A stretch of 64,000 nt of DNA from Bacillota bacterium (lineage in GTDB: Bacteria > Bacillota > Syntrophomonadia > Syntrophomonadales > DTU052): assembly GCA_029781825.1 (NCBI GenBank), contig JAKOVY010000032.1, positions 23,438-87,437 of the forward strand, written 5' to 3'. A model generated the notes under the pieces. The model saw nothing but the letters and a program-made list of their open reading frames with translations, made no database searches and was not told the DNA's origin. This document shows positions 1 to 64,000 of this stretch, one piece after another. Each line of letters opens with the position of its first letter. The first letter of the stretch is position 1. The position numbers and the translations under genes were made by a program.

Positions 1-2
1 TC

Positions 3-407
3 CTGGTGCTGGTGGAAGCGGCCGGACCTGCATGCCACACGGGACATAACACCTGCTTTTACCGCAACCTGCAGGGGGAGGAGAAGGAACCCCGGCTCTT
101 TGACCCCGATGAGGTATATGCACCCGAAGCGGGTACGATCCTGAATGAGCTGCAGGAGGTAATCCGGGCTCGCTATAAAGAAAGGCCGGAAGGCTCTTAT
201 ACCGCCTACCTCTTTAATCAGGGCATCGACAAGATCCTGAAGAAAGTGGGCGAGGAGAGCGCCGAAGTCATTATTGCCGCCAAAAACGCGGATAAGGGAG
301 AACTCGTATACGAGATCTCGGATCTGATTTATCACCTGATGGTACTGATGACTGAAAAAAATATAAGCTTAGCCGACGTATTCAAGGAACTCCGGGGGCG
401 AAGGTAG
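3..407 (+). CDS. hisIE: Phosphoribosyl-AMP cyclohydrolase / phosphoribosyl-ATP pyrophosphatase, 3' part
   Basis: This is the C-terminal part of bifunctional HisIE, cut by the left edge of the window. HisIE carries out the second and third steps of histidine synthesis in the cytosol. The first visible residues, [13 protein letters not shown], match the end of the HisI cyclohydrolase domain with its metal-binding Cys. After a short linker, about 90 residues with [15 protein letters not shown] and [10 protein letters not shown] match the MazG-like HisE pyrophosphatase domain. The GTG at base 6 is not the true start because homology to HisI continues to the edge. HisIE usually closes a his operon, and the next gene is unrelated, so this is probably the operon end. 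Confidence 0.93.
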
Positions 408-500
408 AATACTACACATAATAACGCAAACAGGAGAGTTGGATCCGGGACCTCAACCATACCGTCCAATGAGCGGATGAACTGTCCTGGGAGGTACTTT

Positions 501-1421
501 ATGGCCGTAATAACCGGGTTTACGGGAACTCCTGCCTTACCCTCCATCGACTTTGACGAATGTTCCGGATGTGGATTATGTGCCCGAGTATGCAAGAGCG
601 AAACCCTCACCATGGAAGAAGGACAGGTGCGGGTTAACCCTGATTCAGTGCTGGGGTGCATTGGCTGCGGTCAGTGCATGATGGTTTGTCCTATGGGCTG
701 CCTGACAGTTGAAGGGAGGGATGTCTCGCCCCGGGATCTCTTCAGTGTTCCCGAGCCGGACCGACGGGCCACCCCCGACCAGTTGCAGGCGTTGCTTTTT
801 TCCCGGCGCAGCATCAGGGAGTATGATGAAAGGGAAGTCAATCGGGAGACTATAGATAAGATCGTTAACATGGCTTCCTCCGCTCCTATGGGAATTCCTC
901 CCTCTGATGTGGAAATCCTGATTTTTCACGGCAGGGAAAAGGTTCAGGCCTTTGCCGAGGATGTGATACAGTCTATCATAAAGAGCAGGAGGTATATCAA
1001 TCGCTTCACACTTCCTTTAATGCGTCCTTTTATTGGCAGGGAAGCTTGTGAACTTATGCAAAGCTTTGTTATTCCTGCGTTTGAAGCGATTCCCCGATTG
1101 CGTAAACAGGGGAAAGATTGGCTTTTCTACAGTGCGCCGCTGGCTATGCTCTTTCATAGCTCGCCTTACGCCGATCCTCAGGACTCCGTGGTCGCTGCAA
1201 CTTATGCCATGCTTGCCGGGCATTCGCTCGGGCTGGGCAGTTGCATGATAGGATTGGTATGTCCAGTTATAAAATATGATCGGAAGTTAAGAACGAAGTG
1301 GGGCATCCCCCTCAGGAATCAGCTGGGGATCGTCGTTATCTTTGGCTATCCTGATGTCGAGTATCAACGGGCCGTCCGCCGCCGTTTCCGGAACGTGGTC
1401 TTTGCCCGGGAAACGGATTGA
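501..1421 (+). CDS. Ferredoxin-nitroreductase fusion protein
   Basis: The first ~75 residues hold two 4Fe-4S ferredoxin motifs, CSGCGLCARVCKSE and CIGCGQCMMVCPMG. The rest (from about residue 95, SRRSIREYDER) is an FMN nitroreductase domain, including a SAPMGIPPSD loop and a Gly-rich GHSLGLGSCMIG segment near the C-terminus. This fused architecture is common in anaerobes and suggests ferredoxin-driven reduction of a small organic substrate, which cannot be named from sequence. The ORF track starts at 477, but GGAGGT lies five bases before the ATG at 501, so that start is preferred. It stands alone between hisIE and pcrA. Confidence 0.88.
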   Translation: MAVITGFTGTPALPSIDFDECSGCGLCARVCKSETLTMEEGQVRVNPDSVLGCIGCGQCMMVCPMGCLTVEGRDVSPRDLFSVPEPDRRATPDQLQALLFSRRSIREYDEREVNRETIDKIVNMASSAPMGIPPSDVEILIFHGREKVQAFAEDVIQSIIKSRRYINRFTLPLMRPFIGREACELMQSFVIPAFEAIPRLRKQGKDWLFYSAPLAMLFHSSPYADPQDSVVAATYAMLAGHSLGLGSCMIGLVCPVIKYDRKLRTKWGIPLRNQLGIVVIFGYPDVEYQRAVRRRFRNVVFARETD

Positions 1422-1592
1422 CAAAACGCGGGTGACCATCGTTGACAGCAAAGGGGTCAGGGTTACAGAAAGCGACGAGCCGCATAGGCTTTTGATTCCT
1501 TGATTTGGCCTGGTTTGCCGGGCAGTGTGCGAATACATAATGTTTCAACGTAATTTTAGTAATTAATCAGATAACATCTAGGGGAGACTGCT

Positions 1593-3716
1593 ATGAACAT
1601 TCTTGAAAACTTGAACGGGGCCCAGATTGAGGCGGTGACGCACCGTGAGGGACCCTGCCTGGTTCTGGCTGGAGCCGGAAGCGGGAAGACCAGGGTATTA
1701 ACCAGGCGGGTGGCTTACCTGGTGGAGCAGGGGGTATCCCCTCATCAGATCATGGCCATAACCTTTACCAATAAGGCGGCTCAGGAGATGAAGGAGCGGG
1801 TTATGGAACTGGTCCCCAGCTTCAACGGACAATGGATCCGGACTTTTCACTCCGCCTCTTTCCAGATCCTGCGCATGGAGATCGAGAAACTTGGGTTCCG
1901 CAAAGGATTTACCATCCTGGATGAGGGCGAGCAGAAGACGGTTATCAAAGAATGCCTGCGCGAGCTGCAGCAGCATGATACCAGGCCCGAGTTGATATCA
2001 TATTTGATCAAGCAGGCCAAGAACAGCCTGACTGAACCGGAGCAGTTCTTTGCTGGAATCAAGGCGGCTCCTCATCACCGCGATCTTTATACCCGGATTT
2101 ACCGGCTGTACAGCAGCCGCCTGCGGGAGTTGAACGCTCTTGATTTTGAGGACTTGATCGGGCTGACGGTCAGGCTTTTCCGCGAGTATCCGGCTGTTCT
2201 GCAGTCCTATCAGGAAAGGTTTCCTTACGTGATGGTCGATGAGTACCAGGACACCAATTATGCGCAGTTTGTATGGACCAAACTCCTGGCCGGTGAAAAC
2301 GGTAACGTGTTTGTGGTGGGGGACCCTGACCAGTCCATTTACAGCTGGCGGGGTGCCGAACCCTACAATATCGATAGATTTCTTGACACCTACCCTCAGG
2401 CCAAAGTGATCAAGCTGGAAAAGAACTACCGTTCCACCCGGTACATCCTGGAGGCCGCCAACGCCGTCATCCATAACAACACCGGGCGTATGAAAAAGGA
2501 GCTTTACACCGATAATCCCCGGGGAGAGAAACTGCTGCAGTTCGGTGCTGCCAGCCACCAGCAGGAGGCGGAGTTCATCGCCCAGTATATCAAGCAGTTG
2601 GTCAATGAGGGGAAATATCGGTACCAGGATTTTGCCATCTTTTACCGGGTTCACGCCCAGTCGAGGCCCATTGAGGAAGCCCTGAACCGCAATTTCATTC
2701 CCTACCGGATTGTGGGGGCCAAAAAGTTCTACCAGCGCAAGGAGATAAAGGATATCCTGGCTTATCTGAGGCTGGTTGCGAATCCCTCCGACCGGATGAG
2801 CTTCAGGAGAGCCATCAATGCGCCCCGCCGCGGTATTGGGGAAGTTACTATCCAAAAGCTGGAGGACCTGAGCACTGCCAGCATGAAACCCATTGTGGTG
2901 ACCCTGGGAAACATCAAAGAATTGAAAGGACTGTCCTCCAAAATTAAGAATGCCCTGCAGGAGTTTTACGGAATGATAACCTACCTGCAGGAACTCCAAT
3001 CTCAGGTTTCCCTGGCCCAACTCCTGGAGGAAACCTTGAAGCTCAGCGGATACGTTGAGGACCTGAAAACCAACCATCCTCTGGAAGCGGAAGAGCGAAT
3101 AGAAAACCTGCAGGAGTTGAAATCCCTGATGGTGGAGTTCGAAAGAGAAGGGCAGCGGGACCTGGCCGACTTCTTGACCGAGGTAGCCCTCCTGCAGGAA
3201 GCTGATGAGATTGACTATTCGGATGCGGTCATGATGATGACCCTTCATGGAGCCAAAGGCCTGGAATACCCGGTAGTCTTCATGACCGGCATGGAGGAAG
3301 GCATTTTCCCCTCCTACCGCGCTGAGACCCATGAGGAGATGGAAGAGGAGCGCCGGCTTTGTTATGTGGGAATAACCAGAGCCCGGGAGAGGCTCATTAT
3401 GAGCCGGGCAGTCAGACGCATCATGTATGGGGTCGACCGCGCCAATATGCCCAGTCGGTTCTTAAAGGAGATACCCAGCGATCTCTTTGTTCCCTTTAAT
3501 CTGCAGGGAGGTAAGATCAACCTGGTTCCGTCGAAGGTGGAAGGCCGGGTGAGCAACCTCCGAGAAGGTGACCTGGTGCAGCACCAGAAATTTGGACGAG
3601 GTATGGTGACCAAGGTGATGGCAGATGATATTGCTGTGGTGGACTTTGAGGAGTCAGGGATAAAGACGCTCAACACCTACATGGCACCTATGGTGAAACT
3701 GGTCCAGGAGGTTTAA
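1593..3716 (+). CDS. pcrA: ATP-dependent DNA helicase PcrA/UvrD
   Basis: This is a superfamily 1A 3'-5' DNA helicase used in replication-fork upkeep, excision repair and removal of RecA filaments. Visible motifs are Walker A LAGAGSGKT near residue 27, the Walker B/DExx segment VDEYQDTN near 212, QSIYSWRGA (motif III), the TLHGAKGLEYPVVF segment near 550 and YVGITRARERL (motif VI). The C-terminal 50 residues, from GDLVQHQKFGRGMV, form the tail typical of Gram-positive PcrA that binds RNA polymerase and DNA. The length of 707 is normal. GGGGAG precedes the ATG. ligA follows three bases later, the usual pcrA-ligA pair of Firmicutes. Confidence 0.96.
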   Translation: MNILENLNGAQIEAVTHREGPCLVLAGAGSGKTRVLTRRVAYLVEQGVSPHQIMAITFTNKAAQEMKERVMELVPSFNGQWIRTFHSASFQILRMEIEKLGFRKGFTILDEGEQKTVIKECLRELQQHDTRPELISYLIKQAKNSLTEPEQFFAGIKAAPHHRDLYTRIYRLYSSRLRELNALDFEDLIGLTVRLFREYPAVLQSYQERFPYVMVDEYQDTNYAQFVWTKLLAGENGNVFVVGDPDQSIYSWRGAEPYNIDRFLDTYPQAKVIKLEKNYRSTRYILEAANAVIHNNTGRMKKELYTDNPRGEKLLQFGAASHQQEAEFIAQYIKQLVNEGKYRYQDFAIFYRVHAQSRPIEEALNRNFIPYRIVGAKKFYQRKEIKDILAYLRLVANPSDRMSFRRAINAPRRGIGEVTIQKLEDLSTASMKPIVVTLGNIKELKGLSSKIKNALQEFYGMITYLQELQSQVSLAQLLEETLKLSGYVEDLKTNHPLEAEERIENLQELKSLMVEFEREGQRDLADFLTEVALLQEADEIDYSDAVMMMTLHGAKGLEYPVVFMTGMEEGIFPSYRAETHEEMEEERRLCYVGITRARERLIMSRAVRRIMYGVDRANMPSRFLKEIPSDLFVPFNLQGGKINLVPSKVEGRVSNLREGDLVQHQKFGRGMVTKVMADDIAVVDFEESGIKTLNTYMAPMVKLVQEV

Positions 3717-5708
<1,992 letters not shown>

Positions 5709-5824
5709 TTCCCCGCGCAGTCCGGGTGTCATATATACTGCCGCATGAGCTGCGCTCATTTCCGCCCCTTTACATATCCTGTCCCGTATCCTATCGATTT
5801 ATGGAATCCAATTTCATTTTCTGT

Positions 5825-5830
5825 TATAAT
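5825..5830 (+). promoter_or_regulatory. Candidate -10 box before gatCAB operon 1
   Basis: TATAAT lies about 35 bases before the gatC start. The -35 region is weak (TGGAAT at 17-base spacing). The surrounding string TATAATACAGGGCAT closely matches the string before the second gatC, TATAATACTGTGCAT, which supports a conserved promoter shared by both operons. Confidence 0.45.
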
Positions 5831-5865
5831 ACAGGGCATCAGAACTGGAACCGGAGGGTTAGGCT

Positions 5866-6150
5866 TTGGCTCTTACGATTGAGGAAGTGGAACACGTTGC
5901 CCGTTTGGCTCGGTTAAGCCTGACAACTGCAGAAAAAGAAATGTATGCCCAGCAGCTCAGTTCGATTCTCGATTTTTTTGCGATGCTTAACCGCCTTCCC
6001 ACCGACGGGGTTGAACCGTTGGCCCACGTCCTTCCGCTTTTCAATGTTATGCGAGAAGACGAGGTCGGGCCTTCGCTGCCCCGGGATGAGGCTATAGCCA
6101 ACGCCGCTATCACTGAGGATGGGCAGTTCAAAGTACCGAGGATAGTTTAA
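5866..6150 (+). CDS. gatC: Asp/Glu-tRNA amidotransferase subunit C (copy 1)
   Basis: GatC is the small scaffold subunit that wraps around GatA and holds it to GatB in the GatCAB complex, which converts misacylated Glu-tRNA(Gln) or Asp-tRNA(Asn) to Gln-tRNA or Asn-tRNA. The 94 residues have the family pattern [15 protein letters not shown] at the N-terminus and DGVEPLAHV followed by MREDEVGPS in the middle. The start is TTG behind GGAGGGTTAGG. gatA begins 11 bases after the stop. It is the first gene of a gatC-gatA-gatB operon. Confidence 0.95.
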
Positions 6151-6161
6151 GGAGGACACCC

Positions 6162-7613
6162 TTGGAACTCTACCAGTATACTGTTCAGGAAATCGGAGAA
6201 ATGCTGGCGCGGCGGGAAATCAGTGCCAGGGAAGTCCTGGCCTCGTCAGCCGAGCGCATCGCCCGGGTTGAGAGCAAAATCCAGGCGTTCATAACTCTTA
6301 CCCTGGATGAGGCCGAGAAGACAGCAAGAGACCTGGATGCCCGGGATAAGATGGGGGGACTCGCGGGAATCCCCTGCGGCATCAAGGACAACCTTTGTAC
6401 CCGGGGAATCAGAACCACCTGTGCTTCGGAGATGCTGGAAAATTTCGTGCCTCCCTATGATGCCACGGTGGTGAAAAGACTTAAAGACGCCGGAGCGGTG
6501 ATGGTCGGCAAGTTGAATATGGATGAGTTCGCTATGGGATCCTCTACTGAGAACTCCGGATTTTTCCCCACCCACAATCCCTGGGACCTGACCCGGGTTC
6601 CGGGAGGGTCCTCGGGCGGAGCCGCCGCAGCCGTAGCGGCCGGAGAGGTTTATTATGCGCTGGCATCGGATACCGGCGGTTCCATAAGGCAGCCCGCTTC
6701 GTTCTGCGGGGTTGTGGGGATGAAGCCTACCTATGGACTGGTATCACGGTTCGGCCTGGTGGCCTTCGCCTCTTCCCTGGATCAGGTGGGCCCGATAACC
6801 AGGACGGTGACCGACTGTGCTCTGGTTATGAACGCCATCTGCGGCCATGACAGCATGGATTCCACCAGCCTGAAGGTTCCGGTTCCGGATTATACAGAAG
6901 ACATTCAGAAAGGGATCAAAGGCTTAAAGGTAGGTTATCCCCGGGAGTACTTCCAGGAAGGAGTGGACTGGGGAGTCAGAGATACCATAATGAAGGCTCT
7001 CCTTAAGTTTGAAGAACTGGGGGCGGTGGTGGAAGAGACCAGCCTCCCCCACAGCGAGTATGCGCTCCCGACTTATTACATCATTGCTCCATCCGAAGCC
7101 AGCTCCAACCTGGCTCGCTTCGACGGGGTAAGGTACGGCTACCGTGACGGGAACGCCCAGGATACGGTGGAGATGTTCAGCAGCACCCGGGCCCGGGGAT
7201 TCGGCCCCGAGGTTGTACGACGGGTGATGCTTGGGACCTATGCCTTGAGTTCCGGGTACTACGACGCCTACTACCTGAAGGCCCTAAAGGTGCGGCGTCT
7301 GATTAAGGAAGATTTCGACCGGGCGTTCGAGCGGTATGATATTCTGGTTTCTCCCACAACTACCTCGACTGCCTTCCGGATCGGCGAGAAGGCCGAGGAC
7401 CCTCTGACCATGTATATGTCGGATATGCTGACCATACCGGTGAACCTGGCAGGGATTCCTTCCATCTCGATCCCCGGGGGTTTTCTGGATAACCTGCCGG
7501 TGGGGCTGCAGCTCATGGGCCCTCCCCTGTCGGAAGTGACTCTTCTCAAGGCGGCCTATGCCTTCGAACAGGCTGCCGGTTACCACCTGCGCACACCCGT
7601 ACTGGAGGTATAA
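6162..7613 (+). CDS. gatA: Asp/Glu-tRNA amidotransferase subunit A (copy 1, catalytically intact)
   Basis: GatA is the glutaminase/amidase subunit that releases ammonia from glutamine and passes it to GatB. The protein has 483 residues, the normal size, and keeps the amidase-signature catalytic triad: Lys75 in GIPCGIKDN, the cis-Ser in PGGSSGGAA and the nucleophile Ser in TGGSIRQPA. The ENSGF segment and [15 protein letters not shown] of typical GatA are also present. The start is TTG behind AAGGAGG. It sits between gatC and gatB with short spacing. It contrasts with the second GatA in this window, which has lost Lys75. Confidence 0.96.
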
Positions 7614-7617
7614 ATAC

Positions 7618-9069
7618 ATGATAAACGCCGAATATGAGGCCGTTATCGGACTGGAAGTGCATGTTGAACTCAAGACCAGGTCCAAGGCCTTTTGCAGATG
7701 CGCCACCTCTTTCGGGGCTCAACCAAACACCCATGTATGCCCCATCTGTCTGGGAATGCCCGGGGTCTTGCCGGTTCTGAACCGGCAGATGGTGGAATTT
7801 GCACTGATGACTGCTCTGGCCTTAAAGTGCCGGCTGGCTGACTACTGCAAATTTGACCGAAAAAACTACTTCTACCCCGACCTGCCCAAGAACTACCAGA
7901 TTTCCCAGTATGACATGCCGATAGCCACCGGGGGCAGTCTGGTGATAGAAACCGAGAACGGCCCGCGAACTGTCGGCATCAACCGGGTGCATATGGAAGA
8001 GGATGCCGGGAAACTGGTTCACAAGGGCAGCATAATGACGACTCCCTATTCCCTGGTGGATCTGAACCGGGCCGGCACCCCCCTGCTGGAGATTGTATCC
8101 GAGCCTGATTTGCGTTCCCCCGCGGAAGCGCGGATGTATTTGGAACAGCTTCGTCTGATTCTTCTCTATCTGGGGGTATCCGACTGTAAGATGGAGGAGG
8201 GTTCCCTGCGCTGCGATGCCAACATTTCCGTAAGACCGAAGGGGCAGCGGCAACTGGGGACCAAGACGGAAATAAAGAACCTAAACTCATTCCGGGCCCT
8301 GGAGCGGGCCCTGGATTATGAGATCACGCGGCAGATCAAAGCCCTGGCCAAAGGTGAGCGTATAATTCAGGAGACCAGGACCTGGGATGAAGAAGAGCAG
8401 GTCACCATGAGCATGCGCTCCAAGGAGGAAGCCCATGACTACCGTTACTTCCCGGACCCGGACCTGCCTCCTTTACATATAGACCAGGCATGGGTGGAAA
8501 GGGTGTTCAAGAGCCTTCCCGAACTCCCCGAGCAGGCCCGCCGACGCCTGACGGAGGAATACCGCCTGAGTCGTTATGATGCCATTCTGCTCACCGCATC
8601 CAAGGATATCCTGGATTTCTTTGATGATTGTGTTGCTCGGTACCCCAAACCCAAGGTGGTTGCCAACTGGATCAACGGCGACCTGGCTCGGCTTCTGAAT
8701 CAGAGCAAGCTGGAGATCAGGGAAAGCAAGGTAACGCCTGCATTGCTGGTCGGTCTCTTCAGGCTTTTGGATGAGGGGACCATAAGCGGGAAAATCGCCA
8801 AAGCGGTATTGGAGGAGATGTTTAACACCGGTGAGCCCCCGGATAAGATTGTGAAGGAGCGGGGTCTGGTACAGATCACAGATGAGTCGGCCCTGCAAGC
8901 CTTGGTAAGAGAGGTTATTAACGAAAACCCCACGGTGGTGGATGACTATAAAAACGGAAAGGATAAGGCCCTGGGATTCCTGGTGGGTCAGGTTATGAAG
9001 GCCAGCAAAGGCAAAGCCAATCCGGAAGCGGTCAACCGACTCCTCAAGGAAGAGCTATCCCGCCGGTAA
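7618..9069 (+). CDS. gatB: Asp/Glu-tRNA amidotransferase subunit B (copy 1)
   Basis: GatB is the kinase and transamidase subunit that activates the side-chain carboxylate of the misacylated tRNA and binds the tRNA. It begins with [13 protein letters not shown], followed by the zinc-binding cysteines CRC and CPIC of the GatB cradle domain, [10 protein letters not shown], and the Yqey-like helical tail ending in [13 protein letters not shown]. The ORF track starts at 7558 inside gatA; the ATG at 7618, nine bases after GGAGG, gives the usual 483-residue protein and matches the second GatB. It ends before a hairpin shared with the convergent GGDEF gene. Confidence 0.96.
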
Positions 9070-9088
9070 TTCGCGGACACAGCAAAAA

Positions 9089-9122
9089 GGGGGACGGTTT
9101 CCTCGCGTATGAACCGTCCCCC
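9089..9122 (-). terminator. Rho-independent terminator between gatB and the convergent GGDEF gene
   Basis: GGGGGACGGTT and AACCGTCCCCC form a perfect 11-bp stem with a 12-base loop. Read on the minus strand it is followed by TTTTT, so it fits as the end of the GGDEF/HD-GYP transcript. It may also act for gatB. Confidence 0.75.
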
Positions 9123-9129
9123 GGTTAGT

Positions 9130-9224
9130 CTTTGTTGTTATTTGAACAGTAATCAGAAAGTACGGTTACGGCAGGCGTTGGGGAAAATGACAGCTTTGTT
9201 GTTATTTGAACAGTGAACAGAAAG
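9130..9224. repeat. Short direct repeat of the GGDEF gene 3' end
   Basis: CTTTGTTGTTATTTGAACAGT occurs at 9130-9150 and again at 9194-9214, each followed by a near-identical CAGAAAG. The second copy encodes the C-terminus and stop of the minus-strand GGDEF/HD-GYP gene. The first lies downstream of it, so the gene end appears to have been duplicated by slippage or local recombination. Confidence 0.7.
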
Positions 9225-11757
9225 CGTCGATGACAACCGGATCGAACTGGGTCCCGGACTTGCGTTTCAATTCTTCCAGGGCCTCTTTCTCGCTGATGGA
9301 CTTCCGGTAAACCCTGTCGGTGGTCATGGCGTCGAACGCATCCACCACAGCGAGGATTCTGGATATCAGCGGAATTTCCTCTCCTTTCAACCCCCGGGGG
9401 TAGCCTTCACCATTCCAGTGTTCGTGATGAGAAAGAATGTATTCCGCTATAATCGATAGTTCGGGTGAGTTTTGGGCAATACGATAGCCGATTTCAGAGT
9501 GCCTTTTCATTTCCTCCCACTCACTTGGGGAGAGCGGACCGGGTTTTTGCAGTATGCTTTCCCTTACGGCTACCTTGCCGATATCGTGCAGCATGGCCAA
9601 AAGGGTCAAATTGTCAAGTTCATGCGGTGACAGCTTTAACATTCTGCCAACCAGGTTACAGTAATGCTCCAGCCGTTTGGCGTGTTCCTCGGTCTCCATG
9701 CTCTTCTCGAAAAGCGTTCCCAGGAGGGTGTTGATAATGGTGTTGCGGTGGCTTCTTCCCTCCAAAAGCTTGCGGTGATACATCCGTTCCTCGGCTTCCT
9801 TAATGATTTGCACCAGGCTTTCGTCCTGACTGGTCTTTACCGCACAGCCCAGCGAAACGTTCAGGCTCATATCCCCGACGGATTTGTCACGACAGCGGGC
9901 GGTTATCCTTTCCATTATCTCCTGTGCCTGTTCCGCTGTGGTGCAGGGCAGCATGATGAGAAACTCGTCTCCGCCCCAGCGAGCAATAATATCGCCGGGG
10001 CGGCAGCTCTCCTGCAATACCTCGGCCATGCTTTTCAAAAGTTCATCCCCCGCCTGGTGGCCAAACACATCATTGGTGAGTTTAAGACCGTTTACATCAC
10101 CCATGATCACCGCCAGCGGCAGTTGGAACGAGTTGTCCAGCCGCATCATTTCTTCTTCGATGAACCTGCGATTGTAAAGACCGGTGAGGTGATCGTGATA
10201 ACTGAGATAAAGGATTTGCTGCTGGTGTTCTTTTTCGATGCTGACATCGCGGAAAACCATTACTACACCAAATGTCTGCCCGTGCTCGTCCTTTATCGGG
10301 GCGGCACTGTCCGCGATCGGTATCGTACGTCCTTCTTTATTAATCAATACGGTGTGATTGGCTACACTGACAATGCTTCCAGTCTGCAGAGCTTTGGAGA
10401 TTGGATCTTCAATTTCTTGACCTGTTTCTTCATTCCGGAGTAAAAAAACATCGGTGAAATACCGATTTTTTGCTTCTTCGTTGGTCCAGCCCGTGATTTT
10501 TTCGGCTTCTCTGTTCAAAGCAGTTATCCTGCCTTCCAGATCGGTTGTAACCACCCCATCACCAATAGAAATGAGGGTGGTGCGCATCAATTCCTTTTCG
10601 CGATACAGGTGTTCTTTGTATTTCTCCCTATCGGTCACATCGAAAATGATGGAAAACATCAGGGGCTCTCCGTCCTGCTGCTCAATAAGGCTGGTATAAA
10701 CATCTACCAGCCTTATCTCACCGTTTTTCAAGCGGTGTGGAGTAATGAAATACCGCTGTTTTTCCCTTAACGCCATCAGGCGCAACTGTTCCACTTCTTC
10801 GTTGGGGAGCATGTTGATGTCCTGAATGCAGAGAGAGGTTAATTCCTCGCGGGAATAACCGTAAAAATCGCAGGCAGCAGGGTTGCTATCTACTATCCGG
10901 CCGGTTATTGGTTCAATCAAGAGCATGACGGCGGTATGTTCATAAAACATGCTCTCGAGGCGTCGCAGAAGTTGATTTCTTTCCCTTTCAGCCCGCTTTT
11001 GCTGGGTGATGTCCTTACAGAAACCAACCAGATACTGTACCTTTCCCTGCTCAAACACCGGTGTGAGGGTAGTCAGCCGAATCTTTTCCCCGGTAGGGAA
11101 GAAGAAGTTGTCCTCGTAAGTATGGGCTTTTCCCTCATTAACACATCGCCGGTAATTCTCAATCGATATCTTTGCGGCTTCTTCACCGAATATGTCTACC
11201 GGAGTTTTTCCTTTTATATCGGTTAGTCCCGTCAATTTCTGATGGGCTGCATTGTTTCTTATGTAACGGAACTCGCCATTTTTTACTTCTACCAAGAATA
11301 TTGCATCATGAGTGCTGTTAAAAATGATCTCCAGGTCCCTAAAGAGCGATTCTATTCTTGCCTTCTGGTGTTCCAGGAGCTTCATGTTTTCTACTTCCGA
11401 CGTGATATCCTGGAAGATTGCTGTACAAAACCCTCTTTCCTGCGAAAAGGCCGTAATTCGATACCAACGTCCCAAACAATCAAAATAGCTAGTAAACTCC
11501 TGCTTTTGTCCAGTTTGGGATATGTCGCCATAAAAAGTGATCCAATCAAAATCGGAGGACCTTATTTCGGGAATGATTTCAGTCACTCTTTTCCCCAGTA
11601 TCGTTTCCCGGTTTAACTTGGTAATCGTTTCAAAGAAGGGATTTACATCGCGAAATATCATGTCAATTGCCTTGTTTTGATCATCGAACACCAATTGATA
11701 ATGAACGTAACCAAAGGGTGCCAACCTGAGAAGCTCGACAGCAGAAGCCGACGTCAT
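9202..11757 (-). CDS. PAS-PAS-PAS-PAS-GGDEF-HD-GYP cyclic-di-GMP enzyme
   Basis: This soluble protein of about 851 residues has no membrane segments. It shows four PAS-like sensor domains in its first ~520 residues, then a GGDEF diguanylate cyclase domain with intact RWGGDEF and an upstream RPGD inhibitory site, then an HD-GYP phosphodiesterase with HDIGK and HHEHWNGEGYP. Both catalytic motifs look intact, so it could both make and break c-di-GMP in response to ligands or redox cues sensed by the PAS domains. The ORF track begins at 11799, but the ATG at 11757 directly follows GGGAGGGGGG and is preferred. It lies convergent to gatB copy 1 and divergent from gatC copy 2. Confidence 0.92.
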   Translation of the reverse strand: MTSASAVELLRLAPFGYVHYQLVFDDQNKAIDMIFRDVNPFFETITKLNRETILGKRVTEIIPEIRSSDFDWITFYGDISQTGQKQEFTSYFDCLGRWYRITAFSQERGFCTAIFQDITSEVENMKLLEHQKARIESLFRDLEIIFNSTHDAIFLVEVKNGEFRYIRNNAAHQKLTGLTDIKGKTPVDIFGEEAAKISIENYRRCVNEGKAHTYEDNFFFPTGEKIRLTTLTPVFEQGKVQYLVGFCKDITQQKRAERERNQLLRRLESMFYEHTAVMLLIEPITGRIVDSNPAACDFYGYSREELTSLCIQDINMLPNEEVEQLRLMALREKQRYFITPHRLKNGEIRLVDVYTSLIEQQDGEPLMFSIIFDVTDREKYKEHLYREKELMRTTLISIGDGVVTTDLEGRITALNREAEKITGWTNEEAKNRYFTDVFLLRNEETGQEIEDPISKALQTGSIVSVANHTVLINKEGRTIPIADSAAPIKDEHGQTFGVVMVFRDVSIEKEHQQQILYLSYHDHLTGLYNRRFIEEEMMRLDNSFQLPLAVIMGDVNGLKLTNDVFGHQAGDELLKSMAEVLQESCRPGDIIARWGGDEFLIMLPCTTAEQAQEIMERITARCRDKSVGDMSLNVSLGCAVKTSQDESLVQIIKEAEERMYHRKLLEGRSHRNTIINTLLGTLFEKSMETEEHAKRLEHYCNLVGRMLKLSPHELDNLTLLAMLHDIGKVAVRESILQKPGPLSPSEWEEMKRHSEIGYRIAQNSPELSIIAEYILSHHEHWNGEGYPRGLKGEEIPLISRILAVVDAFDAMTTDRVYRKSISEKEALEELKRKSGTQFDPVVIDAFCSLFK

Positions 11758-11986
11758 AAACAACCCCCCTCCCGAATTATCAACTTGCCAGACAACCAAA
11801 AAAAGGCCAGGTTTGACATGATTTTATTAAATGCGATGATAAATGGCAATAATGGCTTTGATGTTCTGTTATCTCGATCTGCACCCTGTATCCAAGTCCT
11901 CTGCCCCATATTTTGAAGATGCTCACTGTTATCCTATCCCGGAGGGCTTTTTCACTAGATTCTAGCAACCGGTTTGGCCTTTCTGA

Positions 11987-11992
11987 TATAAT
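11987..11992 (+). promoter_or_regulatory. Candidate -10 box before gatCAB operon 2
   Basis: TATAAT in the string TCTGATATAATACTGTGCAT resembles the string before the first gatC. No good -35 box is seen. The likeness suggests the duplication of the operon included its promoter. Confidence 0.45.
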
Positions 11993-12029
11993 ACTGTGCA
12001 TGAAGATTCGGGAAAGGGAGGAAAGGCCG

Positions 12030-12314
12030 TTGGCTTTAACCGAAAAAGATGTTGAACGCCTGGCCGTTTTGGCTCGGATAAACCTAACTGCAGAAGAGAA
12101 GGAAACATTCGCCCGGCAGATGAATTCGATCCTGGATTCCGCTGCCGTGCTTGATGAACTGTCAACCGACCGGATAGAGCCGCTCATTTATGTCCTTTCT
12201 CGGCATAACGTGATGCGGGATGATAAGGTGCGTCCCTCCCTGACCAATAATGAAGCTCTGGCCAATGCCCCCCTTAAAGAGGATGCTATGTTCAAGGTGC
12301 CGAGATTAATATAA
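12030..12314 (+). CDS. gatC: GatC-like amidotransferase subunit (copy 2)
   Basis: This 94-residue protein has the same length as copy 1 and the same family pattern, EKDVERLAVLARINLT and DRIEPLIYV followed by MRDDKVRPS. The ORF track starts at 11913, but the TTG at 12030 follows GGGAGGAAAGG and matches the copy 1 start exactly. gatA copy 2 begins 13 bases after its stop behind AAGGAGG, the same layout as operon 1. It presumably scaffolds the second GatA/GatB pair. Confidence 0.92.
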   Translation: MALTEKDVERLAVLARINLTAEEKETFARQMNSILDSAAVLDELSTDRIEPLIYVLSRHNVMRDDKVRPSLTNNEALANAPLKEDAMFKVPRLI

Positions 12315-12327
12315 GGAGGAACCCCTG

Positions 12328-13764
12328 GTGAATCTCTACCAGTTAACCGTTCATAAAGCAGCAGAAATGTTGGCCCGACGGGAGATTAACGCCCAGGATA
12401 TTTTGGAATCCGTCTCCCGGCGGATTGACCTGGTTGAAGACAAGATCAAAGCCTTCATTACTCTTACCCTGACCCGGGCGGAAAAGGATGCAAAGGACCT
12501 TGACAGCCGTAGTGAAATCACGGGTCTTGCAGGAATCCCCTGTGGTGTGCAGGACAACCTCTGTACCAGGGGAGTAGCAACCACCTGTGCTTCGAAGATG
12601 CTGGAAGGCTTTGTTCCCCCATACGACGCCACGGCAGTTGGCAGGCTGAAGGCGGCGGGTGCCGTAATGGTGGGCAAGCTGAACATGGATGAGTTCGGTA
12701 TGGGGTGCTGTACCCAAAAGTCGGGCTTCCATCCCACGAGCAACCCCTGGGATCCAACCCGGGTTTCCGGCGGTTCCTCCGGGGGAGCAGCGGCTGCGGT
12801 AGCGGCCGGAGAGGTGTATTACGCCCTGGCTTCGGATACCGGCGGCAGTCTGAGACAGTCGGCCGCCTACTGTGGAGTGGTGGGGATGAGACCCACCTAC
12901 GGCCGGGTTTCCCGTTACGGCCTGGTAGCCGTAGCTTCATCGATGGATCAGGTGGGCCCGGTGACCAGAAACGTAACCGACTGTGCTCTGGTGCTGAACG
13001 TCATCTGTGGTTACGATGCTCTTGATTCCAACTGCCTGCAGGCGGAGGTGCCGGATTACCGGAATTACCTGGGAAGCAGCCTGAAAGGTATGAGGATTGG
13101 GTTCCCCCGCGAGTATTTTCAGGAGAACGTAGACGGACCCGTTAGAGATGCGGTAAAGAAAGCCCTTTTAAAATTTGAAGATCTGGGAGCCGTGGTGGAA
13201 GAGACCAGCCTTCCCCACAGCAGGTATGCCCTCCCCGTTTTCCGGTTGCTGGCATCGGCCGAAGCGAGCTCCAACATGTCCCGCTATGATGGCGTGAGGT
13301 ACGGTTACCGAGACGAAGAGGCTGAGGACATCGCAGAGATGATGAGCAGTTCTCGCGGTCGGGGCTTCGGACCTGAAGTGAAGCGCAACATACTGCTGGG
13401 AACTTATGTCCTGAGCAAGGAACAGTTTGATGATTACTATATGCGGGCTATGAAAGTACGGCGCCTGATCAAGGAAGACTTTGACCGGGCTTTTAAAAAA
13501 TATGATCTTCTGGTTTCGCCGGCTACGGTTGGGGTTGCTTTTCCCCGCGGTGAAAGGGATGAAGACCTGTCAGACATGCTCACCATACCGGCCAGCCTGG
13601 CCGGCATCCCGGCCATGTGCATCCCCGGGGGGATGGTAGACGGTCTGCCGGTGGGATTGCAGCTGATGGGTCCGGCGCTGGCGGAAGGAACGCTGCTTAA
13701 GGCCGCCTATGCCTTTGAGCAGGCTACAGATTACCATTTGCGCACACCCGTACTGGAGGTATAG
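12328..13764 (+). CDS. gatA: GatA paralog lacking the catalytic lysine (copy 2)
   Basis: This 478-residue GatA paralog is collinear with copy 1. The amidase-signature lysine is replaced: GIPCGIKDN in copy 1 reads GIPCGVQDN here, with codon CAG at 12550-12552 (Gln75). The cis-Ser (SGGSSGGAA) and nucleophile Ser (TGGSLRQSA) remain. Other normally fixed parts have also changed: TENSGF is now TQKSGF, the EVVRR of copy 1 reads EVKRN here, and SSGYYDAYY is now SKEQFDDYY. Loss of the lysine should abolish or strongly weaken glutamine hydrolysis, so the complex may use free ammonia, another amide, or have a structural role. The frame is clean, so this is not a decayed pseudogene. Start is GTG behind AAGGAGG. 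Confidence 0.9.
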   Translation: MNLYQLTVHKAAEMLARREINAQDILESVSRRIDLVEDKIKAFITLTLTRAEKDAKDLDSRSEITGLAGIPCGVQDNLCTRGVATTCASKMLEGFVPPYDATAVGRLKAAGAVMVGKLNMDEFGMGCCTQKSGFHPTSNPWDPTRVSGGSSGGAAAAVAAGEVYYALASDTGGSLRQSAAYCGVVGMRPTYGRVSRYGLVAVASSMDQVGPVTRNVTDCALVLNVICGYDALDSNCLQAEVPDYRNYLGSSLKGMRIGFPREYFQENVDGPVRDAVKKALLKFEDLGAVVEETSLPHSRYALPVFRLLASAEASSNMSRYDGVRYGYRDEEAEDIAEMMSSSRGRGFGPEVKRNILLGTYVLSKEQFDDYYMRAMKVRRLIKEDFDRAFKKYDLLVSPATVGVAFPRGERDEDLSDMLTIPASLAGIPAMCIPGGMVDGLPVGLQLMGPALAEGTLLKAAYAFEQATDYHLRTPVLEV

Positions 13765-13767
13765 ATC

Positions 13768-15216
13768 ATGACTGATAAATATGAAGCGGTAATAGGCCTG
13801 GAAGTGCACGTGGAACTGAAAACCAACACCAAGGCCTTCTGCGGCTGTGGACTTTCCTTTGGAGCTTTGCCCAACAGCCATGTATGTCCCGGCTGCCTGG
13901 GGATGCCCGGTGCCATACCGGTTCTTAACCGGGGACTGGTGGAGTACGCGATAAAAACGGGCCTGGCCTTGAACTGCAAAATCGCCGAGTACTGCCGGTT
14001 TGACCGTAAAAACTATTTTTACCCGGATCTGCCGGCGAACTACCAGATATCTCAACTCGATCTTCCCATTGCCAGTGCGGGGTACCTGGAGATTGAAGTC
14101 GAAGGGGAAAAGAAAAAGATCGGCATCAACCGGGTGCACATGGAAGAGGATGCAGGAAAGCTGGTGCATCAAGGCAGTATAATGACAACCCCCTATTCCC
14201 TGGTAGATTTGAACCGGGCGGGAACGCCGCTGCTGGAAATTGTCTCCGAGCCCGATATCAGGTCTCCTCGGGAAGCCTATCTGTATATGCAAAAACTGCG
14301 CTCGATCCTTTTGTTCCTTGGAGTTTCGGACTGCAAAATGGAAGAGGGGTCCCTGCGCTGTGACGCCAACGTATCGGTCAGACCTCGAGGCCAGGAAAAA
14401 TTGGGAACCAGGACCGAGATAAAGAATCTAAACTCCTTCCGTTCACTGGAACGGGCTGTGGATTACGAAATCAAGCGGCATATCGAGGTCCTGGAGGACG
14501 GTGGGGAACTGGTTCAGGAAACCCGCACCTGGGATGAGGACCGGCAGATCACCCTAAGCATGCGCTCCAAGGAAGAGGCTCAGGATTACAGGTACTTCCC
14601 GGATCCCGACCTGCCCCCCGTTATAATTGACCGGGAATGGATAGAAAATGTCCGCAAGACCCTGCCGGAACTTCCGGATCAGGCCCGCGAGCGCTTGATG
14701 ACCCGGCATAACCTGTCGTCGTATGATGCCAACATCCTTACTATGTCCAAGGATGTCCTGGACTTCTTCGATGCCTGTGTTGCCGAGTACAACGAACCCA
14801 AGTTGATTGCCAACTGGATTATGGGAGAACTGACCAGACTGCTAAACCAGAACAACATGGAGATCAAGGAGTGCAAGATTACTCCTTCATCCCTGGTGGA
14901 AATGCTGAGGCTTTTGGAACAGGGGACCATAAGCGGCAAGATTGCCAAAGTAGTCTTTGAAGAGATGTTCAACACCGGGGATGCGCCGGAGAAGATCGTG
15001 AAAGACCGGGGGCTGGTACAGATCTCGGATGAATCGGCCATAAAAGCGATAGTGGATGAAGTTATTGCCGGCAATCCAAAGGTAGTGGAGGATTATAAGA
15101 ACGGCAAAGGCAAGGCCCTCGGGTTCCTGGTGGGTCAGGTTATGAAAGCCAGCAAGGGCAAAGCCAACCCGGAAGTGGTCAACCGGCTCCTGATGGAGGA
15201 GCTGTCTCGCCCCTAA
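13768..15216 (+). CDS. gatB: GatB paralog (copy 2)
   Basis: This 482-residue protein is collinear with GatB copy 1. It keeps [13 protein letters not shown], the paired zinc cysteines (CGCG and CPGC), [21 protein letters not shown] and the tail [13 protein letters not shown]. Kinase and tRNA-binding parts therefore look functional, unlike the partner GatA. The ATG is preceded by TGGAGGTATAGATC. It is the last gene of the second operon; 273 bases follow before the citrate synthase-like gene. Confidence 0.93.
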
Positions 15217-15489
15217 ACCTTTTCCCCTTGCATCTGGATATCCCGGCTTTACTTTGCGTGCCGAACCCTTCAAACCCCGGCGGTTTCCGGAAGTAGGATA
15301 AATCATATCCTTTATACCGGGGCGGTACTTGCCGTGGCTGTGCGAAGCTGTTATTTAGTGATATAATTCAAAAATCAGTAAGGGTATGGTTTAATGTATT
15401 ATTATGGAATTATTAACCACTACCATTGGGTTTATCATAATACAACTCAAATGTCAGGTTATCTCAGTGAGGGAAAGGAGTGGAATTGA

Positions 15490-16662
15490 TTGCCGATCAC
15501 TTCTACTGGAAAAGAATGGTTTTTGGAGGAGGGGGCCAAAGTCTATATTGTTGACACCACCTTGCGTGACGGGGAGCAGACCGCCGGAGTGGTTTTTTCC
15601 AATGAGGAAAAGATTCGGATCGCCAGGTATCTCGATGAGCTGGGGGTTGATCAGATCGAGGCCGGTATCCCGGTGATGGGCGGCGATGAAAAGAAGTGCA
15701 TCCGCGAAATTGTTGACATGGGCCTGAAAGCCAGCATTATGGCTTGGAATCGCGCGGTAATCAACGATATTAAAGAATCAATTGATTGCGGTGTTGATGC
15801 GGTTGCCATATCCATCTCGGCTTCGGATCTTCATATAGAGTATAAGCTGCAGACCACCCGGGAGGATGTCCTCAGGCGCATGGCGGACGCGGTCAAGTTT
15901 GCCAAGGACAAGGGGCTTTATGTATCAGTTAATGCCGAGGATGCTTCCCGTGCTCATATGGATTTTCTGGTCGAGTTTGCTCTCACTGCCAAACACTGCG
16001 GAGCCGATCGTCTCCGCTTCTGCGATACGGTGGGCATTCTTGATCCCCTGACCACTTACCGCAAGATCACCACGCTGGTCAACTCCGTGGGATTGGACAT
16101 AGAGATGCACACCCACAACGATTTCGGGCTGGCAACAGCCAATTCCCTGGCCGGGGTCTATGCCGGTGCCAGATATGTGGGGGTAACCATAAACGGTCTG
16201 GGAGAAAGAGCCGGAAACGCTTCCCTGCAGGAAGTGGTTATGGGATTAAAGCACCTTATGAAACTGGACTTAAGATTTAAGACCGAAATGTTCCGTGAAG
16301 TGGCGGAGTACGTGGCCAAGGCTTCAGGAAGAACCCTGTCTCCGGCTCATCCCATCGTGGGTACCAACATTTTTGCCCATGAATCCGGAATCCACGGTGA
16401 CGGGGTGCTGAAGAACCCCATGAACTATGAAGCCTTTTCGCCCCAGGAGGTGGGGCTGGAACGCCAAATCGTTATCGGCAAGCATTCGGGAACTAACGCG
16501 TTAAAAGCCAAGTTTATCGAGTATGAGATAGAACTCACCGACGAGCAGGCCAAGGATCTGCTGGCGTTGGTCAGAGCCAAGGCGATTGAACTGAAAAGGC
16601 CGCTGTTTGATAAAGAACTGGCAGCATTATATGAAACTTACATGAAGGGGAGAGAAAAGTAA
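15490..16662 (+). CDS. Re-citrate synthase or homocitrate synthase (LeuA/NifV family)
   Basis: This is a 390-residue DRE-TIM metallolyase that condenses acetyl-CoA with a 2-oxo acid. It has the metal/active-site motif DTTLRDGEQTAG near the N-terminus, the metal-binding MHTHNDFGLA, the NGLGERAGNA signature, and HESGIHGDGV. Closest in pattern are NifV-type homocitrate synthases and the Clostridium kluyveri-type Re-citrate synthase. The next genes are aconitase-type subunits and a clear isocitrate dehydrogenase, not a homoisocitrate dehydrogenase or nif genes, so citrate synthesis for 2-oxoglutarate is the better inference. The TTG start lies nine bases after AAAGGAG. The downstream gene starts directly after its stop codon. 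Confidence 0.8.
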   Translation: MPITSTGKEWFLEEGAKVYIVDTTLRDGEQTAGVVFSNEEKIRIARYLDELGVDQIEAGIPVMGGDEKKCIREIVDMGLKASIMAWNRAVINDIKESIDCGVDAVAISISASDLHIEYKLQTTREDVLRRMADAVKFAKDKGLYVSVNAEDASRAHMDFLVEFALTAKHCGADRLRFCDTVGILDPLTTYRKITTLVNSVGLDIEMHTHNDFGLATANSLAGVYAGARYVGVTINGLGERAGNASLQEVVMGLKHLMKLDLRFKTEMFREVAEYVAKASGRTLSPAHPIVGTNIFAHESGIHGDGVLKNPMNYEAFSPQEVGLERQIVIGKHSGTNALKAKFIEYEIELTDEQAKDLLALVRAKAIELKRPLFDKELAALYETYMKGREK

Positions 16663-17919
16663 TTGGGCAAGACAATCGCGGAAAAAATCCTGTCTATGAA
16701 GTCGGGTGTTGATGCCCGTGCCAACGACATTGTTATCGCCGATCTTGATTTTGTGATGGGGCAGGACGGGACCTCCCCCCTGGCCATACAGGCTTTTACC
16801 GAGATGGGAGGTCTTCGGGTTTTCGACCCCCGACGGGTGGCCATGGTCATTGATCACAGTGCTCCCAGCCCCCTGGAAGGGGTTTCTGCTCTCCATAAGA
16901 AGATGCGCGATTTTGCGGATCGTTATGGAGTTATGCTTTACGATATCGGGGACGGGGTCTGTCACCAACTGGTTCCGGAGAAGGGGCATGTAGCCCCTGG
17001 AACCCTGGTTATCGGGGCCGACAGCCATACCTGTACCTACGGGGCCCTGAATGCTTTTGCTACCGGGGTCGGTTCCACCGACCTGGCGGCAGGGATGATT
17101 TCCGGGAAGCTGTGGTTCAAGGTTCCCGAAACCTTTAAGTTTGTGCTCCATGGGGAACTGCCTCCGGGAGTGTTCTCCAAGGACCTCATCCTCTATCTTA
17201 TCGGGGATGTTACCGCCGATGGAGCGACTTACATGGCGGCGGAATACGTGGGAGAGGCCATCAGGGCTCTGTCAATGGAGGCTCGGTTTACCATCAGCAA
17301 TATGGCCATCGAGATGGGGGCCAAGGTGGGACTGATGGAGGCCGACGAGAAGACGGAAGCCTGGGTAAGAGAACACTCTTCCCTCCCCTATAATCCCGTA
17401 TTTGCCGATCCTGATGCGGTTTATGCTCAGGTAAGGGAGTATGACGTCAGCAAACTGGAACCTCAGGTGGCCAAGCCTCATACCGTTGACAATGTCTCCC
17501 CCATCGGAGAAGTGGCCGGCATTGAGGTTCAGCAGTGTGTAATCGGTACCTGCACCAACGGCAGGTTGGAAGACCTTCGTATTGCTGCCAAAATCCTGGA
17601 GGGGAAAAAGATTCATCCCCGCACCAGGTTGATTGTAGCCCCGGCTTCCCGTCAGGTTTTCCTGGATGCCATTCGGGAAGGGATTATCACCACCCTGGTG
17701 GAAGCGGGAGCAGCCATAGTCACCCCTGGCTGCGGTCCCTGTGTGGGAACTCACAACGGGGTGCCGTCGGACGGGGAAAATGTGATCGCCACCTCCAACC
17801 GGAACTTCAAGGGCCGCATGGGTAATAACAAGGCCTTCATATACCTGGGGTCACCGGCCACGGTGGCGGCCTCGGCGATTGCCGGGAAAATCAGCGACCC
17901 CAGAGAATACTGGAGGTAG
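16663..17919 (+). CDS. Aconitase / isopropylmalate isomerase-type large subunit
   Basis: This 418-residue protein is of the LeuC/homoaconitase type, a 4Fe-4S hydro-lyase large subunit. It has GADSHTCTYGALNAF, the cluster cysteine in QQCVIGTCTNGRLEDL and the second pair in TPGCGPCVGTHNG. In this operon, between a citrate synthase-like enzyme and isocitrate dehydrogenase, it most likely isomerises citrate to isocitrate together with the small subunit 10 bases downstream. It could also be a genuine LeuC. The start is TTG with GGGGAGAG upstream, immediately after the preceding stop. Confidence 0.85.
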   Translation: MGKTIAEKILSMKSGVDARANDIVIADLDFVMGQDGTSPLAIQAFTEMGGLRVFDPRRVAMVIDHSAPSPLEGVSALHKKMRDFADRYGVMLYDIGDGVCHQLVPEKGHVAPGTLVIGADSHTCTYGALNAFATGVGSTDLAAGMISGKLWFKVPETFKFVLHGELPPGVFSKDLILYLIGDVTADGATYMAAEYVGEAIRALSMEARFTISNMAIEMGAKVGLMEADEKTEAWVREHSSLPYNPVFADPDAVYAQVREYDVSKLEPQVAKPHTVDNVSPIGEVAGIEVQQCVIGTCTNGRLEDLRIAAKILEGKKIHPRTRLIVAPASRQVFLDAIREGIITTLVEAGAAIVTPGCGPCVGTHNGVPSDGENVIATSNRNFKGRMGNNKAFIYLGSPATVAASAIAGKISDPREYWR

Positions 17920-17929
17920 GTGAATAACA

Positions 17930-18430
17930 ATGAATTTCAGAGGCAAAGCTCACAAATTCGGCGATGATGTGAACACGGATTATATCATCTCAGGGCGCTA
18001 TAAGTTTAAGACCCTGGATATGAAGGAACTGGCCAAACACGTAATGGAAGACCTGGACCCCGATTTTTACTCCAAGCTTAACAAGGGTGACTTCATTGTC
18101 GCCGGCAAGAATTTTGGCTGCGGTTCCTCCAGAGAGCAGGCACCCCTGGCGATAATCAATGCCGATATCAGTGCGGTTATTGCCAAGTCCTTTGCCAGGA
18201 TTTTTTACCGCAATGCCATCAATACCGGTTTGCCGCTCCTGGAATGCGATACGGATCTGATAAACCCGGGAGATGAGCTGGAGGTCGATCTGGGCCGGGG
18301 AATAATACGAAACCTCACCCAGGATACGGAAATAAAAGTAACACCGCTGCCGCCCGTTATGCTGAAGATACTGTCCGAAGGCGGGCTGGTTGAGCACTTC
18401 AAAAAGCATGGAACCTTCAATTTGGAATAA
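17930..18430 (+). CDS. Aconitase / isopropylmalate isomerase-type small subunit
   Basis: This 166-residue swivel subunit is of the LeuD/HacB type. It has DDVNTDYIISGRY at the N-terminus and the substrate-recognition stretch KNFGCGSSREQAP. The YKFKTLDM loop after it would help choose between isopropylmalate, homocitrate and citrate, but I cannot assign the specificity by eye. It starts 10 bases after the large subunit, behind GGAGGTAGG. Confidence 0.86.
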   Translation: MNFRGKAHKFGDDVNTDYIISGRYKFKTLDMKELAKHVMEDLDPDFYSKLNKGDFIVAGKNFGCGSSREQAPLAIINADISAVIAKSFARIFYRNAINTGLPLLECDTDLINPGDELEVDLGRGIIRNLTQDTEIKVTPLPPVMLKILSEGGLVEHFKKHGTFNLE

Positions 18431-18450
18431 ACAGGTTGTGCAAACAGGGT

Positions 18451-18477
18451 GAAGCCGGGGGAATCTCCCCGGGCTTC
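18451..18477. other. Hairpin between aconitase small subunit and icd
   Basis: GAAGCC pairs with GGCTTC and GGGGA with TCCCC, separated by one mismatch and closed by a three-base loop. There is no T-run after it, so it may be a processing or stability element inside the operon rather than a terminator. Confidence 0.55.
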
Positions 18478-18504
18478 AAACATAATAAGCTGGAGGGCTG
18501 AAAC

Positions 18505-19782
18505 TTGGCATCGACAACGAATGGGCAGAGAATACAGATTGAAGACAATCAACTCAAGGTTCCCGACCACCCGGTAATTCCTTTCATTGAGGGCGATGGC
18601 ACCGGGCCCGATATTTGGGCAGCGGCTTCCCGAGTTTTGGACGCGGCCGTTGCCAAGGCTTATGGGGGCAAGAGGTCAATCGTCTGGAAGGAGGTCTTGG
18701 CCGGGGAAAAGGCCTTCAAAGAGACCGGAAGCTGGTTGCCGGATGAGACCCTGGAAACGATCCGGCATTACCTGGTTGCCATTAAGGGTCCTCTTACCAC
18801 CCCGGTGGGCGGCGGCATCCGTTCCCTCAATGTGGCCCTGCGGCAGGAGCTTGACCTGTATGCCTGCGTCCGCCCGGTTCGCTGGTTTAAAGGGGTTCCT
18901 TCCCCGGTGAAAAGGCCGTGGGACACGGATATGGTTATTTTCAGGGAGAATACCGAGGATATCTATGCCGGTATCGAATACCCCATGGGATCGGATGAGG
19001 TAAAAAAGCTCCTGAGATTCCTGCGCGAAGAAATGAAAGTCGACAAAATCAGATTTCCCAAAACTTCCGGCCTCGGCATCAAGCCGGTGTCCGAAGAAGG
19101 TTCCAAACGGCTGGTGCGGGCCGCCATACGGTATGCCATCAAGGAAGGTCGAAAGAGTGTAACCCTGGTTCACAAAGGCAACATCATGAAGTTTACCGAA
19201 GGAGCCTTCAAGCAGTGGGGTTACGAGGTGGCGGAGGAGGAATTCGGCGACATAGTTTTCACCTGGAACCAGTATGATCGCATCAAGGAAGAAAAGGGTG
19301 AGGATGCTGCCAACCAGGCCCAGAGGGAAGCCGAGGCCGAAGGCAGGATCATCGTCAAGGATGTTATTGCCGATATCTTCCTGCAGCAGATATTGACCCG
19401 GCCGCGGGAGTTCTCGGTGGTAGCGACCATGAATCTAAACGGCGACTATATCTCCGATGCCCTGGCCGCTCAGGTAGGGGGCATTGGCATAGCGCCGGGT
19501 GCCAACATCAATTACGAGACCGGTCACGCCATTTTTGAGGCCACTCACGGCACCGCTCCCAAATACGCCGGGCTCGACAAGGTAAATCCCTCCTCGGTGA
19601 TACTGTCGGGAGAGATGATGCTCCGCTATCTGGGTTGGGACGAAGCCGCTGCGCTGATAATCACAGCCCTGGAACGGACTATCGACCAGAAGATTGTGAC
19701 CTATGACTTTGCCCGCCTGATGGAAGGGGCCACCGAGGTCAAGTGCTCGCAGTTCGCAGATGAACTGATTAAGAATATGTAA
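18505..19782 (+). CDS. icd: NADP-dependent isocitrate dehydrogenase
   Basis: This 425-residue enzyme oxidises isocitrate to 2-oxoglutarate and CO2. It has the E. coli-type signature: [13 protein letters not shown] at the N-terminus, [14 protein letters not shown], the [15 protein letters not shown] loop and [18 protein letters not shown]. The Lys-Tyr of APKYAG are the residues that favour NADP in the E. coli enzyme. The start is TTG behind CTGGAGG. It closes the four-gene route to 2-oxoglutarate, and a terminator follows. Confidence 0.94.
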
Positions 19783-19822
19783 AATTCAGACGGTCCGGCA
19801 GGAGCAACCATAATAGAACTTT

Positions 19823-19863
19823 AGGGGGAGACGGGGATGACGCCCGGCTCCCCTGAATTTTTT
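19823..19863 (+). terminator. Terminator after icd
   Basis: GGGGAG pairs with CTCCCC, with an inner CGGG/CCCG stem, followed by GAATTTTTTT. It ends the citrate-to-2-oxoglutarate operon. Confidence 0.8.
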
Positions 19864-19927
19864 CCCCACGATCCCTCAAGTGACCGCAGGATGTTCTTTG
19901 GAGTAAGCGTAGAGGAATCGATAATTA

Positions 19928-19956
19928 TTGACAAAACCTATTGTTTTACTTATATT
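19928..19956 (+). promoter_or_regulatory. Sigma-A type promoter of the dtxR-feoA gene
   Basis: TTGACA at 19928-19933 and TATATT at 19951-19956 are separated by exactly 17 bases. The expected start site lies just before the operator at 19967-19982, so a bound regulator would block early transcription. Confidence 0.8.
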
Positions 19957-19966
19957 TAATTTAAAA

Positions 19967-19982
19967 GTTAGTCTAACCTAAC
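19967..19982. promoter_or_regulatory. DtxR-type metal-regulator operator (upstream of regulator)
   Basis: GTTAGTCTAACCTAAC resembles the DtxR/IdeR box core TTAGG-N4-CCTAA. The same element, with one base different, precedes feoB at 20655-20670. Its place just after the -10 box fits repression by the regulator encoded next, with Fe(II) or Mn(II) as corepressor. Confidence 0.75.
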
Positions 19983-19997
19983 ATTGAGGTGTATCAG

Positions 19998-20636
19998 ATG
20001 CCGAAAAAGTTGTCTCCATCAATGCAGGACTACCTGGAAACGATTCTGGACCTTTCAGCAGAAGATGAAGAGGTCAGGATTACTGATATTGCCAACCGGC
20101 TGAACATATCCAAGGCCAGCACCAACCAGGCGATAGGGGGGTTGGTGAAACGGGGTATGGTAACGCACCGGCATTACGGACCGGTGGCCTTGACCGAAAA
20201 GGGAAGGTCGGAAGCGGAGAAGATCCGCTATCGCCATGATGTGCTCAAGAAGCTGTTGACTGACGTAATGAAAGTGGACCCTGAAGTGGCGGAGCGGGAT
20301 GCCTGCTTAATGGAGCATACCATAAGCCAGGAGACTTTAACCAAAATGGTTAGTTTTATGGAGAGTTATACCGCCGGAAAGGAGGAGACCGAAATGCCGG
20401 AAAACACCTATACCAGATTGAGTGATCTCATGGTGGGAACCAAAGCGATAATCAAAAAAATTGTCTCCAGCGGCAGCCTTAAGAAGAGGATATTGGAAAT
20501 GGGTCTTACCGTAGGGACCACGGTGGAGGTTAAGGGGGTAGCCCCCATGGGAGATCCGATTGATGTGCTGGTCAAAGGTTATCATTTGAGTCTCCGCAAA
20601 AAGGAAGCCTCGTTGGTTTTGGTCGAGGTGGTATGA
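19998..20636 (+). CDS. DtxR-family metal-dependent regulator fused to FeoA domain
   Basis: Residues 1-~130 (212 in total) are a DtxR/MntR-type regulator: a winged helix (ITDIANRLNISKASTNQAIGGL, VTHRHYGPVALTEKG) followed by a dimerisation and metal-binding helix region with HDVLKKLL and ACLMEHTIS. The last ~75 residues are an SH3-like FeoA domain (LSDLMVGTKAIIKKI, LEMGLTVGTTVEVKG). It should repress its own gene and feoB in iron-replete cells, while FeoA may aid FeoB. No separate feoA is seen. The ORF track uses GTG at 19989, but that codon overlaps the GAGGT site; the ATG at 19998 has the right spacing. Confidence 0.9.
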   Translation: MPKKLSPSMQDYLETILDLSAEDEEVRITDIANRLNISKASTNQAIGGLVKRGMVTHRHYGPVALTEKGRSEAEKIRYRHDVLKKLLTDVMKVDPEVAERDACLMEHTISQETLTKMVSFMESYTAGKEETEMPENTYTRLSDLMVGTKAIIKKIVSSGSLKKRILEMGLTVGTTVEVKGVAPMGDPIDVLVKGYHLSLRKKEASLVLVEVV

Positions 20637-20654
20637 TTATTATTTTGCAATAAA

Positions 20655-20670
20655 GTTAGGCTAACCTAAC
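20655..20670. promoter_or_regulatory. DtxR-type operator upstream of feoB
   Basis: GTTAGGCTAACCTAAC contains the palindromic halves TTAGG and CCTAA four bases apart. It matches the element in front of the regulator gene and sits 19 bases before the feoB start. Confidence 0.8.
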
Positions 20671-20688
20671 ATATCGGGAGGGTTGTGA

Positions 20689-22752
20689 ATGAGCATTATG
20701 CTGGATAAGAAGCCGGAGCGCGAGAAAAGACCGGCCCCCATTACCGTAGCGGTAGCGGGGAATCCCAACAGCGGCAAAACCTCAATTTTTAATAATCTAA
20801 CCGGGTCGAACCAGCAGGTGGGCAACTGGCCGGGGGTTACGGTGACCAAGAAGGAAGGCCGGTTACTGATGGGATCGACCAAGGCCCGTATCGTTGACCT
20901 GCCCGGCATCTACAGCCTTGGAGCCTACAGTGAAGATGAGATGGTAGCGCGCGATTACATCCTGAGCGGGGAGCCGGATGTAATCATTGATGTTGTAGAT
21001 GCGGGAAACATAGAGCGCAACCTCTATCTTACCACGCAAATACTGGAGGCAGGCGGAAACATAGTCATTGCTCTCAACATGCTGGATGAGGCCAGGAAAC
21101 AGAACATTCATATTGATATACCCGCTCTGGCCGAGCGGTTGGGAGTTCCGGTGGTTCCGACGGTCGCCCGTTTGCAGCAGGGTATGAAGGAACTGGTGGA
21201 GGCGGTGTGGGAAGCATCCCGAACCTCCAAACCCAAGCCGTTTCGCATCTACTATGGAGAATTGATTGAGTCCGAACTGGAGGTCCTGGAGGAACTGGTG
21301 AAAACGGTTCCTGAGTTAACGGCTCGCCTGCATCCCCGCTATGTTGCGGTCAAACTCCTGGAGGATGAGGATTGGCTGCACAAAAAGATTGAGACCCTGG
21401 ATGCGGATACCCGGGAGCGCCTGATGACGGCAGCCCGCGACAGCATTAGTCGCCTCAAGATGCATTACGGGGACGACCTCGATTCCGCCCTGATTGAACA
21501 GCGATACCGTTTTATTGCCGATCTCCTAAAGGGAGTTGTAATCAGATCTGAGGACAAGAAGGAAAAAGATACCGTTTCCGAAGCTATTGACCGGGTGGTG
21601 CTCAATCGTTACCTGGGAATCCCGGTATTCCTCTTTGTGATGTTCGGAATGTTCCAGGCCACCTTTACTCTTGGCGCTCCCTTGAGCGATATTATCGAGA
21701 CCTTCTTTGCCTGGCTGGGAGGTTGGGTGGCAGGAGGGATAAACAATCTGCTGGTGTCTTCGCTGGTCGTGGATGCAGTGATCGGCGGGGTGGGCTCGGT
21801 CCTGGTATTCGTCCCGCCCATATGCCTCTTGTTCCTAATCATATCGCTGCTCGAGGACAGCGGTTACATGGCGCGAGCCGCCTATATTATGGACCGGTTC
21901 ATGCAGAACCTGGGATTGCACGGCCGCTCCTTTATCCCTCTGTTGATCGGTTTCGGGTGTAATGTGCCCGCGGTAATGGCGGCCCGTACCCTGGAAAACA
22001 AAGGGGATCGGCTGACCACGATCCTAATCGCGCCCTTGATGTCATGTGCGGCCCGGCTCCCGGTTTATGTCCTGTTTGTCGGGATCTTTTTCACCGCCTA
22101 TCAGGGATTGGCGGTTTTATCACTGTATCTGCTGGGCATAGTGCTGGCGATTATTGCCGCCCATTTGTTCAAGAAGTTCCTTTTCAAGGGGGAAGAGGCT
22201 CCGTTTATATTGGAGATCCCGCCGTACCGCATTCCAACCCTGAAAACGGCTCTGCTGCATATGTGGCAGCGGGGGAGTCAATTCCTTAAAAAGGCGGGAA
22301 CCATAATCTTTGCGGCGGTGGTTCTGGTGTGGGCTATGTCCAATCTGCCGTGGGGCGTGGAGTATGCCAGCAGGGACAGCCTCATGGGTATGATGGGCGG
22401 CTGGCTGGCCCCGGTTTTTGAACCGCTGGGCTTTGGTACCTGGCAGGCCGCTTCGGCTCTCATATTCGGTCTTCTGGCCAAAGAGATAGTGGTGGGAACC
22501 CTGGCGGTGGTCTACGGCGCCGGCGAAGCAGGTCTTGCAGCAGCCATCTCCAGCGTTTTCACCCCATTGAGCGCTTTCAGCTTCATGGTCATGGTCCTGG
22601 TATACAGCCCGTGTGTGGCCACCATTGCCGCAATCAGGCGGGAAACCGACTCCCGCGGGTGGACTGCATTCGCCATCGGTTACAGCCTGGTACTGGGATG
22701 GGTGCTGGCCTTTGTGATATACCAGGGCGGAAAACTGCTTGGTTTAGCGTAA
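20689..22752 (+). CDS. feoB: Ferrous iron transporter FeoB
   Basis: FeoB is the GTPase-linked inner-membrane channel for Fe(II). The 687-residue protein has an N-terminal G domain with G1 GNPNSGKTS, the G3 DLPG, and G4 LNMLDE, then a helical regulatory domain and the membrane part from about residue 300 ([15 protein letters not shown]) with Gate motifs including [20 protein letters not shown] precedes the ATG. It is expressed with the DtxR-FeoA fusion upstream and a small Cys-rich protein downstream. Confidence 0.96.
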
Positions 22753-22772
22753 TTTGAAAGGAGGGATCCCGT

Positions 22773-22952
22773 GTGGAAACTGTAATAATCGTGATTATAG
22801 GGGCACTGGCTTTGTTTCTGCTTATAAAAAGAGTCTTTTCGCGCTCCGGCGGTCCCAGCGAGTGCGACAGGCCGTGCAATTGCGGCTGTTCAGATTACTC
22901 ATGCACATACAACCCGAACCCGAATGCGGAGGTAACGGATTCGACCAAATAG
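22773..22952 (+). CDS. FeoB-associated Cys-rich small membrane protein
   Basis: This 59-residue ORF was missed by the ORF track, which shows another frame here. It starts with GTG (GTGGAAACT) behind AAAGGAGGGATC, 20 bases after feoB. One membrane helix (VIIVIIGALALFLLI) is followed by a basic patch and a Cys cluster, ECDRPCNCGCSDYSC. Small proteins with one helix and clustered cysteines after feoB are known in many Firmicutes and may take the place of FeoC. Cys coordination of iron is an inference. Confidence 0.85.
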   Translation: METVIIVIIGALALFLLIKRVFSRSGGPSECDRPCNCGCSDYSCTYNPNPNAEVTDSTK

Positions 22953-23036
22953 AACCAAACGAGAGAGTTGAATTATCGAAGGAGGAGAACAGAGAACGGC
23001 TGATTCGACCAGGCAGAAACAGAAAGGGAACGGAAA

Positions 23037-23068
23037 GGGGGGCACTGTACGGTGCTCCCCCTGTTTTT
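23037..23068 (+). terminator. Terminator of the feo operon
   Basis: GGGGGGCAC pairs with GTGCTCCCC (one G-U pair), followed by CCTGTTTTT. Confidence 0.85.
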
Positions 23069-23091
23069 CCCGGGAATCAGGAAAGCTTCGC

Positions 23092-23120
23092 TCAAGGTTT
23101 GACCGCCGGTCAAACCTTGA
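23092..23120. repeat. Perfect 13-bp inverted repeat
   Basis: TCAAGGTTTGACC and GGTCAAACCTTGA form a perfect palindrome around a three-base centre. No T-run follows (GATTTAACC), so it is less likely a terminator. It could be a protein-binding site or an RNA stability hairpin. Confidence 0.7.
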
Positions 23121-23307
23121 TTTAACCGGGGTGCCATGTTTTGTTGTTCATGCCCGGTTTTCACAACCCCCGACCTTCCCTGTTTGCTTTTCCCTGGAAT
23201 CCCATACATATCCTCACCTGTGACCGCGATTTTCCGAGTAAAGTTGAGGCATCCAGATAAGAATAATGAAGGAATACTATCTCTATACGAGGGGGTAGGC
23301 GTGGGTC

Positions 23308-23622
23308 ATGGTTGAAATGGCCGGAGGTATCAAGGCCGAACCTTACCCGGCCGCGGTAGGAGATCAGGTTCGTATTATCTATTCCGGCCTTTTGGCACAG
23401 TCGGGAGCCGACAAGGTTTTTGTACACGTTGGTTACGGGGATAAGTGGGAAGACAGAAAAGACTATGAGATGAAGCACACCGATCAGGGTTGGGAGGCTA
23501 CAATTAAGATCCATCGCGGCGGACAATTGAACTTCTGTTTTAAAGACCGGGCCGACAACTGGGACAACAATAATGGCTGCAACTGGAGCTATAGGATTGA
23601 TCCCTACCGTTTCAAGCAATAG
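23308..23622 (+). CDS. Stand-alone starch-binding module (CBM25/53-like), copy 1
   Basis: This 104-residue protein is a single carbohydrate-binding module with no catalytic domain and no signal peptide. It has the pattern of CBM25/CBM53 starch-binding modules: GDQVRIIYSGLL, VHVGYGDKWED, GWEATIKI and the conserved ADNWDNNNGCNWSY end rich in Trp and Asn. In plant starch synthase III and some bacterial amylases such modules are fused to enzymes; here it is free and cytosolic. It lies upstream of glycogen synthesis genes, so it may tether enzymes to intracellular alpha-glucan. A close paralog follows 18 bases later. Confidence 0.85.
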   Translation: MVEMAGGIKAEPYPAAVGDQVRIIYSGLLAQSGADKVFVHVGYGDKWEDRKDYEMKHTDQGWEATIKIHRGGQLNFCFKDRADNWDNNNGCNWSYRIDPYRFKQ

Positions 23623-23640
23623 CGTGAAGGAGGTGTGAGT

Positions 23641-23964
23641 TTGGCCAGAGCGGAGATTGAAGGTGGTGTAATTGCCACCCCGGTTCCCATCACTGCCGGT
23701 GAATCGGTACACATCATTTACACCGGCCTCTTATCGGAAAAGGGGGCTGATCGTGTTTATCTGCATGCCGGGTACGGTCCCAACCACAATTGGACCAAGG
23801 TGCGTGACTATGAAATGACTCGCAGCAAATGGGGTTGGGAAGCGGTAATCGATATAGAGGATGAGGGCAGGTTTAATTTCTGCTTTCACGACAGCGCCGA
23901 CAACTGGGACAATAACAACGGCCGTAACTGGAGCTATCAGGTCCACAACGGGCACCTCTCCTAG
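23641..23964 (+). CDS. Stand-alone starch-binding module (CBM25/53-like), copy 2
   Basis: This 107-residue paralog of the preceding protein has the same fold markers: ESVHIIYTGLL, YLHAGYGPNHNWTKV, GWEAVIDI and ADNWDNNNGRNWSYQ. The start is TTG at 23641, seven bases after AAGGAGG; the GTG at 23635 overlaps the ribosome site. The pair probably arose by tandem duplication and may act as a bivalent glucan binder. A strong terminator follows, separating the pair from the glycosyltransferase gene. Confidence 0.85.
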   Translation: MARAEIEGGVIATPVPITAGESVHIIYTGLLSEKGADRVYLHAGYGPNHNWTKVRDYEMTRSKWGWEAVIDIEDEGRFNFCFHDSADNWDNNNGRNWSYQVHNGHLS

Positions 23965-24007
23965 ACCCGGCTAAAGGCCCCGTCTTTTAAAATCATAATT
24001 TGGCAGT

Positions 24008-24038
24008 AAAAAGCTCATTCTATGGAATGAGCTTTTTT
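24008..24038 (+). terminator. Terminator after the CBM pair
   Basis: AAAAGCTCATTC and GAATGAGCTTTTTT form a 12-bp stem with a four-base loop and a T-run. Confidence 0.88.
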
Positions 24039-24055
24039 GTTACAGGAGGAATGCT

Positions 24056-25315
24056 ATGAGAGTAGCCATGCTTACCTGGGAATACCCTCCTCGAATCGTA
24101 GGGGGCCTGGCAATGCACGTTTACGACCTGTCAACCACTCTGGCCCGCAGCGGGATAGATGTAACAGTGATAACCGTAAATGATCAGGGATTGGCGGAAC
24201 GGGAAGACATGAACGGAGTCAGGGTCATCCGGGTATACCCGTACGACCTGCCTTCCAGGGATATCGTCAACTGGGCAGTCCAGCTTAATGTGGCTATGCT
24301 GGAAAAGGCCGTTCAGGAAATCAGTCGGGAAGGACCGTTTCATATAGTTCATGCCCATGACTGGTTGGTCGCCTATGCCGCCAGGGTGCTGAAACACTCG
24401 CATCAGATACCCCTGATTGCCACTATTCACGCTACTGAGCACGGCCGCAACAACGGGCTTCATAATGATGTCCAGCGCGACATAAGCAACATCGAGTGGT
24501 GGTTAACCTATGAAGCCTGGAAGGTCATCTGCTGTTCCAGGTATATGGTGGATGAATTAAGCCGAGTCTTTAACCTGCCCCGGGACAAGACGGTACTCAT
24601 TCCCAACGGTGTTCACGCGGAACGGTTCAGGGATCGCCAGGTTCCGGCCGATTTCAAAAACCGATTCGCTCTCCCCCACGAGAAGATCGTTTATTACATC
24701 GGTCGGCTGGTGCGGGAGAAGGGGGTTCAGGTGCTGATTGACGCGGCTTTTAAGGTGCTGGCTTATGAGCCTGATGCCAAGTTTGTAATAGCAGGCACCG
24801 GTCCTTATGAGAACTACCTCCGCAACAAAGCCCGTGATATGGGTTTGGGCGACAAGATGCTCTTTACCGGTTACCTCAGCAACGATGACCGGGATATGCT
24901 TTACCTGATTGCGAGCGTCGCCGTATTTCCAAGTCTCTACGAACCTTTTGGCATAGTAGCTTTGGAAGCCATGGCCGCCGGTACGCCGGTAGTGGTATCG
25001 GACAGCGGCGGTCTGGCGGAGATCGTGAAACACGAGGAGGATGGATTGCACGCCATTACCGGTTCGGCCAGTTCTCTGGCCGATCAGATATTGAGGGTGT
25101 TGAAGAACGATTTTCTGGCCAAAAAACTGCGGGACCAGGCCCTGCAGAAGATAAAAACCATGTATGACTGGCGGGTAATCGCCAGAAAAACCGTCGATGT
25201 ATATGAAACCGTGCTTCGCGAAAACTGTGCCCAATTGCGGGACGCCGGCCGAATGTCCTGGATGCCGTCGCTTACCAAAAAGTACAACTACCGCAGCAAG
25301 GGGGTGATCAGTTGA
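24056..25315 (+). CDS. GT4-family glycosyltransferase (glycogen-synthase-like)
   Basis: This 419-residue retaining glycosyltransferase has a GT-B fold. The N-terminus MRVAMLTWEYPPRIVGGLA and HAHDWLVAYAARVL match glucan-type GT4 enzymes. The C-terminal donor-binding part has YIGRLVREKGVQ and the E-x7-E motif in EPFGIVALEAMAAGTP. Its donor could be ADP-glucose or UDP-glucose, with a product such as alpha-glucan or maltose-1-phosphate; the sequence does not decide. It overlaps the next gene by four bases (TTGA), so the two are translationally coupled. Confidence 0.86.
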   Translation: MRVAMLTWEYPPRIVGGLAMHVYDLSTTLARSGIDVTVITVNDQGLAEREDMNGVRVIRVYPYDLPSRDIVNWAVQLNVAMLEKAVQEISREGPFHIVHAHDWLVAYAARVLKHSHQIPLIATIHATEHGRNNGLHNDVQRDISNIEWWLTYEAWKVICCSRYMVDELSRVFNLPRDKTVLIPNGVHAERFRDRQVPADFKNRFALPHEKIVYYIGRLVREKGVQVLIDAAFKVLAYEPDAKFVIAGTGPYENYLRNKARDMGLGDKMLFTGYLSNDDRDMLYLIASVAVFPSLYEPFGIVALEAMAAGTPVVVSDSGGLAEIVKHEEDGLHAITGSASSLADQILRVLKNDFLAKKLRDQALQKIKTMYDWRVIARKTVDVYETVLRENCAQLRDAGRMSWMPSLTKKYNYRSKGVIS

Positions 25316-27741
25316 AAGCGGTTGTAATGGCCGGCGGCGAAGGGACCCGCTTAAGACCTCTTACCTGCAACATACCCAAACCGATGATGCCGGTGTTCGA
25401 CAAGCCGGTGATGGAGTACAGCCTCGAATTATTGAAAAAGTATGGTATTAAGGATATTGCGGTCACCCTGCAGTATCTCCCCGGCGCGGTTGAAGGGTAT
25501 TTTCAGAACGGCCGGGATATGGGATTGAACATAAGATACTTTATTGAGGATACCCCGCTGGGAACCGCAGGCAGTGTCAAGAATGCCGAAGAGTTCCTGG
25601 ATGAAACCTTTATTGTTATCAGCGGAGACGCCCTAACCGATTTTCCGCTCAATGAAGCCTTTGAATTCCACCGCTCCCGGGGTGCCCTGGCTACTCTGGT
25701 GCTGACCAGGGTGGAATCACCCCTGGAGTATGGTCTGGTGCTAACCGATCAGGACGGACGAATACGGCGCTTTCTGGAAAAACCCTCCTGGGGCGAGGTT
25801 TTCAGCGATACGGTTAATACCGGGATCTACATCCTGGAGCCGGAAGCCCTTCAGTATATAAAGCCGAAAACAGTATTCGACTTTTCCCGGGACCTGTTTC
25901 CTTATTTCCTGGCCCAGGGCAAAGCCCTGTACGGGTGTATCCTGCAGGGGTACTGGTGTGACATCGGGAACTGCCGGCAGTACCGTCAGGTCCATATTGA
26001 TATTCTGGACGGCAAGGTAAAGGTGGATATCCCCGGGGAGCGCAACGGCGATATCATAATTGGGAAAGGCTGCCATATTGCCCCTCGGGTACACATGGAA
26101 GGCCCTCTTTACATTGGCGCCAACTCCTATATTGCCTCCGGAGCCCGCATCCTGTCTTATACAGTCCTGGGACAGGGGACTTTGGTGGAAGCAAACGCCT
26201 CGATAAAAAGGTCGGTGATCGGTCGGGATTCCCTGATCGGCCCCGGGGTTGAGATCAGAGGCGCCATCTTTGGGGAGGGAGTCAAGGCCAAGACCCGGAG
26301 TTCAATTTTTGAAGGTGCGGTCATAGGCGACAGGACCGTAATCGAGGAAGATGTGATAATCAAGCCTGATGTGAAGATATGGCCGCAGAAGGTGATTGAA
26401 ACCGGTACAGTGGTCGGCGAGAGTGTGGTCTGGTCGGAAAAAGTACCCCGCAGCATATTCACTCGCTGGGGGATTGCCGGCGACATTAACGGAAGGCTCG
26501 CGCCGGAGCGGTTGGCACAGTTGGGAAGGGCCATTGGGACCCTCCTGCCCGTTGATTCAAGAGTGGTGGTGGGATACGACTGGTCGACCCCCGGTCGGAT
26601 GGCCAAGCAGTCCCTGGAAGTTGGGCTCATGGCTTCCGGTTTGGAGATTCTCGACATCGGCAGGGCCCCCGTGACCGCTCTCCGCTATGCAACCAATCAG
26701 TTGAAAGGCCAGCAGGGGTTTCACCTTATGTCCAGGGGGGACCAGCTCCTGATCAAGATAGTGAACCGGCAGGGAATCGATCTTACTAAGTCTGAAGAAC
26801 GCAAGATTGAAAACCTCCTTAACCGGGAGGAGTACCGCCCGGTGATGGCGGAACGGATTCGTGAACCCCAATATGTCCCGGATATGGTGGGAGCCTATCT
26901 CAAAAGTATTGTTCGGGAAATTGACCCCGGTCTGATAGCCCGTCAGCGGTTTCGAGTGGCGGTAGCTGCCGAGAGCATAAAGCTCACTGATCTGGCAGTA
27001 AAGCTCCTGGACCGGATAGACTGTGATGTGGTCCGGGTTGACGGGCCGCCGATTAACGGGGATGCAGAGGCGGCCCTGGACAGCCTGGTTTCCGAGAGCT
27101 CCCGATCCGGAGCCGATCTGGGCATCTATCTGAGCAACGGTGGACAGCAACTGTGTCTCATATCACCGAAAGGTCGGGTGATAAAGGATGAGTATCTGCT
27201 GGCGGTTACTTCTCTGCTTTTTGCCGAACGTTACGGTGCTGTTTACCTGCCATCCGATGCCCCCATGGTTATCGAACGCTTTGCCAGGCAGATGGGGAAA
27301 GAGGTAAGGAGAACCCGGGCGGCTGCCGGTGAATTCATGAGCAAGCTGGTTGAGGGGGGCGAGTGGGAACAGCTCCGATTCTACTGGGACGGTTTTTACC
27401 TCGCGGCCAAGCTGCTGGAACTGATGGCGCGTATGGATGCGGATCTGGATCAGCTGCTGGCGGGGCTGCCCCTGTTTTTCTATGACAAGAGAGAGCTTCC
27501 TGTTTCCTGGAGACAGAAGGGGAGGGTAATACGGCGCCTGGCGGAGACCTCCCCCGGAAGCGAGGCCCAGGATCTTGAAGGAATCCGGGTGTGGAGCGAC
27601 GAGGGGAGCAGTCTCATTCTGCCGGACGAGGACCGTCCGATCTGCCGTATTTACTCCGAGGCTTTCTCTCAGGAAATAGCGCAATCCCTGACCGAGTTCT
27701 GCGTTGAGACCATTAAAAAGATATGTCAGGAGGAGGAATAA
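25312..27741 (+). CDS. Sugar nucleotidyltransferase fused to a degenerate phosphohexomutase
   Basis: This 809-residue protein has three parts. Residues 1-~235 are an NTP transferase with the nucleotide loop MAGGEGTRLRPLT and the IPKPMMPV lysine segment. Residues ~245-375 are left-handed beta-helix hexapeptide repeats. The rest resembles phosphomanno/phosphoglucomutases. In that part the usual TASHNP loop reads LMSRGD, the metal loop DGDADR reads SNGGQQ, and the GGExSGH substrate loop is gone (VEGGEWEQL). The mutase domain is therefore probably inactive and may act as a sensor or scaffold. The transferase part probably makes ADP-, GDP- or UDP-sugar for the glucan locus. Start is TTG overlapping the upstream stop. 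Confidence 0.86.
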   Translation: MKAVVMAGGEGTRLRPLTCNIPKPMMPVFDKPVMEYSLELLKKYGIKDIAVTLQYLPGAVEGYFQNGRDMGLNIRYFIEDTPLGTAGSVKNAEEFLDETFIVISGDALTDFPLNEAFEFHRSRGALATLVLTRVESPLEYGLVLTDQDGRIRRFLEKPSWGEVFSDTVNTGIYILEPEALQYIKPKTVFDFSRDLFPYFLAQGKALYGCILQGYWCDIGNCRQYRQVHIDILDGKVKVDIPGERNGDIIIGKGCHIAPRVHMEGPLYIGANSYIASGARILSYTVLGQGTLVEANASIKRSVIGRDSLIGPGVEIRGAIFGEGVKAKTRSSIFEGAVIGDRTVIEEDVIIKPDVKIWPQKVIETGTVVGESVVWSEKVPRSIFTRWGIAGDINGRLAPERLAQLGRAIGTLLPVDSRVVVGYDWSTPGRMAKQSLEVGLMASGLEILDIGRAPVTALRYATNQLKGQQGFHLMSRGDQLLIKIVNRQGIDLTKSEERKIENLLNREEYRPVMAERIREPQYVPDMVGAYLKSIVREIDPGLIARQRFRVAVAAESIKLTDLAVKLLDRIDCDVVRVDGPPINGDAEAALDSLVSESSRSGADLGIYLSNGGQQLCLISPKGRVIKDEYLLAVTSLLFAERYGAVYLPSDAPMVIERFARQMGKEVRRTRAAAGEFMSKLVEGGEWEQLRFYWDGFYLAAKLLELMARMDADLDQLLAGLPLFFYDKRELPVSWRQKGRVIRRLAETSPGSEAQDLEGIRVWSDEGSSLILPDEDRPICRIYSEAFSQEIAQSLTEFCVETIKKICQEEE

Positions 27742-27810
27742 TCTGTGGGGGATAGTTTTGGACGATCTACCCATGCTATAGAATGAGTACCCAGGATAGG
27801 AGGTAGAAAT

Positions 27811-28806
27811 ATGCCTGAGTTAAGGCAGGAACCGCTTACCAGGCGGTGGGTCATAATATCGACCGAGCGGGCCAAAAGACCTCAGGATTTTAAACCAAAA
27901 CCCATTGAATCCCATACCGGTGACTGTGTGTTTTGTGCCGGCAATGAAGAAAAAACACCCCCTGAGATCTGGGCGTACCGTTCACCGGGAACCGGCAGGG
28001 ACCAGCCGGGATGGTGGGTGCGGACCATTCCCAATAAATTCCCGGCTTTGGGTATTGAGGGAGAAATGAATGAAAGGGTGAATGGTCTGCACAAAACGAT
28101 GAACGGCATCGGTGCCCATGAGGTCATTGTTGAAACCCCCAAACACCAGGTGGAGTTCTTTCATCATCCGGTCCAGCAGATAGAAGAGATCATAAGGATG
28201 TGGCGGGATCGATACCTCGATCTGCGTCAGGACAAGAGATTGAAATACATCATGGTATTTAAGAATGAAGGCCCGGAAGCCGGGGCTTCCCTGGAACATG
28301 CTCACAGTCAGCTGGTGGCTCTGCCTCTTTTGCCCAAAGCCATAGAGGAAGAAATAGAAGGCCTCAAAATGCATCTTAAGGCCACCAACCGTTGTCTGTT
28401 CTGTGATATGGTTTACCAGGAAGGAGAGGACGGAACAAGATTGGTGGCCGAATCCGACACCATGCTGGCCTTCTGTCCCTATGCTTCCCGTTTTCCTTTT
28501 GAGACCTGGATCGTACCCAAACGGCACGAACCTGATTTTGGTCTCATTTCCGAGAACGAGGTTCATGATCTGGGAACAACCTTAAGAGAAGTTTTGGTCA
28601 AGTTTTCAATGGTTCTGGGGAGTCCTCCCTACAACCTATTGCTCCACTCCACACCGGTTAATGTGCACATAGGGGTGTCCTACCACTGGCATATAGAAAT
28701 CCTTCCGCGTTTGACCAAAACAGCGGGTCTTGAGTTCGGTACGGACATTTTTATCAATCCCACTCCTCCGGAGGTGGCAGCCGAGTCCCTGCGGCGTTAT
28801 CACTAA
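27811..28806 (+). CDS. galT: GalT-like hexose-1-phosphate nucleotidylyltransferase
   Basis: This 331-residue HIT-superfamily enzyme transfers a nucleotidyl group between a sugar phosphate and a nucleotide sugar. It has paired zinc-type cysteines in CVFCAGNEE and CLFCDMVYQE, and the active-site histidines in EHAHSQLVALP, in place of the HPHGQ of E. coli GalT. A C-terminal SYHWHIEILPR is also present. The HAHSQ form is seen in broader GalT and ADP-glucose phosphorylase-like proteins. No Leloir partners are nearby, and the gene sits beside glgA, so ADP-glucose turnover is a fair alternative to galactose metabolism. AGGAGG precedes the ATG. Confidence 0.85.
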   Translation: MPELRQEPLTRRWVIISTERAKRPQDFKPKPIESHTGDCVFCAGNEEKTPPEIWAYRSPGTGRDQPGWWVRTIPNKFPALGIEGEMNERVNGLHKTMNGIGAHEVIVETPKHQVEFFHHPVQQIEEIIRMWRDRYLDLRQDKRLKYIMVFKNEGPEAGASLEHAHSQLVALPLLPKAIEEEIEGLKMHLKATNRCLFCDMVYQEGEDGTRLVAESDTMLAFCPYASRFPFETWIVPKRHEPDFGLISENEVHDLGTTLREVLVKFSMVLGSPPYNLLLHSTPVNVHIGVSYHWHIEILPRLTKTAGLEFGTDIFINPTPPEVAAESLRRYH

Positions 28807-28868
28807 CCAGGACGCCGGGGCGTGAACCCTCGGCGCTTTGATTTTCGAGGCTTGGAAAGGAGCGATCT

Positions 28869-28880
28869 ATGAGTAGATGA
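28869..28880 (+). other. Three-codon ORF overlapping the glgA start
   Basis: ATGAGTAGATGA (Met-Ser-Arg-stop) begins six bases after GAAAGGAG and its stop TGA overlaps the glgA ATG as ATGA. This places the ribosome at the glgA start by termination-reinitiation, and would explain the unusually long 14-base gap between the ribosome site and the glgA ATG. Confidence 0.5.
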
Positions 28881-30328
28881 AGATACTGATAGCTGCATCA
28901 GAGATGACACCCTTCGCGAAGACAGGCGGTTTGGCGGATGTGGTGGGATCTCTGCCCAAAGAGTTGAAAATCCTCGGACACGATGTCCGGGTGGTCATCC
29001 CTTGCTACAAGCAGGTCATAGCAGGGGAATACCTGACGGACCTTCCGGTACCCATGGACGGTCATTTGGAAACTGCAATCATTCGTCATGCCGCCATAAA
29101 ATCTGGTAACAGCGAAATCCCGGTTTACCTGGTGGACAACTACAGGTATTTCTACCGCGATAGGATGTACGGGTATAATGATGAGTTTGACCGCTTCAAT
29201 TTCTTCACCAAGGCCAGCCTGGCGATGCTCCCTTATATTGCTTTTCAGCCGGATGTGATCCACTGTAATGACTGGCACACGGCTCTGATTCCCCTCTTCC
29301 TGAAAGTAAAATTCATGGAGGAACCGTTCTTCCAGAAGATGGCCACCATCTTCACCATACACAACCTGCAGTACCAGGGTAAGTTTCCCCGGGGAGTCCT
29401 GGGAGCCCTGGGTTTGGATGATTCTTACTTCACTCCCGAGGAACTCGAGTATTACGGGGAAGTAAACTTCATGAAGGCGGGGATCTTATACGGTGATGTC
29501 ATCAACACCGTGAGCAAGAAATATGCGACCGAGATTCAAACCGCGGAACTGGGGGAGGGCCTGGACGGACTGCTCCGGAAACGGGCCCTGGACCTGTACG
29601 GCATTTTGAATGGTCTCGATTACGATGAGTTTAACCCCAGTAAGGATGAGAAGATTTATGTAAAATACGATGTTAATTCTCTGGACAAAAAGCGGGAAAA
29701 CAAGTACCGCTTGCAGAAGGAACTGGGTCTCAGCATGGGTGATATACCTCTGGTTGGTATCATCACCCGCCTGGCATCTCAAAAGGGACTGGACCTGATT
29801 GCGGCGGTTATCGACCAGATAATTGGTATGGGCGTCCAGTTTGTATTGCTGGGAACCGGCGAGGATTACTATGAAAGGCTGTTTGCGGAAGTTAAAATGC
29901 GTTACCCCCAGCAAACCTCCATTAACCTGGGATTTGATGCGGTATTGGCACAAAAGATTTACGCCGGCTCCGACATCTTTTTGATGCCTTCACGATTTGA
30001 ACCATGTGGACTGGGACAGCTGATTTCCCTGCGTTACGGAACTATCCCGGTTGTCAGGCGCACCGGCGGTCTGGAGGATACCATAAAGAACTACGATCCG
30101 GAAACCGGATACGGTAATGGATTTGATTTCGTGGAATATGCTCCGGATAAACTTCTTGATGCCTTGAACCGGGCGGTTACTCTTTACCGAACCAATCCCA
30201 AAGCATGGAACAAACTGGTTCGATCGGCTATGAATATGGATTTTTCTTGGAACCGTTCGGCGATTAAGTACCTGGAACTTTACGAGAAAGCCATAAACAA
30301 ACACAAAATGCATATGAGAGCCGTTTAA
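28877..30328 (+). CDS. glgA: Glycogen synthase (ADP-glucose)
   Basis: This 483-residue GT5 enzyme adds glucose from ADP-glucose to growing alpha-1,4-glucan. The N-terminus has the ADP-glucose-binding KTGGLADVVGSLP motif, then VIHCNDWHTALIP, and the C-terminal STGGL-type region reads RTGGLEDTI. The E-x7-E motif lies in RFEPCGLGQLISLRYG. Length and motifs are normal. A three-codon ORF overlaps its start. It closes the glucan locus and is followed by a terminator. Confidence 0.95.
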   Translation: MKILIAASEMTPFAKTGGLADVVGSLPKELKILGHDVRVVIPCYKQVIAGEYLTDLPVPMDGHLETAIIRHAAIKSGNSEIPVYLVDNYRYFYRDRMYGYNDEFDRFNFFTKASLAMLPYIAFQPDVIHCNDWHTALIPLFLKVKFMEEPFFQKMATIFTIHNLQYQGKFPRGVLGALGLDDSYFTPEELEYYGEVNFMKAGILYGDVINTVSKKYATEIQTAELGEGLDGLLRKRALDLYGILNGLDYDEFNPSKDEKIYVKYDVNSLDKKRENKYRLQKELGLSMGDIPLVGIITRLASQKGLDLIAAVIDQIIGMGVQFVLLGTGEDYYERLFAEVKMRYPQQTSINLGFDAVLAQKIYAGSDIFLMPSRFEPCGLGQLISLRYGTIPVVRRTGGLEDTIKNYDPETGYGNGFDFVEYAPDKLLDALNRAVTLYRTNPKAWNKLVRSAMNMDFSWNRSAIKYLELYEKAINKHKMHMRAV

Positions 30329-30329
30329 G

Positions 30330-30390
30330 AACCGGCAGGCAAACCGGTTTTACCATGGGGTGCCGTTTGTTTGCCGGTCTCTGGATTTTT
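30330..30390 (+). terminator. Terminator after glgA
   Basis: ACCGGCAGGCAAAC pairs with GTTTGTTTGCCGGT over 14 bp (two G-U pairs), followed after a few bases by TTTTTT. Confidence 0.7.
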
Positions 30391-30458
30391 TGCCGTTAAC
30401 AGCAATTACCTGATATTATAGAATTGATAACCGAAGTGGTTTGAGAGGAGGGAGGCGT

Positions 30459-30854
30459 TTGACCAGAATAAGAGAAATCATGTCCAGTCCGGTGATTACG
30501 GTCTCACCCCGCAATTCCATTCAAGAAGCTCTGGAGATAATGAGGGAAAATGATACCCGACGCCTGCCGGTGACTGATGGAGGAAAACTGGTGGGGATGT
30601 TGGTTCAGCACGATATTGAAAAGGCCTTACGCAGTCCGGGCAGGATACCGCATACCCCGGTGGAATGGGTAATGACCAAACAAGTCTATTATGTGTCCCC
30701 GGAGGACACGGTAACCGAAGCTGCCCGCCTGATGACGGATTACAAGATTAGTGCCCTGCCGGTTCTCGATTCCGGAGCTCTAGTAGGAATCGTAACTGAC
30801 ACAGACCTGCTGCACTTATTGATTAGATTGATTGAAGAGAAGGATTCCAATTGA
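30459..30854 (+). CDS. Two-CBS-domain protein
   Basis: This 131-residue cytosolic protein consists of a pair of CBS motifs (a Bateman module): IMSSPVITVSPRNSIQEAL and VMTKQVYYVSPEDTVTEAA. Such modules bind adenosine nucleotides and sense energy state. There is no effector domain, so its target is unknown; the closeness to glgA suggests an energy link to glycogen storage but this is only an inference. The ORF track starts at 30441; the TTG at 30459 lies just after GAGGAGGGAGG and is preferred. Confidence 0.85.
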   Translation: MTRIREIMSSPVITVSPRNSIQEALEIMRENDTRRLPVTDGGKLVGMLVQHDIEKALRSPGRIPHTPVEWVMTKQVYYVSPEDTVTEAARLMTDYKISALPVLDSGALVGIVTDTDLLHLLIRLIEEKDSN

Positions 30855-30938
30855 CCGATGGTTCTGTTGCCCGCCCGGGTTGCCCCGGTACCTGCAGACG
30901 TGACGCAGTCCGGTTAAAACCAGGTCTTATACAAAAAA

Positions 30939-31139
30939 TTAGAAGGCCCACAGGCCATCTATATCAAAACCGGTAAGAACCGAATCTGAAGCTCACGAAT
31001 GAGCAAGGAAGCCTGTGGGCCTAATGGAAGCCAGCGACGATTACTCCTTAAAAGGAGCGATCAGGATTTATTCCACCTAATGTGGAGACCTGATCTGATG
31101 TCCGAAGACTAGTCGCTGGCTTCTGGGTATATTATGACC
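30939..31139 (+). ncRNA. Bipartite structured RNA, unit 1 (unassigned)
   Basis: This ~200-nt unit has two closed domains. Domain A: TTAGAAG leads into a 12-bp stem AGGCCCACAGGC/GCCTGTGGGCCT (30944-30955 with 31011-31022) enclosing hairpins CGGT/ACCG and GCTC/GAGC. Domain B, four bases later: a 12-bp stem GAAGCCAGCGAC/GTCGCTGGCTTC (31027-31038 with 31112-31123) enclosing CTCCTT/AAGGAG, GATCAGG/CCTGATC with an internal loop and CCAC/GTGG tip, and a small GTCCGAAGAC hairpin. It ends with TATTATGACC. The second unit at 31230 has the same plan with compensatory changes. I do not recognise the family. The + strand is preferred because unit 2 uses a GCAA tetraloop and a U-G pair only on this strand. 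Confidence 0.8.
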
Positions 31140-31229
31140 GCCGCTCCCGGATTCTATGCAAAAAAAAATAACGGTTTGGCTGGAAATATTGAGGACCATG
31201 GACCGGGCGGCAGGTGCTGTCAAACGGCA

Positions 31230-31431
31230 TTAGAAGACCCGCAGATTCCCAAATCAAATCGATATACTAAAATCGAAATTGAGGCTCTGGGAAGAGCTGG
31301 GATATCTGCGGGTCAGCTGGAGACCGGCGGCTTATACTCCGCATAGGAGTGTCCAGGAATTACTCCGCAAGGGGAAACCTGGGCTTAGGGTCCGTAGACC
31401 GAAGCCGCCGGTCTCTATCGCTATTATGACC
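31230..31431 (+). ncRNA. Bipartite structured RNA, unit 2 (unassigned)
   Basis: This 202-nt unit repeats the plan of unit 1. Domain A: TTAGAAG, then stem GACCCGCAGAT/ATCTGCGGGTC (31236-31246 with 31304-31314) enclosing CGAT/ATCG and GCTC/GAGC hairpins. Domain B: 14-bp stem GAGACCGGCGGCTT/AAGCCGCCGGTCTC (31320-31333 with 31402-31415) enclosing ACTCC/GGAGT, CCAGG/CCTGG with internal loop and a CTCC-GCAA-GGGG tip, and GGTC-CGTA-GACC. It ends with TATTATGACC. Stem sequences differ from unit 1 but pairing is kept, while loop and flank bases are conserved, a strong sign of a selected RNA fold. About 90 bases separate the units. Confidence 0.8.
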
Positions 31432-32021
31432 AGGGGAATGCAAGTATATACGATACGAACTTGAAATTTTGTGGCGGGATAACAATTATTTGCAAAAAAC
31501 AGGTTGTTACCGGCAAAAAGTTGCGGGACTAAATGGGAATCGGCCGCAGGTATGCAATTCCCGGGGCTGGAGATTGACGGCGGAAACCGCTTAGCCCGTG
31601 CAACTCCTGCGACAGTTTGCAATTCCCGGGGCTGGGAACGACGGGATCGTTTCCATGTTCCGGGAATCCTTCGTCTAAACCCCCGCAATCAAGACACCTG
31701 AAGCGGCTCTGAAGTGTAACTGCTACAACAAATTGGAACGAAGGCAAATAACTTAAATTAAGACGCCGGCAGCTGCTTCCGAAGCCGCGAAGAACAATGG
31801 CGTCAAACAGGATTAACAAGATGGTCTGCAGGCTCAGTTCTCAATTAATGCTGAGAATTGGGCCTTAAATTTTGCCCCTGTTTTATTGCCGGAAAGTTAA
31901 AGGAAACCTTATTTTTTTTTGTTAATCGCCAAATATTTATCGATAAACAATAAAAATTTATTGATTAATGAGTAATGACCGGCTACAATATTTTTAAGCA
32001 TAACCGTTGGGAGGCTGTTGT
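31432..32021. other. Noncoding region with GC-rich repeats then AT-rich promoter zone
   Basis: No convincing gene is present. 31500-31690 is GC-rich and carries a repeated 18-mer and several GGGAAT/ATTCCC pairing options. 31860-32000 turns strongly AT-rich just upstream of the DUF2975 gene and probably holds its promoter, though I cannot place clear -35/-10 boxes. Small ORFs in the track here are shadows. Confidence 0.55.
31553..31635. repeat. 18-bp exact direct repeat
   Basis: TGCAATTCCCGGGGCTGG occurs at 31553-31570 and 31618-31635. A GGGAAT at 31535-31540 can pair with the ATTCCC in copy 1, and another in GTTCCGGGAATCC (about 31655-31667) with copy 2, so the two copies may belong to mirrored hairpins. 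Confidence 0.8.
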
Positions 32022-32474
32022 ATGTACAAACCCAGTTTTGTTCACTATCTCACCAAGCTGTTGGTAGACATAATGTTCTACGGTGGGATCGTCTGCTGTA
32101 TACTGGTGCCGTTTTTGGTCAGATGGGGCAGCCAGTACTTTGGCTACAAAGAAAGCGTCATACTTCCATTCACCATTGTCCTGTTCTGTTCAGGCGTTAC
32201 GGCGGTATACATCATGTACAATCTGAAGTCGATGTTCAAAACCCTGCTGGGGGGTAATCCGTTTGTTTGGGAGAATGTCCGCTGTTTTCGGAAACTTGCT
32301 GTAGCCAGCTTTGTGATAGCATTGCTTTTCATCATCAAGTGTTTCTTCTGGTTTACGATAGCCACGGTGTTAATCGTTCTGGTCTTCGTCATCGCCGGCC
32401 TCTTCTGCTTGACCCTGAAAGATGTGTTCAAACAGGCCGTTTACTACAAAGAAGAAAACGATTATACCGTGTGA
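32022..32474 (+). CDS. DUF2975-like membrane protein
   Basis: This 150-residue protein has four predicted membrane helices (VDIMFYGGIVCCILVPFLV, SVILPFTIVLFCSGVTAVY, LAVASFVIALLFIIKCFFW and VLIVLVFVIAGLFCLTL) and resembles DUF2975 proteins. The stretch NPFVWENVRCFRKLA between helices 2 and 3 is typical. Such genes commonly sit next to a small Cro/XRE-like regulator, as here, 14 bases downstream. The function is unknown; a stress or membrane-associated role is often assumed. The ATG at 32022 behind GGGAGG is used rather than the TTG at 32007. Confidence 0.8.
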   Translation: MYKPSFVHYLTKLLVDIMFYGGIVCCILVPFLVRWGSQYFGYKESVILPFTIVLFCSGVTAVYIMYNLKSMFKTLLGGNPFVWENVRCFRKLAVASFVIALLFIIKCFFWFTIATVLIVLVFVIAGLFCLTLKDVFKQAVYYKEENDYTV

Positions 32475-32488
32475 GGAAGTGAAGTGGA

Positions 32489-32719
32489 ATGCCGATAAAG
32501 GTAAATCTCGATGTGATGATGGCCAAACGAAAAATCGGCCTCATGGAACTGGCCGAGAAGATTAATATATCCCCTGCGAATCTCTCGATACTCAAAAACA
32601 ACAAGGCCAAGGCCATTCGCTTCTCCACCCTGGAAGCCATATGCCGGGCTTTGGACTGTCAGCCGGCCGATATCCTGGAGTATGAGGAGGATCAAGATGG
32701 AAAAGACCGTACAGAATAG
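32489..32719 (+). CDS. Small XRE-family regulator (YozG-like)
   Basis: This 76-residue DNA-binding protein is a single Cro/CI-type helix-turn-helix: DVMMAKRKIGLMELAEKINI, SPANLSILKNNKAKAIRFST and LEAICRALDCQPADILEYE. This short form regularly pairs with DUF2975 membrane proteins, which suggests it controls the operon. Its 3' end overlaps the next gene by 23 bases. Confidence 0.88.
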   Translation: MPIKVNLDVMMAKRKIGLMELAEKINISPANLSILKNNKAKAIRFSTLEAICRALDCQPADILEYEEDQDGKDRTE

Positions 32720-34112
32720 GCTGTTGTTGTACGCCCTGATCTCTGCCGTCAGTTTTATCTTTCTCATCATGCCCGACTACGCAGCGATCAGTGTGCCCCT
32801 GTTTTTCGTACTGCAGTTTGCCTGCTGGTACTATCTGGCCCCGGAGAAAAAGCCGTTATGGCTGTTCGTACCGATCTTCATCCTTTCCCTGAACCCATTT
32901 ATCAGTGCCAATCCCATCTGGCATGCTTCCAATGTGTTCGTTATCATCGGTCTCTACAGCGTTATGGTCCTGGTGATGATTGATCAGTTCCCGATCAAGG
33001 AGGATTCGTTCAGGTTTGTTTTCAACGTAATCGAAAATGTTTTTCGACCGCTGAAACACGCACTGCTGCCCTTCAAGTGGTGGAGCAGGGATCAACAGAA
33101 AAAGACCGAGATCATTAAGAGGGTTGCAATAGGAATTGCTGTCATCGTGCCCTGCCTGTTTATTCTTATAGTCATGCTGGCGTCGGCAGACATGGTCTTC
33201 CTGAAAGGTACCAGCAGATTCTTTGACAGTCTATGGCATTTCTTGGATTCGGAAATGGTTTATAAGACAATCTGGGGGGCAGCCGTCGGGCTGTACCTGT
33301 TTGGCTTCATGTACATCGCCTGCAATCCCGGGGATGGGGCGCAGATACGTGAACCACAGGCCTCCAATAAGGACCTGGCCATTTTAAATGCCCTGCTAAT
33401 TTCGGTTTTGACGGTTTACACCCTGTTTGTTTTCATACAGTTCCGCTACCTCTTTGCCGGGGCTGAGCTTCCATATGGATTGAGTTACTCCGAATACGCC
33501 CGGAGAGGGTTTTTCGAGCTCTTGTTCCTGAGCGGGTTTAACATCATGCTTATCCTGATATCCGTACGTTTGACCAGGTTAAGAGAAGGCTTGGGGGCGA
33601 AGATAGCCGGGTACCTGTGCCACTATCTCTGTGTGGTTACCATAATACTGCTGACCTCCTCCTTCTACCGGTTGTGGCTGTACAGCGCGGATTTCGGTTT
33701 GACCAGATTGCGGCTGCTCGTTTTTGGGTTTCTCATCTTTGAAGCCATAGGCTTGCTGATTACGTTCTTATATATCCAGAAACCGAAGTTTAACATCGTC
33801 GCGGTTTATCTTTCCATCGGACTGCTTTACTACCTCACACTGAACATTGTGCCCATTGACAACCTGATTGCGAAAAACCAGGTAGACAGGTATTTTGCTC
33901 TCCAGAGACAGGGCATTGAATACATTATGACCCTGTCGCCGGATGCGGCCCCGCAGATCGCCCGCCTGCTTGGCAGCGACGAGGTCGATGAGCATACACA
34001 ACAACTGGCTCGCAAGTATTTTTCCGACCTCAATGCCAGGTACTCGGTTGAGGAACGGGGTTGGCAGGGATATAACCTGTCTATTGCACGGGGGGTTCGG
34101 ATAGGGTATTAA
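32697..34112 (+). CDS. DUF4173/DUF4153-like polytopic membrane protein
   Basis: This 471-residue protein has about ten hydrophobic segments, including an N-terminal block up to residue 100, a pair near 145-165 and a run from ~240 to 390. The C-terminal ~80 residues are a soluble tail with Tyr and Asp residues (DAAPQIARLLGSDEV). The pattern fits DUF4173-type membrane proteins, for which no function is known. The ATG at 32697 follows GAGGAGG by six bases; the track start at 32682 is too far upstream. It overlaps the XRE gene, so the three genes are one operon. Confidence 0.75.
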   Translation: MEKTVQNRLLLYALISAVSFIFLIMPDYAAISVPLFFVLQFACWYYLAPEKKPLWLFVPIFILSLNPFISANPIWHASNVFVIIGLYSVMVLVMIDQFPIKEDSFRFVFNVIENVFRPLKHALLPFKWWSRDQQKKTEIIKRVAIGIAVIVPCLFILIVMLASADMVFLKGTSRFFDSLWHFLDSEMVYKTIWGAAVGLYLFGFMYIACNPGDGAQIREPQASNKDLAILNALLISVLTVYTLFVFIQFRYLFAGAELPYGLSYSEYARRGFFELLFLSGFNIMLILISVRLTRLREGLGAKIAGYLCHYLCVVTIILLTSSFYRLWLYSADFGLTRLRLLVFGFLIFEAIGLLITFLYIQKPKFNIVAVYLSIGLLYYLTLNIVPIDNLIAKNQVDRYFALQRQGIEYIMTLSPDAAPQIARLLGSDEVDEHTQQLARKYFSDLNARYSVEERGWQGYNLSIARGVRIGY

Positions 34113-34271
34113 GTGCTGGAACCGGTTTGTGTTTTCTGCCGCCAACACATTGATCGATCCATCAGCTAAATGTCCTATAATATTAAATATACTGAATATA
34201 TTCCGTTCTACGGTACCGTGACGGGAAGGGCAGGTTTGAACGGGAACGACTGGTCGGGGAGTGAGCCGTAA

Positions 34272-37200
34272 TTGCCCCATATTAACATACCGATTCTACC
34301 CAGGATTGTTCATCGCCATCGTCTGGAAAGGCTTTTGGAAGGAGCAGCCGACAAAAGGTTTACTCTGGTAACCGGTTCCCCCGGTCAGGGCAAGACTACT
34401 CTGGTGGCCAGCGTTCTCAAGCGGCTGCCGAACAATGTTTTCTGGTATTCGCTCGACCAGTTCAATGCCAACCTGTCCCAGTTTATTGCCGATCTGCTGG
34501 CCTTTTTGCAGAGTTTCGCCGTAACGCCCGGTATCGACGTTAACTCACTCTGTACCGGTTCGGTTGAAGAAACGTCCTTGACTCTGGCGGATATTCTTCA
34601 AAAAACTCAACTGGAAAACGGCCTTATTATTGTGATGGACGATTTTCATTACGCTGAAGAATCCGGTGATTTTGAGACATTTATTCAATTACTGATATCC
34701 CAGGCTCCCCCTGATTATCACTTCATAATAATCTCGCGCCATAAGCCCCGGTGGAAACTGGCAAAGAATACGATACAACGCAAGATGCTCAGCATTAATG
34801 ATGCCCAGCTGGCATTTACGCTGGGAGAGTGTCACGAATTCTTCAGCGAGATTTACGAGATGAACCTGTCCCGGGAGCAGATGGAAAGCGTTATGGGGCT
34901 GGTTGAAGGCTGGACACCGATTATGGTTATGCTGGGGGAGATGCTTTCCAACGAACAATTCAGCCCGGACTTTTTGAATATAGAGTCGGCCTTCCTGCTA
35001 AAGAAGATCCCCGTTTTAAGTGCATATCTGGAACAAGAATGCTTTAATAATCTCTTGCCCGAGCAGCGGAACGTCTTGCTGGCAACATCGATTGTCGAAG
35101 AGGTATCTGCCGATTTGGCCGGTATCTTAGCGGGGGAAACAGCAGCGTCTGTTCTGAATGATCTCGCAGCCGGCAATATGCTGGTATTCGCGGTAGAAGG
35201 AGAGTTCGGCACCTTTAGGCTGCATTCGCTCTGGAAGTCGTTTCTTATGCGGAAGGCTACCGAGTTATGGGGCACGGATAAAGTCCATGATCTGCATAAG
35301 AAAGCCGGTGACTATTTCTTTTCCCAAAGTAATTGGAAGAAAGCAATCTATCATTATATTCAGGGCCAGGATGTAGAGAGTACAATAGAAGTGCTAAAGA
35401 GGTCGCGACCGGAAATTCTCGGCTACGAGTTGGCTGAACGCCTCCACTCGCTGATTATCAAGTCTCCGTCCGATAAAAAAGAATACGGCCCCTGGATGAA
35501 TTTTGCCCTGGCCTGTTCAGTTAGACTTCGGGATCCCATCCTCTGGCGGCATTACTTGCAGCAAGCCCTGGAGGGGTTCCGTAAAAATAACGACATTATG
35601 GGAGAGTTGTATGCGCTGGGGCAGAGTATAACGGTATTGCTGTACCTGGGAGACTTTCAGCAGATGGAGACCCTGCTTTCCTTTCCGACAAATCGCGCGG
35701 ATGCGACGGAGGGAACAGATTTAAGAATAACTGCTTTCGAGGAAATATATGCCGCCATGGGTCACTGTTATTTGACGGGGAATCTCAGAGAGGCGGCACG
35801 AGCAGGGGAAGAAGCCAGGAAAATCGGGTTCATATTAAGGGATGATTATACAAAAATATGGGCCGGTTGGGCATTGGCGATGGCGAACTGGTTTATCGGC
35901 AACTTTGATGCCGCGCACAAGAGGTTATCCGAGGCTTTTGAAATAATGGATTCGGGCGAAGCGGACGATCTGGCTTCAGTTCAGCTCCCATATATGGCAG
36001 GACTCATTGCCGATTTTACGGGTGAATTTGGGACTGCCCAGTCTTATCTGGAGCGTTCCCTGGAAAGGGCCCAAAAGCTCGGTATGGACGCCAATATATT
36101 CTATATTAAAAACTTTGCCTGCTACGCTGCGCTTTATCTCAATGATTTTGAATTGTGTGAAAAGCTTTTCAACGAGATGGGCGACATTATGGGGGTATTT
36201 GCGGACGGCGAAAATGACCATATCATGTCATACTATTGGACCTGGAGAGGTCACTACATGTATGTCAGAGGTCAATGCGATGAGGCGGCCGCCTTGGCGG
36301 GCCATGCCTTAAAACTCAGGAGAAAATCCGGAGGAGAGATGTACCTCATCAAATGCCTCCTGGTTCTGGGGGGAGCTTTAAGAGAAATCGGCAATTACCA
36401 GGCTTCCGAGCGTTATCTGCAGGAGGCTTTAAAGAGGAGCATCGCTGCCGGCAGCATATTCCTTCAGGCCTCATGTCATCTGCAGTTGGCGCTTCTGTAT
36501 GACCTGTTGAACAGAAAAGAGTTGTTTGCGGAAAACCTTGAAGGTTTATTCAGAATTTCCATGGAGAAATCATATTATCATTGGTTTATGTGGAGAGACG
36601 ACCACGTGAACCGGATAATCACTCAAGCAGAGGACCGAGACGAATATAAGGCTTATATCAAGGAATTACGCAGGCGCCGCTTAAGTTCGACCGACGTTAA
36701 TATCAAAAAGGACGAAGGCCGTGCCAAACCGTTGAAACTGTCGATGTTGGGACCGTTGGTTGTGGATATTGATGGAAAGAAAATGGCTAACCTCCGCCTA
36801 AAAAAACCCTTGTACCTTTTGGCTCTGCTGGCCGCCAAATCGGTACCGGTCAGCATGGACACCGTAATAGAAGAGATGTGGCCTGATACGGATGTCAAGT
36901 CGGCCCGGAGCAACTTCCATTACACCTTGAACCGTCTGCGCAATTTCCTGGGCAAACACAATTTCATAATTCTAAAAGATGGGTTGTGCAGCCTTAATTG
37001 GGATGAGGTATGGACCGATATTCACCAATTCCGGGAATTGAATGAAAAAGCAGCCAAGCTTATTGATTCCAACCAGATATCTGAAGCCATTGAGCTGCTT
37101 AAGGAAGCAATTACGATTTATCGGGGAGATCTTCTGGAGGGGGAGAGCCTGGGTCCGTTGTTAACGGTTGAAAGCGAAGCCCTGGCAAAAAGGAATTACG

Positions 37201-37514
37201 ATTGCCTGGTTACCCTGGGAAGACTTCTCCTGCAGACGGGTGAGTACGAAGAAGCCTTAAATATTCTGAACAGGGCATCATCCCAATCCTTTGCCGACGA
37301 GAATTCGTATCGCCTTCTGATGCTGGCTCATTATGCCTTATGCAACCCGGGGCAGGCCCTGCAGATCTACAACAAATTGGAGAGGACTTTGGCTTCAGAA
37401 TTCCAAGCTAATCCCCATCGAAGGACCAAAGAATTGAGAGACCTTATTAGAAGTGGAACCGACCAGCCGGTATCAGAACTGGTCAAATTGCTTTCCCGTG
37501 AGGACGGCAATTAA
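34272..37514 (+). CDS. STAND ATPase regulator with TPR repeats and C-terminal BTAD domain
   Basis: This 1080-residue protein resembles MalT/SARP-like regulators. Residues 1-~330 form a STAND NTPase with Walker A TGSPGQGKTT and Walker B LIIVMDDFHY. Residues ~340-790 are helical TPR-like repeats. The C-terminal ~270 residues hold an OmpR-type winged helix (LSMLGPLVVDIDGKKM, VSMDTVIEEMWPD, ARSNFHYTLNRLR) followed by a bacterial transcriptional activator domain (YRGDLLEGE). The DNA-binding domain is thus at the C-terminus, before the BTAD. Inducer and targets are unknown; neighbouring candidates are the MFS transporter downstream and the membrane-protein operon upstream. Start is TTG behind GGGGAGTGAG. 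Confidence 0.88.
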   Translation: MPHINIPILPRIVHRHRLERLLEGAADKRFTLVTGSPGQGKTTLVASVLKRLPNNVFWYSLDQFNANLSQFIADLLAFLQSFAVTPGIDVNSLCTGSVEETSLTLADILQKTQLENGLIIVMDDFHYAEESGDFETFIQLLISQAPPDYHFIIISRHKPRWKLAKNTIQRKMLSINDAQLAFTLGECHEFFSEIYEMNLSREQMESVMGLVEGWTPIMVMLGEMLSNEQFSPDFLNIESAFLLKKIPVLSAYLEQECFNNLLPEQRNVLLATSIVEEVSADLAGILAGETAASVLNDLAAGNMLVFAVEGEFGTFRLHSLWKSFLMRKATELWGTDKVHDLHKKAGDYFFSQSNWKKAIYHYIQGQDVESTIEVLKRSRPEILGYELAERLHSLIIKSPSDKKEYGPWMNFALACSVRLRDPILWRHYLQQALEGFRKNNDIMGELYALGQSITVLLYLGDFQQMETLLSFPTNRADATEGTDLRITAFEEIYAAMGHCYLTGNLREAARAGEEARKIGFILRDDYTKIWAGWALAMANWFIGNFDAAHKRLSEAFEIMDSGEADDLASVQLPYMAGLIADFTGEFGTAQSYLERSLERAQKLGMDANIFYIKNFACYAALYLNDFELCEKLFNEMGDIMGVFADGENDHIMSYYWTWRGHYMYVRGQCDEAAALAGHALKLRRKSGGEMYLIKCLLVLGGALREIGNYQASERYLQEALKRSIAAGSIFLQASCHLQLALLYDLLNRKELFAENLEGLFRISMEKSYYHWFMWRDDHVNRIITQAEDRDEYKAYIKELRRRRLSSTDVNIKKDEGRAKPLKLSMLGPLVVDIDGKKMANLRLKKPLYLLALLAAKSVPVSMDTVIEEMWPDTDVKSARSNFHYTLNRLRNFLGKHNFIILKDGLCSLNWDEVWTDIHQFRELNEKAAKLIDSNQISEAIELLKEAITIYRGDLLEGESLGPLLTVESEALAKRNYDCLVTLGRLLLQTGEYEEALNILNRASSQSFADENSYRLLMLAHYALCNPGQALQIYNKLERTLASEFQANPHRRTKELRDLIRSGTDQPVSELVKLLSREDGN

Positions 37515-38082
37515 TGCTGTAAATATCTTATAACCGCACTCATCCCCTGAGTTAGGAATTACCTTCCTCATCACACTTCTGTTTACCTTTCTTCCAAATC
37601 TGCTTATAAGAACCTGCCAAATTTAATATTTCAAATTGATAGAAAGTTTATCTTTGTCCAAAAAATCTAATGACTTTCCAAGTGAAAACCAAGCGGCCAA
37701 CAAAGTCCGCTGTTGTACGCTGGCGGTAGACTGGTCAGAGTTCATGACGGTCAATCTCATCAATAAGGAGGGAGAAATTAACGGGAAATCATTGAAATCC
37801 ATCAGGGGAACCGGCTTTATGGAGCGCATCCCGGGTTCTCCGACTACCTGAAAAACGGCTGAAAAGCTACCGGAACCTTAGGCATTTATTTATCACGATG
37901 TCCCCATTAACTACCAGCGTCGGCAGGGGATCTTTGATTGGGCCCGATTGTGGAAAAGAATTCGGTTTGAATTCCATCCAACAATAACAAGCACAGTCGC
38001 ACTGCAGATTCTCAGAAAGGGTTTGTGGGGAGAGCTCAGATTTCCTGGTCGGTACCACATTAAGATGAAAGGGTGGAGTTTA
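37515..38082. other. 568-base intergenic stretch, no convincing gene
   Basis: The ORF at 37636-37851 has a stop-interrupted neighbourhood, no good ribosome site and no recognisable domain. The MFS ORF extends upstream to 37948 in the track only because the frame is open. The region probably contains the promoter of the MFS gene and may include decayed sequence. Confidence 0.5.
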
Positions 38083-39324
38083 ATGGAACAGAAGGGTAAG
38101 TTATTTTATGGCTGGTGGATTGTTCTGGCGAGTTTCTTCTTAATGTTTGCAGGGATAGGCATCCTCGTTAATTGTACCGGGGTATTCTTCAGTGCAGTTA
38201 TCCAGGATCTGGGGTTCTCCAGGGCCGGCTTCGGACTTTGGTTTACCCTGGCTATGATTGGGGCTATGGTAGGATCGCCCATTTTGGGCAAGATGATTGT
38301 CAAGTACAACTCGCAGGTGGTCATAAGTGTCTGCCTGATCGTGGCGGGCCTAGCCTTTGCAGCCTATTCGCTGTGTACCCAGTTGTGGCAATTCTATATA
38401 GTCGCGATTATAGCCGGTGTATTCGGAGCGGGAACTTCGACTCTGCCGGCTTCTATTCTTTTGACCAACTGGTTTGTCGACAAACGCGGAACGGCCATGG
38501 GTATAGCTTTTACCGGCAGCGGTATTGGCGGTATGGTTATGAATCCTTTGGCTCAATGGATTATAACCAATTACAGCTGGCAAACGGCATATGTAGTTCT
38601 GGCCATCATTTTCCTCGCAGTTACGCTTCCTTTTGCACTCTTCGTCATCAAACTTCATCCGGCTCTCATGGGCATGAAACCGCTGGGTGATACCGGGGAG
38701 ACTGTGCAAGCTCAGCCCTTGTTCGGCATGACGATGGGTGAGGGTATGAAAACCGCAGTTTTCTGGGTTTTGGGGATAAGCTTATTCCTGATCAGTCTTA
38801 TCCAGGTAGGCTTGCAGAACAATATCCCCATATTCCTTCAGGACCTCGGCCATACCGCAACTTTTGCAGCTACCGTCATGTCGATCTATATGGGACTCCT
38901 GGTCCTTGGTAAGATGCTGCTGGGTTCTATCCTGGACAAGTTTGGACCCAGAGTCGGTATCACCTTCTGCGTAGTGCTGTTTATTGTCGCTTGTTTTGCG
39001 TTTATCGGAGCGAAACCTTTGGTAATAGTAGGTCTGTTTGCTTTGACTTTTGGTCTGGCTGCTCCGATTTCGACAGTAATGCCCTCTTATATGATAGGTT
39101 ATATGTTCGGCAATCTTGACTATGGAACCATATACGGGATAATGAACATTTTCATTACCCTGGGTATGGCAGCCGCTATGCCGATTGCCGGTGCTGTATT
39201 TGACATGACCGGCAGCATGGTACCCACATGGTATATCTTCATGGGTATTGCGGTCGTAATTCTGCTTATGTTCTTCTACCTGATTGGTCGTCAGCCGAAG
39301 TTAAGAGAGCTCTGGCACAGCTAG
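38083..39324 (+). CDS. MFS transporter (OxlT-like)
   Basis: This 413-residue protein has about 12 membrane helices. The N-terminal YGWWIVLASFFLMFAGIGI is typical of the oxalate/formate antiporter (OFA) group of the major facilitator superfamily, as is the GFGLWFTLAMIGAM stretch. The substrate is probably a monocarboxylate or dicarboxylate, unproven. The track starts at 37948, but the ATG at 38083 follows GGTGGAG by five bases. It follows the STAND/BTAD regulator, which might control it. A strong hairpin follows. Confidence 0.86.
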   Translation: MEQKGKLFYGWWIVLASFFLMFAGIGILVNCTGVFFSAVIQDLGFSRAGFGLWFTLAMIGAMVGSPILGKMIVKYNSQVVISVCLIVAGLAFAAYSLCTQLWQFYIVAIIAGVFGAGTSTLPASILLTNWFVDKRGTAMGIAFTGSGIGGMVMNPLAQWIITNYSWQTAYVVLAIIFLAVTLPFALFVIKLHPALMGMKPLGDTGETVQAQPLFGMTMGEGMKTAVFWVLGISLFLISLIQVGLQNNIPIFLQDLGHTATFAATVMSIYMGLLVLGKMLLGSILDKFGPRVGITFCVVLFIVACFAFIGAKPLVIVGLFALTFGLAAPISTVMPSYMIGYMFGNLDYGTIYGIMNIFITLGMAAAMPIAGAVFDMTGSMVPTWYIFMGIAVVILLMFFYLIGRQPKLRELWHS

Positions 39325-39374
39325 AACAACCAATAATCATATACGGGTGGGCTTTAAATCTTCTCCCCTTCATA

Positions 39375-39412
39375 GGGTAAAGACCAGTTCTATATTTGAC
39401 TGGTCTTTACCC
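39375..39412. terminator. Bidirectional terminator after MFS gene
   Basis: GGGTAAAGACCAGT and ACTGGTCTTTACCC form a perfect 14-bp stem with a 10-base loop. The T-run after it is weak (CCTTTATGG). Confidence 0.75.
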
Positions 39413-39718
39413 TTTATGGGCAGCCTTTCCGACGGAGTATGAGGCTGTTGAGGGAACTCCCTTCGGTTTTGGGGCAGGGTTGTCGTTCAGGAGCTTCCGC
39501 GAGGGGCGTGGGCCATTATCAGCATGCTGGTACAAACCGGGTTTCGGGTTGTCTGCCGGGACCGGGAAGAATATACTCAGACCCTCCCGCCGGCTGAACG
39601 GCTCCTCTCAGATAAAGTGGAGCTACACAAAATCGTAGCTTTTACGAGACACCGAAGGGTGCCCGGGTCCTTTCAGACAAAGTGGAACAGCGCGGTAAAG
39701 GCCGGGGGAATAATTAGA
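39413..39718. other. Intergenic stretch with imperfect repeats
   Basis: About 300 bases without a recognisable gene. TCCTCTCAGATAAAGTGGA (near 39603) and TCCTTTCAGACAAAGTGGA (near 39668) are an imperfect direct repeat with two differences. The frame at 39396-39638 has no domain I recognise. Confidence 0.5.
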
Positions 39719-40003
39719 CTAGCGGTATTTGCTGATTTTCTCATCAATAGTTACCCCGTCTGCCTTGTAATCAATCTTGACCACTGATATAACCCGGGTC
39801 GCACCTTCTGCCAGGCAGATTTGCTGGGCTTTCTCCACTATTGCCAGAAGCTCTGACAGTTCGCCCTCCATGGTTGTTTCCATAGGGCCGACCACATATC
39901 TGACCCCCGAGTCGCGTATTAGCTCGATAACTTTGTCAACCACCGGATACAGTCGGTCTTCAGGTACATTGGGGATAACCTGGAGACTGAGATTACACTT
40001 CAT
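39719..40003 (-). CDS. MTH1187/YkoF-type thiamine-binding protein
   Basis: This ~94-residue protein matches the small MTH1187 family (DUF77). It contains LSLQVIPNV, DSGVRYVVGPMETTMEGE and RVISVVKIDYKAD. Members bind thiamine-like ligands and form tetramers. It is encoded against the surrounding genes. The track starts at a GTG at 40009, four bases from AAGGAG; the ATG at 40003 ten bases from it is also possible, so the start is not certain. Confidence 0.82.
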   Translation of the reverse strand: MKCNLSLQVIPNVPEDRLYPVVDKVIELIRDSGVRYVVGPMETTMEGELSELLAIVEKAQQICLAEGATRVISVVKIDYKADGVTIDEKISKYR

Positions 40004-40479
40004 TAACACATCGCTCCTTCTTAAAAATAAAAAACGTTACCCGAAAGATAACTGTTATATGCTATAATTCAAGATTGGTGTATGCCTTCTCCGGTTTATC
40101 CGCATCGGGTTGGCGGGTCGGGACCGGACGCTTTCGAAGCCGGATTTGCCGCATCCCGTGACCCGTGTCTCCCCAACCTGTCCAAAATATGTTCAATGTG
40201 CTAACTATCTTCTTAATATGTTACATTATACCATGTTCATTCCGGCAAGCATGACCCCAAAATCCCGGTTTTTCTATAAATTGGGTAAACACTTTACATA
40301 TATTTAACACCGCTGATTGACATGATTAGTTATAATAAAGTAACAGTTGCTCGTAATTAGCAGGAAATGTTACTGGCAATTGTGACTAGTCTGATTAGTA
40401 TGCTCAATTCAGGGATCCGTGGCCGGATTCTGATTGGTATATGTGTTCGGTATAAGATTTGACGAAAGGAGAGGAGTAA
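40004..40479. other. Upstream region of the hdr-flx operon
   Basis: About 475 bases without a gene. It must hold the promoter of the minus-strand thiamine-binding gene and of the hdr-flx operon. TTGACA and TATAAT near 40316 and 40331 are only nine bases apart and do not form a normal promoter. The stretch after 40200 is AT-rich. No clear regulator site is seen. Confidence 0.5.
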
Positions 40480-41046
40480 ATGGGTAAAGTTGTCTTGTCC
40501 GCCCACCGAGAATCTCGGGAAATGGTTAGAGCAATTGAATCGGCCAGCGGGACCAAGACCAGCCTCTGTTACCAGTGCGGAAAGTGCTCGGCAGGCTGTC
40601 CAGTCGGCTTTGCCATGGATTACACACCGCGCCAGATAGTCCGCCTATTGCAGTTGGGCTTGATTGAACAGGCCTTACAGGCGAAAAGCATATGGATCTG
40701 TGCAACGTGTGATACCTGCAGTACCCGGTGTCCGCGCGGGGTGGATATCGCCTCCATCATGGATGCTTTGCGCCGGGAAGCCTTAAAGCAAGGTAAAGTG
40801 CTGAAGGAAGTATCAGCTTTTAACCAAGCTTTTCTTAACTCGGTGAAGCGTTATGGTCGGAATCATGAAGTCTCATTGGTTCTTGAGTACAACACCCGCA
40901 TCATGAAGCCCTTCAAGAATGCGGAACAGGGACCGATGATGATGTCCAAAGGCAAGCTCAAGATCTTCCCCGAATTCATCAAGGGCAGGGACGAAGTAAA
41001 CCGCATCTTCGAAAAAGTCAAAGCAACGGGAGGTGATCACGAGTGA
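40480..41046 (+). CDS. hdrC: Heterodisulfide reductase-like subunit C
   Basis: HdrC is the two-cluster ferredoxin subunit that passes electrons to HdrB. The 188-residue protein has CYQCGKCSAGCPVG and CATCDTCSTRCPRG, each a 4Fe-4S site, early in the chain. It begins the operon behind AAAGGAGAGG and overlaps hdrB by four bases (GTGA). The operon is hdrC-hdrB-hdrA-flxD-flxC-flxB-flxA. Confidence 0.92.
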   Translation: MGKVVLSAHRESREMVRAIESASGTKTSLCYQCGKCSAGCPVGFAMDYTPRQIVRLLQLGLIEQALQAKSIWICATCDTCSTRCPRGVDIASIMDALRREALKQGKVLKEVSAFNQAFLNSVKRYGRNHEVSLVLEYNTRIMKPFKNAEQGPMMMSKGKLKIFPEFIKGRDEVNRIFEKVKATGGDHE

Positions 41047-42236
41047 GATTGGCATATTACCCCGGATGCTCCCTGGACGCCACCTCCATTGAGTATGGGA
41101 TGTCTACGGAGAAGATGGCCAAGCTTCTGGACATTGATCTCTGGGAAATCCCCGATTGGAACTGCTGCGGGGCCAGCTCTGCTCACCAGACTGACCACTT
41201 CCTGGCCATATCCCTGCCGGCGAGGAACCTGGCAATAGCTGAAAAAGAGGGTCTTGATGTTCTGGCTCCTTGCGCCGCCTGCTACAACCGTTTTCGGGCT
41301 ACGGAATATGAGGTAAGGAACAATGCGAAGACCCGCAGTCGGGTTCAGGAAGTTTTGGGTATGCCCTATGAGGCCTCCCGGAGCACCTTATCCGTCCTGG
41401 AGCTCCTGACGGAACGCTATGGACTTGACAACCTCGCGGCCAAAGTCACCAACCCGTTGAAGGGTATGACACCGGCCTGCTACTATGGGTGTCTTTTAGT
41501 TCGGCCGGTTGCGATAACGGGATTTGATGATCCTGAGGACCCTCAGAGTATGGACCGTATTATGAAGGCACTGGGTGCTTCTCCGGTGGATTGGGCTTTT
41601 AAGACCGAGTGCTGCGGAGCGGGCTTGGGAGTAACCCAGACCGACATCTGTTTGGAAACAACTTATCGGATATTGAGGAACGCCAAGGAGATGGGAGCGG
41701 ACAGCATTGTTACCGCCTGCCCGGTTTGTCACCTTAACCTGGACATGCGGCAGAAAGCGATCGAGAAGAAGTACCAGACGGAATTCAACCTGCCGGTATT
41801 TTACGTGACAGAACTGGTGGCCATAGCCTGTGGTGCCGAACCGGCCACGGTGGGTACCAACCGCCACTTTGTTGAGGCCAACTCCATCTTCCGTGAGCTT
41901 CCGGCCAAGGCCAAGGCCATGGAGGAAGCAGCTCAGGCCGCCAAGGCCGGCAAGGCTGCCAAGGGTGCGGCGAAAGCCAAAGCGGAGAAAACACCGGCCA
42001 AGAGTGAAGAGCCTGAAGTGGCCGAGGATGCCGGCTTGACCCTGGCCAAGAAGGTTTATGATGATGAGGACAAGGCTGCCCAACTGGCGGAAATCCTCAA
42101 GCAGGAACCGGCCCGGGCTGACAAGCTAGCGGAGATACTGGAACAGGACAAAGGCAAGGCCCTTAAGGTGGCCGATGCCTTGCTGGCCAAAAAGGCCAAA
42201 GAGAAATCTGCTGGAGAGGAGGGGAATAAGGCGTGA
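41043..42236 (+). CDS. hdrB: Heterodisulfide reductase-like subunit B with Ala/Lys-rich tail
   Basis: HdrB carries the non-cubane 4Fe-4S sites where disulfides are reduced. The first ~285 residues have the two CCG motifs: PDWNCCGASSAH with CAACYNRF after it, and TECCGAGLGVTQTD followed by CPVCHLNL. The protein is 397 residues, about 100 longer than usual HdrB. The extra C-terminal ~110 residues are rich in Ala, Lys and Glu, with helical repeats such as KAAQLAEILKQEP and DKLAEILEQDKG. The tail may tether the complex or bind a partner. It overlaps hdrC and hdrA by four bases each. Confidence 0.9.
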   Translation: MRLAYYPGCSLDATSIEYGMSTEKMAKLLDIDLWEIPDWNCCGASSAHQTDHFLAISLPARNLAIAEKEGLDVLAPCAACYNRFRATEYEVRNNAKTRSRVQEVLGMPYEASRSTLSVLELLTERYGLDNLAAKVTNPLKGMTPACYYGCLLVRPVAITGFDDPEDPQSMDRIMKALGASPVDWAFKTECCGAGLGVTQTDICLETTYRILRNAKEMGADSIVTACPVCHLNLDMRQKAIEKKYQTEFNLPVFYVTELVAIACGAEPATVGTNRHFVEANSIFRELPAKAKAMEEAAQAAKAGKAAKGAAKAKAEKTPAKSEEPEVAEDAGLTLAKKVYDDEDKAAQLAEILKQEPARADKLAEILEQDKGKALKVADALLAKKAKEKSAGEEGNKA

Positions 42237-44212
42237 AACGAGTAGGAGTATTTGTCTGTGAATGCGGTACCAACATCGGGGCAGTAGTCGACGCCGCCAA
42301 AGTGGCCGAAACAGCTTTGACCATGCCCGGGGTAGCATATGCTACCAGCTATAAATATATGTGTTCCGATCCGGGGCAGGACCTGATCAAAAAGGCTGCC
42401 GAGGAGCATGGCTTGGAACAGGTCGTTGTCGCTTCCTGTTCGCCGCGTATGCATGAGAACACTTTCCGCAAGGCCATGTCCGGAGCTGGGCTGAACCCGT
42501 ATATGTTTGAGATGGTCAATATCCGCGAACATGTTTCCTGGGTTCACAGCGACAAGGATGAGGCAACGCAAAAGGCTATTGACCTGGTGCGGATGGCGGT
42601 CGCCAAGGTTGTGCGCAACAAGCCGCTGCAGGTCTCTTATATACCGATAACCAAGAAGGCCCTGGTGATCGGAGGCGGTATTGCCGGTATGCAGGCAGCG
42701 CTTGACATAGCGGAGACCGGACACCAGGTAATTCTGGTGGAGAGGGAGCCGACCATTGGGGGGAAAATGGCCCAACTGGACAAAACCTTCCCCACGATGG
42801 ACTGCTCGGCCTGAATTAGCACCCCCAAGATGGTTGCTGTGGCACAGCATCCTAATATAAAACTGTATAGCTACTCGGAAGTAGTCGGAATCACCGGATA
42901 CATCGGTAACTTTACCGTAACTATCAAGGAAAAAGCCAAATATGTTGATTACGACAAGTGTACCGGTTGCGGACTCTGTGAAACCAAGTGTCCCAGCAGG
43001 GTCAAGAGCGAGTTTGACCTGGGATTGGGAGAGCGTCACGCGATTTATAAGGCCTTCCCCCAGGCGGTACCCAATAAACCGGTAATCGATGCCAAGAACT
43101 GCCGCAAATTAACGACCGGAAAGTGCGGAATCTGTGAAAAGCTCTGTCCCACACAAGCCATCAACTTCGACGATGAGGACAGGTTGGTCACCGAAGACGT
43201 TGGGGCCATTGTAATGGCCACCGGCTATGACCTCTTTGAGTGGGAAAAGGCTTACGGAGAATACGGATATGGGAAGTATCCCGATGTCATCAGCGGGCTT
43301 CATTTTGAGCGACTGGTCAACGCCTCCGGACCTACCGGCGGCAAGATTAAACGTCCTTCTGACGGAAAGATACCGCAGGCAGTGGCGTTTATCAAATGTG
43401 TCGGTTCCCGTGATGATACCAAGGGCAAGAGCTACTGTTCACGGGCCTGCTGCATGTATACAGCCAAGCATGCCATGCAGGTGGTGGAGAAGATCCCCGG
43501 CGGCGATGCTTATGTGTTCTACATGGATGTGCGTACGGCGGGGAAAGGATACGAGGAATTCTATCAGCGTTCGGTCGAACAGGGCGCCCAGTACATCAGG
43601 GGCCGGGTCAGCAAGATTTACCCGCGCGGCGACCGGTTGGTGGTCGTGAGCGAGGACACCCTCCTGGGCAAGCCGCTTGAGGTGGAAGTGGATATGGTGG
43701 TCCTGGCTACCGCAATGGTTCCGGCAGTCGGTTCGGCTGAAGTAGCTAAACTGATAGGTTTTTCCACTGACAAGGATGGGTTCTTCCAGGAGGCTCACCC
43801 CAAACTGCAGCCGGTTGAGACCTTTACCGGTGGGGTCTACCTGGCGGGCGCATGCCAGGGACCCAAGGATATCCCGGATACCGTGGCTCAAGCCAGTGCC
43901 GCGGCGGTCAAGGTAGCGGCTTTGTTCTCCAAGGACCAACTGGCAACCGAGCCCATGATAGCTTATGTAGATGAAACCAAGTGCACCGGATGCGAATTCT
44001 GTGTACCGATTTGTCCTTATCAAGCCATAAGCATGAAACCTGTCAAGGCAAGAGTTCACGGCGAGACGGTGGAACGCCAGGTAGCAACGGTTAACAAGGG
44101 CTTATGTCAGGGATGCGGCGCCTGTGTAGCCGCCTGTCGCCCCTGTGCTCTTAACCTGAACGGTTTCACCAATGATCAAATAGTATCGGAGGTGGATGCA
44201 CTGTGTCTGTAG
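42233..44212 (+). CDS. hdrA: Heterodisulfide reductase-like subunit A, selenocysteine-containing
   Basis: HdrA is the FAD subunit that performs electron bifurcation. The track splits it into 42233-42814 and 42830-44212, but the break is an in-frame TGA at 42812-42814 (codon 194) in the context DCSA-U-ISTPKM, where other HdrA proteins have Cys. After it the frame continues without shift. The combined length of 659 residues is normal. It has the FAD motif [15 protein letters not shown], ferredoxin motifs [33 protein letters not shown] and [14 protein letters not shown] hairpin at 42829-42851 fits a bacterial SECIS. Sec-HdrA is a known selenoprotein family. It overlaps hdrB and flxD. Confidence 0.9.
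42829..42851 (+). promoter_or_regulatory. Bacterial SECIS hairpin of hdrA
   Basis: GCTGT pairs with ACAGC around the loop GGC, extended by GAT/ATC below a four-base bulge. The loop lies about 29 bases after the TGA and exposes G, the position and look expected for SelB recruitment. Confidence 0.7.
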
Positions 44213-44640
44213 AGACAAGTAAAGGCTGGGAGCCCAAGATAGTGGCCTTTGCCTGCAACTGGTGTTCCTACGCCGGGGGCGATCTGGCTGGGCTTAACCG
44301 GCTGCAATATCCCTCCAATGTAAGGATTATCAGAGTGCCCTGTTCGGGGAGGATAGACCCCCAGTTTGTCCTGCGGGCCTTTATGATGGGAGCCGACGGC
44401 GTTCTGGTTTCGGGGTGACACCCCGGTGACTGCCACTATGGTAGTGGCAATTATTTCGCCCGCCGGCGGCACACATTGATGAAGAGTTTCCTGCAGTACC
44501 TGGGGATTGAACCCGAGCGCTACCAGTTGGCCTGGATTTCAGGATCCGAGGGTCAGAAGTTCGCTGACATCATGACCCATGTGGTAGCCGAGGTAAAAAA
44601 AGTTGGTCCCAACAGAAAGCTGAGGGAAGAGCATGAGTGA
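44203..44640 (+). CDS. flxD: MvhD/FlxD-type iron-sulfur subunit, selenocysteine-containing
   Basis: This 145-residue subunit links the hydrogenase or Flx module to HdrA through a 2Fe-2S cluster. The track stops at the TGA at 44416-44418, but the frame continues [20 protein letters not shown] up to 44640; in other MvhD proteins the U position is Cys. Upstream [13 protein letters not shown] and VPCSGRIDP supply the other ligands. Sec in this motif is known from methanogen VhuD. The start is GTG, overlapping hdrA by 10 bases; the end overlaps flxC by eight. A perfect hairpin after the TGA fits a SECIS. Confidence 0.9.
44431..44449 (+). promoter_or_regulatory. Bacterial SECIS hairpin of flxD
   Basis: TGCCACTA and TAGTGGCA form a perfect 8-bp stem with loop TGG, centred about 23 bases after the TGA. 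The TGA itself lies in the loop of a GGGG/CCCC stem. Confidence 0.75.
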
Positions 44641-45532
44641 CAATACAGCAAAAGCCAGAGAAATAGCGAAAAGGCTCTTACAGGAAGGGACCGTGGCTAT
44701 GGTCCTGGGGTGGGAGAAAGGCGATGAGCCTTATGTCAGCGCTCCTACCGTGATAAGAGACGCCGCCGATGCCGAACGGCTGGTGGTTGATGAGTACTGT
44801 ATTCATGACCTGGCAGCACTGCTGCCGGATTACCGCGACCGCAGCGAGAAGATCGCGATCTTTGCCAAGGGCTGCGATTCTCGCGGTATTGTTCGGCTGA
44901 TTCAAGACCGGGTGATGCCCAGGGAACGTCTTTATATCATCGGGATTAACTGCCCCGGGATGAAGGATCCCAATGAATTCTTCCGGGCGGCTTCGGGGCT
45001 GAGCAAGGCCAAGCCGGCTGAAAAAGCGGCCAAGTGCCTGAGCTGTCAGTACCCGAATCCGGTAGTCTACGATGAGATAATCGGGGAACCCCAGCAGCCT
45101 CAGGAAGATAAGCGTTTTGCAGAAGTGGATAAGATCGAAAGCATGTCGGCTGATGAGCGTTATGATTTCTTCATCAAGGAGTTCAGCAGGTGCATCAGGT
45201 GCTATGCCTGCCGTAATGCCTGCGTGGCCTGCAACTGCCGGACCTGCATTTTCGACGAGACCAAACCCCAGTGGGTGAGAAGGTCCACGGATCCGGTCAA
45301 TAACATGCTCTATCAAATCGTGCGGTCCATGCATGTGGCCGGACGGTGTGTTGAATGTGGCGAATGTGAAAGAGCATGCCCGGTGGGCATACCGCTGATG
45401 CTCTTTAACCGCAAACTGATAAAAGACGTGGATCAGCTCTTCGGGCCCTATCAAGCCGGGTTGAGCCTGGAAGACGATGCGATTCCTCCGCTCAGCCGCT
45501 ACCGGGTTGATGATCCCGACGAGTTTATGTAG
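44633..45532 (+). CDS. flxC: 4Fe-4S subunit FlxC-like (FrhB/HdrA-linked family)
   Basis: This 299-residue iron-sulfur protein has a non-cluster N-terminal half with a GCDSRGIVRLIQ segment, as in F420-reducing hydrogenase beta-like proteins. It has KCLSCQYPNP near the middle and a dense cluster CIRCYACRNACVACNCRTC plus CVECGECERACPVG in the second half. It sits between flxD and flxB, the order of the Desulfovibrio flx operon reversed. It probably relays electrons between the flavin unit and HdrA. Assignment to FlxC over FlxB rests on position. Confidence 0.78.
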   Translation: MSDNTAKAREIAKRLLQEGTVAMVLGWEKGDEPYVSAPTVIRDAADAERLVVDEYCIHDLAALLPDYRDRSEKIAIFAKGCDSRGIVRLIQDRVMPRERLYIIGINCPGMKDPNEFFRAASGLSKAKPAEKAAKCLSCQYPNPVVYDEIIGEPQQPQEDKRFAEVDKIESMSADERYDFFIKEFSRCIRCYACRNACVACNCRTCIFDETKPQWVRRSTDPVNNMLYQIVRSMHVAGRCVECGECERACPVGIPLMLFNRKLIKDVDQLFGPYQAGLSLEDDAIPPLSRYRVDDPDEFM

Positions 45533-45543
45533 GGGGTGAGGCT

Positions 45544-46554
45544 GTGAAAGTACTACCATCCGATAAGATTAAAGAAGCCTTGAATATCCTGGCTGGGGAG
45601 GCCAAGGTTTACGCCCCCATGGTGCAAGGGGATGCCAGCGGTTATTTCAGATGGAGCGATAACTCTATTGGCGAATTGGCCCTGGACATCCTGAACACCT
45701 ATATGTCTCCCAAGAATATCGTAATGCCGCAGACCGAGGATATGTACAAATTCGTCGCCCCGGGCAAAGATGCCCAGGTAACTGAAATCGTCTATGCGGA
45801 AGGACCCAGGATCATCTTTGGGATCAGGAGCTGTGACCTGCAGGCCCTGCATGACCTGGACCTGGTGTTTCTGACCAAAGGATATGAGGATGAGTTCTAC
45901 AAGGCCCGCCGCAAAGACCTGGCAGTTATTGCCCGGGCCTGTTATCAACCGGGCCCGGCCTGTTTCTGCGAATCCATGGGTGTGGATCGCCTCAATCCCC
46001 AGGCCGATGTGGTTATGCACGACCTGGGTCAGCAGGATTTTGCCTGGGAGCCCAAGACTCCCAAGGGTGAGGAAATCACCGCCAAACTGCAGGGAATCCT
46101 CGTGGAGAAGGATGTAACGCTGCCCCAGGCGGCTGAGATGCGGACCAAGGTTGATATAACCGGACTGAGCGAAAAGCTGGCCGGGATGTTCGAAAACCCG
46201 GTTTGGGATGAACTCTCTTCCCGTTGTATGAACTGTGGGGTTTGTACCTATGTGTGCCCCACCTGCTATTGTTTCGACATCCAGGTGACTACCCGCGGAG
46301 ATGCCGGCAGCCGTTTCCGCTGCTGGGACTCCTGCATGTACAAAGAGTACACGCAGATGGCCGGCGGTCATAACCCGAGAGAATACAAGAAGGAGAGATT
46401 CCGCCAGCGCTTCCTGCATAAATTGCAGTACTTCAATGAGCGTTATAACGCCAACCTGTGTATCGGGTGCGGTCGCTGCGTAATCATGTGTCCTAACGCG
46501 GTAAATATCCTGGAGGTAATCACTAAGCTAAAGGAGGTGCGCCTTGATGCATGA
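45544..46554 (+). CDS. flxB: 4Fe-4S subunit FlxB-like (AsrA/HydB-like)
   Basis: This 336-residue protein resembles the iron-sulfur subunit of anaerobic sulfite reductase and sulfhydrogenase (AsrA/HydB). It has GIRSCDLQALHDLD in the first half, and two 4Fe-4S motifs at the end, CGVCTYVCPTCYC and CIGCGRCVIMCP. It should pass electrons from the NAD(P)H-oxidising FlxA to the rest of the complex. The GTG start follows GGGGGTGAGG. It overlaps flxA by eight bases. Confidence 0.82.
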   Translation: MKVLPSDKIKEALNILAGEAKVYAPMVQGDASGYFRWSDNSIGELALDILNTYMSPKNIVMPQTEDMYKFVAPGKDAQVTEIVYAEGPRIIFGIRSCDLQALHDLDLVFLTKGYEDEFYKARRKDLAVIARACYQPGPACFCESMGVDRLNPQADVVMHDLGQQDFAWEPKTPKGEEITAKLQGILVEKDVTLPQAAEMRTKVDITGLSEKLAGMFENPVWDELSSRCMNCGVCTYVCPTCYCFDIQVTTRGDAGSRFRCWDSCMYKEYTQMAGGHNPREYKKERFRQRFLHKLQYFNERYNANLCIGCGRCVIMCPNAVNILEVITKLKEVRLDA

Positions 46555-47404
46555 TCACAACCACGAATGCACTTGTGAGGATCATGGCCATAGCAACCCC
46601 CTGGTTCCAACTATGGTAAAGGTGGTAAAAATCACCGAGGAAACCCCTGATGTCAAGACTTTTTATGTAACCACGGAAGACGGGATTCCTTTCAAGGTTA
46701 TGCCGGGGCAACTGGCTATGGTATCACAGCTGCCGGTGGGTGAGGGGATGTTCTCCGTCTCCTGGCAGGCAGAGGACCACCTCCAGTTTGCCATCAAAAG
46801 GGTGGGACTGTTGACCGAAGCCCTGCACGAAATTGAAGTAGGCCAGACCCTGGGGATCAGAGGCCCTTATGGCAACGGCTTCCCGGTTGATGAGTGCAAG
46901 GGCAAGGATATGCTGTTTATCGGCGGCGGTATCGGCCTGGCGCCTTTGCGTTCCTTTATCAAGTACTGCTTTGCCCATCGCGAGGATTACGGCAAGATCA
47001 CGATCCTGTACGGCGCCCGCAGCTATGATGACCTGTGCTTCAAAAAGGAACTCTTTGAGGAGTGGCCGCAGGTTCCGAACTGCGAGGTTTTTGTAACCAT
47101 TGACAATCCGGAAGAAAAGTGGGACGGCCATGTTGGTTTTGTCCCGGCTTACCTGGAAGAGATCAACCCTTCACCCCAGGGGACCATTGCCGTTACCTGC
47201 GGGCCGCCCATCATGATCAAGTTTGTCCTGCAGGCTTTGGAGAAGATGGGCTTTACCGATGACCAGGTAATAACCACCCTGGAGATGAGAATGAAATGCG
47301 GCATCGGTAAGTGCGGCCGCTGCAACATCGGCAGCGAATTCATCTGCCTGGACGGTCCGGTCTTTACCCTGGCCCAGCTCAAGAAACTGCCTCCAGAGTG
47401 GTAG
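46547..47404 (+). CDS. flxA: FAD/NAD(P)-binding subunit FlxA-like (AsrB/HydG-like)
   Basis: This 285-residue flavoprotein resembles AsrB and dihydroorotate dehydrogenase electron-transfer subunits. It has a ferredoxin-reductase FAD barrel (VMPGQLAMVSQLP), the NAD-binding motif GGGIGLAPLRSFIKY and a C-terminal 2Fe-2S site CGIGKCGRCNIGSEFIC. The N-terminus, HDHNHECTCEDHGH, is unusually rich in His and Cys and may bind metal. It probably takes electrons from NAD(P)H into the complex. The ATG at 46547 has better spacing to AAGGAGG than the TTG at 46544. A terminator follows at once. Confidence 0.87.
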   Translation: MHDHNHECTCEDHGHSNPLVPTMVKVVKITEETPDVKTFYVTTEDGIPFKVMPGQLAMVSQLPVGEGMFSVSWQAEDHLQFAIKRVGLLTEALHEIEVGQTLGIRGPYGNGFPVDECKGKDMLFIGGGIGLAPLRSFIKYCFAHREDYGKITILYGARSYDDLCFKKELFEEWPQVPNCEVFVTIDNPEEKWDGHVGFVPAYLEEINPSPQGTIAVTCGPPIMIKFVLQALEKMGFTDDQVITTLEMRMKCGIGKCGRCNIGSEFICLDGPVFTLAQLKKLPPEW

Positions 47405-47436
47405 TTTCACCTGTTAAAGTTGTTGTTGATCATGAA

Positions 47437-47463
47437 AAGGGTCTCGCCCAATGCGAGACCCTT
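47437..47463 (+). terminator. Terminator of the hdr-flx operon
   Basis: AAGGGTCTCGC and GCGAGACCCTT form an 11-bp stem with loop CCAAT, followed by AAATTTT. Confidence 0.85.
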
Positions 47464-47549
47464 AAATTTTATGCCTATTTCGGGGTTGTGGAGCAGAGAA
47501 AAAGGAGCTTGCGCTCGCCTGTCGTACCGCGGGCAGGGACCGGGATGGA

Positions 47550-47690
47550 TTAGCGGGCAAAGATCTCAGGACCAAATAGATAACCCAGGTAGAAAACTAG
47601 AACAATGGCAACTATGTGCAAGATCCACCACCCGGTCTGGAGAAATCCCCAGGTTTTCAGGTCATACCGGTTGCTGATCTGCTCGCTCAA
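47550..47690 (-). CDS. Small membrane protein, 46 residues
   Basis: This minus-strand ORF is below the track's size limit. It starts with TTG at 47690 behind GGGGGTG (revcomp AAAAGGGGGTGCACC TTG). The sequence has a short soluble start (SEQISNRYDLKTW), one membrane helix (WILHIVAIVLVFYLGYLFG) and ends PEIFAR. I do not recognise its function. The sensible hydrophobic profile and ribosome site argue for a real gene, placed divergent to the next enzyme and convergent with flxA. Confidence 0.68.
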   Translation of the reverse strand: MSEQISNRYDLKTWGFLQTGWWILHIVAIVLVFYLGYLFGPEIFAR

Positions 47691-47866
47691 AGGTGCACCC
47701 CCTTTTAATCCGTTTTGCAGCAATGGTTTACTCTCCCATAGATTTTCCCTTATTGTTGTTATTTTATGTTATGGATGATTCCCCATCGGGGTTTACAAAG
47801 TGCGGAGCATGAATACAATAAAAACGTATAAGTACACAAAATTGTGCACAAGAAGGAGGCATTCTG

Positions 47867-49114
47867 ATGGATTCAACCAAGTACAGCCAGGCCGATTTTG
47901 CCTCTATTGAAGGAAAGGACATCATGGAACGAGCCGCAATCTTTGCGGAGTTCTTGGATGATACCAGGAAGCGGCGCCATCTTCAGTATCGGCGGGTTTC
48001 CCTCTCCGGTTCTGCACCGGTAATGCAGGTACTGGATCCCTATACCGGGCAGATACGTGAAATGATATACTTCGGTTCCAATGATTATCTGAACCTGACC
48101 CGTCACCCCCGAGTGATAAAAGCGGGGCATGAAGCCCTGGACAAGTATGGCGCCGGCGCCGGCAGCGTGCCGCTTCTGGGAGGAACCCTGGATATCCATG
48201 TGCGGCTTGAGGAGGAGTTGGCCCGCTTTAAAGGGTGTGAAGCCGCCATGATTTACACCTCCGGATTTGGCTCCAATGCCGGGACCCTGATATCCCTGCT
48301 GCAGAAAGAAGACTGTGCAATCCTGGATATGTTGGTTCACGCCTCGATAGTTGACGGTTGTATCAATACCAACATCCGGTATTTCAGCCACAACAACATG
48401 GAATCTCTGGAAAGGGTGCTCAAACGCAGCCAGGATAAGTACCGGACCAAGCTGGTGGTGGTGGACGGGGTATATTCAATGGATGGAGATATTGCCAAAC
48501 TGGATCAGATAGTGGAGCTGGCCCATCACTACGGTGCTTACGTAATGGTTGATGAAGCCCACGCTACCGGTGTTATCGGAGAAAACGGGCGGGGAACCCC
48601 GGAGCACTTCCACCTCGAGGGAAAGGTTGACATCGTGGCCGGGACCTTGTCCAAGGCTTTGGGAGCTGTGGGAGGCTTTATTGCCGCCAGCAAGCCATTG
48701 GTGGATCTGATCAGGTTCTATTCCCGCTCCTACATATTCTCGACAGCCATGACCCCGCAGGCGGCAGGTTCGCTTATCGAAGCCCTGAAGGTGATTGAGG
48801 AGGAACCGGAACTGCGCCAAAAGCTCTGGGATAACATCAATTACTTCCGAAAGGGACTTACCACCATCGGTTTTGATATAGGAAATGCTGAGACTGCCAT
48901 ATTCCCGATCATCATCGGCGACGACCTGAAAGTAAAGGAGATCTGTCGGCGCTGTCACGAGGAGAACCTGTACGTAAACCCGGTTGTATACCCGGCTGTG
49001 TCCAAAAAACTCTCCCGCATCAGGATCAGCCTGACCGCCGGGCACACCAAAGAGCACATGGACCGGGCTCTGGATATCCTGGAGAGCCTGGGCAAGGAAT
49101 ACAATATTATCTAG
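47867..49114 (+). CDS. PLP-dependent alpha-oxoamine synthase (KBL/AONS/SPT-like)
   Basis: This 415-residue enzyme condenses an amino acid with an acyl-CoA, losing CO2. It has YFGSNDYLNLTRHPRV, the cofactor DEAHATGVIG and the PLP lysine in GTLSKALGAVGG. Length and motifs fit 8-amino-7-oxononanoate synthase, 2-amino-3-ketobutyrate ligase or serine palmitoyltransferase. No biotin or threonine genes are near, so the substrate is undecided. It is preceded by AAGGAGG and followed by a terminator. Confidence 0.87.
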   Translation: MDSTKYSQADFASIEGKDIMERAAIFAEFLDDTRKRRHLQYRRVSLSGSAPVMQVLDPYTGQIREMIYFGSNDYLNLTRHPRVIKAGHEALDKYGAGAGSVPLLGGTLDIHVRLEEELARFKGCEAAMIYTSGFGSNAGTLISLLQKEDCAILDMLVHASIVDGCINTNIRYFSHNNMESLERVLKRSQDKYRTKLVVVDGVYSMDGDIAKLDQIVELAHHYGAYVMVDEAHATGVIGENGRGTPEHFHLEGKVDIVAGTLSKALGAVGGFIAASKPLVDLIRFYSRSYIFSTAMTPQAAGSLIEALKVIEEEPELRQKLWDNINYFRKGLTTIGFDIGNAETAIFPIIIGDDLKVKEICRRCHEENLYVNPVVYPAVSKKLSRIRISLTAGHTKEHMDRALDILESLGKEYNII

Positions 49115-49123
49115 CTTTTACAG

Positions 49124-49152
49124 GGGAAGAAGGGGGTTGGCTCCTTCTTCCC
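49124..49152 (+). terminator. Terminator after the oxoamine synthase
   Basis: GGGAAGAAGG and CCTTCTTCCC form a 10-bp stem with a nine-base loop, followed by TTTG. Confidence 0.7.
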
Positions 49153-49392
49153 TTTGCTCCCTTGATCCGGTCTGTTTATCCATGTTGAGCCCAAAGATCG
49201 CAGCTTTCCTGTACTCTCTCTTTGCTCCCCAGATCTGTTCTGCTCATGCGCACGCCGTTTAATAGCCAAACACCTTTATCATTTCTTATTGCTCCTTTCA
49301 ATGCGATTCCTTGTATCATCCCGCACTATGTTAAATTATCCTAATTTCTGCTACGATAGAAAAAGCAACAGTTTTCGGGAGGCATATTTCAA

Positions 49393-49809
49393 GTGTCGGT
49401 GCAGGAGATTAGGATCAAGAACGATGGAAAATGGTACGCAGATGACCGTCTTATGTTTCGTATGCCGATTGTCAACCTCTTTGCCACCAACTTGGTGCGG
49501 GATGAAAACGGTCAGTACTTAATACGCCTGAATCAGGAGACCTTTCCCGTGGTTGTGGAGGATGTGCCCTTTTTGGCTGCCGAGGCCTATGTGGATGGGG
49601 GCGCGATCGTTTTTGTCCTGTATGACCAGCAGGAGCTGAGGATTGAGGAAGAGACCCCGGTGGTATTTATCGACGACACTCCCTATCTCAGTTTTAGATG
49701 GGAAAACGATACCCGCATCAGCCGTTCAGCATTTTGGATGGTAAGCAATTTCCTGGTGGAAAGAGACGACCGGGTGTATTTGGTCCCTCCTGGAAAGCTG
49801 CAAGAATAG
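49393..49809 (+). CDS. DUF1285-like protein
   Basis: This 138-residue protein begins EIRIKNDGKWYADD and continues LFATNLVRDENGQYLIRL and VEDVPFLAAEA, the pattern of DUF1285 proteins. No signal peptide or membrane segment is seen. The role is unknown. The GTG start has GGGAGG about nine bases upstream. degV follows 12 bases after the stop, so the two are likely co-transcribed. Confidence 0.78.
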   Translation: MSVQEIRIKNDGKWYADDRLMFRMPIVNLFATNLVRDENGQYLIRLNQETFPVVVEDVPFLAAEAYVDGGAIVFVLYDQQELRIEEETPVVFIDDTPYLSFRWENDTRISRSAFWMVSNFLVERDDRVYLVPPGKLQE

Positions 49810-49821
49810 GGGGAGTATAGC

Positions 49822-50655
49822 ATGATCAGGGTTATTACTGACAGCGGTTGTGACCTCCCGGTGGAGGTGCTGGTGGAAAACCAGATCGAGATGGTGCCTC
49901 TCAAAGTTACTTTCGAGGATGGGCAGAGTTTCCTGGACCGGGTGGAGATAAGCCCCCGGGAATTCAGGGAAAGAATGTACCGCAGCAAGGAACTTCCCAA
50001 GACTGCAGCGCCCGATCCCAATACTTTTATGGAGATTTTTCGCCGCGCATTGAATGAAACGGGAGAAGCAATTTGTGTATGTATTTCATCGGGATTAAGC
50101 AGTACTTACCAGTCCGCTATGCTCGCCCGTGATATGCTGGGGACCGACAAAGTTAAAATCGTCGACTCGCTTTCCGCTTCTCTGGGTGAAGGTATCCTGG
50201 CAATTAGAGCGGCTGAACTGGCCAGGCAGGGACTGCCTCTCGATACCGTGTTCAATATGCTTACCAACTATCGCGACAACCTGAAGACGGTTTTTACCCT
50301 CGATACGCTGGAGAATATAGTCAAGGGGGGACGGCTCACCAAGTTTCAAGGGTTGGTGGGTAATATCCTGGATATCAAACCGTTGTTTCACGGAGTGGAA
50401 GGCAAGGTAGAGGTCCTGGAAAAGCTGAGGGGACGCCGCCGCGCATTGCGCCGGATGATTTCCCTTATCGGAGAGATGTCCAAAGAAGTTGAGAAGTGTG
50501 TCATTGGATTGTCTCATATGGACTGCCTGGAAGAAGTACTGGAACTCAAAAAGGAAATCGAAAGGTTGTATAAACCAGCCAGGATATTAGTCGCTGAGAT
50601 GGGCAGCACCCTTGGCACCTATGCCGGGAAAGGCGGTATAATTATGGCCTTTTAG
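49822..50655 (+). CDS. DegV family fatty-acid-binding protein
   Basis: DegV proteins bind long-chain fatty acids in the cytosol and can present them to the fatty acid kinase FakA. The 277 residues carry VITDSGCDLP near the N-terminus, ISSGLSSTYQSA and the C-terminal SHMDCLEEVLEL. It starts behind GGGGGAG. No fakA is visible next to it. Confidence 0.9.
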   Translation: MIRVITDSGCDLPVEVLVENQIEMVPLKVTFEDGQSFLDRVEISPREFRERMYRSKELPKTAAPDPNTFMEIFRRALNETGEAICVCISSGLSSTYQSAMLARDMLGTDKVKIVDSLSASLGEGILAIRAAELARQGLPLDTVFNMLTNYRDNLKTVFTLDTLENIVKGGRLTKFQGLVGNILDIKPLFHGVEGKVEVLEKLRGRRRALRRMISLIGEMSKEVEKCVIGLSHMDCLEEVLELKKEIERLYKPARILVAEMGSTLGTYAGKGGIIMAF

Positions 50656-50745
50656 GCATCAAAGGGGTAAGACGGTATGAAAGTCTCATCGTGCTCATGC
50701 ACTGGGTTTCACACCGTCTGGGTTTTCCCGATGATGCTATCAGGC

Positions 50746-51621
50746 TTAAAGGTGATACAGGTTCGCCGGTCGGAAGTGCTCCTCAGGAATTGTCAGGGCC
50801 CGGTCGATTTCGGCCAGCATGGCCTCCCGGTCATGAGGCAGCTGACCGGTTATATTCCAGTAGTTGGAAATGTGATCACTTACTACCCAACTGCCGTCGG
50901 CGTTCAGCTCCTGCAGGAGGAGGCGGATTTCTTCAAGGGCCTGGTGCGGACTGAGCAATTGAAAACGGCCTTCCCGGTATTCCTCCCACAGCGGCGTGTT
51001 GGGGACAGGCACCAGGGTTCTCAGCCTGATGAATTCCGGGCTGATGGCGGAAAGCACCCGGGCGCTCTCACGGGCGTGTTCCACCGTCCTTTCCAAACCC
51101 CCGACGCCAACCAGGTAGTATTCGCTCAGTTCGATCCCGGCCTCACGTACCTTGGTTCCGGCGCGAATGATCTGTTCCGAGGTGGTTCCCTTTCTCACCC
51201 TTTCCAGGGTGACATCGTCACCGGTTTCCATTCCCATATGGATGCGTTTCAACCCCGCTTCTCGGAGTCGTTTAAGATCCTCCAGGGATTTCTTGTCAAC
51301 AAAGCGGGCGGCACCGTAGACGGTGATCCGCTCCAGGCGGGGAAAAAGGGTACGGGCGAACTCAAAAATCTGTACCAAATCATCGGTTTTCATTATAATT
51401 GTATTACCGTCGGGCAAAAACAGCGATTTTACCCAGGGGCCGTAATAATCCCGTGCCATCCACAAATCGGCTTTGATCTCGTTAACCGGCCGCAGCCGGA
51501 AACGGGTGCCTTTGTACATATCACAAAAAGTACATTTATTATGGGGGCAACCGATGGTTGCCTGGATCAGCAAACTATTGGCCTCGCTGGGGGGCCTATA
51601 AACAGTACCTTCGTAGCGCAT
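50746..51621 (-). CDS. Radical SAM protein with CX4CX2C motif
   Basis: This 291-residue enzyme binds a 4Fe-4S cluster and S-adenosylmethionine. The cluster motif is CPHNKCTFC, which has four residues between the first two cysteines instead of the usual three. A GMETGD segment and RYEGTVYRPPSEANS start place it in a Firmicute radical SAM family with this spacing. No extra Cys-rich domain is seen and the substrate is unknown. The track starts at 51732, but the ATG at 51621 follows GGAGGTACGAGA. Confidence 0.85.
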   Translation of the reverse strand: MRYEGTVYRPPSEANSLLIQATIGCPHNKCTFCDMYKGTRFRLRPVNEIKADLWMARDYYGPWVKSLFLPDGNTIIMKTDDLVQIFEFARTLFPRLERITVYGAARFVDKKSLEDLKRLREAGLKRIHMGMETGDDVTLERVRKGTTSEQIIRAGTKVREAGIELSEYYLVGVGGLERTVEHARESARVLSAISPEFIRLRTLVPVPNTPLWEEYREGRFQLLSPHQALEEIRLLLQELNADGSWVVSDHISNYWNITGQLPHDREAMLAEIDRALTIPEEHFRPANLYHL

Positions 51622-51810
51622 TCTCGTACCTCCATTTGTGGGTTGTATAGCAGCCAGGTTTCGGCCTGTGATTGGCGAAACTTGATGAGCTAAAGCGCAA
51701 GGGACAGAATTCGGAGCAGGGAATAGATTCACTGGAATTAAAACACCCTTTAAATGCCTACATATAAGATAGCAGAAGACCGACTTTTTGAATAGAGGAG
51801 GGCTGGCGCC

Positions 51811-52350
51811 ATGTACAGAGTTTTCCCGGAGGAGTCCGTACTCGTGATAGTAGATATCCAGGAGAGGTTAATGAGGGTCATGCCTGATCGTGAGCAGGTT
51901 ATACGCAATACCCTGATACTTATGGAATTGGCCAACCAGTTTCAGATCCCGGTAATCGTCACCGAACAGTATCCCAAAGGGTTGGGCCCTACAGTTCCTG
52001 AAATTGCATCGAAACTTCAGGGGAATAAGCTGATGGAAAAGATAACCTTTTCCGCCTGCCCGGAACTCATTGAACTGATAAAGGAGACCGGTCGCTCACA
52101 GGTATTACTGGCAGGAAGCGAGACTCACGTCTGCGTATATCAGACGGTGCGGGATCTGCTTGATGCCGGCTATAAGGTGCAGGTCCCGTGTGATGCGGTA
52201 TGTTCCCGCCGCACCTTAAACCATGAGAACGCGTTATCCCTGATGAGGGAGTTGGGAGCCGTCATAACCAACACCGAAACAGTGGTCTTCGATGTGCTAA
52301 AAATTGCGGGGAGCAAGGAGTTCAAAGTGATGTCGCCACTTGTCAAGTAA
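51811..52350 (+). CDS. Isochorismatase-like cysteine hydrolase
   Basis: This 179-residue protein has the isochorismatase/nicotinamidase fold with Asp in LVIVDIQERL, Lys in YPKGLG and the nucleophile Cys in GSETHVCVYQT. It hydrolyses amides or related bonds in small molecules, but the substrate is unknown. The ATG at 51811 follows GGAGGGCTGGCGCC. The LytTR regulator follows 20 bases later. Confidence 0.88.
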   Translation: MYRVFPEESVLVIVDIQERLMRVMPDREQVIRNTLILMELANQFQIPVIVTEQYPKGLGPTVPEIASKLQGNKLMEKITFSACPELIELIKETGRSQVLLAGSETHVCVYQTVRDLLDAGYKVQVPCDAVCSRRTLNHENALSLMRELGAVITNTETVVFDVLKIAGSKEFKVMSPLVK

Positions 52351-52370
52351 CGCCTTCTGGAGGTTGCGCT

Positions 52371-53156
52371 ATGGCAATTAAAGTTCTGATAATAGATGAT
52401 GATGAGCGGGAAAGGATTGTTCTCCGTTATATCATTGAACAGATGGATGACGTGAAGATAATAGGCGAAGCCAGCAACGGGATCGAAGGAGTGATGCTGG
52501 CCAAGGAAAAGAAACCGGATCTGGTGCTGCTCGACATCTTTATGCCGGAACTGAACGGGATTGAGACTGCCCGCCGTTTGCGGGAACTTCCCCATCCCCC
52601 CTTGTTTGTTTTTGTCACCATGCACGCGGAAAAGGCGGTGGAGGCATTTGAGGTTGGCGCTCTGGATTACATTGTGAAACCCATTGAACCGGGGCGGATA
52701 AGAGAGACTATCGAGAGGGCCAACAGGAGTCTGGCCCATGAGAAGTACATATCAGCCAGGGTAGAGGATAAGCTCCGGGAGCGAATCAACGCCCTGCTAA
52801 GGAGCATGCGGAGGGAAGACATCACCTACACCAAGCTGCCGATCAAGGAGCGGGGTCGGATCATCCTCCTCAATCAGGACGATATAATTTACGCGGAAGC
52901 CCGGGATAAAAAGGTCTACATTTACACCGATGAGGGTGAGTTTGCCTCTACCTATACCCTCAACCAGTTGGAGAACAGGCTGGACAGCACAAAATTCTTC
53001 AGAGTTCATCAGGCTTTTATCGTCAATCTCAACCGGGCTAAGGAGATAGTACCTTTCGGTGAGGGTTCCTATATGATCACTCTGGATGAGAGTGATAAAC
53101 AGATTATATTAAGCCGGGCGCGAGCTCGGGTCTTGAAGAACAAGCTGGGCATATAA
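52371..53156 (+). CDS. LytTR-type response regulator
   Basis: This 261-residue protein has a receiver domain (VLIIDDDERERI, phospho-acceptor Asp in LVLLDIFMPELNG, and the KP pair in YIVKPIEP), a linker helix and a LytTR DNA-binding domain (IIYAEARDKKVYIYT, FFRVHQAFIVNL). It should bind direct-repeat sites and control a small regulon. No histidine kinase is adjacent, so its partner is elsewhere. It starts 20 bases after the hydrolase gene. Confidence 0.92.
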   Translation: MAIKVLIIDDDERERIVLRYIIEQMDDVKIIGEASNGIEGVMLAKEKKPDLVLLDIFMPELNGIETARRLRELPHPPLFVFVTMHAEKAVEAFEVGALDYIVKPIEPGRIRETIERANRSLAHEKYISARVEDKLRERINALLRSMRREDITYTKLPIKERGRIILLNQDDIIYAEARDKKVYIYTDEGEFASTYTLNQLENRLDSTKFFRVHQAFIVNLNRAKEIVPFGEGSYMITLDESDKQIILSRARARVLKNKLGI

Positions 53157-53452
53157 AACGACCGTACATCAGCAGAAATCGACCGAATAGAAGCCAAAAT
53201 ATCAATAGTATTCTCGTTGTCAACCCGTATAAATATTCAAATCAGTAATCGCCGACCCGGATATAACCCGATTTTTTGGGGCAATTTATTACACTTCGTC
53301 TTACTTTTGGGACTACCTTTGTGAAAGAACTAACTATCCCTTATTTTCGACCAAATGGCGGAGAAGATAGTGAAAAATTTAACAATGCCTGATATTATAA
53401 TTATAGCGGATGATCGGACGAAAAAATAAAATAGGAAAGGAGGAGTAGCCCA
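53157..53452. other. Intergenic stretch upstream of the acidic membrane protein
   Basis: Close to 300 bases with no gene. The AT-rich segment before 53453 includes a TATAAT (about 53395) that may be the -10 box for the next gene, but no good -35 box is seen. Confidence 0.45.
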
Positions 53453-53683
53453 ATGAGAGGACGAAACGGTACATACGGGGGGGCGGCAATTGACCCGTAT
53501 GAGGATTTGTACCTGAGGGATGACTTCGAACTCGATGACTTGGAAGATGAAGACGTAGTCACGGTTTATGATGTGGACACCGTGCTCGGCTATACGGTGG
53601 ACATATTCAAGGTCGGTTACCCATTTCTATTTCTGGTAGCTCTCTTTTTGAGCTTGATCTTTATGTTCGGAATGTATTTCTAA
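53453..53683 (+). CDS. Small acidic single-pass membrane protein
   Basis: This 76-residue protein has a very acidic middle (DDFELDDLEDEDVVTV) and a C-terminal membrane helix (YPFLFLVALFLSLIFMFGMYF). It starts behind AAAGGAGGAGTAG and is followed 34 bases later by the AAA ATPase gene. I do not recognise the family. The position suggests a membrane anchor or partner of the ChlI/ChlD-like pair, which is an inference. Confidence 0.72.
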   Translation: MRGRNGTYGGAAIDPYEDLYLRDDFELDDLEDEDVVTVYDVDTVLGYTVDIFKVGYPFLFLVALFLSLIFMFGMYF

Positions 53684-53717
53684 GCGGGATTCGTATGAAC
53701 CGCAGAAGGAGGGCAGA

Positions 53718-54920
53718 ATGAAACCATATTATGCCTTGGCCAGGCATGATGGGAATCAGCCTTTGTTCAACCTGGTGGAAATGTCCATCGTATCGACTCT
53801 GGCTGGTGAACCCCTGCACCTGCATGCCGAAGGTTTGAGAGGAACCGGCAAGACCACCATTATGAGAGCAGCCCGGGAGTTACTGCCCAAGATTACCCGC
53901 ATATCTGGCTGTATCTATAACTGCGACCCTGAAAAACCGCACTGCCCGCTGCACCAGCACATGTCCCGGGAAGAGATCGAGGCATTGGGAACCGAAGAGA
54001 TTGACATGCCTTTCCTCGAAATATCACATTCGGCAAAGGTCGGCACCGTAGCAGGAAGCATTGATCTGGCCAAGATAACTGATGTCAATAACCCTCAAGC
54101 TGCTCTGCTCCCTGGAATCATTCCCCAGGCGCATCGGGGGATAATCTTTATCGATGAGATAAACAGACTTGCTGATACGTCGCCGGAGATTACGGATATC
54201 CTGCTTGATGTTATGGGTAACAAACCGGGGCGCTTACAGATTGAAGAAGCCGGTTTACCAACAGTCGAGCTTACCATACAGGTTTCGGTCTGGGCGGCAT
54301 CCAATCCCGATGAGGATCCGGGGCCGCTGGAGGAAGTCAGAAGGCAGCTTTCAGACCGGTTTGATATGGTTGTTTACATGGGTCGTCCCAGTTCAGTAGA
54401 TGTAGTAGTCAAGATGTTAGAGGGCAGCGACCGTGCCAGACGGGAAGAGATAGATCCCAGAATCTATGAAGCCAAAAACCAAGAGTTTAAGCAGCGTGCC
54501 CTGGAGATGGCCGCAGCCTACAAGGTCACGGAACTTCCTGACTTTTTGCGCAGCTTTATCGCGCGGGTTTACATCAAACACAACCTGGAGAGCATCAGGG
54601 CCATAGAAGCTATTCAGCAAGGGGCTGTTCTGTATAGTATCCTTAAGAAACACAAGCAGATCATGATAAATGATGTTATTGAAATGATTCCTTTGGCCCT
54701 GAAGCACCGGGTTGATGGTGATACCCTGCTTAAGATAATGAATGGGCTGGAGAGCAGGTCATCCCGGGACAGCATTTTGAATATCAAAGACAGGCGAATC
54801 AGCAAAGCTACCAAAGAAAGGGAGGAGACATATTTCGAAAGCGGGGCGCGCCGTCTGAAGGACATGGGGCGCCAGGAGATTATCGCCACCGAGAAGGCAC
54901 TGAACCCCAACGATTTCTGA
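53718..54920 (+). CDS. ChlI/MoxR-like AAA+ ATPase
   Basis: This 400-residue AAA+ protein of the magnesium-chelatase I type has Walker A EGLRGTGKTT, Walker B GIIFIDEINRL and the sensor-1 segment SVWAASNPDED. An extra cysteine-bearing insert, CIYNCDPEKPHCPLHQH, near residue 75 could bind metal. It is followed by a VWA-domain protein, giving an I/D pair as in chelatases and in MoxR-type chaperones. No tetrapyrrole genes are close, so a role in cofactor insertion or stress is possible. Confidence 0.86.
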   Translation: MKPYYALARHDGNQPLFNLVEMSIVSTLAGEPLHLHAEGLRGTGKTTIMRAARELLPKITRISGCIYNCDPEKPHCPLHQHMSREEIEALGTEEIDMPFLEISHSAKVGTVAGSIDLAKITDVNNPQAALLPGIIPQAHRGIIFIDEINRLADTSPEITDILLDVMGNKPGRLQIEEAGLPTVELTIQVSVWAASNPDEDPGPLEEVRRQLSDRFDMVVYMGRPSSVDVVVKMLEGSDRARREEIDPRIYEAKNQEFKQRALEMAAAYKVTELPDFLRSFIARVYIKHNLESIRAIEAIQQGAVLYSILKKHKQIMINDVIEMIPLALKHRVDGDTLLKIMNGLESRSSRDSILNIKDRRISKATKEREETYFESGARRLKDMGRQEIIATEKALNPNDF

Positions 54921-55037
54921 CACTGGTATCCGAGGATATCAGCCTATTACACCTGACAGTTGGATTTCGCAAGTGATTAAGTAACGATTAAAGCAGTTTG
55001 CAGACAATAGTTGGCCGTTCCAGGGGTGAAAGCAATA

Positions 55038-56786
55038 ATGTCGAGCCGGAAAGAGGTTTTTAATACCTCCAGTGTGATAGGCAACTATCTGAGGATATAC
55101 TTCGGACAGGAACAGGGTGTTCGGCTGGGTGAGTCCGGTGTGGTAAGCCTGAAGGAACATCAGTTGGTTCCAGGCCGTAAGGGGCAGGTTAAGATCCTGA
55201 CCAACCGTGATGCCGGACAGTGTTTTTTGGACTATATTGATCCCGGCCAGGTGGTTCATCTGAGCGTTTTCCATCAACGTGGCATAATTCATCCAAGAGA
55301 AGTAGCAAAACGGATATTCTGGAGCATTGAAGAATATATACAGCAAGAGGACTCATCGCTGAGGTTCATGGAAAACGACAGACTACAGAACGCAGTTGAT
55401 TTGGCACTTAAGATTCAAGTGGTCACCTGTGAGGGCAAAGGCTTAGTATACGATTTGTTTCAGGGACAGGTTGAACCGTTAGAACCAGGAGAACAGGTAT
55501 TAAATCACGTAAGGGTTCTGATCAAAGTCGATAGTAATAGATATGACATCATATTTCCTGTCGCAGTAGCAGTCGAAGAAGCAATCATCGCAGCCGGAGT
55601 TGAATTGGGCAAGGTACGTAAAATCATTCACACCAGAGCCAAAGAACAGGAAAAGGGATTAGCAAACTACGTACTGTTTCCCTGGAGACACTTTAAAAAC
55701 GTTAACTACCTAACCCTGCGGGAAAACCAGAACCAGTTGGTGACGAGACTTGCCGACAGATTTGGCAGCATTGACGAAGTAGAAGAATTCTTGGCCAGCT
55801 ATACACCAAGCATATTCCACCGCATGAGCAAGGAACAACAGCATAAAAAATGGGGCAACATTGACGAACATCTGCAGCAATTGGAGGAGCTGGGCATTGT
55901 CAGAAAAACGATTTTCGGAACTTATCTAACCAGGGACGGCAAGGAACTGAAAGACTTCATCAACCATCATAAGTGCGAGTTGGAAGCAGAAATAAGACGC
56001 AGCATCAGACGGAAACCCAGGAAATCCGGCAGGATTCGAAAACTAGGAGAGAATACCGTAAAACCAACCACCATACAATACGTTAACTACAATAAAGTGA
56101 AAAGGCAAAATGATGACACCTGGTCGGGCAATTTGGCAATACCCCAGACGGTGTTACAGGCAAAGAAATCGAGCCTGTTAAGAGGAGAAAACCGTTTAAT
56201 CATACAAAAGGAAGATCTTTATCAATATGAAAGACGGCATTACACCCCTATGGATGTCTGCCTGCTGATAGATGCCAGCGGCAGCATGGCCGGCGAGAAG
56301 AGACAGGCGGCGTGTTATCTGGCACAGCACCTGCTCCTGAGCGGGCGGGAAAAGGTAGCGGTAGTCACATTCCAGGAGATGAAAGCCCAGCTGGTAGTGC
56401 CGTTTACCAAGAGTCAAAAAATCCTTTCCCGGGGTTTAACCAGGATTAGACCCGGAGGGTTGACCCCGCTGGCGGATGGAATAGTGACCAGCGTTGAATT
56501 AATAGAATCAACCCGGGTCAGCAACCCGGTTCTGATCCTGATAACCGATGGAATGCCGAACTTCCCCCTGTGGAGTTTTGACGCCAAAAAAGATGCTCTG
56601 GAGGCAGCTTACAAAATAGCCGAAGCCAAAGTGAGGTTCATCTGTATTGGGGTGGAATCCAACAAGGAATACTTAAAGAAGCTGGCCCGTAACGGAAATG
56701 GAAAACTGTATATTGTTGATGACCTGAACAAGGGCAATTTGGTTGACATAATGGCCTATGAAAAGAGGATCGCTAACTCATATTAA
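55038..56786 (+). CDS. VWA-domain (ChlD-like) partner protein
   Basis: This ~582-residue protein has an N-terminal region of unclear fold (up to about 390) and a C-terminal von Willebrand A domain with the MIDAS motif CLLIDASGSMAGEK, a Thr in GGLTPLADGI and Asp in LITDGMPNF. The MIDAS site binds Mg and would couple to the AAA+ protein encoded upstream. It resembles ChlD-type subunits but lacks an obvious AAA domain. The ATG at 55038 follows AGGGGTGA by eight bases. A strong terminator follows. Confidence 0.82.
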   Translation: MSSRKEVFNTSSVIGNYLRIYFGQEQGVRLGESGVVSLKEHQLVPGRKGQVKILTNRDAGQCFLDYIDPGQVVHLSVFHQRGIIHPREVAKRIFWSIEEYIQQEDSSLRFMENDRLQNAVDLALKIQVVTCEGKGLVYDLFQGQVEPLEPGEQVLNHVRVLIKVDSNRYDIIFPVAVAVEEAIIAAGVELGKVRKIIHTRAKEQEKGLANYVLFPWRHFKNVNYLTLRENQNQLVTRLADRFGSIDEVEEFLASYTPSIFHRMSKEQQHKKWGNIDEHLQQLEELGIVRKTIFGTYLTRDGKELKDFINHHKCELEAEIRRSIRRKPRKSGRIRKLGENTVKPTTIQYVNYNKVKRQNDDTWSGNLAIPQTVLQAKKSSLLRGENRLIIQKEDLYQYERRHYTPMDVCLLIDASGSMAGEKRQAACYLAQHLLLSGREKVAVVTFQEMKAQLVVPFTKSQKILSRGLTRIRPGGLTPLADGIVTSVELIESTRVSNPVLILITDGMPNFPLWSFDAKKDALEAAYKIAEAKVRFICIGVESNKEYLKKLARNGNGKLYIVDDLNKGNLVDIMAYEKRIANSY

Positions 56787-56840
56787 ATCGGCTTAAAGCA
56801 GACCAAAGGTTTGCTTTAATAACTCCTCCTTCATAATGGC

Positions 56841-56871
56841 GAGCGCATTTTATATGCGCTCATTTTTTTTT
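56841..56871 (+). terminator. Terminator after the ChlI/ChlD-like pair
   Basis: GAGCGCAT and ATGCGCTC form an 8-bp stem with loop TTTAT, followed by A and a nine-base T-run. Confidence 0.9.
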
Positions 56872-56965
56872 CGCCCCGGAATGGATAAATGTGGAATAAA
56901 GACTCGGCCTTAGCTGTACACTGTAGAAAGCGTTATTGAGCCATGTATGGTTGGAGGTGAAATCA

Positions 56966-57553
56966 TTGCGCCGCTATATTGCTCTGGCTTTGATTATGCT
57001 GCTTTTGGCGGGAACAGTAGGGTGCGGATTGACGGGTTTGGAGGACCAGATCGCATCGTGGAAGGAGATGGTTAAGGAACCCATTGATCCACCACCGGAT
57101 GAAGTGATAGATGAACTGCTGCAAGAGCCTGAGCCCGAAGAAACCGAAAAGATCACGGTAAAGCTCTATTTTGCGCGGCAGAACGGTGATGGCTTGGGGG
57201 TAGAGGAACGAGAGATTCCCAAAGTAACGGGAATTGCCCGGGCAACAATTGAGGAATTGCTGAAAGGTCCACGGACAGAGGACTTAAAATCGGCCTTGCC
57301 GGCCGGGACTCGCTTGTTGGATATCAATATCACGCCTGAAGGCACCTGTATTGTAGATTTCAGCTATCACATTACTGAAGTATCCGGTTCCAAAGCCGAG
57401 GCCCTGGCGGTATTCTCCATCGTCAATACCTTGAGCCAGTTTCCTACTGTAAATAATGTCTCCTTTATGGTGGAAGGGGAAAAGGTGGATTCGATTGGAG
57501 GGAATATCAGCACTGCAGAGCCGGTGACCGCGGATTACGGTTTGAGCGAATAG
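56966..57553 (+). CDS. GerMN-domain lipoprotein
   Basis: This 195-residue protein starts LRRYIALALIMLLLAGTVGCG, a lipoprotein signal with the lipobox ending in Cys. After an acidic Pro-rich linker, a GerMN domain follows (KITVKLYFARQNGDGLGVEER, GPRTEDLKSALPAGT and IVDFSYHI). GerMN domains occur in sporulation and germination proteins, so this protein probably acts at the outer face of the membrane. The TTG at 56966 has GGAGG eight bases upstream; the track start at 56936 would put charged residues before the signal. Confidence 0.88.
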   Translation: MRRYIALALIMLLLAGTVGCGLTGLEDQIASWKEMVKEPIDPPPDEVIDELLQEPEPEETEKITVKLYFARQNGDGLGVEEREIPKVTGIARATIEELLKGPRTEDLKSALPAGTRLLDINITPEGTCIVDFSYHITEVSGSKAEALAVFSIVNTLSQFPTVNNVSFMVEGEKVDSIGGNISTAEPVTADYGLSE

Positions 57554-57585
57554 GCCAACCCTGGAGCGACATTGACAATAGAAAT

Positions 57586-57617
57586 GGCCCCTGGCTTTTG
57601 CAACATGACCGGGGGCC
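57586..57617. terminator. Hairpin between convergent genes
   Basis: GGCCCCTGG pairs with CCGGGGGCC (one G-U pair) around a 14-base loop, between the GerMN gene and the convergent transporter. No strong T-run. Confidence 0.45.
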
Positions 57618-57645
57618 CAGCTTATTTTCTGTCAGTTGTTGAATC

Positions 57646-58284
57646 CTATGACTTGGGTGCCCACGGTCCAAAAGGCTTTCCTACCGGCAGAACCACTGTT
57701 CCGCAGTGGGTATTTAATACCGAAGCCGCTGAGGCGTAGAAAGAGCATATGGCTATTCCCAGCTCTGACCAGGCAGCCAGCTTATGCCAGAACTCCCCGC
57801 CCAGTCCCAGGGTATTGATAAAAAGACCGAGGAAGAGCAGATCGATCAAAACGAATATTGTAAATAATACCTTGTGAGTACTCATGGCACCAACAGTCAT
57901 ATAAAGGGTAAAGATGAAGTAGCCGAGAAAAGCAAAGCCAAGCTGATTTATATCAGCGGTGGCCGCGGCTTTCTGGCCGAACATTCCCAGGTTAATCATC
58001 CAGGTCATTGCTACTCCCAGCCAGAACAAACCATAGCCGCAGAATGCAGTGGCACCAAAGGTGTTGTTGTGTTTGAAATCATACAAACCGGCCACTAATT
58101 GAGCCACAGCACCGAGGAATATGGCCCAGGGCAGAACCAGAGCCACGCTATGGGTGTCTCCTCCGGTGATTCCAAGCTTTTGAGATGAGGCCACCAGGGT
58201 GACCATGGCCAAACCCAGAAGACCGAGCGCTGACGGGTTGGCTACCACCTCTTGTACCCGAGTGATTTCTCCTTGGACCGACAC
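57646..58284 (-). CDS. Acetate uptake transporter (GPR1/FUN34/YaaH, SatP-like)
   Basis: This 212-residue protein has six membrane helices and the family signature NPSALGLLGLAMV near the N-terminus. SatP-type proteins move acetate and succinate through the membrane. It probably handles short organic acids in fermentation. The track starts at an ATG at 58293 that touches GGAGG directly; the GTG at 58284 lies nine bases after it and is the more likely start. Confidence 0.87.
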   Translation of the reverse strand: MSVQGEITRVQEVVANPSALGLLGLAMVTLVASSQKLGITGGDTHSVALVLPWAIFLGAVAQLVAGLYDFKHNNTFGATAFCGYGLFWLGVAMTWMINLGMFGQKAAATADINQLGFAFLGYFIFTLYMTVGAMSTHKVLFTIFVLIDLLFLGLFINTLGLGGEFWHKLAAWSELGIAICSFYASAASVLNTHCGTVVLPVGKPFGPWAPKS

Positions 58285-58713
58285 AATTACCATCCTCCAT
58301 CAACAATTATCGCTATGTTCGAGCCCGCTAAATCTGTCAATATGCTGACATGTTTCACTCCCCTCGTTAATAATTTCACAAAAAGATACATGTCCATGAT
58401 ATCATCTCACCTATTGCCCGGGCAATAAAAATGTTCCAGGAGAAGGGAACGCAGAAAACCGGTTGAAAATCAGTGGTATGCTGTAAGCGATACTAACGGG
58501 TGGCTATTGCAGGAGAAGCTTTTTTCGCGTGATTATGTATGCCCGCCGGTCTGCAGATTCCCCGGAAACAGCGGCAAAAACGGCTAGTCCCCCTTTTAAG
58601 CGGAGCATATTTTCCGCCGGCGGGTTGGTAGATTATAAAGGGGAGAAGTGATAAATTATTAAAAGATGTTCGAATACCGCGGGTTATTCCCATTTGAAAG
58701 AGGTGCTTACTAC
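58285..58713. other. Intergenic stretch between transporter and murI
   Basis: About 430 bases between divergent genes with no recognisable gene. It must hold both promoters. The ORFs in the track here lack ribosome sites and domains. No clear regulator site is seen. Confidence 0.5.
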
Positions 58714-59514
58714 TTGCCGTTTGATAATCGGGCCATCGGGGTTTTTGATTCGGGGATAGGGGGGCTTACTGTTGCTCGCCTTATCCAGGAGCAACTCCCC
58801 GGTGAGGATATCATATATATTGGCGATACAGCCAACTTGCCCTATGGAGAAAAGTCGGTTCCCCAACTGATAGATTTCGCCCGACGGATTATGGATTTTC
58901 TCATGGAAAACCAGGTTAAAGCCATTGTGGCCGCTTGTAATACCAGTTCTTCCGTATCCATTGATGTCTTGCGGGATGGTTATCCGGTTCCCATTATCGG
59001 CGTGGTCAAGCCCGGTGCTCGAGCCGCGGTAAGGGTCAGTAAAAACTTGCGGATTGGCGTGCTGGCGACGGAGGCAACCGTCAAAAGTTCCGCCTACCGC
59101 CGAGAGATTCTCAGCATTCAGCCGAAAGCGAGGGTATGGGAGGTCCCCTGCCCGGCGCTGGTACCGGCAGTAGAGCAAGGACGGACCGCTGACCCGGAGA
59201 TCAGGGAAGCCGTATCTTCTTACCTTCATCTCCCCTTGCAAAATCAGGTGGATACAATTGTGCTGGGCTGTACACATTACCCTTATCTGCAGTCTCTTAT
59301 CGCCGAGGTTTCCGAAGAACAGGCAACCATTGTGGACCCTGCAGTGGAAACGGTAGCCGAACTTAAAAAGGTTTTGGCTGATATGCAGGGATTAGCGCAG
59401 CGGGAATCGGGGAGGGCGAGATTTTTCGCTACCGGACCAACCTATTCCTTCACCGAAATTGGAGCCAGGTTTTACGGGAGGGACCTGGGAAGGGTTGAGA
59501 CCGTTAATATCTAA
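58714..59514 (+). CDS. murI: Glutamate racemase
   Basis: MurI makes D-glutamate for peptidoglycan. The 266-residue protein has GVFDSGIGGLTVAR, the first catalytic Cys in AACNTSSSV and the second in LGCTHYPYLQ. The track starts at 58666, but the TTG at 58714 follows AAAGAGGTG by eight bases and matches the family start. It heads a likely run of murI, fumarase, rph and rdgB genes. Confidence 0.93.
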   Translation: MPFDNRAIGVFDSGIGGLTVARLIQEQLPGEDIIYIGDTANLPYGEKSVPQLIDFARRIMDFLMENQVKAIVAACNTSSSVSIDVLRDGYPVPIIGVVKPGARAAVRVSKNLRIGVLATEATVKSSAYRREILSIQPKARVWEVPCPALVPAVEQGRTADPEIREAVSSYLHLPLQNQVDTIVLGCTHYPYLQSLIAEVSEEQATIVDPAVETVAELKKVLADMQGLAQRESGRARFFATGPTYSFTEIGARFYGRDLGRVETVNI

Positions 59515-59677
59515 TAATCACAACGAGGGTTAAGCCGGTTGTGATCGAGAATTGGGGTACTGCCCGGCTCTCAAGCCACAGCAACGCTGCATACTGCGGT
59601 TACAGCCCACAGCAAATGATTTCAAAATCGCTCTGAAGCTCATCGGTTCGGCAATACTTTTTGGGAAAGGGAACGGA

Positions 59678-60508
59678 ATGCGTACCATTAAGTCGGAGGA
59701 CATTACCAAGGCGGTGGCGGAAGCGGCCATCGAAGCCAATACCGTGCTGCCACCTGACATTTACCAGTCATTGAGAGAAGCGTATGAGAAAGAAAGGCTG
59801 CCACGGGCCCGGTACCTGCTGAAAGTCCTGCTGGAGAATGCCGATATTGCGAAAAAAGAGGGCTTGGCTCTTTGTCAGGATACGGGCATGGCAGTGGTTA
59901 ACATAATAATTGGGCAGGAGGTCCATATCACCGGTGATTTGCAGGAGGCGGTTAATGAGGGGATAAGGTTGGGTTACCGCCAGGGGCACTTCCGGGCTTC
60001 AGTGGTAGAGGACCCTCTCATCCGGGTTAATACCGGCGACAACACCCCCTGCATCATACACACCGAGATCGTTCCCGGAGACACGGTACGGATAACCGTG
60101 TTCCCGAAGGGAGCAGGCAGTGAGAACATGGGCCGGGTGGCTATGCTCAAACCCGGGGCTGGAGAACAGGTGATTATAGATTTTGTGGTGGAGACGGTGG
60201 AAAACGCCGGGGGAAATCCCTGCCCGCCGCTGGTAGTGGGAGTTGGGATTGGCGGCAATATGGAGCTGGCTTCCTACCTGGCCAAGAAGGCATTGATGAG
60301 GCCATTGGGAACGCCGGGACCTTACCCGGAACTCCGGGATAAGCTGTTGGAGGCAATTAACAAGACCGGGATCGGCCCCCAGGGATTAGGGGGAGATACC
60401 ACGGCTCTTGGGGTTAACATCGAATCCTACCCAACCCATATCGCCAGCCTGCCGGTTGCCGTTAACCTGGGTTGCCACTCAACCCGGCGCTGCACACTGG
60501 AACTTTAG
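59678..60508 (+). CDS. fumA: Fumarate hydratase class I, alpha subunit
   Basis: This 276-residue protein is the large subunit of the two-subunit, 4Fe-4S class I fumarase (or L(+)-tartrate dehydratase). It has ALCQDTGMAVVNI, GAGSENMGRVAML and the cluster cysteines, including PCPPLVVGVGIGG. The track starts at 59552; the ATG at 59678 matches the family start. The beta subunit follows 25 bases later. The enzyme joins fumarate and malate in the reductive or oxidative TCA branch. Confidence 0.92.
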   Translation: MRTIKSEDITKAVAEAAIEANTVLPPDIYQSLREAYEKERLPRARYLLKVLLENADIAKKEGLALCQDTGMAVVNIIIGQEVHITGDLQEAVNEGIRLGYRQGHFRASVVEDPLIRVNTGDNTPCIIHTEIVPGDTVRITVFPKGAGSENMGRVAMLKPGAGEQVIIDFVVETVENAGGNPCPPLVVGVGIGGNMELASYLAKKALMRPLGTPGPYPELRDKLLEAINKTGIGPQGLGGDTTALGVNIESYPTHIASLPVAVNLGCHSTRRCTLEL

Positions 60509-60533
60509 AGGTTTACAGCTTATGGAGGGCCAA

Positions 60534-61082
60534 ATGGAGCTTAAGATAGTAAAAACGCCTCTTACAATAGAGGTCGTGCGGTCACTAAAAGCCGGTGATT
60601 TTGTCGCACTGCACGGGGTTGTATATACCGCCCGGGACGCTGCTCACCGGCGGATGGTCCAGGCAATAGCCTCTGGAGAGCCGCTGCCGTTTGATCCGGT
60701 GGGACAGGTGATTTATTACACCGGTCCCTGTCCCGGTTTTAGCCATTACCCGCTGGGATCGTGCGGACCAACCACCAGTGGGAGGATGGATGGTTATACG
60801 ATCGAGCTTCTAAAACTTGGAATTAAGGGAATGATAGGCAAAGGAGAAAGAGCCGCCGAGGTCAGGGCGGCGATGCAGGAGTACCAGGCCGTGTACTTTG
60901 CGACCATCGGTGGTGCCGGAGCCTATTTATCCCGAAAAGTGCTCCGGGCGGAGGTTGTAGCCTATCCGGATTTGGGGCCCGAGGCCGTTATGAGGCTGGA
61001 AGTGGCCGATTTCCCATGCATTGTCGCAACAGACGTTCATGGGGGTAATCTCTACAGAGAATACAACAAGGGGGCTGTATAA
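60534..61082 (+). CDS. fumB: Fumarate hydratase class I, beta subunit
   Basis: This 182-residue small subunit has [48 protein letters not shown] and [13 protein letters not shown], the standard signatures of class I fumarase beta. The ATG at 60534 follows GGAGGGCC; the track start at 60408 lies inside fumA. It pairs with the alpha subunit just upstream. rph follows two bases after the stop. Confidence 0.92.
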
Positions 61083-61084
61083 AG

Positions 61085-61807
61085 ATGCGTATAAACGGAA
61101 GACAGCCTGATCAGATGAGGCTGGTTAAGATAACACCCAACTACCTGAAATATGCAGAGGGTTCGGTATTGATCGAGGCAGGAGACACCTGGGTCATATG
61201 TGCGGCCTCCGTCGAGGACAAGGTTCCCCCTTTTTTAAAAGGGACGGGCTCGGGCTGGGTTACGGCCGAATACGGCCTGCTGCCGCGTTCCACCGAGACG
61301 AGGAACGTGAGAGAAGCATCGCGGGGAAAGGTGAGCGGTCGGACCTCGGAGATACAACGCCTGGTGGGAAGGTCTTTAAGGGCGGTAGTGGATCTTGAGG
61401 CTCTGGGGGAGAGGACCATCTGGATTGATTGTGATGTCATCCAGGCTGATGGAGGTACCCGCACCGCTTCAATAACCGGGGCCTTTGTAGCAATGTGCCT
61501 GGCCATGAGAGGACTGAAGGAGCAGGGACTGATTGAAGGGATGCCGGTTAAAGACTATGTAGCCGCAATCAGCGTCGGTATTGTTGACGGCGTGGCTGTT
61601 CTCGACCTAGATTACGCGGAAGACTCCCGGGCTGAGGTGGACATGAACGTGGTCATGACCGGCAACGGGGAATTCGTGGAGATTCAGGGAACAGCCGAGG
61701 GCAGGCCCTTTACCCGGGCGCAGATGGATGAACTTCTCAATCTGGCCGCGGGGGGCATCCGAGAACTTATTGCCATACAAATGGGTATTATAGGTGATAT
61801 AGGATAA
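61085..61807 (+). CDS. rph: Ribonuclease PH
   Basis: RNase PH trims tRNA 3' ends with phosphate. The 240-residue protein begins [15 protein letters not shown] and has [30 protein letters not shown], the [18 protein letters not shown] active stretch and [16 protein letters not shown]. It overlaps rdgB by one base (TAATG), a standard rph-rdgB pair. Confidence 0.96.
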
Positions 61808-62409
61808 TGAAAGCAAGACTGGTGATAGCCTCTCGCAACGAGAAAAAGAAAAAGGAACTGCTGCAGATCATAGGAGACCTTAACCTGGAAGTTGCAACCC
61901 TAAACGATTTTCCCGGGGCACCGGAAGTTGAAGAGGATGGGCTGACCTTTCACGATAATGCGGTCAAGAAAGCCCGCGAGATCGCTCAGTTTACCGGGTG
62001 CATGACTCTTGCGGACGATTCCGGTTTGGAGGTAGATGCCCTGGGAGGGCTCCCCGGGGTGCACTCGGCCCGTTTCGCCGGCGAACCCTCCGATGACGAG
62101 CGCAATAATCAGAAGCTCCTGCAGATGCTGGAGGGGATTCCCGCTCCGGAACGAACCGCCCGTTTTCGCTGTGTAATTGCCATCGCTTTCCCCGACGGCC
62201 GGGTTGAGACTGCTGAAGGCACCTGCGAAGGCCGGATTGGTTTTTTGCCTAAAGGCAGCGCGGGGTTCGGCTATGATCCCCTGTTCATTCCCGATGGGTT
62301 TGACATGACCTTCGCCGAGTTGAGCCCGGAGGTAAAGAACAGCATCAGCCACCGGGGCAAGGCATTACAGAAGGCATTAAAGCTGCTGCAAAGCATTCGG
62401 AGCGATTGA
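61807..62409 (+). CDS. rdgB: XTP/dITP diphosphatase (RdgB/HAM1)
   Basis: This 200-residue house-cleaning enzyme hydrolyses ITP, XTP and dITP. It has LVIASRNEKKKKEL, EVEEDGLTFHDNAVKKA, LADDSGLEVDALGGLPGV and GFGYDPLFIP, then SPEVKNSISHRGKAL. It overlaps the rph stop by one base and is followed 46 bases later by a YfcE-type gene. Confidence 0.95.
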   Translation: MKARLVIASRNEKKKKELLQIIGDLNLEVATLNDFPGAPEVEEDGLTFHDNAVKKAREIAQFTGCMTLADDSGLEVDALGGLPGVHSARFAGEPSDDERNNQKLLQMLEGIPAPERTARFRCVIAIAFPDGRVETAEGTCEGRIGFLPKGSAGFGYDPLFIPDGFDMTFAELSPEVKNSISHRGKALQKALKLLQSIRSD

Positions 62410-62455
62410 CCGGAATGGCGCATGCCAACCGGTCCTCGATGGGGAGGGTTTTACG

Positions 62456-62932
62456 TTGCTGGTTGTGGTGGTCGGAGATACCCACGGCCGTTTGGAACCT
62501 CTACAAAAGGAGATTAAGTCACTCCCTGGATTAGAAGTGTTGTTACATACCGGGGACCATTACCAGGATGGAAGTGTTTTGGCCCGCAAGCTAAAAATAA
62601 AGGGTTATTCGGTAGCCGGCAACTGTGACCGCTCGGGCGGGGTGAGGGAGAAGGTTCTGGAACTGGAAGGGCACCGGATTCTTCTTACCCACGGACACCT
62701 GTACCGGGTTAAAATGACCATGAACAACCTCTACTACAAAGCCCAAGAGGGCGGATACGATATTGTTGTTTTCGGACATACCCACGTTCCCTTCCTGGAA
62801 AAGGCGGATGGCATCTGGTTTATCAATCCGGGAAGTCCCACTTTTCCCCGTGACGGTCGCCCCACCTACGGCCTGATGGAGCTCCGCCCAGGCCAAGCCG
62901 AACTGCGGATCGTAGAGATGAAACGGGCCTAG
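62456..62932 (+). CDS. YfcE/MJ0936-type metallophosphoesterase
   Basis: This 158-residue protein is a small calcineurin-like phosphodiesterase. It has the metal motifs VVGDTHG, HTGDHYQDG, AGNCDRSG, LTHGHLYRV and FGHTHVP. It usually follows rdgB in Firmicutes. The start is TTG behind GGGGAGGG. The substrate in the cell is not known. Confidence 0.9.
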   Translation: MLVVVVGDTHGRLEPLQKEIKSLPGLEVLLHTGDHYQDGSVLARKLKIKGYSVAGNCDRSGGVREKVLELEGHRILLTHGHLYRVKMTMNNLYYKAQEGGYDIVVFGHTHVPFLEKADGIWFINPGSPTFPRDGRPTYGLMELRPGQAELRIVEMKRA

Positions 62933-62989
62933 CGCGGGCTGGTGGCTTCGTTGACAAAAGCTCGGCTTTGAAGGTACAATATGTTGCGT

Positions 62990-63067
62990 CGGGGTGTAGC
63001 GCAGTTTGGCTAGCGCGCCTGCCTTGGGAGCAGGAGGTCGAAGGTTCAAATCCTTTCACCCCGACCA
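62990..63067 (+). tRNA. tRNA-Pro (anticodon TGG)
   Basis: The acceptor arms CGGGGTG and CACCCCG pair over seven bases, followed by discriminator A and an encoded CCA. The anticodon stem CCTGC/GCAGG holds TGG at 63025-63027. The T loop is GGTTCAAATCC. Confidence 0.95.
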
Positions 63068-63215
63068 TTTCATTTCTTGAGAATGCCCGAATATTGGCGT
63101 TAGCTCACTTGAAAGAGTTCTGGGAGGGCCGGGCATAGTTTCGCAAGTATCACGTAGTATCCACGTCTATCACGAAGCTGATGGCATTTTTTCGTTACTA
63201 TATTTGGTCAAGGTC

Positions 63216-63247
63216 AACCTCCAGTCAGACAGTATGGAGGTTTTTTT
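63216..63247 (+). terminator. Terminator after tRNA-Pro
   Basis: AACCTCCA and TGGAGGTT form an 8-bp stem around an 11-base loop, followed by TTTTT. Confidence 0.8.
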
Positions 63248-63493
63248 GTAGTCTAAACGATGCGACGCGAAATAAAAAACAGCCGATTTCCCAGGGGTAT
63301 TAAAATCTTGAAGACACAACCCACCCAGTTCCTAAACCCCTCTTTTGTTTGATGTTGGCCTAGGGAGCCATTTCTTCCTAGACCTCTTTAACGAGAGCAC
63401 TCCCGGAAGCATCATCTAACCTGTTTGAATTAGGCTACCCACTTAATGGGTACTACCACACCTTAATGAGCGCAGTCGTGGAATTTCAAATTA

Positions 63494-63522
63494 TTGACAA
63501 AGACTGATAAGAGATTTATATT
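63494..63522 (+). promoter_or_regulatory. Strong sigma-A promoter
   Basis: TTGACA at 63494-63499 and TATATT at 63517-63522 are spaced by 17 bases, inside AT-rich sequence. It reads toward the leader and the gene starting at 63969. Confidence 0.8.
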
Positions 63523-63640
63523 TCATTTAGCGTATATAGTATGAGGTATAGTAGGATTGCACGATATATTGTATGGAACAAATGTACGGTCAATAATCGT
63601 CAAAAGAAGGGAGTAAGTTAAAGGAATGCGCATCTAAATA

Positions 63641-63710
63641 ATGGATGTCCCATTTGCTATGATGTATCGGGACAAACAACCTTTATGTGGATATTGAATT
63701 GGGCATCCAT
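63641..63710 (+). promoter_or_regulatory. Leader with two mutually exclusive stems
   Basis: ATGGATGTCCCA (63641-63652) can pair with TGGGCATCCAT (63700-63710, one bulge), ending just before the AAGGAGG site. Part of the same strand, TGTCCC (63646-63651), can instead pair with GGGACA (63669-63674). Such competition is the mark of a regulatory leader; no ligand is proposed. Confidence 0.5.
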
Positions 63711-63729
63711 TTCTTAAGGAGGTGGTTTA

Positions 63730-63744
63730 ATGACAAATAAATGA
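63730..63744 (+). other. Four-codon leader ORF (Met-Thr-Asn-Lys)
   Basis: ATGACAAATAAATGA follows a very strong AAGGAGGTGG site by five bases. A perfect 12-bp hairpin begins at the stop codon. Confidence 0.5.
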
Positions 63745-63786
63745 AATTGCAGCGTTGGCGGACGCTGCAATTTCCAGCTGTTTTTT
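63744..63786 (+). terminator. Terminator-like hairpin after the leader ORF
   Basis: AAATTGCAGCGT and ACGCTGCAATTT form a perfect 12-bp stem with loop TGGCGG. A TTTTTT run lies seven bases after it, so it could be an attenuator. Confidence 0.6.
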
Positions 63787-63968
63787 GGCAATCAAGGGCG
63801 AGGTAATAAAAACATGCTTTGGGCCGAGCCTATTACCTGCCCTTTGGCCGGTAGTAGAAATCGTTCGTACTGATTTCTGTATTTGCTTTATTCAACGTAA
63901 TCAATTAATTTCCTGCTGCCAGTCAAAAAATGTTGTCTTTATATGACAGGCCCGGTGGAGGACGAACG

Positions 63969-64000
63969 ATGGAAAAGAGCATTGGTTTTCATTTTTATAT
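63969..64000 (+). CDS. 5' end of an unidentified gene
   Basis: ATG at 63969 follows GGTGGAGGAC and opens a frame MEKSIGFHFY that runs off the window. Too short to identify. Confidence 0.5.
   Translation, partial: MEKSIGFHFY

Follow-up and report, generated by a model that had tools for sequence, protein, structure and literature searches.

GatCAB is regarded as an enzyme that depends on glutamine, in which an ammonia channel couples glutaminase to transamidase. The locus described here raises the question of what a bacterium does with a second, complete gatCAB operon, lying beside a normal one, when the GatA of the second operon appears to have lost the means of hydrolysing glutamine: whether that complex is decaying, shares its subunits with the first, has taken up another function, or still amidates tRNA using free ammonia.

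Two adjacent gatCAB operons

The window (the whole stretch of 64,000 nucleotides that was analysed) carries both operons on the forward strand. The first comprises gatC1 (5866..6150, identified by profile match), a canonical gatA1 (6162..7613) and gatB1 (7618..9069), whose start was placed at an internal ATG aligned with GatB2. The second is a full operon in which all three subunits score above curated cut-offs: gatC2 (12030..12314, 94 aa, TTG start; TIGR00135, 75 bits against a cut-off of 47, and alignment to gatC1), gatA2 (12328..13764, 478 aa, GTG start; TIGR00132 gatA, 556 bits against 481) and gatB2 (13768..15216, 482 aa; NF004012, 724 bits against 338), the last encoding an intact transamidase subunit. 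Between the operons, in this genome only, lies a signalling gene of GGDEF/HD type on the reverse strand (9202..11799; domain names PAS/GGDEF/HD assigned by reading), which is outside the gatCAB system.

The window genome (G000) was compared with three congeneric species (G001, G002 and G003) and with a member of the sister genus (G004). The operon gatC1A1B1 adjoins gatC2A2B2 in all four members of the genus, the G002 contig ending inside gatB1, and in G001 and G003 the gap between them is a few hundred bases and lacks the GGDEF/HD-type gene of the window genome. Upstream of the operons is ligA, wherever the contig extends that far; downstream in the genus are a NifV/Re-citrate-synthase-like gene and then aconitase-like genes. 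The window genes 3' of the second operon (15490-19782) encode a NifV/Re-citrate-synthase-like protein, aconitase-like large and small subunits and isocitrate dehydrogenase, and are likely to constitute a 2-oxoglutarate/glutamate route; the NifV-like and both aconitase-like genes keep their place beside gatCAB in each of the family's five genomes. A search for a T-box or other regulatory RNA at the gatCAB operons found none, the only regulatory RNA met in the course of it being a cobalamin riboswitch elsewhere, in L179. The sole tRNA gene within the window is that for tRNA-Pro (TGG; 62990-63067, forward strand).

The glutaminase site of GatA2

In yeast GatA the catalytic triad is S154-cisS130-K52, while R334 stabilises the carboxylate of glutamine and D418 its amide (PMC4027206). 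We mapped residues by HMMER alignment to Staphylococcus aureus GatA (2df4_A), and the equivalences with yeast are our own. A preliminary description of this DNA had reported that the catalytic Lys of the first GatA is Gln in the second, with both serines retained in a fully open frame, and the alignment bears this out. Lys75 of GatA1 (codon AAG) corresponds to Gln75 of GatA2 (codon CAG, 12550..12552), at the position of S. aureus K79, while Ser150 (12775..12777) falls on cis-Ser154 and Ser174 (12847..12849) on the nucleophile Ser178; the Ser-cisSer-Lys triad of GatA2 has thus lost its Lys and kept both Ser, and the forward frame is uninterrupted from 12328 to 13764.

Residues that contact glutamine are changed as well. 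Phe305-Arg306 (13240..13245), a change absent from the preliminary description, replace Y309-Y310 of S. aureus, the first of which we take to be the Tyr of the glutamine pocket. Asn354 (13387..13389) replaces R358, the carboxylate Arg (role from PMC4027206). This refines the earlier suggestion that the Arg pair of the motif EVVRR is altered: it is the second Arg that is lost, and the actual sequence in GatA2 is KRN. The motif SSGYYDAYY is indeed changed, to SKEQFDDYY, but the change in TENSGF says little, since that motif is not conserved in GatA (S. aureus has TETSYF).

A sequencing error at Gln75 was considered and rejected, as the same codon CAG is found in the assemblies of G000, G001 and G003, that is, in three of the four species of the genus, GatA2 of G002 having Lys. 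The species with Gln75 also share Asn at the equivalent of R358, where G002 retains Arg, and Phe has replaced Tyr309 in every one of the four GatA2 proteins. At the Asp425 position G000 and G003 still have Asp, and G001 and G002 have Gly. Measured against 135 comparison GatAs, GatA2 departs from the norm at 15 of 126 near-invariant positions and GatA1 at 3–5. The corresponding counts are 1 of 116 in GatB2, 0–2 of 116 in GatB1 and 0 of 9 in GatC2; the damage is thus limited to GatA2, and the GatB and GatC copies are as normal as they had first appeared. The surveyed primary GatAs retain the Lys, and of 111 other GatAs from public genomes 108 have its equivalent (Lys79); the remaining three belong to a second clade discussed below. 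Without this Lys, GatA2 also departs from the active hydrolases of the amidase-signature type. An AlphaFold model of GatA2, confident as a whole (mean pLDDT 86.6, pTM 0.90), superimposes on GatA structures with TM scores of 0.94–0.96, with low confidence at approximately residues 310-370, near the glutamine pocket.

Judged from these alignments, it is well supported that GatA2 has lost its glutaminase, the Lys and the glutamine-binding residues having gone together and across species. A Lys-to-Gln protein with both serines may have some residual activity; it is unlikely that the GatA of the second complex binds or hydrolyses glutamine normally.

Duplication history and selection

The sister genus has a single gatCAB at the same place, so the second operon is the product of a tandem duplication. 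A duplication within the genus and one before the split from G004 were not separated by AU tests (p = 0.118 for GatA and 0.444 for GatB). Among three species dN/dS was 0.082 for gatA1, 0.170 for gatA2, 0.154 for gatB1, 0.093 for gatB2, 0.151 for gatC1 and 0.126 for gatC2. The ratio of gatA2 to gatA1 is 2.1 (95% bootstrap interval 1.36–3.18), and the dN/dS of gatA2 itself has an upper limit of 0.22. Selection on GatA2 is relaxed, yet clearly purifying.

These values bear on whether GatA2 is simply a dying duplicate without function. Its amino acid sites evolve twice as fast as those of GatA1, and the losses look stepwise, G002 retaining the Lys and Arg but lacking Tyr309 and Asp425, both of which would fit slow decay. 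However, dN/dS is far below 1 even at its upper limit, the gene is full length and open in four species (for which reasons its identification as a pseudogene was rejected), the same Gln, Asn and Phe are kept in three species, GatB2 is constrained as much as GatA1, and GatA is maintained in this condition in a second order too. We consider decay very improbable.

It is harder to dispose of the idea that the two operons share subunits, such that GatA1 would supply the glutaminase and GatB2 and GatC2 the transamidase of mixed complexes, leaving GatA2 and GatB1 to drift. Constraint is reciprocal as this would predict, being tighter on GatA1 than on GatA2 and on GatB2 than on GatB1 (gatB1 to gatB2 ratio 1.66, 1.13–2.57; interaction 3.5, 2.0–6.3), and in G003 the two gatB genes are still exchanging sequence: the 3' end of gatB1 (L101, about 10670-10920) is far closer to its own gatB2 (0.85) than the other parts of the gene are, suggesting gene conversion. 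Once this converted 3' end of gatB is omitted, the gatB1 to gatB2 ratio falls to 1.4 (0.87–2.22), which weakens the strong version of reciprocal subunit loss. GatB1 moreover has few changes at near-invariant positions, GatA2 is itself still constrained, and in second-clade genomes, where the operons are not adjacent, the GatB of each is conserved. Sharing of subunits is therefore unlikely in our estimation, although clearly less so than decay.

A second clade with a degenerate GatA

The three GatAs without the Lys79 equivalent (L015, L028 and G396) belong to whole gatC-gatA-gatB operons, in which Lys is replaced by Ala, Ser or Gln and serines or binding residues are further lost, and each genome with an operon of this type also carries a normal GatCAB. 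In the order of G396, which is another order of Bacillota, the dead type occurs in 7 of 73 genomes, all of which have a second, normal GatA. Of nine second operons, eight encode a GatA with another residue in place of Lys (Q, Q, Q, N, N, S, S, A) and eight encode one whose nucleophile S178 has become D or G; Tyr309 is His in all nine. The dead GatAs of this order form a clade (100/100 support) apart from that of the window GatA2, so glutaminase appears to have been lost at least twice. Selection in this clade is similar in kind, with dN/dS of 0.115–0.21 for the dead GatA compared to 0.05–0.085 for the normal one (unsaturated or moderately saturated pairs) and 0.04–0.09 for the GatB of the dead operon, which is conserved as much as or more than the normal GatB; several pairs have dS > 1, and their values are rough.

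A DNA pattern for Gln at the Lys site, which detects Gln alone and leaves other Lys losses uncounted, matched only these cases in a 398-genome sample of the phylum, together with one of four matches (L130) that is not a GatA. The duplicate GatCABs of G013 and G052 keep the Lys, both Ser, Arg and Asp. The GatA of the second gatCAB of G013 (L134, 5065-6501) does carry Y309F and Y310L, and may represent an early step along the same route. In the region of the normal gatA of G446 (L139) the genome search gave one in-frame TAG, which probably sits at the edge of the match, the extracted alignment having no stop.

In the second clade GatB is altered too. The GatBs of L028, L137, L147 and L178-L183 carry L50T/A, P51G, D163E, Y276C, P278I/L/M and D281E at otherwise near-invariant sites (numbered by GatB2 of the window genome; the last three are not covered in L147), a pattern that suggests changed specificity. 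This resemblance to altered specificity rather than decay is one reason to ask whether the second complex has a new function, using another amide donor or carboxylate acceptor, regulating the first complex or sequestering misacylated tRNA. Another is the precedent of Tse8, a GatA-like protein without glutaminase activity that can bind GatCAB and interfere with it (PMC12283126). Window GatB2, however, has none of the replacement set (L50I only) and an active site that looks canonical, and no general gene neighbourhood common to the second-clade operons was found that would hint at a new pathway. We rate a new function as improbable to much the same degree as subunit sharing. Since window GatB2 lacks the replacements seen in the second clade, the two clades may differ in what they do.

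tRNA charging and asparagine supply

GlnRS is encoded in all 20 genomes surveyed, with and without a dead operon, and AsnRS in 19 of them; the window genome encodes both, so GatCAB is not strictly needed there to charge tRNA-Gln or tRNA-Asn. In a search that covered asparagine synthetases of the AsnB type, a full-length enzyme was absent from G000 (about 91% complete), G001 and G003, which are the genomes with Gln75, and present in G002 and G004. In the second clade AsnB is found in 5 of 9 genomes, so an association between its absence and a dead GatA is not general. At the two positions that separate the ND-AspRS of Pseudomonas aeruginosa from the enzymes of Escherichia coli and Thermus thermophilus, and which we take to decide the non-discriminating type, the AspRS of the window genome has His and Gly, as in the ND type.

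A proposed ammonia-dependent complex

The preliminary description had left the function of the second complex between free ammonia, another donor and a role other than tRNA amidation. GatB2 is intact and strongly constrained, which favours either free ammonia or the sharing of GatA1, the latter not having been among the original options. Our preferred reading is that GatCAB2 is a tandem duplicate whose GatA, no longer able to hydrolyse glutamine, is kept as a structural partner while GatB2 amidates with free ammonia, and we would put its chances of being correct at about even.

Under this proposal duplication of gatCAB would have produced a second complex, GatCAB1 remaining the glutamine-dependent enzyme, and GatA2 would have become a non-hydrolysing scaffold. 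In known GatCAB structures GatB and GatC need GatA for assembly, and GatA2 is probably kept for assembly with them. The complex would still bind ATP and a misacylated tRNA, most likely Asp-tRNA-Asn from the putatively ND-type AspRS and/or Glu-tRNA-Gln, and GatB2 would amidate it with ammonia arriving directly or via the channel. GatCAB2 would then be the tRNA-bound counterpart of the ammonia-dependent asparagine synthetase AsnA. Uncoupling of this kind has a precedent in yeast GatFAB, where truncation of GatF disturbs the GatA site, lowering glutamine-dependent activity and raising NH4Cl-dependent transamidation (PMC4027206), and some NAD synthetases use ammonia only (PMC3376133).

More tentatively, glutaminase-dead GatCABs could constitute a recurrent, selected, glutamine-independent class that arose two or more times among anaerobic Bacillota, beside a normal GatCAB, with altered acceptor specificity in the GatB of the second clade; we are doubtful of this wider claim, though less so than of subunit sharing or a new function. 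If it is true, these would be naturally uncoupled GatCABs maintained by selection, implying that the transamidase can live on the free ammonia of the cell; they would offer ready-made mutants for studies of channel coupling and an analogue, on tRNA, of asparagine synthesis from ammonia, and annotation as GatCAB would be no guarantee of glutamine use.

Comparison with known systems

Our search of the literature on duplicated or inactive GatCAB found no description of a glutaminase-dead second GatCAB. Clostridium acetobutylicum is likewise a bacterium with a duplicate GatCAB (Saad 2012, cited by PMC4206432); unlike there, a T-box sought at the window operon was not found. Bdellovibrio, Deinococcus and Thermus combine direct and indirect routes, as the window genome may do, and in the excerpts of PMC4206432 they are described with one GatCAB and glutaminase loss is not mentioned. 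The same excerpts propose that GatCAB makes Asn on tRNA in organisms without an Asn synthetase, and that in these three genera GatCAB and a non-discriminating AspRS form the asparagine-making route.

Ammonia-only NAD synthetase resembles the proposed GatCAB2 in being a synthetase without glutaminase, but there the glutaminase domain is wholly absent, probably ancestrally (PMC3376133), whereas GatCAB2 keeps the disabled subunit. Tse8, like GatA2, is a GatA-like protein without glutaminase activity and linked to GatCAB; unlike GatA2, it is a toxin secreted against other bacteria, shares 22% identity with P. aeruginosa GatA and is not encoded in a GatCAB operon (PMC12283126). With the GatCABs of S. 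aureus (2df4) and Aquifex aeolicus (3h0l), GatCAB2 has in common its gene order, subunits, fold, intact GatB and GatC and both serines of the triad, and it differs from them in a GatA that lacks the catalytic Lys, the carboxylate Arg and the pocket Tyr. In descent, subunit make-up and fold GatCAB2 therefore belongs with the GatCABs, but its glutaminase half departs from the catalytic features that define them.
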